Below, piece after piece: positions 1 to 34,412 of a stretch of 34,412 nucleotides of DNA. Positions within the stretch are counted from its first letter, which is position 1, and each line of letters starts with the position of its first letter. The translations under genes were made by a program, and so were the position numbers. Source of the stretch: Desulfurococcales archaeon (GTDB lineage Archaea; Thermoproteota; Thermoprotei_A; Sulfolobales; Ignicoccaceae); NCBI GenBank assembly GCA_027081755.1, contig JALWJF010000146.1, forward strand, positions 1 through 34,412. The letters run 5' to 3'. The notes beneath the pieces were generated by a model. It saw only the letters and a list, made by a program, of their open reading frames with translations, was not told the DNA's origin and ran no database searches.

Positions 1-897
1 TATTGAAGTAAAGTCTAATCCATTTGCAATTATAAGATCTCTCACGTCCCTAGCAGACTTTCCGAAGGATCTCGCACCCATTATCTCCATAGGTATAGGT
101 CTAGTCTGGACAAAGTACTCAGCAACTGCTGAACCCAGTCCTCCTCTGACACTGTGTTCCTCCACAGTAACGACACCTTTGAATTTCCCCGCTATTTTAT
201 CTAAGGTCTTCGTGTCTAGAGGCTTCACGGTGTGCATATCTACTACAGCTACACTTATGCCATCCCTTTTTAGCTTTTCAGCGGCCTTTAAGGCATCCCA
301 AAGAAGAGGACCATTGGATATTATCGCGTAGTCAAAACCGTCTTCTAGCCAATTAGCTTGACCTATAACGAAATCGAAGTCTTCGTCTTTGTATATTACT
401 GGACCGTAGTCCCTACCTATCCTCATGTAGACCGGTGTAGGATAGTCGAGTACCTCTGGTAAAGCCTTCTTTATTTCTCTAGCATCAGCCGGCACAACAA
501 CGCTCATACATGGCAACGTTCTCATTAAAGCTATATCTTCTAACACTTGGTGACTTGAACCATCTCCGGCATCAGCGAAACCCGCATGTGTTCCAACTAT
601 CTTTACGTTTACGTGTGCCCTACAGACAGTGTTCCTTACTTGCTCCCAAGCTCTCATTAAGAACATTGCGAAGGCCGACGCTAAAGGTAAGAAACCTACA
701 GCAGCTAGACCGGCACTCATACCTATCATGTTCTGCTCGGAAATGCCTACATTGATGAAGCGATCTGGAAACTTCTCGGCAAACCACTTCGTCCTAGTAG
801 CATCCGCGACATCGGCTGTTAGAACCACTAGCTCTTTCCTCTTCTCACCTTCTTTTACCAATTGCTCTCCGAACGCATTCCTTGGACTCACGTTCAT
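1..897 (-). CDS. Transketolase, C-terminal subunit (archaeal split type); 3' end truncated by the window edge
   Basis: Reverse-strand reading frame is open to base 1 (absent from the ORF track because it has no stop in the window). Translation includes ELVVLTADVADATRTKWFAEKFPDRFINVGISEQNMIGMSAGLAAVGF and later VVTVEEHSVRGGLGSAVAEYF, typical of the transketolase pyrimidine-binding and C-terminal domains. Start placed at ATG 897; GTG 909 behind AGAGGTGGG is an alternative. Confidence 0.88.
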   Translation of the reverse strand, partial: MNVSPRNAFGEQLVKEGEKRKELVVLTADVADATRTKWFAEKFPDRFINVGISEQNMIGMSAGLAAVGFLPLASAFAMFLMRAWEQVRNTVCRAHVNVKIVGTHAGFADAGDGSSHQVLEDIALMRTLPCMSVVVPADAREIKKALPEVLDYPTPVYMRIGRDYGPVIYKDEDFDFVIGQANWLEDGFDYAIISNGPLLWDALKAAEKLKRDGISVAVVDMHTVKPLDTKTLDKIAGKFKGVVTVEEHSVRGGLGSAVAEYFVQTRPIPMEIMGARSFGKSARDVRDLIIANGLDFTSI

Positions 898-965
898 AAT
901 AGTTCCCACTTCCGACCCACCTCTGCCTTTTATTACTATGTCCTCTGCTCCCCTAAGGGCAACCT

Positions 966-1673
966 ATGAAAATTCATGTGGGTACCTCCGGTTGGAGTTA
1001 TAGATGGAACAGAGGCGGGCTTCGATGGTATGTAAAAAATACTCCTTTTGACACAGTCGAACTTAACTCAAGCTTTTATCGAATACCAAATACCAAGTAT
1101 GTAGAAAGGTGGGCCAAGGAAGGAGATAAGCTGCTATGGAGCGTTAAGGTTTACAAGGGTATAACGCATACGAAGAAATTCAGGGAAGGGAGCTGGGATC
1201 TATGGCTCAAGTTCCTTGAAGCGTTGGATCCCCTCCTACCAAAGATAAAATTCTTTCTGTTTCAGCTTCCGCCAAGTTTCAAAGAAAGCGACTTTCCAAG
1301 GCTAGAGAAGTTCTTGAAAGAGGCAAATCTCGGTTGGAAGGCTGCCGTAGAATTCCGTTCTCCAGAGTTCTTTAGTGATAAATGGGTGGAAAGGTTGAGA
1401 TCTCTAGAAGCGACTTTTGTAAGCGTAGACTCCAATAAGTTCATATTTTATGCTAGAAGTGGTCCATACACTTATCTAAGACTTCATGGCAGAGGCCCCT
1501 TACCCTACCGTTACTCTTATTCCAGAGAAGAACTAGAAAATATAGCTAAAAGAATAACCGATCTTAACGGTGAAGCATTCGTGTACTTCAATAACGATGA
1601 CATGTATAGAAATGCATTGACATTTCTTGAAATATTAAGAAGTTCCGTGAGGGATGAGTTGGGTCAGTATTAG
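966..1673 (+). CDS. DUF72 (YecE-like) family protein
   Basis: N-terminus MKIHVGTSGWSYRWNRGGLRWY, then FDTVELNSSFYRIP and FLFQLPPSFKE, characteristic of DUF72. TATA-like CTTTTATTAC lies about 30 bp upstream. Confidence 0.88.
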   Translation: MKIHVGTSGWSYRWNRGGLRWYVKNTPFDTVELNSSFYRIPNTKYVERWAKEGDKLLWSVKVYKGITHTKKFREGSWDLWLKFLEALDPLLPKIKFFLFQLPPSFKESDFPRLEKFLKEANLGWKAAVEFRSPEFFSDKWVERLRSLEATFVSVDSNKFIFYARSGPYTYLRLHGRGPLPYRYSYSREELENIAKRITDLNGEAFVYFNNDDMYRNALTFLEILRSSVRDELGQY

Positions 1674-3299
1674 GGAGTGTATAGCTGCCATATCCGTTAG
1701 CAGTAGAGCCTCCAGACCACTTGAACTCTTTGCTGAGTTCAAGTATATTGCGGCAACTGCCGGATATATCCCACCTCTTAATGCTAACCCTAAATCATAT
1801 AGCGAGGCCTCCCTCACCTTCTTTAGCATTACGTCAGGAGAGACATTGTAATACTTATGAAGGTTGTAGCTAGCAATTTCGGCTAAATACATAGAAGCTG
1901 CCATCTTCATTAGTGGATCCATAGTATTTGCCTCTTTGTATACCCCAGCAGCCACCTCTAAGCGCTGAGTGGGAGGAACTTTTATGCTGAGCAAATAGCC
2001 GAGTAAGCCCCCAGCAGCAGAATACATGGCATAGCTACTCCTTTCGAAAATCTTTGGCGAAGTAGATGGACCCTTAGGGATGACTTTTAATAACCAAATC
2101 CATGTCTTAGACGCTAGAGCATAAAACTTTGCATACACCAAGTAGTCCAATATATTAATTACTGATGTTGAATTCAGTGCTTTCTCATAATAGTACTTCG
2201 CTTTTAGATACCTGTTAGAGGCAGTCAACAACACATCGAGCTTATTTATATCGTAGCTCATGTTCTTGTATATCGTTGAGTTAGCCTCATCTATTAAGTT
2301 CTTAACTTCATTATCTAATTGTATTAGAGCAGAGAAGCCTTTGAGAGCTATCATATCATTCCAGTAAGCCCGTTCTGCGAGTATGGCTGCACTAAATACG
2401 TAGTTGACCTTTTGATAAGGATCTTTTACCTTTTTGGAAAGTTCTACATAGTGCGAGGCAACATTGAGGTACTGAATCGATTGTGGAGTTAAACCCCTAA
2501 CCATTGAATGGTACTTCAAGTATATGTTCATATAGAAGTTGTACCACTTTTTCATGACATTAATAATTTTTGGAGGTAAACCTTTCAACTCAGCCTTCTT
2601 CACTTCGGGAGGTCTCGGTAGCCATACTTTGAGTGCGTCATAGACTGTCGCTACTGGCACGACTTTGATGCCTAGCTTCTTTCCTAATTTGACTAAGTTC
2701 ACTGGTACTGTAGTTATATTTTGAATGAAACCAAAAGGAGTCCTTAGTGTACTGACTACTTGCTTTGCTACTACCTCTTCACCCTCCGGAATTACGAATA
2801 TTTTGTACCCCTTCTTAGCAGCCGCGAGCATTTTAGCATATACGCCTCCGACAGGCCCAACCACAGCATCTGGACCCACAGTTCCGGTGCCCGCAACTTG
2901 TGGTAGGGGCTTTTGACCCGTTAAAGCAGCATAGGTAGCGATAGTCATGGCGATGCCAGCGCTAGGACCTCCCACGATTACGCTCGGAGTTATAAAGTGG
3001 AAGAAGTAATCGCACGAGGTCCAAGTCTTACCAGCTATCGCTGAAGCAACAAGTACAGCTATTCTAGCGACACCTTGCGTGTCAACTTGTGTTAAGGGTT
3101 CAGATGCTACATATATTTGTCCATTGCCTGGACATGCAACAGTCACTTGAAGTTTGCCAACGACACCCCTTTCTTCTCCATTGGGTAGCAGAGTTACTCC
3201 TACTACCGGTACAGTGACTGTACTGACGTGTTGGTAACACATCTTGACCGCATGAATTTGCACTAAGAAGAGTAAGAGGAGTGCCATTACCTTTCTCAA
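1635..3299 (-). CDS. Secreted/membrane-associated archaeal S16 (Lon-type) serine protease-like protein with a long C-terminal helical region
   Basis: Signal peptide MRKVMALLLLFLVQIHAV. Lon-type catalytic motifs GGPSAGIAMTIA (Ser) and GPVGGVYAKMLAAAKKGYKIFVIPEGE (Lys). No AAA+ domain. TTG start with GGTGAT upstream. Confidence 0.82.
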   Translation of the reverse strand: MRKVMALLLLFLVQIHAVKMCYQHVSTVTVPVVGVTLLPNGEERGVVGKLQVTVACPGNGQIYVASEPLTQVDTQGVARIAVLVASAIAGKTWTSCDYFFHFITPSVIVGGPSAGIAMTIATYAALTGQKPLPQVAGTGTVGPDAVVGPVGGVYAKMLAAAKKGYKIFVIPEGEEVVAKQVVSTLRTPFGFIQNITTVPVNLVKLGKKLGIKVVPVATVYDALKVWLPRPPEVKKAELKGLPPKIINVMKKWYNFYMNIYLKYHSMVRGLTPQSIQYLNVASHYVELSKKVKDPYQKVNYVFSAAILAERAYWNDMIALKGFSALIQLDNEVKNLIDEANSTIYKNMSYDINKLDVLLTASNRYLKAKYYYEKALNSTSVINILDYLVYAKFYALASKTWIWLLKVIPKGPSTSPKIFERSSYAMYSAAGGLLGYLLSIKVPPTQRLEVAAGVYKEANTMDPLMKMAASMYLAEIASYNLHKYYNVSPDVMLKKVREASLYDLGLALRGGIYPAVAAIYLNSAKSSSGLEALLLTDMAAIHSLILTQLIPHGTS

Positions 3300-3324
3300 T
3301 AAATCACCGTGGTGGAAGATGCAT

Positions 3325-4614
3325 TCACTTTATTACGCTTTCCACCATGTTGCGCAAGTCAAGCAAACTTTCAGCCAACAATCTTATCATAGCTTCCTTA
3401 CCATAGAACCCCCTATCATAGATCACATCTGGTAACTCACCACATAATTCAACAGCCCTTCTAACGCTCCACTCCATGCTTTTGGTACCCCTAGGTTGTT
3501 CTTCTCTGCGTACTTCCACGACCCTATATCCAGCCTTTTTTAGCTTTTCTACATTCTCTTCACTAAATCTTATGTTCATAGTTGCCCTAATCTTGGGGTT
3601 ATACTTCTGTGCTTCAAGTAAGAGTCTTGCCATATGGTCGCTAGCGCCCCACCGAGGGTAAGAACAAGGCTTGAGTCCAGTGGGAGTCAAGTGCATTCTG
3701 CCGGGAACGGCGAGTATCGAGCCCCTACCTCTACTCAGCTCCGTGGGAACAGAGTAGGCAACGTTTATTCCTACTTCGGGTGATATCTTCTTGGCGGCTT
3801 CATAACCCAGAAACCTTAACCATTCTATGAATGCATAATACTCCTCATACATTTCGCTTTTAATGGTCATATACCTCAGTTGAATGAAGGGATCTAGTAC
3901 GTAGCCTTCATCAAGCTTTAACTTGAATAGGTGCAACAATCGCGTGAAACCTATTGCTATTCTAGCTGCTTTCTGAGGATCAAAACCCTTAGCCAAATAA
4001 GAAGCGAGCGCTGCAGCTAGGACTGTGCCAGAACCGTGTGCGCTAACCCCCTTAAAGCGTCCCCTTATCACCTCAATATTGCCTTTGTAATAAATAACGT
4101 CAACCAGCTCGTTCATATGTCCTCCGGTAATTATTACTAGCTCGGGTCCTAGGGAGCTCAGTTCCTCAGCGGCCCTTATCATGCTATCTACATCCCTGAT
4201 CGGTCTACCCAACAATTTCTGAGCTTCCAGTACATTTGGAGTTACAGCGTATGAACGGGAAATTAGTCTGAGCATATCCTTTATATCGCCTTGGAATAGT
4301 TTACCCCCAGCGCTAGCTTCCATGACTGGGTCAACTATTATCCTTCCTCTAACATTCTCTATTATCACATCTACCACTTCCCTGGAACATAAAGCGCCAG
4401 TTTTCCACGTTCTTGCGTTCACGGAGTTAATCTGGTGGACGATGCTTTCAATATCCAAACACCTTCCTCCTAGATAGGTAGAAGGGGTTTGATAGGTGAC
4501 CATAGTTGCTATAGGATGTGCATAAACTCCTATTGCACTGGCAACCTTAACGTCCATCTCAATACCGGCTCCAGCAGAAGGGTCAAGACCCCCTATGACA
4601 CCAATTCTGAACAT
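3325..4614 (-). CDS. thiDN: Bifunctional hydroxymethylpyrimidine (phosphate) kinase ThiD / thiamine-phosphate synthase ThiN
   Basis: N-terminal GGLDPSAGAGIEMDVK and VDPVMEASAGGKLF (ThiD). C-terminal VPTELSRGRGSILAVPGRMH...PRWGASDHMARLLLEA...IRATMNIRFSEENVEKLKKAGYRVVEV...IYDRGFYGKEAMIRLLAES (ThiN). Confidence 0.92.
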   Translation of the reverse strand: MFRIGVIGGLDPSAGAGIEMDVKVASAIGVYAHPIATMVTYQTPSTYLGGRCLDIESIVHQINSVNARTWKTGALCSREVVDVIIENVRGRIIVDPVMEASAGGKLFQGDIKDMLRLISRSYAVTPNVLEAQKLLGRPIRDVDSMIRAAEELSSLGPELVIITGGHMNELVDVIYYKGNIEVIRGRFKGVSAHGSGTVLAAALASYLAKGFDPQKAARIAIGFTRLLHLFKLKLDEGYVLDPFIQLRYMTIKSEMYEEYYAFIEWLRFLGYEAAKKISPEVGINVAYSVPTELSRGRGSILAVPGRMHLTPTGLKPCSYPRWGASDHMARLLLEAQKYNPKIRATMNIRFSEENVEKLKKAGYRVVEVRREEQPRGTKSMEWSVRRAVELCGELPDVIYDRGFYGKEAMIRLLAESLLDLRNMVESVIK

Positions 4615-4640
4615 AAAAGCACCAGAAGGTGGGGGTGACT

Positions 4641-5456
4641 ATGGCTCTCATTAAGTTTAACGTTAAAGGTAGGAAACTTGAGTGGGGACCTAAGATAGCC
4701 GTGTTAAGGCATAACTATGGAATTGCGTTGTTAGAACTAAACGGTAGGTTAGATGTCATAGGGGGGTTTGTGAAGTATGAGGATATAAAGTGGTGTAATG
4801 AAGAACTAATAGCAGTAAGTATTGATAAGATACTAAAATATTCTAAGGATGAAACAGAAGTTGTAAGTACAACGTCTATGGCTACAAGCGTTACATGTCT
4901 TAACGATAAAGTCATAATAGGAACTAAAGATGGTAACGTCCTCTTCTTTGATAAATCATGGAACTTACTAAAGGAACTTACAATAGGCGATGAGAGCATA
5001 AACAGACTAGACATTACAACTAGCGGTTTCATCCTAGCTGTTGTTGGTCGCTTTGATTTAATCATAATGAGTCCAGAAGGACAAGTAATAGCACATCACA
5101 GCTATCACTGGGACTTGAGAAACGTTCGTTGGAGCCCTGACCTAGAGACTATGTTGGTGTTCGACGAAGGTAAAATAAAACTATTAAAATATGATGAAAA
5201 CGAAAGAATTTATATAAAAGTTGATGAAATTGAAGGAAAAGGCATAGATGCGAAGTGGTGTGGAAAGAAAGTATGCTTGCTTAGTGATAGATACGTGTAC
5301 ATATACAAAAATGGGATCAGTTCACTCAATGAGTACGATGAACGCTTCAGAGTGAGGAACTGCGTTTATTGTGCATGGTCAAAGGACTGTAACGGCTTCG
5401 CTCTCTTAGGTAATAAGCTTTATATAATCACGAATATACCTCAATCTTCTGCATAG
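4641..5456 (+). CDS. Predicted beta-propeller (WD40-like) protein of unknown function
   Basis: 275-aa ORF (track start GTG 4629; ATG 4641 preferred because of the upstream GGTGGGGGTG). Repeated beta-blade-like units: IKWCNEELIAVSIDKILKY / VRWSPDLETMLVFDEGKIKLLKY / AKWCGKKVCLLSDRYVYIYK / CAWSKDCNGFALLGNKLYII. Confidence 0.6.
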   Translation: MALIKFNVKGRKLEWGPKIAVLRHNYGIALLELNGRLDVIGGFVKYEDIKWCNEELIAVSIDKILKYSKDETEVVSTTSMATSVTCLNDKVIIGTKDGNVLFFDKSWNLLKELTIGDESINRLDITTSGFILAVVGRFDLIIMSPEGQVIAHHSYHWDLRNVRWSPDLETMLVFDEGKIKLLKYDENERIYIKVDEIEGKGIDAKWCGKKVCLLSDRYVYIYKNGISSLNEYDERFRVRNCVYCAWSKDCNGFALLGNKLYIITNIPQSSA

Positions 5457-6547
5457 TCTTCGAACTCTACTGCTAGCAATTTGTCCCCTACTGCAACAAA
5501 ATCGCTTATCATTATTGGTTGTATCTGATCTAAGTCGTATACTTTTGCAATAATGTATATGTATTTGTTTGACCTTGCATTTATTACGTCGATTATTTCT
5601 GATACTTGGTATACACCTTTTGTGCCTATGTAGCAAAGCTTGTTACCTACTTTAGCGAAGTCAAAGTTTGAGAAGAGCCTCAACAAGTCAATCTCTATAA
5701 GCTTAGGATGCGACTCCGAAAGTGCGGTCAAGAATATCGCAGCAGAGGGTTCCCTCAAAGCGTCCATTAAGAGTGTTCCTAGAGCCTTGCTAGGCACAAC
5801 CATATCAACTCCTATTTCTTGGAGAAGAATCTTTTCAGATCTGTCAGAATGGGCAACTACGATTACTCTGGGTAGGTAAGTCAGATATTGCTCTAGTGTC
5901 CTTAACATTAATGCTATGGCAACAGACTCTTTGTCATCTTTTCCACAGACTATTACATCATGACTAGTCTCTATTCCCGCTCTAAGGTAGCTCTCTATTG
6001 ATGTTAAGTTTCCCCTAACGACTACAATTCCTCTATCCATGGCTTCCATGGCTATTTTTGTGATATTTGGATCGTATGTGGTTAACCATACGATCCTACC
6101 TCTAGAACCCACTTCAGACTTTAACAGCTGTGCTATGTGTAAGCACATATTGCTAGAGCCTATGACCAAAATCCTTGTGCCCTTTACGCTTATGTCACCT
6201 TCTCTTTCCCTTATCGATCTATTAATCAACGAGTTAGCGACCAAGCTTAAGGCTGCTGTGAGGCCAGCATAGCCCACTAAAGCTACTGACATTGCCAAGA
6301 TTCTAGAGAAGAAGTTGTGGGGTACTATATCACCATAACCTACTGTTGTTATTGTTATTACGGACCAGTACAGCGATTTGAATATGTCAATGCCCTCTAG
6401 ATGACTGAAAAGGATAGTACTAACAATTACAGTTATTATTAAGGCAGTGAGAACAATGAAACTGACCTTCCCTATTACAGTTGAATATAACCAAAGCAAA
6501 TAGACCTTTAAGTCATGGAGAAACCTTCGGAGTCTCCACGTTTCCAT
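5441..6547 (-). CDS. Two-TM potassium channel with cytoplasmic RCK (TrkA-N) domain, MthK/Kch-like
   Basis: Pore/selectivity filter SLYWSVITITTVGYGDIVP between two hydrophobic helices, followed by a Rossmann-like GTRILVIGSSNMCLHIAQLL...VVRGNLTSIESYLRAGIETSHDVIVC. Confidence 0.92.
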   Translation of the reverse strand: METWRLRRFLHDLKVYLLWLYSTVIGKVSFIVLTALIITVIVSTILFSHLEGIDIFKSLYWSVITITTVGYGDIVPHNFFSRILAMSVALVGYAGLTAALSLVANSLINRSIREREGDISVKGTRILVIGSSNMCLHIAQLLKSEVGSRGRIVWLTTYDPNITKIAMEAMDRGIVVVRGNLTSIESYLRAGIETSHDVIVCGKDDKESVAIALMLRTLEQYLTYLPRVIVVAHSDRSEKILLQEIGVDMVVPSKALGTLLMDALREPSAAIFLTALSESHPKLIEIDLLRLFSNFDFAKVGNKLCYIGTKGVYQVSEIIDVINARSNKYIYIIAKVYDLDQIQPIMISDFVAVGDKLLAVEFEDYAED

Positions 6548-6595
6548 ACTCTTCGTACCATACTTTGGAACCCGTTACATCTAGTAAAAACAATT

Positions 6596-7972
6596 CTAGG
6601 AAGTTATAGAAGCTATAAATAATTCAATAGTTTTCTTTAAGGTATCATATACCTCCCTTGCCAACTTCGGGTTCAATGCCTCAACCATTATTCTGATAAC
6701 GGGCTCTGTACCAGAGGGCCTAACTAAGAACCAGAAGTCCTCACACACCACTTTCAAACCGTCAACTTCATCGAACTTACATGAAGAATATTTGTCCTTC
6801 AAATGTTCATACAAGTTCCTCATATTGAAGTTAGGGGGTCTCGGCACTTTCCCTTTAATTGGATATGTTTTGGGCAATTTGTCGAAGAGTTCAGAAGCCT
6901 TTTTCCCATAATATGCAAGCATTTCTAAGAACAAGGCTGTTTTCATAGCACCATCTCTAACTGGCTGATGTAATGGATGCATGTATCCACCATTTTCCTC
7001 GAAACCACTAAGTCCGCCTTCTCTGATCAGCGTGTGTGATATATTAACGCTGCCTACTGGAAGCCATCTAACTTCTATTCCCTTAGGTCCTAGGTATCCC
7101 TCAACCACGAAATGCGAGGAGGATACGGCTGTAAACGTTCTCTTGGGTAGTTGGGGGTACCTTTGAGACACATATTCGGTTAGAAGCGTTGCTGAGCGGT
7201 CACCCCAATGTACTCTTCCAGCGTCATCACCTATTATTGCTCTATCCGCATCCGCGTCATGACCAACGAGTAGGTCCGCACCAACTTCCCTAATTATTTT
7301 TGCTGCATAACCTAAGCTTGTAGGTGTTGGTTCAGGCTCCCTCCACGAAAAGGAGGGATCTAAATTACAGTTAAGGCATAATACCTTAGTACCCAACGAT
7401 CTCAATACTTTAGGTGTAGCTAGAGAGCCAACACTATTAGCTCCATCAACAACTACCTTGAACTCCTTTTTCTTTATCAAGTCAACATCAACCGAAGATA
7501 CAACGCCTTCAACATAAACTTCTAGAGCTTCATTTTCAACTCTTAGATCACTTACTAGATTATACGGTACTTTTCTGAATCGTTCGTTAAACAATATATC
7601 TTCTATTACCCTTTCAGCATTTCTTGGAACTTCCACACCATTAGCACCGATAACTTTGATTCCGTTATAAGGAGGAGGGTTATGGGAAGCCGTAACCATT
7701 ATTCCCATATCGTAGTTGAGTCTTGGGACAGCGTACTGAAGACCTGGAGTTGGTATTAGACCAGCATAGTATGGTTTACACCCACACGATGCTAACCCAG
7801 CCGAAACTGCACTAACTATCATATCTCCACCATATCGGACATCCTTACCAATGAGTACCTTTCCCCCACCCAACCATGTACAAGCAGCTTGGGCTATCTT
7901 CATGGCAAGCTCTGGCGTTAGACCTTCGTTTACAATGCCTCTGACACCATCCGTACCAAAGAGTTTGCCCAT
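6596..7972 (-). CDS. glmM: Phosphohexomutase (phosphoglucosamine mutase / phosphomannomutase family)
   Basis: FGTDGVRGIVNEGLTPE, catalytic serine motif VTASHNPPPYNGIKV, metal loop GHDADADRAIIGD, substrate loop RPSGTEPVIRIMVEA. Exact sugar specificity is not determinable. Confidence 0.9.
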   Translation of the reverse strand: MGKLFGTDGVRGIVNEGLTPELAMKIAQAACTWLGGGKVLIGKDVRYGGDMIVSAVSAGLASCGCKPYYAGLIPTPGLQYAVPRLNYDMGIMVTASHNPPPYNGIKVIGANGVEVPRNAERVIEDILFNERFRKVPYNLVSDLRVENEALEVYVEGVVSSVDVDLIKKKEFKVVVDGANSVGSLATPKVLRSLGTKVLCLNCNLDPSFSWREPEPTPTSLGYAAKIIREVGADLLVGHDADADRAIIGDDAGRVHWGDRSATLLTEYVSQRYPQLPKRTFTAVSSSHFVVEGYLGPKGIEVRWLPVGSVNISHTLIREGGLSGFEENGGYMHPLHQPVRDGAMKTALFLEMLAYYGKKASELFDKLPKTYPIKGKVPRPPNFNMRNLYEHLKDKYSSCKFDEVDGLKVVCEDFWFLVRPSGTEPVIRIMVEALNPKLAREVYDTLKKTIELFIASITS

Positions 7973-8017
7973 GTCTATCTATCCAGTTACTTACTAAAGT
8001 AGAAGCATTTTTTAGCC

Positions 8018-8068
8018 TCGGTTCGTGGGGACGCTCATCATCTCGCCGGTAATACCATTCTTCATCGG
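8018..8068 (-). ncRNA. Candidate C/D-box guide sRNA (sRNA-1)
   Basis: Minus strand CCGATGA(C)-AGAATGGTATTACCG-GCGA(D')-G-ATGATGA(C')-GCGTCCCCACGAA-CCGA(D). The C/D' guide contains TGGTATTACCG, complementary to CGGUAAUACCA of the crenarchaeal 16S 530-loop. Boxes C, D' and D deviate from consensus, and an alternative D' (CCGG) is possible. Confidence 0.45.
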
Positions 8069-8280
8069 CGTGCTATGTACTTACCCCATTTAATGTATTT
8101 TAGTATGATAAAGTAGCTTTTTGCGACAACACCCTTTTCATCACTGACACTTTCTATTGTCTTACCATCGAGAGTAGTTGCGATTAAGTGAGCCATGCCC
8201 TTTCCATCATCTACGATCTTTACGTCTTTTATTAATCCATTCATGGCCATTCCTTCTAAGTCCAATAACTGTGCTTTCAT
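8062..8280 (-). CDS. Small conserved-looking protein (72 aa), unknown function
   Basis: C-terminal in-frame part of the 8062..8544 ORF. ATG at 8280 gives MKAQLLDLEGMAMNGLIKDVKIVDDGKGMAHLIATTLDGKTIESVSDEKGVVAKSYFIILKYIKWGKYIARR. Upstream part of the ORF is antisense to the PhoU-like gene. A TATA-like element lies about 30 bp upstream. Confidence 0.6.
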   Translation of the reverse strand: MKAQLLDLEGMAMNGLIKDVKIVDDGKGMAHLIATTLDGKTIESVSDEKGVVAKSYFIILKYIKWGKYIARR

Positions 8281-8307
8281 AACACCATCATGGGAAACTT
8301 TGCAGTG

Positions 8308-8320
8308 CTTAAATTTAAAC
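8308..8320. promoter_or_regulatory. Palindromic TATA-like element, candidate bidirectional promoter
   Basis: CTTAAATTTAAAC (core TTTAAATTTAA/TTAAATTTAAA) in the 73-bp divergent region, roughly 34 bp from ATG 8280 (minus) and 40 bp from GTG 8354 (plus). Confidence 0.5.
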
Positions 8321-8353
8321 TTCTGCTTAGCCGGTATATACACGGATGATGAT

Positions 8354-9262
8354 GTGATAGAACAGAGAAGGTTAGTCAAGCTAGGAAGGTCAACTCTAGT
8401 GGTCTCGCTTCCCGCTGAGTGGGTCAAAAAACATAAACTAAAAGCTGGCGATATGCTCGTATTGCAGATAGCTGATAGATACATAAAGCTTATACCGGCG
8501 AAGAAAGATAGCAAAGAAATAAAAGCCATAATTAAGGTTAACAAAGATGTGCGAGGACTTTATAGAGCTATAATATCCGCGTACATAGCCGGAGCTGACA
8601 TAATAGAGGTAAACGTTAACAATGAAAAACTTGTACTCGAAGCAATGAAACAGATAAAGTATGCAGTCTCACACCTCATAGGCATCGAAATAGTTGATCA
8701 AGATATAGATAGGTTCATACTTCAAACTTTTATAAATGTTGATGAGCAGAACATAGATTCATTAATCAAGAAGATGGCCAGCTTAATAAGAATCATGCTC
8801 AGATACGTACTTCAAGGAACTGATGTAAAAAATTACATAGAAGATCTAGAAAATGAAGTTGACAAGCTATACCGTTTGGCACTGAGAAGACTTAATTTAG
8901 AGGGAGAGGGTGAAGCGCCCATGTCATCATTGCTTACCTCTCTGGAAAATGCATCAGACATAATATTGCCGCTAGTAGAGAACATAGCCAATACCAAAGA
9001 CGTGTACGATATACTTAACTTAGCTATTGAAATGCTCGACTTCATAAGTAAGTACGAGATTGGTAAAGGTAATATAATAGAAATAAATGATAAGACAGAT
9101 GCTATTGAACATATAGAGAAAGAGCTCAGTTCTAGGCAAATAGAAGAGAAATTAAAATACAGAAGCTTAATGCTTCTCCACCACATAAAGAATGCTCTAT
9201 TGTCGTTGCTTAATATCGAGATAACAAATATGATTAGGAATGAGCAAAAGATAGAGCTTTAG
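8354..9262 (+). CDS. Phosphate-uptake regulator-like protein: N-terminal AbrB/SpoVT-type domain plus PhoU-like domains
   Basis: RRLVKLGRSTLVVSLPAEWVKKHKLKAGDMLVLQI (AbrB fold) followed by helical PhoU-like repeats. Start moved from the track's 8195 to GTG 8354 because the first part of the ORF is antisense to the small gene. Confidence 0.78.
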   Translation: MIEQRRLVKLGRSTLVVSLPAEWVKKHKLKAGDMLVLQIADRYIKLIPAKKDSKEIKAIIKVNKDVRGLYRAIISAYIAGADIIEVNVNNEKLVLEAMKQIKYAVSHLIGIEIVDQDIDRFILQTFINVDEQNIDSLIKKMASLIRIMLRYVLQGTDVKNYIEDLENEVDKLYRLALRRLNLEGEGEAPMSSLLTSLENASDIILPLVENIANTKDVYDILNLAIEMLDFISKYEIGKGNIIEINDKTDAIEHIEKELSSRQIEEKLKYRSLMLLHHIKNALLSLLNIEITNMIRNEQKIEL

Positions 9263-9726
9263 ATTTCCCATTCCTCCTCTTCTTCACTTGAATAAAGCTC
9301 CTTTGGCGGAGCATAGGAAGGCACGAAGCCCATCTTCTTCATTAAGTTTTCTATAAATGATGCCTCTGCGACTCCCAGAAGCGGGGCATAGGGCAAATAC
9401 TCAACGTACTTTGAGATAAGTGCCCTAGCACCGTCATAGTTGCCTTTTTCCACCATCCCTCTAATGCTATCAATAACATCTTTCAGAATCCTTGCGAGTT
9501 CAGCGAGTGATTTCTTTCCCTCCGCAGTAACTTCCAAATAAGTTTCAGAACCAAAAAGTTTCCACCTCTTCTTTGGTACAACATATCCTCTCTCTATTAA
9601 ATCTTGAATCACATCCTGTAACATATCTTCATCTACATCAAGTATTTCAGCTATTTCTTTTATACTATAACCTTTCTCACTTAACAAGAGTATCAATAGT
9701 TCTTGAGGAGTTAGCTGAAACACCAT
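9259..9726 (-). CDS. Winged-helix/HTH DNA-binding protein
   Basis: LTPQELLILLLSEKGYSIKEIAEILDVDEDMLQDVIQDLIERGYV (HTH), then YLEVTAEGKKSLAELARILKDV, and an acidic tail. Confidence 0.65.
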   Translation of the reverse strand: MVFQLTPQELLILLLSEKGYSIKEIAEILDVDEDMLQDVIQDLIERGYVVPKKRWKLFGSETYLEVTAEGKKSLAELARILKDVIDSIRGMVEKGNYDGARALISKYVEYLPYAPLLGVAEASFIENLMKKMGFVPSYAPPKELYSSEEEEEWEI

Positions 9727-9737
9727 TAAACTTCACC

Positions 9738-10238
9738 CTACATGGGTATTATTACCAACTCCCTCCATTTTATAAGAGACATTGCGGCTCCCAAAGCTAC
9801 CAATAAGGCTATTGCGGCCAACAATGTCTTTGACATAGGATTCGCAGGATTCCTTATCAGCGGTAATATTTCAAATGTCTTTAGTGTAGGTTTAACAGTT
9901 ACTTCAATAGCATATTTCCCTATATACTTTTCATAGACTATTATGTCCTTATAGGCACAAACATCATATCTAATACCACCTTCATTAATGCTGTAAATAG
10001 TACAAGGTATTACACCAAAGGGGAACCCCAATGCACCCGGTCCTTCCGGTTTGCCTCCTTTGAAATCCAAAAACTTCTGAGGAGGGTTGAGCATGACTTC
10101 GAGGGTGTATTGGATAGAGGTTGGGAGTTGGAAGTAAGTTACATAATTCCATTGGAGGTTTCCCGAAGGCACATAGTAAACTCCTTGCGCTAACAAGATA
10201 TAATTGAGTGTGAGTACCACGACGTCGTAGCTTAGCAT
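9738..10238 (-). CDS. Predicted secreted, C-terminally membrane-anchored protein, unknown function
   Basis: Start moved to ATG 10238 (GGGAGGGAA upstream). N-terminal hydrophobic signal MLSYDVVVLTLNYILLAQG, beta-rich middle, C-terminal TM TLLAAIALLVALGAAMSLI followed by KWRELV. Confidence 0.55.
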   Translation of the reverse strand: MLSYDVVVLTLNYILLAQGVYYVPSGNLQWNYVTYFQLPTSIQYTLEVMLNPPQKFLDFKGGKPEGPGALGFPFGVIPCTIYSINEGGIRYDVCAYKDIIVYEKYIGKYAIEVTVKPTLKTFEILPLIRNPANPMSKTLLAAIALLVALGAAMSLIKWRELVIIPM

Positions 10239-10275
10239 TTCCCTCCCTAACAATTTCTATTTAAAGATTGGTTTT

Positions 10276-10836
10276 TCAAGACTTGTTTTTGTTGTATCTC
10301 TCAATAGCATCCTTTATCCTCTTTAGAGCCTCCTCTTTTGGCAGCCACTCCTTTATCTTAACCCATTTGCCCGGTTCCAGCTCTTTATAGTGCTCAAAGA
10401 AGTGCTTAATCTTGTCCTTTATTATGTCTGGTACATCGTTAATATCATTGAAACTCTTAAATCTGGGGTCAATTTTTTCCACTGGAACTGCTATTATCTT
10501 GTTATCAACGCCCTCTTCATCCTCCATAACTAACATACCTATGGGTTTAGCTTTCAAGTATGTTCCCGGATAGAATGGATCATAACTTAGTACTAGTACG
10601 TCTACTGGATCACCGTCTTCCTCTAAGGTTCCCGGTATGAAGCCGTAGTTGAACGGATAATACATTGCAGTATAAAGTACCCTATCCACTTTTATCATAC
10701 AAGTTTCTTTGTCCATTTCATACTTCACGTAGCCTCCCATAGGTATTTCTATCACAACGTTGACAATGTCTGGTGCGCTCTTACCGGGACCTAACTTCTC
10801 TAAGTAACACACGACTCTCGCCGTACAATATAGCAT
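10276..10836 (-). CDS. ppa: Inorganic pyrophosphatase (family I)
   Basis: [84 protein letters not shown]. Confidence 0.95.
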
Positions 10837-10846
10837 CGGATAAGAA

Positions 10847-12139
10847 TTAAGCTTTCAGTATATCAGCCAAGCAATCTAAGAGGGCTCTTCTAGGACACCT
10901 CAGTTGTTGACGTGTATCTAGATTCTTTAACGTTGCTTTGCCCTCGATTAACTCCTTTCTACCCAATATTATCGCAACCTTTACGTTCTTCTCTGATGCA
11001 TATGATAGCATTTTCTTTATAGACTTCTTTTCTGTTAATAGAAGTACGTCTACATCGAAGGAAGCTAGCTCACGAGCTATTGCTAGTGCCTCTTTCCTAG
11101 CCTCATCATCAATGGGTATTATAGCAACTGTTATCCTGTCAGGCTTCCAACCGCGCATTTTAGTGAGAGCCAATGCGGTTCTATCTATACCTATAGCAAA
11201 GCCTGTTGCAGGAGTACGTTCCCATCCATAGATCTCAGTGAGCGTGTCATACCTGCCCCCTCCAGCTACCGAGACGGGGAAACCGGGTACCTTTACTTCA
11301 TATATGAGACCAGTATAATATGCCAAACCCCTAGCAAATGCCAATTTTATCTTGATTACTGACCTTACTTCATCCGGTAAATACTTTACAACCTCAAGTA
11401 AATCTTCAAAGCCATAAGGATAGCCACTTTCTTTCATAATTTCGACTCCTTTTTCTAAGACCTCTTCGGTACCCTCAATATTTACTAGTTCCTTAATCAC
11501 ACTCACCGCCCTACTCGGATTCTTAGCCTTCTTCTCAACATGTTCTAGAGCTTCATCGATTTTTCCTTTATCTATAAGATGTAGTATCAAGTCTTGTTCT
11601 TTCTCACCTATACCTTCTTCTTGTAGTATTGTTCTAAGCGCTCTTACACTTCCTAGTACTATCTCGTGTTTCAAGCCTAGTTCCTCATAGAATTCATGAA
11701 GCATTGTTAGGAGTTCTGCGTCCTCATAAGGATCGCTTGAACCGAAGACCTCGAAGTCTGCTTGGTAAAATTCTCTGTAACGTGCATATTGGGGCTCATC
11801 ATAGCGAAAGACGTTGACTATTGTAAATATCTTTATGGGTTTGGGTTGCGCTCTGAGAAGTCTTAAATAAGCTCTGACGACCGACGCCGTAGCTTCTGGC
11901 CTTAAGGCCACGCTTCTACCAGCCTTATCCCTAAAGACGTACATAGTCTTTTCTATCTCTACTCCACTCTTCATGGCAAATAGCTCAAAGCGCTCTACGG
12001 TAGGCAAGAAGCACTTCTTAAAACCCCACTTCCACGCAAGCTGCTCAGACTTTTTCATGACAAAGTCCAGTACCTCTGCTTCTTCGAAAAAGATGTCTCT
12101 AAAGCCTCTTAAAGGTTCTACGTTAAGTTTCTTCTTCAT
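10847..12139 (-). CDS. hisS: Histidyl-tRNA synthetase
   Basis: [79 protein letters not shown]. Preferred start is ATG 12139 (GGTGAGC upstream, TAATG overlap with the upstream gene). Confidence 0.93.
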
Positions 12140-12378
12140 TAGCTCACCACGAGCTTCCAAACCACTATTCCTAATATTATCAAGACTGCAAGAAGAGTTA
12201 CGGCTTGAAGTGCCAGGAGAAGATTTAACTGTGAAATCGTGTGAGAGGTAACGCCTATGAGTTGATCCAGTTTCTGACCGTTCTCCTTTTCTATCTTTGC
12301 CATTATTTCGATTATGTTGACCAAAGATTTTATAACAGGGGTCAGAAGACCCGTTTCAGCTTCACCTAGGCTAGGCAT
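12139..12378 (-). CDS. Small tail-anchored membrane protein, unknown function
   Basis: MPSLGEAETGLLTPVIKSLVNIIEIMAKIEKENGQKLDQLIG...LLLALQAVTLLAVLIILGIVVWKLVVS. One C-terminal TM; ends directly at the hisS start. ATG 12378 chosen (the track starts at TTG 12393). Confidence 0.5.
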   Translation of the reverse strand: MPSLGEAETGLLTPVIKSLVNIIEIMAKIEKENGQKLDQLIGVTSHTISQLNLLLALQAVTLLAVLIILGIVVWKLVVS

Positions 12379-12465
12379 CTGTGTACCGGGCAAGGTTTAT
12401 CCCCATTGGTTTGATAGATCTCAGAGCTATTACCTTATCTCGTGATTGCTCTACATGGGAGTTGC

Positions 12466-13107
12466 ATGTTTGAAGAACAGAGAAGGAGATTAGTGGAGAA
12501 ACTTATAGAAGAAGGCTATATAAGGAGACCAGAAGTTGCAGAAGCTATGCTAAAGGTTCCTAGAGAGGAATTCGTTCCAGAAGAATATAGAGATATGGCA
12601 TATGTTGACAGACCCTTACCGATAGGCATGGGTCAAACGATCAGCGCTCCTCATATGGTTGCTTACATGGTAGAGGCAGCTGAGCTGAAGAGGGGGGATA
12701 AGGTCCTAGAAGTTGGTACGGGCTCTGGTTACCACGCAGCAGTAATGGCCGAAATTGTCGGGCCTGAAGGTCACGTTTATACAATAGAGCGAATACCTCA
12801 GTTGGCTAAAAAGGCCAAAGAGAGATTGGAAAGACTTGGGTATGGTGATAGAGTAACAGTAATAGTAGGCGATGGTTCAAAGGGCTATGCCCCCGCCGCA
12901 CCTTATGACAAAATAATAGTCACCGCAGCAGCTAGGAGAATCCCCAAAGAGTTGTTGGACCAGCTTAAAGTAGGTGGAATAATGGTTATACCAGTTGAAG
13001 AGGAACCTGGCTATCAAGTTCTCTATAAAATAGAGAAAAAACTTGACGGCATTAAGGTCCAACGCTTATTACCGGTCGCTTTCGTACCGTTAGTTGAAGA
13101 GGGTTGA
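12466..13107 (+). CDS. pcm: Protein-L-isoaspartate O-methyltransferase
   Basis: DRPLPIGMGQTISAPHMVAYM, VLEVGTGSGYHAAVMAEIVG, GDGSKGYAPAAPYDKIIVTAAARRIPKELLDQLKVGGIMVIPV. Start at ATG 12466 behind GGGAG. Confidence 0.94.
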   Translation: MFEEQRRRLVEKLIEEGYIRRPEVAEAMLKVPREEFVPEEYRDMAYVDRPLPIGMGQTISAPHMVAYMVEAAELKRGDKVLEVGTGSGYHAAVMAEIVGPEGHVYTIERIPQLAKKAKERLERLGYGDRVTVIVGDGSKGYAPAAPYDKIIVTAAARRIPKELLDQLKVGGIMVIPVEEEPGYQVLYKIEKKLDGIKVQRLLPVAFVPLVEEG

Positions 13108-14525
13108 GGAGATATAGATATAGTGAGAGGGAGATTATTGAGGCCGTCCTAGCTTATTTGGCAGCAATTAACCCAGCTCTTGCTGCATTCCTTCAAAACT
13201 TCGCCATTGCTAAATCAAAGAAAGCTAATACGGCCTACTTCGATGCCAAAAAAGCTGCCATAGTGATACCTGAAAAATGGCTAAAAAGAGTTACCTTAGA
13301 CACGTATGGGAGGGACAGAGATTACATAGACAAAGCTGAACTGGCAGCATTACTTCTTCACGAGATGTTTCACGGCTCCCTTAATCATTGGTTACCGCTG
13401 ATCGATAGGAAAGATCTCAATCCAATATTATGGAACATAGCAAGCGACGTAGAAGTAAATAGTATCCTAGAAGACTTGCCAGCCGGTAACGTTACCTTTT
13501 GGGACCATCTAAGGAGATTTGGAGAGAGGCTAGGAGGTTCCCCTGTGAGCTGGAAGACTTTTAGGGATAAAGGCGTAAAAAAGGATGACCCAGCAGAAGT
13601 GGTATACGCAAAACTCCTAGAATATGGCGATGAAATAAAACTTTTCGCAGAGGCTGATGTAGAAATATGTGATGAAAAAGGATGTAGAGGAGGTTCCACA
13701 TATGATTGGAGGAAAAATATCGTAATGCCTGACTTGATAGAGAAACCTAAAGAAGATAATACTGAAGAAATATTTAGCGGAAACAAAGAGTTCAGGGAAA
13801 TGTTCAAGGATTCCTTGGAAAAGTATGAAAGTAAAAGGGATCTCAGTGCCTTAGAGGAACTCACCAAAGAAGTTACGACCAGACTCGTCGCAACAATGCT
13901 CAAATTGGCCGGCAATTTACCGGGATCCTTAAAGAGGTTCGTTAAACCGTACAAACATCAAATGAGATGGGATCAGGTTCTGAAGAGTATTATCACAAGA
14001 GGAAGTCTAAGGGACTACAGGACGTGGAGTATACCTAATAGAAGGGGACTGAAGTACGTACCCGGTTACGCTAGGAGAGGGGCGAAGGTATGGTTCTTGG
14101 TAGACGTATCCGGCTCGATAACAGATGAGGAGCTATCAGCATTCGTAGGAGAGCTCGTTCACGCAGCAAAATATTCAAAGATAAACCTAGTCTTGTGGGA
14201 TGCCGCCCCTAAATTGCTTAGCGTAGGCGCTTCTAAAAGTAGAATTCTGAGCCTCATTCAGAAAGGGTTCGAAGGGGGTGGGGGAACAGTAATATCTGAA
14301 GCCCTTGAACTAGTTAAGAGAGACCTAAAGCCAAATGAGCCAGTAGTAATACTAACTGATGGCTACTGGTATGATGATGATGAAGATACTGTGAGACTTC
14401 TTAAAGAAATAAAGAAGATCAGTAATAATGTATTGTTGGTGACGACGGGTATAGTACCCAATTCAGCTAGAGAAGCTGATTGGAAGAGTATTAAGCTAAG
14501 GCTCAACGACTCTAAAGCTTGGTAA
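13104..14525 (+). CDS. VWA-like metallopeptidase-domain protein (DUF2201 type)
   Basis: N-terminal LAALLLHEMFHGSLNHW (HExxH-like), C-terminal VWA-like VWFLVDVSGSITDEEL...GGGGTVISEALELV...PVVILTDGYW. TTG start overlaps the pcm stop (TTGA). Confidence 0.8.
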   Translation: MRRYRYSEREIIEAVLAYLAAINPALAAFLQNFAIAKSKKANTAYFDAKKAAIVIPEKWLKRVTLDTYGRDRDYIDKAELAALLLHEMFHGSLNHWLPLIDRKDLNPILWNIASDVEVNSILEDLPAGNVTFWDHLRRFGERLGGSPVSWKTFRDKGVKKDDPAEVVYAKLLEYGDEIKLFAEADVEICDEKGCRGGSTYDWRKNIVMPDLIEKPKEDNTEEIFSGNKEFREMFKDSLEKYESKRDLSALEELTKEVTTRLVATMLKLAGNLPGSLKRFVKPYKHQMRWDQVLKSIITRGSLRDYRTWSIPNRRGLKYVPGYARRGAKVWFLVDVSGSITDEELSAFVGELVHAAKYSKINLVLWDAAPKLLSVGASKSRILSLIQKGFEGGGGTVISEALELVKRDLKPNEPVVILTDGYWYDDDEDTVRLLKEIKKISNNVLLVTTGIVPNSAREADWKSIKLRLNDSKAW

Positions 14526-15308
14526 GAAGCTCAATGCACCAGCTTTATAGGCTCTTTCATAGAGCTTCTTCAGCGCTTCCTTACCCTCCTCACCCATGTC
14601 TAACGTATATTCGTTAACATACATCCTTACGAACTTCTCAGTGGTTTCTTCATCTAATCCTCTAGCGAAGCCTAGTGCATGCATAAGTGCTTCTTTTGGA
14701 TGCTCTAAGGAGTACTTTACCGCGTTATACCATATCTCTGCCCAATCTTTCGATATCTCTCTTTTAGCTACATCAAGACCTAATGGTAATGGTAATTCTG
14801 TCTCTTCATACCACATCTCGCCGAAGTCCATGACTTTTACGAGTCCCATTTTCTTATATGTCAGCTGCCCTTCGTGGATAAGTACACCAGCATCGACTTC
14901 GCCTCTCTTAACAGCTTCTGGAATTCTATCGAACCTCATCTCTACGTACTCTACGTCTTTAGGCAAGTAGATTTTAGCAAGGAGGGCCGCTGTAGTCCAC
15001 TTGCCCGGTATGGCGACCTTTTTACCGCTTAGGTCGATCCTTTCCTTAGCAACCACTATTGGTCCATAACCTTTACCCATGCTCGCACCGGATGAGAGTA
15101 CGTCGTAGGTATCGCTCACGTAAGCGTAAGCGTGCGCAGATATCGCAGTTACATCTATACTCTTCTCAAAGGCCATCCTATTGAGTGTTTCTATGTCTTC
15201 TACGACTTCTTCGACCTCATAGCCCTTTAGATCTATTTTCTTAAACTTTATAGGATAAAACATGAAGGCGTCATCTGGGTCCGGGCTGTGACCAACCCTA
15301 ACTCTCAA
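14496..15308 (-). CDS. mqnD: MqnD-like protein (1,4-dihydroxy-6-naphthoate synthase / MqnA-MqnD family, futalosine menaquinone pathway)
   Basis: VRVGHSPDPDDAFMFYPI, DIETLNRMAFEKSIDVTAISAHAYAYV, GKGYGPIVVAK, GEVDAGVLIHEGQLTY, LPLPLG. TTG start. Confidence 0.75.
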   Translation of the reverse strand: MRVRVGHSPDPDDAFMFYPIKFKKIDLKGYEVEEVVEDIETLNRMAFEKSIDVTAISAHAYAYVSDTYDVLSSGASMGKGYGPIVVAKERIDLSGKKVAIPGKWTTAALLAKIYLPKDVEYVEMRFDRIPEAVKRGEVDAGVLIHEGQLTYKKMGLVKVMDFGEMWYEETELPLPLGLDVAKREISKDWAEIWYNAVKYSLEHPKEALMHALGFARGLDEETTEKFVRMYVNEYTLDMGEEGKEALKKLYERAYKAGALSFLPSFRVVEP

Positions 15309-16866
15309 ACTCTTTCCCGTGACTAGTTCCTTCTTTCACCCTTTTCCATTTCTCTCTCGGATGTTCGCAATTTAACGCTCTTTCTTGGATATAACTTTTC
15401 TCTAATTTTGAAGCAATATAAGCCTTGTGAAGTTCCCAGCCCAAGTATAATGCATGTGAGGGTTCACTTACCCAACCCTCCATGATCAAGCTCTTACCTA
15501 TTAGGTAGGGATGTCCTTTATATGTAACTACTTCTTTACCCTTTTTACATTTAGCATAGACTTGGTCTCCTTCAACCCATATTCTAACTGTGCTGGGCTC
15601 CATTCTTGGTTTATAATCCTTGGCTTCTCTAATATTCTTCTTCTCTAACTTTTCTCTCCTTATCCTTTTCTCTTTAACAATAAGTAAGTCTACCCCAAGG
15701 TCTTTGGGAAGGGTAGATTTCATTTTGGCAACAGTTAACATACTCAAAGCCAATTTAGCTTCATACCAATTGCCTCTGCATTTATCACTATGCTCTGTAA
15801 CCATTACTAAGTTAACCCCGGCTTCAAAAGCCATTGCTGAGAGAGCAAAAAACACACCATGACTGTCAGCATCTACCAGCTCTACAAAATTGCTTAACCC
15901 TATCATCGTCGGTTTGTTTAACTTCTTTATTTCTTTCAGAGCAATCAAGCTGTCGAGTGTGTATGGGAACGGATTTAGTATAGGATCTAATATCAAGTTT
16001 CTGAAACCCATGATTTCGGCCTTCTTCAAATTCTCCTTTATTGATTTGACTTTATCTTCATAACTTAGAGGCCAATAATTTTCTTTACTATCGCCGGGAA
16101 TTAGGACGAATGTCTTATCCTTTAAAGATACTAGTCTTTCCATCTTACCTTTATCTAAAGAAAGTAAAAGGTCTGCCTCTTTAGCTGCTAGTATCTCTGA
16201 AGGGAACATGCTGTCAAAACCCAACGTATCGAAATACCTTTCTGCTTGCTTGAGCAGTTTAGGAACCTTTGAGGGATCGGGAGATGTTGACGTTGAACCG
16301 ATTATGACCATATCAGCCACCTCAGAAGCCCTGAGTAACTGAGCTTCCACATCTTCATTGTCTAGAATTTCAGCGGCCAAGAAAACAGGAGGTGGGTTGA
16401 GCGGAAGCTTGAGCTTTCCTATAGTTAAGATGGGTTCATACCTCAGTTCATCCAAGGTTCTAACGAATTCCTCGAGCTTGAACTCCTCCAATGCTTCATC
16501 GAGGGGTATCGATGGTGAGAGTAAATCCTTTACTTTGTCGAAATTTTTCATCATTAAATGAAAATCACTTAGCGTCTTTGTACCCTTAACAACTTTTGTA
16601 CCTAGCTCTTTGCCTATATCACTTAAATCGCCACCTATCATCCCCGAAACAATTATATAGTCGAACTCATCCAACCTTTTCTTCCTTTTCTGTGATTCAA
16701 TGATCAATAATCTCTTTAGAGACTGAGGAGTTAGTAGAGCAACAACGTCGACTGGGAGACCCCATACTTCTGCTTCGTAACCTTCCGGGAGCTCTAAGTC
16801 GTTTTTTATTACATCTTCGAGCCTCTTGCTGGTAACTACCAATAACTTAACACGTGTAGCGCTCAC
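15298..16866 (-). CDS. Archaeal dihydropteroate synthase-like protein (MJ0107/DUF6513-type)
   Basis: N-terminal MSATRVKLLVVTSKRLEDVIKNDL...YEAEVWGLPVDVVALLTPQSL, TIM-barrel-like central part with IIGSTSTSPDPSKVPKLL, LILDPILNPFPYTLDSLIAL, TMIGLSNFVELVDADSHGVFFALSAMAFEAGVNLVMVTEHSDK. Confidence 0.75.
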   Translation of the reverse strand: MSATRVKLLVVTSKRLEDVIKNDLELPEGYEAEVWGLPVDVVALLTPQSLKRLLIIESQKRKKRLDEFDYIIVSGMIGGDLSDIGKELGTKVVKGTKTLSDFHLMMKNFDKVKDLLSPSIPLDEALEEFKLEEFVRTLDELRYEPILTIGKLKLPLNPPPVFLAAEILDNEDVEAQLLRASEVADMVIIGSTSTSPDPSKVPKLLKQAERYFDTLGFDSMFPSEILAAKEADLLLSLDKGKMERLVSLKDKTFVLIPGDSKENYWPLSYEDKVKSIKENLKKAEIMGFRNLILDPILNPFPYTLDSLIALKEIKKLNKPTMIGLSNFVELVDADSHGVFFALSAMAFEAGVNLVMVTEHSDKCRGNWYEAKLALSMLTVAKMKSTLPKDLGVDLLIVKEKRIRREKLEKKNIREAKDYKPRMEPSTVRIWVEGDQVYAKCKKGKEVVTYKGHPYLIGKSLIMEGWVSEPSHALYLGWELHKAYIASKLEKSYIQERALNCEHPREKWKRVKEGTSHGKEFES

Positions 16867-18019
16867 CGTCTTTCACATCCCTATAGACTACGCATCCCGG
16901 GTATATCCAGCTCCCGGAACCTATGCGGACACCGGGCATTAAGCTAGCATTAATACCTATTCTAGCCCCTCCACCAATTATTGCTCCTAGCTTCCTTAAG
17001 CCAGTGTCATAGAGTTTTCCTTTAAGCATGACCTTTATTGTCTTCTCATCAAATCTCAAATTAGCAGTAATGGAGCCGGCACCCATATTAACGTCCTCTG
17101 CAATTACACTATCACCCACATAGTTCAAGTGAGGTATTTTACTTCTTTCCATTATATATGAATTCTTAACTTGTACAAAGGGGCCTAACTTGACACCTTT
17201 TAGGAACACAGAATAAGGCCTTATGTGGGTAAAAGGACCTACCTCAACACCTTCTCCGAAGTAAACGGGTCCCTCTATGTATACGTTACCTTTAACCTTA
17301 GGTAGCATACCATAGATCTTTCCGGGTCCCCAAGGGTTGGGGATTCCTTCCCTTACCTCAAATTCAGCTCTCGCTACTTCCAGTATATCCCAAGGCCTGC
17401 CAACATCCTTCCAGAACCCCTTTACAGTAACTACCTTGGGTTCTTGAGCTGGTATTAGATCAGTGAGTTCTAATTCTCCTCTAGGACTAGGCTTAAGGTT
17501 CTTAAGGCCTTCTTCCAACTTTGACCTTTCTAGGACGACGACACCCGCGAATATTTTTCCTCTACCTCTTATTCCTTTCTCAACTATCGCCTTTACTCTT
17601 CCTCCCTCCTCGATAACAGCGCCGAACTGGCTTACATCCTCTACCTCTCTAACAAGTATTGAGGGCACACTCTCCAGCAATTCCACTAGGTTCTCTTGAG
17701 GACGTTGAAGGTATATGTCTGTATAAGCTATTAGTATGGTGTCTCCTCTAGCCTTTTCGATACCGTACCTCACAGCGGCAGCTGTTCCAATACCAGAACG
17801 TTGAAAAGCAACTTCTGCTCCAAGCTCTTTCGATCTTTTTGCTACTTTCTCTTCAGAGGCCACTACTATTACTTCATCTGTCATATCCCTTACACTCTCA
17901 ATCCATCTTTCAAGTAGACTTTTCCCAAGAGCTACGGGTATCAAGGGTTTGGGCCTTGTGCTGCTGAGAGGCCACATGCGTTCTCCTTTACCCGCCGCGA
18001 GGAGAATCGCAGAGATCAT
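16847..18019 (-). CDS. glmU: Bifunctional sugar-1-phosphate nucleotidylyltransferase / left-handed beta-helix acyltransferase (archaeal GlmU-like)
   Basis: ILLAAGKGERMWPLSSTRPKPLIPVALGKSLLERWIE nucleotidyltransferase motif and hexapeptide repeats (NVYIEGPVYFGEGVEVGPFTHIRPYSVFLKGVKLGPFVQVKNS...IIGGGARIGINASLMPGVRIGSGSWIYPG). Confidence 0.88.
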   Translation of the reverse strand: MISAILLAAGKGERMWPLSSTRPKPLIPVALGKSLLERWIESVRDMTDEVIVVASEEKVAKRSKELGAEVAFQRSGIGTAAAVRYGIEKARGDTILIAYTDIYLQRPQENLVELLESVPSILVREVEDVSQFGAVIEEGGRVKAIVEKGIRGRGKIFAGVVVLERSKLEEGLKNLKPSPRGELELTDLIPAQEPKVVTVKGFWKDVGRPWDILEVARAEFEVREGIPNPWGPGKIYGMLPKVKGNVYIEGPVYFGEGVEVGPFTHIRPYSVFLKGVKLGPFVQVKNSYIMERSKIPHLNYVGDSVIAEDVNMGAGSITANLRFDEKTIKVMLKGKLYDTGLRKLGAIIGGGARIGINASLMPGVRIGSGSWIYPGCVVYRDVKDGERYTC

Positions 18020-18062
18020 ATTACATCCAAATCTAGGAAATTACCGACGTAAAAGAGCGCTA

Positions 18063-18115
18063 TCAGCCAACTCGGCTCCGCTCATCATTTCTTCGCCCAC
18101 TGGCGGTCTCCTCAC
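18063..18115 (-). ncRNA. Candidate C/D-box guide sRNA (sRNA-2)
   Basis: Minus strand GTGAGGA(C)-GACCGCCAGTGG-GCGA(D')-AGAA-ATGATGA(C')-GCGGAGCCGAGTTGG-CTGA(D). C' and D match consensus; C has one mismatch; C-to-D' spacing is 12 nt. No target recognised by eye. Confidence 0.45.
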
Positions 18116-19266
18116 CTTCTTCTCTTACGACTCTCTACCTCCCTTGCCCACACTTCAACACCTATTAACTTTTTCATAACCTCGCTCAAGAACCTCACAT
18201 AGGTACCCCTTTGACCTACAAATGCTCCAAACTCATCCTTGACGCTGACCATAAGTGAAGGACCCGCAAAGTCCACATCAACTATGTGCTTGTACATCCA
18301 CGGGACGGGGTGAATCGCTGCTATTAAGTTTCTTAGGTCCAAGGTCAGTTCAACCGTTCTCAGTCTGAGGCCAGTATCATCTTCTATCTTGGCTATTCTC
18401 TCTCCGCCCCTACCTATAAACCTTGGGGCATGGCCCTCCTTCAAGATCACTAATGCATCTGGCAAATGAGGGTTATCTTCTAGCCCGAAACGCCTCTTCT
18501 CATCAACGAACTCAACTACTGTTATGACGTCTGCATCGGGAGAGTAAATCTTTGCTGCTTCAATTACCCTCTTTTCGGCGTCATTTAACTTCCTCTTCCT
18601 CATTCTGAGTTCTATCATAAATCTTATACCTCTCTTTGCACCAGGCCTAACTATATCCTTAATTCCTAGATCTATTACTCTAGCCTTATCTTCGTTAAGC
18701 AGTATTTCCCTTAGTAAGCTAGCTCCATCTTTGCCGACCTCAGTATGCGTCTGGAATACTGGGTCTCCAACTACAATGAACTTCGATTTGTCCCCTATTC
18801 TCATTAACGCCTCCACTGCAGCTTCCGGTTCTGCATTTTGGGCATCATCTAGCAATATCACAGCATCGTCGAAAGTCCTACCCCTTAGGTAGTGAGTGTC
18901 AACAAGCATAAGTTTGCCTTCATCATAAAGTCTTCTTATCTCTTCCTTAGCTACGTAACCACTTAGTATATCCTCTAGATATGCTGAAGCCATCTTATAG
19001 TAGTTTTCAACACCAACATCTGCTGCAGTTATCTCTTTACCAGTAACGACATCAACAACTGGTCTGGCTATTATGAACTTCTTATACTTGCCCCTAAGTA
19101 GTGAATCAATCGCATAAGCTATTGTTATTAAGCTCTTTCCAGTACCGGATGGTCCAAATGCTCCTACTACGTCGATTCCATCATCCTTTAGTGCTCTCAG
19201 CAAAGCCTCTTGACCCTTTGTCTTAGGCTCTATTGCCCCTAGGAGAGCCATTCCTCTAATCACCAT
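18112..19266 (-). CDS. PhoH-family ATPase with C-terminal KH RNA-binding domain
   Basis: Walker A GAFGPSGTGKSLITIAYA, RPVVDVVTGKEI, Walker B AVILLDDAQNAEPEA, IVVGDPVFQTHT. KH motif FIGRGGERIAKIEDDTGLRLRTVE. Confidence 0.9.
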   Translation of the reverse strand: MVIRGMALLGAIEPKTKGQEALLRALKDDGIDVVGAFGPSGTGKSLITIAYAIDSLLRGKYKKFIIARPVVDVVTGKEITAADVGVENYYKMASAYLEDILSGYVAKEEIRRLYDEGKLMLVDTHYLRGRTFDDAVILLDDAQNAEPEAAVEALMRIGDKSKFIVVGDPVFQTHTEVGKDGASLLREILLNEDKARVIDLGIKDIVRPGAKRGIRFMIELRMRKRKLNDAEKRVIEAAKIYSPDADVITVVEFVDEKRRFGLEDNPHLPDALVILKEGHAPRFIGRGGERIAKIEDDTGLRLRTVELTLDLRNLIAAIHPVPWMYKHIVDVDFAGPSLMVSVKDEFGAFVGQRGTYVRFLSEVMKKLIGVEVWAREVESRKRRR

Positions 19267-19351
19267 AATAGTGGCGTTATTCCGGGACCTTTTGAGCTGT
19301 GAGCTAACAGAAATACTAGTGGCAAGCTAGGTATCAGAATGGCGCCAAGAT

Positions 19352-20380
19352 TTGAGCGCTTACTTAGACTTGTTGGTTGAGAAGATATTGAGAGCTAAGA
19401 AAGAGTTGGTAGGGTGGAGAGAAGGTAAAATAATAAATGGTGTTTTTGAAAGACTGGGATACATGACAGCCGAATCCTTCAGAGTAGTCAATTACCCAAG
19501 GAAGCCTTTAGTTGCTTTTAATCCCTCAGCTGTTGTAAAGGGAAACAAGCTATACCTCTTCACTCGATTTGTATTCGATTACTATGATTACGTCTCATCC
19601 GTTGGTATTAGTGAGATCGAGCTTGATGCGATAGACGAGCTCCCCCGGATGATATTAGACTCTAAAATAGTACTATATCCGAGCACCAAGGATGAGATAA
19701 AGAGAGGTACAGAAGATCCTAGGGCGCACAATCTTGAGAGAGATTTCCTAGTATTCTATACGGCAGTAGGGTTGAGAGATGGCGAGATATGGCCCAAACA
19801 AGGCGTAGCAATACTGGACGGCGTTACTTTCAATGTAAAGGAGAAAGGTGTCTTGAAGTTGGGAGACTACATACCTCCTGCATGGAAGAACACAGCAATG
19901 ATAAACTTTGAGGGTGATAATCTTACTATTTTGACAAGGCCTTTAATAGAAGGTCATGAAGTTGTATGGAGAGCACAATTAAGAAGAAGCGATTGGACAG
20001 TTGATCCTAAGGAAATGGAAGTGGCTATGGTATCGGAACCCTTCGAACTCAAGGTAGGTGTCTCTACTCCCCCAGTAAGACTTAGTTCGAACGAATTCTT
20101 GATAGGCTGGCATGCAATAGATAAAGAAGATTTATCATATCGCAACGGTCTAGCGGTAATCACCCCTGAAGGAGAAGTAATAGGTATAAGCGAATACCTA
20201 TTGTCGCCCAGCACAATAGAAGAGATGTACGGAGATAGGCCTATGGTCATATACGGGTGTGGTCTCATAGTTAAAGATGAATACATATATTGGATTGGTG
20301 GTGTTGCTGACTACGGCATTGGAGTATACAGAGCAGAGATCGACAAGGTACTAGAACAAATTAAGTGGTTGAGAGGATGA
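19352..20380 (+). CDS. GH130-like glycosidase/phosphorylase (five-bladed beta-propeller)
   Basis: FNPSAVVKGNKLYLFTRFV, RGTEDPRAHNLERDFLVFYTAV (GxEDPR motif), YGCGLIVKDEYIYWIGGVADYGIGVYRAEID. TTG start with no strong RBS, so the 5' end is uncertain. Confidence 0.65.
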   Translation: MSAYLDLLVEKILRAKKELVGWREGKIINGVFERLGYMTAESFRVVNYPRKPLVAFNPSAVVKGNKLYLFTRFVFDYYDYVSSVGISEIELDAIDELPRMILDSKIVLYPSTKDEIKRGTEDPRAHNLERDFLVFYTAVGLRDGEIWPKQGVAILDGVTFNVKEKGVLKLGDYIPPAWKNTAMINFEGDNLTILTRPLIEGHEVVWRAQLRRSDWTVDPKEMEVAMVSEPFELKVGVSTPPVRLSSNEFLIGWHAIDKEDLSYRNGLAVITPEGEVIGISEYLLSPSTIEEMYGDRPMVIYGCGLIVKDEYIYWIGGVADYGIGVYRAEIDKVLEQIKWLRG

Positions 20381-21819
20381 TCTTTTCCGACACGGTCTAT
20401 GGCATCATAGAGATCCCCCGAACGCTTGTTAAATGCGTGGTGGACAGAGCAGAATTTCAGAGACTGAGAAGGATAAAACAGCTGGGCATGGGTCACTTAG
20501 TTTATCCTTCACACGAAGGAACACGATTCCAGCATAGCCTTGGCGCAGCTCATTTGATAATAAAAGCAATTGATAATATAGATAATATAACACGTGTAGA
20601 AGTACTCAAAAGGCTAGATACTGCTGAAGCTAAAGAAGTAGAGGAAGTATTGGACTTAATTAAAGACTTGAAGCCATGGTTTCAATTTTTTATGCTACTC
20701 CATGACATAGGACATGGTCCACTTTCACATAATTATGAGGACGCAATTTATGAGGCCCATCTTCTGTGGAATTTAGAATACCCTGCAGTAGGCGAACCCA
20801 AAAAACTACATGAGGCAATAAGTAAAGCCGTTGCCGTAAATATCCTCAATAAAGAATGTAAGGGAAAGACCGTAGCAGAGGTCCTCTGCGAAATGGCTGG
20901 ACCAGGAGCAAAAGAAGCTTGTAAAGAAGATCCAGTACGTGCTATACTAAGTCTCATCGAAAATATCAGCGTTTGGAAGGATCCCGCATTTGAAGGGGTT
21001 AAGGCCGTCTTCTCTCAACTCTCTTCGGGAGAGGTTGATGTTGATAGAGGAGATTACTTAATGAGAGATGCCATACTGGCCGGAACTAGAATGGGGCTTT
21101 TCGATTACGAAAGGCTATATTCGCTGATAGCACTAGTACCATGGAACGGTAGTTATAAACTAGCAGTAATAGACAAAGGAGTACCGACCATAGAGAGTAT
21201 GTTGCTTTCGAGGTTTTACATGTATGAGAACGTATACACACATAAGACTAATTTGCTTTATACATCTATAGCATCAAGGCTTATGGCCAAATGGCTTATG
21301 GAAGGAAAGATGGAGAAAATCTGGGAGATCTACAACAGTCCCGATTTCGTTTCTTTTGATGATTTCAAGTTCTATAATTTGTTGTTATCTGAAAAAGATC
21401 TTATAGAGTTCAAGGAAATAATCATGAATAGGAAGCATGATTCATTACACAGGTTCGAGATCGTTAACACAACTATAAACGGTGACATAGACCTTTTCAA
21501 GACAAATCCTTATGAAATATCTGAGATTAGAGAAGTTATCAAGGAAAATCCACATATACTAGTATATGGTGCCAAAGTCAAGATATTCAGTAAGGAAGGA
21601 ATAATGATATTCAATAGGAGAAAAAGGGATATTAAAAATGTAAACGAAGTATCGACTATAATAAAGAATTTAAGTGGTGTTACTCACATTAAACTCTACG
21701 TTGCATCAACCTCGAAGGAATGGGATTTTGCTGAGGAATTGGCAAATCTCCTCCAAAGGAAATTACGTGAAGGTATGGGAGAGGTCCAAAGTAGCACCAT
21801 TAATAGAAAAAGCATTTGA
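20377..21819 (+). CDS. HD-superfamily phosphohydrolase (dNTPase-like)
   Basis: VYGIIEIPRTLVKCVVDRAEFQRLRRIKQLGMGHLVYPSHEGTRFQHSLGAAHL, HDIGHGPLSHNYED, VDVDRGDYLMRDAILAG. ATG 20377 overlaps the previous stop (ATGA) behind GAGAGG. Confidence 0.92.
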   Translation: MIFSDTVYGIIEIPRTLVKCVVDRAEFQRLRRIKQLGMGHLVYPSHEGTRFQHSLGAAHLIIKAIDNIDNITRVEVLKRLDTAEAKEVEEVLDLIKDLKPWFQFFMLLHDIGHGPLSHNYEDAIYEAHLLWNLEYPAVGEPKKLHEAISKAVAVNILNKECKGKTVAEVLCEMAGPGAKEACKEDPVRAILSLIENISVWKDPAFEGVKAVFSQLSSGEVDVDRGDYLMRDAILAGTRMGLFDYERLYSLIALVPWNGSYKLAVIDKGVPTIESMLLSRFYMYENVYTHKTNLLYTSIASRLMAKWLMEGKMEKIWEIYNSPDFVSFDDFKFYNLLLSEKDLIEFKEIIMNRKHDSLHRFEIVNTTINGDIDLFKTNPYEISEIREVIKENPHILVYGAKVKIFSKEGIMIFNRRKRDIKNVNEVSTIIKNLSGVTHIKLYVASTSKEWDFAEELANLLQRKLREGMGEVQSSTINRKSI

Positions 21820-22858
21820 TGATGAACTTTCATTACACGATATTTATGTCCTCTTAAGGGATGGTGAAGTCTGGGCTCTCGGCTCTGCCGCAAATAGTTT
21901 AAAAAGACGTATGTACGGCAATGTATGCACATATATAAAAAACATGATACTTAACTATACAAATGAATGTGTTGTAGAGTGCAAGTTTTGTGCATTTTAC
22001 AAGTCTCCAGGAAAAGGCTACTTCTACGATCCTTCTTTTGCTGCCAAGCTCGTGAAGAACGTGTATGAGAAATATAAAATAAGACAAGTACTCATTCAAG
22101 GCGGTGTTAGCCCGAAGATAAACATAGAATATTTTGAAGACATGTTCAAACTGATAAAGAAATTTTCTCCAAAGGTTTCAATTCATGCCTTAAGCCCAGT
22201 AGAGATAGACTTCCTTTCAAGAAAACACAAGATGAGTTACAGAGAAGTTTTAGAAAGACTAAAGGAGGCTGGAATGGACAGTTTACCGGGCGGAGGAGCA
22301 GAACTTTTAGTGGAGAGAGTGAGGAGAATCATAAGCCCTAGGAAGATAGGTGTGGACAAATGGATAGAAATAATACTTACAGCACATGAACTGGGCATAC
22401 CTACTTCGGTAACTATGATGTATGGACATGTAGAGACGATAGAAGAAAGGGCGATCCATATTTACCGTCTAAGAGAGATTCAAAAAAAGAAAAAGGGGAG
22501 CTTAGCATTTATCGCATGGAATTTCGAACCGGGCAATACAGTACTTGCCAAGGAATACAATATCAAATATCCTCATGGAGGCTACGAACTCTTAAAGATA
22601 GTATCGGTCGCACGACTAGCATTTAAAGATTGGATACCGCACATACAAGCTGGTTGGCTAACAGTAGGAAAAGATGTCGCCCAGCTGGCTTTGAATCATG
22701 GAGCTGATGATTGGGGAGGCACCTTGTACAGTGAGAAGGTAATACCAGCAACCGGTCTAAGGATAAGGTTTCCTACTGAAAAAGACATTCGGAGATGGAT
22801 CGAAGGTGCTGGATGTATACCTAAAGAGAGGGACTCTATGTATAGGGTGATAGAATGA
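21767..22858 (+). CDS. mqnC: Radical SAM protein, probable dehypoxanthine futalosine cyclase MqnC (MqnC/MqnE/CofGH superfamily)
   Basis: NYTNECVVECKFCAFYKSPGKGYF (Cx3Cx2C), VLIQGGVSPKINIEYFEDMF, EAGMDSLPGGGAELL, TSVTMMYGHVETIEER, GSLAFIAWNFEPGNT, ADDWGGTLYSEKVIPATG. Start GTG 21767 behind AAAGGA (the track's 21674 is too far upstream). Confidence 0.78.
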   Translation: MKVWERSKVAPLIEKAFDDELSLHDIYVLLRDGEVWALGSAANSLKRRMYGNVCTYIKNMILNYTNECVVECKFCAFYKSPGKGYFYDPSFAAKLVKNVYEKYKIRQVLIQGGVSPKINIEYFEDMFKLIKKFSPKVSIHALSPVEIDFLSRKHKMSYREVLERLKEAGMDSLPGGGAELLVERVRRIISPRKIGVDKWIEIILTAHELGIPTSVTMMYGHVETIEERAIHIYRLREIQKKKKGSLAFIAWNFEPGNTVLAKEYNIKYPHGGYELLKIVSVARLAFKDWIPHIQAGWLTVGKDVAQLALNHGADDWGGTLYSEKVIPATGLRIRFPTEKDIRRWIEGAGCIPKERDSMYRVIE

Positions 22859-23631
22859 TATTGGTTGGGCTGGTTTCTGGAGGTATGGACTCCGCTACCG
22901 CCTTTGCGGACGCTATTGAAAGATTTAAACCAAGTAAGAAGATCGCTCTAACTGTGCTATACTCGCAGAGACACGCCAAGGAGATTGAAGCAGCTAAGGC
23001 CATAGCTAAGCATTACGGTGCAGAACACATTATAATAGATGTATCAAACGTATTTATGACAGTTAGAGAAGCTAGTGCATTGCTCGAAGCACCTCTACCA
23101 AAGGCAGAAGAAGTGATACCCGGACTCGTTCCAAGGACGTATGTACCCCAAAGAAACCTACTCTTACTATCGGTAGCTGGAGCAGTTCTAGAAGGGTACA
23201 TGTTAAAAGAGAACGATGTAGAAGGGATAATATCTGTGGGCTTCCATAGGACTGATTATGCACCGGGAGAACCCGTTTATCCAGACACTAGACCGGAGTT
23301 CGTAAGAGCAGTTGAAAAAGCACTCAATGAAGGTTCAGCTATAGTTTTTAATGCTAGAGTCAAGGGTATCAGCGCCTCAATAAGAATCTATGCACCGTTT
23401 ATAGACAAGAAGAAAAGTGATGTAGTTAGAAGAGCTATTGAACTGAAAGTGCCATTAGAACTCACGTGGACGTGCTATAGAGGTGGTGAAAGGCCTTGTG
23501 GCGAATGCCCGGCTTGCGTAACTAGATTAAGGGCGTTCATGGAAGCGGGTATCCCGGATCCTCTAACAGACAGATACGAGAAGCTCCCTCCGTGGTATGA
23601 AAAATGGTTAAGAGAAAAGGGGTGGCGATGA
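22855..23631 (+). CDS. queC: 7-cyano-7-deazaguanine synthase (QueC family)
   Basis: VGLVSGGMDSATAFADA PP-loop, VPQRNLLLLSVAGAVLEG, GFHRTDYAPGEPVYPDTRPEFV, zinc motif CYRGGERPCGECPACVTRLRAF. Confidence 0.9.
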   Translation: MILVGLVSGGMDSATAFADAIERFKPSKKIALTVLYSQRHAKEIEAAKAIAKHYGAEHIIIDVSNVFMTVREASALLEAPLPKAEEVIPGLVPRTYVPQRNLLLLSVAGAVLEGYMLKENDVEGIISVGFHRTDYAPGEPVYPDTRPEFVRAVEKALNEGSAIVFNARVKGISASIRIYAPFIDKKKSDVVRRAIELKVPLELTWTCYRGGERPCGECPACVTRLRAFMEAGIPDPLTDRYEKLPPWYEKWLREKGWR

Positions 23632-23945
23632 CCGAGAACCCGAGTACTGAAAGAATGATTGCTCCTAGTCCAGGGGGAGCCTTGTGTTGGCTTATTGACT
23701 TGGCCTTCGCCACAATCTTGTTCAAGTATCCTCTAAGCTTGTTAGTTCCTTTTCTCACAAATCCTCTTCTGGGTGTGGTACTTTCGATAATTGATCTTAG
23801 GGACACTCCTTTGGCATTATTACCTATACTTTACAACGCATATCGATTAAAAAAGAGAAAAAGCGTGTGCTGGCCTGTTTGGAGGGGTCTATATTGTTGC
23901 TGGAGAGGTGAAAGACCTTGGATATACGTATTGTTGCGATACTGA
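23628..23945 (+). CDS. Small predicted membrane protein, unknown function
   Basis: ATG 23628 overlaps the queC stop (ATGA). MTENPSTERMIAPSPGGALCWLIDLAFATILFKYPLSLLVPFLTNPLLGVVLSI... with hydrophobic segments; C-terminal end overlaps the next gene. Confidence 0.45.
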   Translation: MTENPSTERMIAPSPGGALCWLIDLAFATILFKYPLSLLVPFLTNPLLGVVLSIIDLRDTPLALLPILYNAYRLKKRKSVCWPVWRGLYCCWRGERPWIYVLLRY

Positions 23946-24418
23946 TACTGCTTGCTCTACCAATATTAGCCCAGGGTCCATTTACAAATATACCGCTAAA
24001 TCCGAAGGTATTCAACGAGATCTTCTCGAGGATAATGGAATATAGAGATATGTTAATAAAATGGTTGCAACAGAACTCTCTCTATATATTTATGGCCATT
24101 AGTTCAATGCCTATGCTTATATTCATGTATTTTGATGCAAAACTAATATTTAGGACCCTCCGCGACTTAACAACCTTAATAGTTAGGAGAAAGCAATTAC
24201 TGCCAATAGAGAAAAAATGGTATATATGGAGAATAGGTATGAGAGTCGTAGGTATAGTAATTTTGAGTATTCTAGTACTACTTAACGCTGGTGCTTTGGC
24301 ATGGATGGGACAGTTCAAGAACCTCAAGGACATGTTCGCAGCAATGGAGAAGTTGAGGAGGGAAGAGAATCCACTGAAAATCATTCAGACCTTACTAGAG
24401 TCGCTGAGGAGGCGTTGA
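23918..24418 (+). CDS. Predicted membrane protein with signal peptide and at least two TM helices, unknown function
   Basis: TTG start behind GAGAGGTGAAAG. Signal MDIRIVAILILLALPILAQG, TMs LYIFMAISSMPMLIFMYF and MRVVGIVILSILVLLNAGALAWM, basic C-terminal tail LLESLRRR. Confidence 0.55.
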   Translation: MDIRIVAILILLALPILAQGPFTNIPLNPKVFNEIFSRIMEYRDMLIKWLQQNSLYIFMAISSMPMLIFMYFDAKLIFRTLRDLTTLIVRRKQLLPIEKKWYIWRIGMRVVGIVILSILVLLNAGALAWMGQFKNLKDMFAAMEKLRREENPLKIIQTLLESLRRR

Positions 24419-25086
24419 GGAGGCTCAAAAAGAGATATGGTGACGTCTTTAAGTACGAAAGAGAATTCATAGCATACTATGTTAAAAAACACTATGGCGA
24501 TCCCTTCTCTGTTCTCGTAGCCGTAATTTTGTCTCAAAACACCACGGAAAAGAATGCATTCGAAGCATGGTTTTCGCTAGAGAGAGGTCTAGGAAGAGTA
24601 ACACCAGAGAACGTGCTCAAAGCTGGAGTCGAAAAGATTGAAGAACTCATACGGAAGGCTGGACTTCAGAAGCAGAAGGCCAGAGCAATCTATGAGGCTG
24701 CTAAAAAATGGTTCGAACTCGAGAAAGCAATTCGTGACGGTCATCCAGAACCATTACTGAGGATAAAGGGTATAGGAAGGAAGACTGTTGACGTAGTAAT
24801 GATGAGTTTTGGTCATAGAGCATTTCCAGTTGACACCCATATTAAGAGAGTTGTACAGAGACTTGAATGGGCTTCTGGCAATTACAAAAGAATATCCGAA
24901 AAGCTCAAGGAATTGTTTGCTGGAAAAGAGATGGAAGCACATATGTTGCTGATTCTTCATGGTAGGAGAACTTGCAAGGCCAAAAAACCTGATTGTGCGG
25001 GGTGTCCCTTGAGAGATCTATGTCCTTATGCTGGTGGCTTGGGTACAACTACTGCTTTGACGGGGCCTTCTGGACCCGGTAAATAG
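24415..25086 (+). CDS. nth: Endonuclease III-like DNA glycosylase (HhH-GPD, 4Fe-4S)
   Basis: VLVAVILSQNTTEKNAFEA, HhH LLRIKGIGRKTVDVVMMSFG, AFPVDTHIKRVVQRL, FeS CKAKKPDCAGCPLRDLC. TTG 24415 overlaps the previous stop (TTGA) behind GAGGAGG; the track start 24301 is probably too far upstream. Confidence 0.92.
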   Translation: MRRLKKRYGDVFKYEREFIAYYVKKHYGDPFSVLVAVILSQNTTEKNAFEAWFSLERGLGRVTPENVLKAGVEKIEELIRKAGLQKQKARAIYEAAKKWFELEKAIRDGHPEPLLRIKGIGRKTVDVVMMSFGHRAFPVDTHIKRVVQRLEWASGNYKRISEKLKELFAGKEMEAHMLLILHGRRTCKAKKPDCAGCPLRDLCPYAGGLGTTTALTGPSGPGK

Positions 25087-25667
25087 AGCAACTTTGACTT
25101 GTATATTTCAACTCTCCTTATCGGGTATATCTTTCTAGCTCTCAAGGCAATTTCCTCTGCAAGATCGCCAAAGAGCATAGCATTTATTGCTTCATCTAGG
25201 GTCATGCTAGGTATCATTTCTTCTACTACTTCCTTCTCTATTTTCCTTATAGCTTTCTTTTGGCTGGTCTTGCACCTATATGCGGTAAAGGCGTCAACGG
25301 TAACCCTTAACCCATATCCATCTTTGGTCCATACATCGAATATACCTTCAACCTTGGAGCTCTTCCTTCTAGTTAGGCTTCTTATATAATCCCTGGCAAG
25401 TTCATGGCCCTTGAACCTTGTCATTACTCTTAGGTTATTTGGATCTACATCTATTATCTGGAGGTATACATGTACATGAACGTAGCTGAAGTCACCTGTT
25501 ATGTCATACAGAGTGGTATCAACGGTCCTCCCTATCAGCTTCCACGGTTCGTCAGCTGGGGTGTGACCTACACTCACATTGTTGAATACATCAGGAGTAA
25601 TTATTTCATACCATTGCTTAAGTTTCCACTTATCCTTAATTCCGACCCTCCTTCTACGGGCTGACAA
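25026..25667 (-). CDS. rps3ae: 30S ribosomal protein S3Ae (eS1)
   Basis: KDKWKLKQWYEIITPDVFNNVSVGHTPADEPWKLIGRTVDTTLYDITGDFSYVHVHVYLQI, FKGHELARDYIRSLTRRKSSKVEGIFDVWTKDGYGLRV. Confidence 0.96.
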   Translation of the reverse strand: MSARRRRVGIKDKWKLKQWYEIITPDVFNNVSVGHTPADEPWKLIGRTVDTTLYDITGDFSYVHVHVYLQIIDVDPNNLRVMTRFKGHELARDYIRSLTRRKSSKVEGIFDVWTKDGYGLRVTVDAFTAYRCKTSQKKAIRKIEKEVVEEMIPSMTLDEAINAMLFGDLAEEIALRARKIYPIRRVEIYKSKLLYLPGPEGPVKAVVVPKPPA

Positions 25668-25669
25668 CT

Positions 25670-25948
25670 TTAGCGTCCCCGCTGGACCTTCCTCAACTCC
25701 TTTTTAACCGCTTCAGCGAGGGAGACCTTCTCGAGAACATCATCTATAGCATTCCTAAGCTTTAGGACTGAGGAACCTTCAAAGAAGTACCTTAATGTGC
25801 TACCTTTTAATTCGGAACGGTACTTCAGTCCTTCAACGGGTACGTCATCTGGTTTGAGGATCTTATATAGGGCATTGGCATCTTCGTCAATTATTTTTAG
25901 ATCTATTTTAAGCCTCAAGCAAGGCTTTAAGTTCTTTTCCTTTTTCAT
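25670..25948 (-). CDS. KEOPS complex subunit Pcc1-like protein
   Basis: Small alpha/beta protein: [71 protein letters not shown]. Position next to rps3ae matches archaeal gene order. Confidence 0.8.
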   Translation of the reverse strand: MKKEKNLKPCLRLKIDLKIIDEDANALYKILKPDDVPVEGLKYRSELKGSTLRYFFEGSSVLKLRNAIDDVLEKVSLAEAVKKELRKVQRGR

Positions 25949-27245
25949 CTTCTTTCACCAAAGATCCTCCTTCAAGTCTCCACCCTAAGGCTGAAGCCTT
26001 CCTTATTAAGTATCCTATATCAAGACCTGCCCTTTTAATCGAGTCAACAGGTATTATAGTTCTGGATTCGGCATTGAAGGCCACTAAGGTTCCTGCATCG
26101 GAAGCGTATCCCAAATCTCTAATCATTCTGTAAGTTAACGTAGGTGAAGGAGGAGAAGATGTAAAAGAGTACACTATGGCCTTCTTACCTACACCATTTA
26201 TGAGTTTTGCGTTAAGTAGTGAAGCTGGCACCTCGTCTCTAGCAAACACTATGTTTTTCTGGTATAGTTCTTCCATTCTATAGTAATGAGTTGACATGGA
26301 GGGCAATAGGAGTACGTGGAAAGGGCTCAAGTCAATGACTGTTAAAAATACAAAGCTACCTTGCTTGAAACCGTGAGTCAATAGCTTAGGTAAGCCATAT
26401 TCAGTAACTGCTTCTTCGGTGAGTTCGATCCCCTCAAATATTATCTCTATAACATCACGTTTCCTCTTGCTTATGTTCTCTAGGGACCTTAGTAATAAAT
26501 TTATAAAATTAGCTAGTGTATCTTCTCCTTCTTTTGTTAAATCATTTATTGTCGTTGTATCATCAATCTCTAAGTCATTTACCTTAAAATATTCACACGT
26601 TTTAGATGGATTAGCAGAAAACGTTAAGAAGAAGGGTATTGCCGTGTACGCTACTGAGTAACAAATAGGTAATGACTTCCATTTATATAACGAAAACGTT
26701 ATGTCCTTCACTAGTATTCCACTCATCATTAGGTTTTGTATTATTAATTCTTGGAGACCTCCCCATACGTCTCTTTCCATCACGTAAGATGCAACTATGG
26801 AGAAGAGTTTGTATTCCTCTTTGACAAGGTACAACTCTTCCAGTAGCTTTATTACTACAGCGCTGGGGTTGGGCTCATTGACCCAAAAGGTAACATTATT
26901 ACCGTCCACTCGAGGGGTTGTAGGATATATCTCAAGAGTGGGGGCCTTCCTCTTCGATACTTTAGCATCTATGGATACTAGGGGAGACTCATCATCTGGT
27001 TGAGCTATAGGTGCTATGTCCACTATTGCCGTGATACCTTTCTCTTCTAGAGTTAATTGAAGCTGGGAGGCAGCTATCAAGTCTTCAAAAACGGGGTAAG
27101 TAAAGATCCTCGCATAGCCATACTCCTCAACTTCTTTGAAGAAGTTTTTGGCTGCGTCTAGTACCTTCTTTGCCGCTTCGTTGGCTTTGAGGAAAGATTC
27201 TAGGCTAAGCTCCGGACTCGAAGAGCGCTGAGTACTGTTGGACAA
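25908..27245 (-). CDS. RecJ/Cdc45-like protein (DHH-superfamily fold) with catalytic motifs degenerated
   Basis: Located between rpsO and pcc1. [29 protein letters not shown] occupies the position of the DHH-family DADG motif, and [15 protein letters not shown] occupies the DHH position. C-terminal [50 protein letters not shown]. Start TTG 27245 behind AGAGGGCGAGG (the track's 27317 lies deeper in rpsO). Confidence 0.6.
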
Positions 27246-27684
27246 GTAGCCTCGCCCTCTCTGGGTCATACTTCCAATCTGGCGGTAGCTTACCAACCCT
27301 CTTATAATACTTGACAAGCCTCCTTATCTTAGATTCTATCTCCATGAGGCCCCTAGCTGAATGTCTGTCCTTGGGATGCTCGGCCAGATGGGCTCTGACC
27401 CTAACGGCCCTCTTCATTAGGTGGAAAAGGTCTTCCGGTATTGGCAACGATATGCCCTCTTCTTCCATTACTTTTACTAGCTTCTTGCCTAGTATAGGCT
27501 TTACCAAGGGTACCGCGAACTGATCCCTAAGGATTATGCCTATCATCGAGGGACCGTATCCCTTTTTATGTAGTTCTACTATCATTGCTCTGATCTCTTC
27601 TTCACTAAATTGTAACCATCTGGGTGGAGTATTCCTTACTGGGCGCTTTGAGTGAGATTTACCTTTTTCCTTCTTCTTATTCAT
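27205..27684 (-). CDS. rpsO: 30S ribosomal protein S15 (uS15)
   Basis: [51 protein letters not shown]...[43 protein letters not shown]. Confidence 0.97.
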
Positions 27685-27726
27685 ACTCTGCTACCCGTGC
27701 AGAGCTACTTGCGATAGCTAAAAATT

Positions 27727-28941
27727 TCACCTTTGCACACTAACGTGCTCTCTGACAACATCTGCTAGTCTCTCGATGGCTACCTTGATCTCCTCTTCGC
27801 TAGGATAGCTGAAGTTAAGTCTCATAGTATTCCTACCGCTACCGTCTATGTAGAACGCGCTGCCGGGTACGTATGCCACACCCGCACTCAATGCTTCGGG
27901 TAACATCTCTTTCGTATCTATGCTCTCATCTAAGTAGACAAATATGAAGAGTCCCCCGACCGGTTTGGTCCACTTTGCCATATTATCCATATATTCTTCA
28001 AGCGCTTGTAACATCACATCTCTCTTCCTCTTATATGCTTCTCTAACTTTAGGAATATGCTCGTATACGATACCTCTGCGGATGGCCTCTGTTGCTATAA
28101 GTTGGTTAAAAGTGGGTGTGTGGAGGTCGGCATTCTGTTTAGCTATTTCCAATGCGTCTATTATATCTGGATGCGCGGCAACCCATCCCAAACGAAGACC
28201 TGGTGCAAGTATTTTGCTAAACGTGCTCGTATATATGACTCTATATTTGTCCATACTTCTAAGTCTCTTAAATTCAACGTTTTCAAACATGAAGTGACTA
28301 TAGGGATCATCTTCGATAATCAAGAAGTCATATTCTTCTGCTAATTCGAGTAGATGTGCCCTTCTTTCATTGCTCATGCTCACGCCAGATGGGTTCTGAG
28401 CCGTAGGAACGGTATAGACTACTTTTACTCTTTTCCTCTCAGCTTTCAGTTGCTTTAACTTCTCCTCTAGAATATCGGTCCGCATTCCTTCATCGTCTAT
28501 AGGGATTCCGTCAAAGGAGGCTCCTACCGCTTTGAAAACATTAATTGCCGCTAGGTATGTAGGTTTTTCAACTATTACCAAATCACCAGGGTTAACCAGT
28601 ATCTGGGCAAGTAGGTTCAACGCCTGCTGACTGCCCGAGGTTACTATTATATTGTAAGGTCTTTCCCCCGGCGTACCCGTTTTCTCCATGAAGTCTACTA
28701 TCTCCTTTCTAAACTCTCTTAGTCCCCTTGTAACGCTATACTGAAGTGCCCTACTCCCATACTCCTTTATTATGTAGGATGAAATCTCGGCAAGCTCTTC
28801 GGTCGGAAAATATTTGGGATCAGGAAGCCCTCCGGCCAAACTTATTACATTCTTCCCTTCCGTGAGCTCCAGTATCTCCCTTATCTCAGAGGATTCCATG
28901 AGAGTTACTCTATCAGCAATAAACGACTTTATATCTAGCAA
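27727..28941 (-). CDS. PLP-dependent class I/II aminotransferase (2-aminoadipate/LysN-like group)
   Basis: VISLAGGLPDPKYFPTEEL, ALQYSVTRGLREFRKEI, TSGSQQALNLLAQILVNPGD, TVPTAQNPSGVSMS, YTSTFSKILAPGLRLGW (PLP lysine). Confidence 0.92.
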   Translation of the reverse strand: MLDIKSFIADRVTLMESSEIREILELTEGKNVISLAGGLPDPKYFPTEELAEISSYIIKEYGSRALQYSVTRGLREFRKEIVDFMEKTGTPGERPYNIIVTSGSQQALNLLAQILVNPGDLVIVEKPTYLAAINVFKAVGASFDGIPIDDEGMRTDILEEKLKQLKAERKRVKVVYTVPTAQNPSGVSMSNERRAHLLELAEEYDFLIIEDDPYSHFMFENVEFKRLRSMDKYRVIYTSTFSKILAPGLRLGWVAAHPDIIDALEIAKQNADLHTPTFNQLIATEAIRRGIVYEHIPKVREAYKRKRDVMLQALEEYMDNMAKWTKPVGGLFIFVYLDESIDTKEMLPEALSAGVAYVPGSAFYIDGSGRNTMRLNFSYPSEEEIKVAIERLADVVREHVSVQR

Positions 28942-29030
28942 TAACTCCCACCCATCTCCCCCAATAAGAAGGGAAGTACATAAGGGTTTCTAGCTATATT
29001 ATGAATAGCACGAAAACGTGTTTTTGAAGT

Positions 29031-29399
29031 TCAGGCGTTGTTCCGTATAAGCTCTTCTAGTATCTTTTGAGTAACCTCTAATCTTCTTTGAAGCTCTGCT
29101 AGTGCACCTTGTATTTCGAGTTCCTTTAGTATGGTTTTTCCCTTATCGGTTAGTTTGTATCTACCATTTTCATCAACTTCCAAGAGTTCTTGGTCCACGA
29201 ATCTCTTTAACATAGGATAAACAGTGCTCTTAGGAGGGATCCACAGACCTCCGCTTAACATCTTTATTTCCTTCAGTATATCGTAACCATTCTTGCCTTC
29301 TTTTGAATCGGCTAAGGATTTGAGTATGTATATTCCTAGTGGGTTAAAAGTATAATCAACGCCACCAAATCTCACTTTCACTTCGAGTAATTTTCTCAT
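29031..29399 (-). CDS. PadR-family transcriptional regulator
   Basis: NPLGIYILKSLADSKEGKNGYDILKEIKMLSGGLWIPPKSTVYPMLKRFVDQELLEVDENGRYKLTDKGKTILKEL, PadR winged-helix signature. Confidence 0.88.
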   Translation of the reverse strand: MRKLLEVKVRFGGVDYTFNPLGIYILKSLADSKEGKNGYDILKEIKMLSGGLWIPPKSTVYPMLKRFVDQELLEVDENGRYKLTDKGKTILKELEIQGALAELQRRLEVTQKILEELIRNNA

Positions 29400-29439
29400 T
29401 ATTCATTCACCATGCTTAATAGGATCTTAACCTTAAATA

Positions 29440-29453
29440 CATTTTCGAAAATG
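29440..29453. promoter_or_regulatory. Perfect 14-bp palindrome CATTTTCGAAAATG, candidate PadR operator
   Basis: Lies directly upstream (minus orientation) of TATA-like GTATTTAAGG in the padR/nitrilase divergent region. Confidence 0.5.
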
Positions 29454-29538
29454 GAATTACTGTATTAGAACCATCATAATAGACTCAATTATATACATTC
29501 AATAGCTTTTATGATATGCTTTTCGGTGGTGTTTCTCT

Positions 29539-30291
29539 ATGTTGAAGGCAATAGTCATACAAATGATGATTGAAGATGGCAATGTTAAACATAACTTAAA
29601 GAGGTTGGAAAAGTTTATAGAACTGACAGAAGGGGACATTTATTTAACGCCCGAGCTTTCACTAACCGGCTTCAAAGGTTTACTGAGTGAAGATGAAGTA
29701 CTAAAGATGGCTGGAAACCTACCGTGCGTAGGGTTAGGGTTTAGAGAAAGAGATGGCGATAAGAAATACAACACATATCTCATATCATGCAACGGCAAAC
29801 TTGTATACAAAAGAAGGAAGCATATGTTGTTTAAACCGATGCAAGAACACGAAGAGCTAGAGAAAGGCGGACTTCCCGAGCCATTTGAGTTGAAAGGTAT
29901 AAGGTTAGCCGTAAATATATGCTATGAACTTCGTTTCCCTGAGCTATTTTGGCCCCTCTCCAAAGATGTCCATGCTTTCATAGTTCCTGCTGCGTGGCCC
30001 AAAGAGAGGATCAAAGCTTGGCGAAGTTTGGTTAGAGCTAGGGCCATAGAGAATTTCGTTTACGTACTAGGCATTAATCGTTGGGGTAAGGGAATTTTTG
30101 GTCCTTTTGGAGGAAATAGTTTAGGAGTGTATCCCAATGGTAATGAGATAATGCTTTCAAGTGGTGAAGGTATTGCTGCTATAGAGATAGATCCTTCTAT
30201 CGTCACGAAAGCTCGTGAATTTCCCGCTTTTGGAGATAGAATCATGCTAATGCGCTCAGGAGTTTCTGCCTATCACTTTCATATAGGCTAA
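29539..30291 (+). CDS. Carbon-nitrogen hydrolase (nitrilase superfamily)
   Basis: Glu-Lys-Cys triad contexts TPELSLTGF, YKRRKHMLF, AVNICYELRFPELFWPLS, followed by VPAAWPKERIKAWRSLVRARAIENFVYVLGINRWG. Confidence 0.9.
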   Translation: MLKAIVIQMMIEDGNVKHNLKRLEKFIELTEGDIYLTPELSLTGFKGLLSEDEVLKMAGNLPCVGLGFRERDGDKKYNTYLISCNGKLVYKRRKHMLFKPMQEHEELEKGGLPEPFELKGIRLAVNICYELRFPELFWPLSKDVHAFIVPAAWPKERIKAWRSLVRARAIENFVYVLGINRWGKGIFGPFGGNSLGVYPNGNEIMLSSGEGIAAIEIDPSIVTKAREFPAFGDRIMLMRSGVSAYHFHIG

Positions 30292-30439
30292 GCAAGGCCT
30301 TAGTTCCTATGAGTTCGATTTTTAATTCATCGTCTTCATTAGCTAGAGGCTCTAAGAGTTCCGCCTTTCTCTTTAATATTTCTATCTCTTTTTCCACTTT
30401 TTCAAGTTCCATCAAGAGGAACTTAGTTACATCAACCAT
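30242..30439 (-). CDS. Small coiled-coil protein (65 aa), unknown function
   Basis: MVDVTKFLLMELEKVEKEIEILKRKAELLEPLANEDDELKIELIGTKALLSLYESDRQKLLSALA, heptad-like. ATG start with promoter-like AT-rich upstream; overlaps the nitrilase 3' end by 50 bp. Confidence 0.5.
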   Translation of the reverse strand: MVDVTKFLLMELEKVEKEIEILKRKAELLEPLANEDDELKIELIGTKALLSLYESDRQKLLSALA

Positions 30440-30509
30440 GTTCCAAACCCATTATGTCTATAGTTTACTATTCTCCGAAAAATATCGAGATATCGATAAT
30501 AGTATAGTA

Positions 30510-31169
30510 TTATTTGCTCCCCATATTTCTCCTTCTCAGTATCTCGGCTACTGCTCTCCAAACGTTAATACCGTTCCTAACCATACCCTCAAGGTCATTC
30601 CATTCTCTTCTACTAACCTCTTTGAAGACCATCTCTACTTTACCGTTACTTAAGAATTTTCCCGAGACCCTTACGTACTTCTTTCCTTGTCTCTCAGCAA
30701 AAGCACCACAATAGCTTATCATACATAACGTAGGCTTCTTCCTACCTAAGGTACAGTTCTTCCTCTTGGAGTTATAGAAGACACATTGCGAGCCCTTCCT
30801 AGTATCTAACCGATATATGGTTTCGACACTTCCATCAACAAGTCTTATTTCTTCTGAAGGTTTATTCCTTATTTCTATTCCCATACTCTCTGCTTCCGAC
30901 TTCATGATAACTGCACCACTGTTCTTCTCACAACACTGGCCACAACCCTCTATGCACACCATCTTGTATCCGTATCTAACCTCGCTAGGTGTAAGTTCTA
31001 TGAAAGCTTGGGGATCGGCTTCTCCAATCCTCTTAAACACAGCGGTATACATCTTTTTTGACGGGATATAGTACGTACCAATGTAGAACTTCCTCACTAA
31101 AGAAGCTTGCTTTATTAACCAGTAATCATATGCTTTACGACCTGTAGGATGCTTTAACGCGTAGTACAT
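30510..31169 (-). CDS. YkgJ-type Cys-cluster protein (putative zinc/iron-chelating)
   Basis: CIEGCGQCCEKNSGAVIMKSEAESMGIE...GSQCVFYNSKRKNCTLGRKKPTLCMISYCGAF. Confidence 0.82.
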   Translation of the reverse strand: MYYALKHPTGRKAYDYWLIKQASLVRKFYIGTYYIPSKKMYTAVFKRIGEADPQAFIELTPSEVRYGYKMVCIEGCGQCCEKNSGAVIMKSEAESMGIEIRNKPSEEIRLVDGSVETIYRLDTRKGSQCVFYNSKRKNCTLGRKKPTLCMISYCGAFAERQGKKYVRVSGKFLSNGKVEMVFKEVSRREWNDLEGMVRNGINVWRAVAEILRRRNMGSK

Positions 31170-31172
31170 ACT

Positions 31173-32213
31173 TTATCCCCTTGGGACAGTATAGTGGAGT
31201 ATATCAACCAAACCCTTAGTAGCTAGGAATGATGCCCTCGCGCCATCCAATTCCCCTACTTCGTTTTTCCTCAATTGTATCCTTTTAGAAAACACTTCCA
31301 AGTCGAAACTGACATTTGCCTTAACGGTGACTGTGTAATCTTTAAAAGGACTTAGGTTAACCGTGTACTTGAAATTCCTTTCTATCCTCTTTACCAATAA
31401 CATACTTTTTCTATTTAGAGATCCCGGAACTCTCATGAGTCTACTAGTATCAACAGTTACTTGCGAATCTATCTCTATTCTCGCTAAACTTATAGCTTTC
31501 TCTAGTATGTCTTTAGGTTTCTCTATTTGACCCCACAGCTGGACGCTTGGAGGTAGCAATTTTTCTAGTTCTTCGCCTACCCTACCCCTCCAACCGGGAT
31601 CATCGGACATGGGTATTATACAGTCCTTTTTCAAGCAGAAGTTTTCTTCTTTCAATTGGTTTCCTAATATAAAGTCCGCTATTTCTCTTCTCACATCGCT
31701 TCCGAATTCATCATATGGAGTGTTCCTTGCTATGACGTGGAAGCCTCTATTCCCCGAGAAATGTATTTCAGTGAACTCTCTATTTACGCCTAGATATCTT
31801 TCCAAAACGTGCACCAACTTCTTGGCTAAGTAAAATCCTTTCATTATACACTTTTCTGATATCAATTGTAAAGGTACCCCTTCACAGTTTTCTTCGATTG
31901 GGACAACACTATTATCGCATATTTTTAGGTTAGGTTTACATTCTTCGAAATGGTCAACGTCTATATCGAATTGTAAGTCTGCTCTTAGCCAACCTTTTGA
32001 ATCCATACTTGGAGCGTCTGGTATCTCATAAGTAGCTGTAGACAAATAGACGTCTACCGCCTCTTTGGATAGGATAATTTTCTTCATTTCTTCTATATCA
32101 TTCACTGACATGTGTCTTATCATTCTGCCATCGAACGTTTGAATAGCTAATTCTCTTTTTTCAAAATCGTCCGGAAGTTCAAAACATGCCTTCTTGTAGT
32201 AGCTCTTTACCAT
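31173..32213 (-). CDS. priS: DNA primase small (catalytic) subunit
   Basis: SYYKKACFELPDDFEKRELAIQTFDGRMIRHMS, LRADLQFDIDVDHFEECK, IHFSGNRGFHVIARN, VTVDTSRLMRVPGSLNRKSMLLVKRI. ATG 32213 preferred; the track start 32273 overlaps PCNA. Confidence 0.93.
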   Translation of the reverse strand: MVKSYYKKACFELPDDFEKRELAIQTFDGRMIRHMSVNDIEEMKKIILSKEAVDVYLSTATYEIPDAPSMDSKGWLRADLQFDIDVDHFEECKPNLKICDNSVVPIEENCEGVPLQLISEKCIMKGFYLAKKLVHVLERYLGVNREFTEIHFSGNRGFHVIARNTPYDEFGSDVRREIADFILGNQLKEENFCLKKDCIIPMSDDPGWRGRVGEELEKLLPPSVQLWGQIEKPKDILEKAISLARIEIDSQVTVDTSRLMRVPGSLNRKSMLLVKRIERNFKYTVNLSPFKDYTVTVKANVSFDLEVFSKRIQLRKNEVGELDGARASFLATKGLVDILHYTVPRG

Positions 32214-32226
32214 TAGTTTTAACTTG

Positions 32227-32979
32227 TTATTCGAGTCTTGGCGCGACAAGGTATAGGAGCCTCCCGCCACCACCTATTTCAAACGTCGCTTGTAATGGCA
32301 TATCATTTCCGAGTTCTAAGCTGACCTTATCGGCAACTTGAGAAACGTTGCTTACGTAAGTTAGATATTCTATGCTATATGACGATTTCACGCTTTCGTT
32401 GACTTCTTGTTCTAATATAACACCAGACTCTTCCGGAATTATAACTTCCGCATAACCCAAGTCACTTCTTGCCTCAACCCTCAGAGTTCCGGGCTCTAAA
32501 TGGAAGGTCACGGTGTCAGCTATAGTTTCCAAATCCTTTACTAGTTCTCTATACGCATCAGAACGTATAACTACTTTGTTTTCGAATTCTATGTCGGGTT
32601 CCGGTATCTCCTCTTCTGCGACGTCTAGTTGAGGTAGGGTAAACTTCCTCTCACCATGTCCGATGAATACGATGCTGTACGTACTTTCTCCTATATGGAT
32701 AGATATCTTATCCTCTTTAGTAGCCCTTCTTACGACCCTACCCATCTCCTCTAAATTGACGCCAAAGTTAGCTTCGTTTTCAACATCGAAAGTCTCGAAA
32801 GCGTCTGCTGGTATAAAGAAGTCTATTAGCACAACCTTTGCTTCGTCCATTGTCCTTATTCTGAATCCTTCATCGTTCACGTGCACTACTGTTTCCTTTA
32901 CTACCTTTGAGATGCCCGTAATGACATACTTCCACACTCTAGCATCAAAGAACGTCAGTTCCAAACGTTTACCCCACAT
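32227..32979 (-). CDS. pcn: DNA polymerase sliding clamp (PCNA)
   Basis: VHVNDEGFRIRTMDEAKVVLIDFFIPADAFETFDV, FGVNLEEMGRVVRRATKEDKISI, LQATFEIGGGGRLLYLVAPRLE. Confidence 0.95.
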   Translation of the reverse strand: MWGKRLELTFFDARVWKYVITGISKVVKETVVHVNDEGFRIRTMDEAKVVLIDFFIPADAFETFDVENEANFGVNLEEMGRVVRRATKEDKISIHIGESTYSIVFIGHGERKFTLPQLDVAEEEIPEPDIEFENKVVIRSDAYRELVKDLETIADTVTFHLEPGTLRVEARSDLGYAEVIIPEESGVILEQEVNESVKSSYSIEYLTYVSNVSQVADKVSLELGNDMPLQATFEIGGGGRLLYLVAPRLE

Positions 32980-33016
32980 TAATTGGACGAAAGAAGTATC
33001 TTAAAGAGGGAGGCTT

Positions 33017-34393
33017 CTAGACCATATAGGATGGGTCTATCGGTATCCTAATTCTCTGTCCTACCATATTGACTACGTCGTCTTCCATTTTATCAATAAT
33101 TGACATAATATCTGTTGTTTTTACTTCTAATTGATCTCTCTTCTTGTTTTTGAAATTCCAAGGTCTTGCCACAACAACCCCTTTCTTGGCCTCTCTGCTT
33201 CCAATGTAGATCAGCAAAGGTGGTTTTATTGTGCTCTCTATCCTTCGTACTTCCTTTGACAAGCTAGTCTTGCTGACGTCAATATCGGCGACCCTAATCT
33301 CGTTTTCCTTTAACTCCATCAATACTTCTTGGGCTAACTTATCTATTTCCGAATCAACTTCCCCACCAGATTTTATCTTTATAATTAATGCTTGGATCGG
33401 TGCCAATGCGAAAGGCAATCTTCCCTTAAACATTTCCAAGTATATCCCTAGAAATCTCTCAAGAGAGCCCAATAGTGCTCTGTGTACCATATAGAGGTTC
33501 TCTACATTGTGGGTTTCTTTAATCAAATCTATTAGCTTAAACCTCTTAGGTAAGTTAAAGTCGAATTGGGCAGTACCTATCTGCCATTCTTTTCCATCCT
33601 CCTCATAGACTACTATATCCATCTTAGGGCCATAGAAGGCTGCTTCTCCCTCTTCAGCGAAGAACTCTATTCCATGCTTCCTCTTGACTTCCTCTGCTGT
33701 TTTGTAGAGAACTTCTTCTGCGAATTCCCATTGCTCTTTCTCGCCCATAAATTCAGTACCTATCTTGCTCTTATCCGATAAACTAAGCCTTAGCTTAACG
33801 CTTTTTGAGGTAACCGGAATATGAAATACTTTTTCGTAAACTTCCTTCATCATATCAAACACTTCAATTATAGAGGGGAGTACGTGTTCCTCAGGCGCAA
33901 ATATATGCGCATCGTCTTGAGTAAATGCTCTTACTCTTAGTAGTCCTCTGAGAGCGCCCGCGATTTCATATCTGTGTACCTTACCTAACTCGAACATCTT
34001 AAATGGCAATTTGACGTGCGACCTGTATTTTTGTAACAAGTTCATCAGTATCAGTATATGAAATGGACAATTCATGGGTTTTATAGCGTATTCGTCACCC
34101 TCTATATTAACCAGAAACATATTTTCACGATAATATTGTAAGTGACCACTTACCTCGTAAAGCGTTGTTCTGGCTATTATAGGTGTCTCTACTAGATAGT
34201 ACCCCTTCATCACATGATATCTTTTCAATATTTGACCTAAAGCCTCTCTAAGTACACTACCTCCTATACTAAAAAGAGGGTTTCCAGCTCCCACGTAGTA
34301 ACCATATTCTTTACCAAGCATTGGGACTGGTGTTGTTGATTTTATTGCTATGTCGAGTTCCATTGCATAGTCCATATGGTCTTTCTGGCGCAA
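33017..34393 (-). CDS. thrS: Threonyl-tRNA synthetase, catalytic-type without editing domain (crenarchaeal ThrRS-cat); 5' end may extend beyond the window
   Basis: GYYLVETPIIARTTLYEVSGHLQYYRENMF, DEYAIKPMNCPFHILI, FKMFELGKVHRYEIAGALRGLLRVRAFTQDDAHIFA, AAFYGPKMDIVVYEEDGKEWQIGTAQFDFNLPKRF, MVHRALLGSLERFLGIYLE. The frame stays open upstream of TTG 34393 (...SIGQRALRQKDHMDYAMEL). Confidence 0.93.
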   Translation of the reverse strand: MRQKDHMDYAMELDIAIKSTTPVPMLGKEYGYYVGAGNPLFSIGGSVLREALGQILKRYHVMKGYYLVETPIIARTTLYEVSGHLQYYRENMFLVNIEGDEYAIKPMNCPFHILILMNLLQKYRSHVKLPFKMFELGKVHRYEIAGALRGLLRVRAFTQDDAHIFAPEEHVLPSIIEVFDMMKEVYEKVFHIPVTSKSVKLRLSLSDKSKIGTEFMGEKEQWEFAEEVLYKTAEEVKRKHGIEFFAEEGEAAFYGPKMDIVVYEEDGKEWQIGTAQFDFNLPKRFKLIDLIKETHNVENLYMVHRALLGSLERFLGIYLEMFKGRLPFALAPIQALIIKIKSGGEVDSEIDKLAQEVLMELKENEIRVADIDVSKTSLSKEVRRIESTIKPPLLIYIGSREAKKGVVVARPWNFKNKKRDQLEVKTTDIMSIIDKMEDDVVNMVGQRIRIPIDPSYMV

Positions 34394-34412
34394 AGCTCTT
34401 TGCCCTATGCTC

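Follow-up and report, generated by a model that had tools for sequence, protein, structure and literature searches.

We analysed a 34,412-nt stretch of archaeal DNA (the window) and conclude, with high confidence, that its minus strand encodes a box C/D sRNA whose D' guide would direct 2'-O-methylation of A532 (E. coli numbering) in 16S rRNA. A sequence-only reading of the window had proposed a 2'-O-methylation guide of this class; the boxes, a 12-nt register, covariation, conservation, and the presence of genes for fibrillarin (E=4e-106) and Nop5 (Nop, E=4e-77) in the same genome all argue for it. Box C/D sRNAs are commonplace in archaea; what surprises here is the long-conserved pairing with one small gene.

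The predicted sRNA occupies positions 8016..8069 of the minus strand, with ends that we infer from the box positions and from an alignment to Rfam models; its length, ~54 nt, lies within the 50 to 70 nt expected. The strand reads gcacGCCG-ATGAAGA-ATGGTATTACCG-GCGA-GATG-ATGAGCG-TCCCCACGAA-CCGA-GGCta, as it had been quoted before. From its 5' end, this corresponds to the first half of a terminal stem (GCC, 8067..8069), an adjoining k-turn bulge base (G8066), the C box (ATGAAGA, 8059..8065), the D' guide (12 nt, 8047..8058), the D' box (GCGA, 8043..8046), a 4-nt spacer (GATG, 8039..8042; 2 to 16 nt in orthologues), the C' box (ATGAGCG, 8032..8038), the D guide (10 nt, 8022..8031), the D box (CCGA, 8018..8021), and the second half of the terminal stem (GGC, 8015..8017), which is the partner of GCC. 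ATGAAGA and CCGA can form a k-turn on the GCC/GGC stem, with G3.A4, A4.G3, and G6-C1 all possible; C5/D2 in the source species is A.C, neither a standard pair nor U.U, and makes this an imperfect k-turn pair. CCGA recurs as the D box in relatives. GCGA and ATGAGC can form the D'/C' k-loop, in which the GC at C'5-C'6 pairs with the GC of D'.

This register differs from the one first proposed. All orthologues have a C box of the form RTGADGA, followed by exactly 12 nt and then NYGA. Part of this register was built into the pattern used to scan GTDB genomes, and blastn matches obtained without any pattern agree with the register, as do the Rfam sR41 and sR47 models, which align in the same frame. 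Hence, the C box here is ATGAAGA at 8065-8059, 3 nt downstream of the CCGATGA (8068-8062) originally chosen. The D' box had been correctly placed at GCGA; orthologues carry CTGA, TTGA, GTGA, GCGA, or ATGA at that position, and the occurrence of CTGA, TTGA, and GTGA there eliminates CCGG, the alternative D' box that had been considered. The original C' box, ATGATGA (8041-8035), had to be abandoned, since covariation between D' and C' places it at ATGAGCG (8038-8032), again 3 nt downstream. With C' moved and the spacer 4 nt long, the earlier objection that the D'-C' spacer is very short no longer holds.

The D' guide (5'-ATGGTATTACCG-3') contains an 11-nt segment, TGGTATTACCG, that is a perfect antisense match to CGGTAATACCA in 16S rRNA; the pairing lies directly beside D' and involves the sequence CGGUAAUACCA in the 530 loop of h18. 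The source assembly (159 contigs, 92% complete) gave no match to 16S or 23S rRNA. Hence, we read the target in eight related genomes, and the stretch GCCGCGGTAATACCAGC was identical in all eight. Within the guide, the segment TGGTATTACC was invariant in all aligned orthologues. The exact match to the 530 loop reported previously is thus correct. The N+5 rule selects the nucleotide opposite the fifth guide base, counted upstream from D', and here this is the A of CGGUA (E. coli A532); of the two targets entertained earlier, this was the right one, given the D' boxes of the orthologues. Dennis et al. (2015; PMC4644070) number E. coli A535 as A512 in archaea; on that scale, A532 is archaeal A509, a predicted target in three archaea in that study (Pca sR53 and Tte sR15 among the guides). 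In the accessible literature, we found A532/A509 as a prediction and found no experimental proof of its methyl group. We conclude from the guide and its register that the sRNA most likely directs a 2'-O-methyl mark onto A532, a nucleotide of the decoding centre.

A chaperone role has been proposed for archaeal C/D sRNAs (PMC4644070), and the D' guide might likewise act mainly in the folding of h18, with little or no methylation; GCGA and CCGA, both non-consensus D boxes, speak for this. However, a chaperone would need no fixed register, whereas the 12-nt spacing is exact, the D' register is strictly kept, and many relatives have CTGA at D', all of which fit the N+5 rule. We consider a mainly chaperoning function improbable and retain methylation guidance as the preferred reading.

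We determined covariation between the boxes in 44 distinct orthologous sequences, with C' and D picked by rule and not by pairing. D'1-C'6 was a Watson-Crick pair in 41 of the 44 (GC 20, CG 14, TA 7), against a mean of 15.9 after shuffling, and D'2-C'5 in 24 (shuffled mean, 12.6); none of 20,000 shuffles reached either count. Sliding by one base destroyed the D'/C' signal; the shuffles ignore relatedness between genomes, and the slid controls keep it. C6-D1 was G-C in all 44 sequences, and covariation was modest at C5-D2 and strong at the flanks, where positions 1 to 4 were Watson-Crick in 30, 25, 26, and 21 sequences, respectively, compared to 11 to 15 after shuffling. These four positions make up the terminal stem, including GCC/GGC in the window, and the spacer stem covaried too. 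A ten-pair structure scored on a MAFFT alignment gave a covariation score of 0.395, compared to 0.151 for shuffled and at most 0.208 for slid alignments. Lastly, a C/D grammar applied to the two strands of the window yielded two matches, compared to none in 300 Markov-simulated windows; since the orthologues had supplied this grammar, the comparison is not fully independent.

When the locus was compared with related genomes by blastn, the best-conserved part was the sRNA and not the gene upstream of it. The GTDB pattern scan returned 49 stretches. About 45 came from Desulfurococcales-type archaea; the remainder were in bacterial records or lacked a C'/D partner. We built a covariance model, R1, on 39 orthologues, including that of the window. 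The model matches its own genome at C146:8013-8071 with an E value of 3e-13, a value to which the genome's own row contributes, and the E values of all 39 members are likewise not independent evidence. At E<=0.001, 99 of the 157 genomes in the order matched R1, usually once; at E<=1e-5, matches were found in 53 genomes of the order and in 3 of ~320 others in the phylum. A few weak or secondary matches corresponded to a related sister sRNA of the A535 type (see below), and the search did not find the sRNA in family f11. The sequence-only reading had named conservation of the boxes and guide in relatives as a check, and both are kept. Distribution in 99 of 157 genomes within the order and 3 of ~320 elsewhere in the phylum settles that the locus is more than chance.

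Directly upstream on the same strand lies a gene for a 72-aa protein (8062..8280, minus strand), whose TGA stop codon (8064-8062) lies inside the corrected C box, bearing out the overlap that had been noticed between the stop and a C-like box. The sRNA and the small gene share a contig in 86 genomes. In 67 of these, from seven families, the sRNA follows the gene on the same strand at a distance of at most 345 nt; in 76, the distance is at most 2 kb. The two are far apart in family f7 and in some members of family f6. Each of the four congeners has the stop codon inside a box, three in the C box and one in the C' box; in the latter, genome G002 (L009, C1:180239-180297), the small-gene frame crosses the C box and the D' guide before ending at the C' TGA. 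Elsewhere, the sRNA persists where the small gene ends 10 to 60 nt upstream or sits at another place in the genome. In a family f8 genome (G011:C1:1235334-1235356), the small gene is followed after ~100 nt by an A535-type sRNA and the A532-type sRNA is 12.6 kb away, an arrangement that suggests a swap of related sRNAs at the small-gene site. The gene on the other side of the sRNA (6596-7972, minus strand) encodes a PGM/PMM-type sugar-phosphate mutase and was seen next to the sRNA only in the source genus. On the opposite strand, an ORF of 355 aa with a MazE/AbrB-type domain (8195-9262) overlaps the small gene only through an N-terminal extension; its real start probably lies further in.

This arrangement could also be read as a cis-acting regulatory element, in which L7Ae would bind a k-turn at the 3' end of the mRNA and no guide RNA would be made. 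Conservation of the position behind one small gene (67 of 86 genomes) and the stop codon within the k-turn motif in the source genus are consistent with this, and L7Ae-mediated control of archaeal mRNAs is reported (PMC5539422). However, a cis element would have no need for a near-invariant guide antisense to 16S rRNA; all four boxes are kept, and the element is conserved in family f7 though far from the gene. We regard this as very improbable. Chance or coding constraint at the 3' end of the 72-aa gene, which could draw on the partly coding C box and on the low rate at which 11-nt matches arise by chance, is refuted by conservation and covariation and has virtually no likelihood left: most of the sRNA follows the stop codon, it is kept where the gene ends 10 to 60 nt upstream or is elsewhere, and the non-coding boxes covary.

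As a guide RNA, the sRNA would be transcribed together with the 72-aa gene, as the 3' portion of its transcript. A TATA-like sequence, TTTAAATTT (8311..8319, minus strand), located 5' of the gene, is a possible promoter for a common transcript, and inspection by eye showed no evident independent conserved promoter for the sRNA. L7Ae would bind the k-turn (C/D) and the k-loop (C'/D') and be joined by Nop5 and fibrillarin; trimming would remove the flanking RNA but spare the sRNA body, shielded by the resulting RNP. Base pairing of the D' guide with h18 would then let fibrillarin methylate A532, a neighbour of the decoding nucleotide G530. With the mRNA's stop codon inside the C box, a given copy of the transcript could serve as an intact mRNA or yield a mature sRNA, but could not do both. 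Archaeal C/D genes commonly lack promoters and overlap the 3' ends of ORFs, often with the stop codon in the C box, and their sRNAs mature by RNP protection (PMC7994747). The locus fits this model, and we infer its expression, processing, and methylation activity.

Across the order, 144 of 157 genomes have a single copy of the small gene; the homologues in family f11 are remote. The 72-aa protein had no significant match in Pfam or NCBIfam and no match in the PDB by sequence. An AlphaFold model of it was confident (mean pLDDT, 92.9) and has an alpha-beta-beta-beta-alpha (alpha-beta3-alpha) topology. A Foldseek search of the PDB with this model gave no convincing fold match (best E=0.027); SRP14 was among the weak matches (TM 0.64, E=0.17). 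As a linked, single-copy, and uncharacterised protein, it is now a candidate ribosome-assembly or RNA-binding factor. It is conceivable, though we think it rather unlikely, that the protein and the sRNA function together as one conserved unit, in which the protein, loosely similar to the RNA-binding fold of SRP14, would act in small-subunit assembly or on h18 and the shared transcript would choose between mRNA and guide RNA through the stop codon in the C box.

The D guide retains a GCCC(C) core in many orthologues. We searched the 16S and 23S rRNAs of eight relatives for its target and found no site clearly above shuffled guides, and no convincing rRNA target emerged for the D guide of the window. 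The best rRNA site was matched by 15 guides, compared to up to 12 shuffled guides, and was not accepted, being driven by GC content. An apparent match to h17 of 16S rRNA in two species failed in others, and a match near 16S position ~550 in two clades was partial. The D guide may be an orphan or may have a tRNA or other target.

The window contains a second candidate box C/D sRNA at 18115-18063 (minus strand), with the sequence GTGAGGA-GACCGCCAGTGG-GCGA-agaaatg-ATGAGCG-GAGCCGAGTTGG-CTGA. Twelve nucleotides of its D' guide are antisense to the 23S rRNA stretch CCACTGGCGGTC, it has syntenic orthologues in two genomes (G001 and G003), and a grammar match like it occurred in none of 300 simulated windows.

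We compared the locus with described sRNAs. In Pca sR53 and Tte sR15 (PMC4644070), one guide is likewise predicted to act on A509; as described, it is the D guide that is directed to A509 and the D' guide to C34/35 and C530, whereas here the D' guide is directed to A532. Tte sR114, Iho sR21, Pca sR28, and Sac sR115, which form the A512/G491 family (PMC4644070), resemble the locus in having a D' guide against the same 530-loop stretch. However, their D' box comes 3 nt earlier (TGGTATTA-CTGA) and is aimed at A535; with D' 3 nt further on, N+5 in our sRNA is A532 and not the A535 that characterises that family, and many genomes of the order have sRNAs of both types, at separate loci. Rfam gave no match in the window at gathering thresholds. 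Below these, the Pyrococcus families sR47 (RF01131; 25.0 bits, threshold 40) and sR41 (RF01126; 24.2 bits, threshold 54) aligned over their full length to 8016-8069 with E values of 2-3e-4; the boxes are shared (GCCGAUGAaGA, GAUGAUGA, and CUGAGG) and the guides differ. The known archaeal C/D repertoire gains an order-wide family of predicted A532 guides. Archaeal C/D genes overlapping the 3' end of an ORF were described by Tripp et al. in 2017 (reviewed in PMC7994747), and that review stresses how variable the context of C/D genes is. In contrast to this usual picture of fast-turning, context-free genes, the same small gene lies upstream of the A532-type sRNA across seven families, a rare case in which guide, register, and host gene are all conserved.
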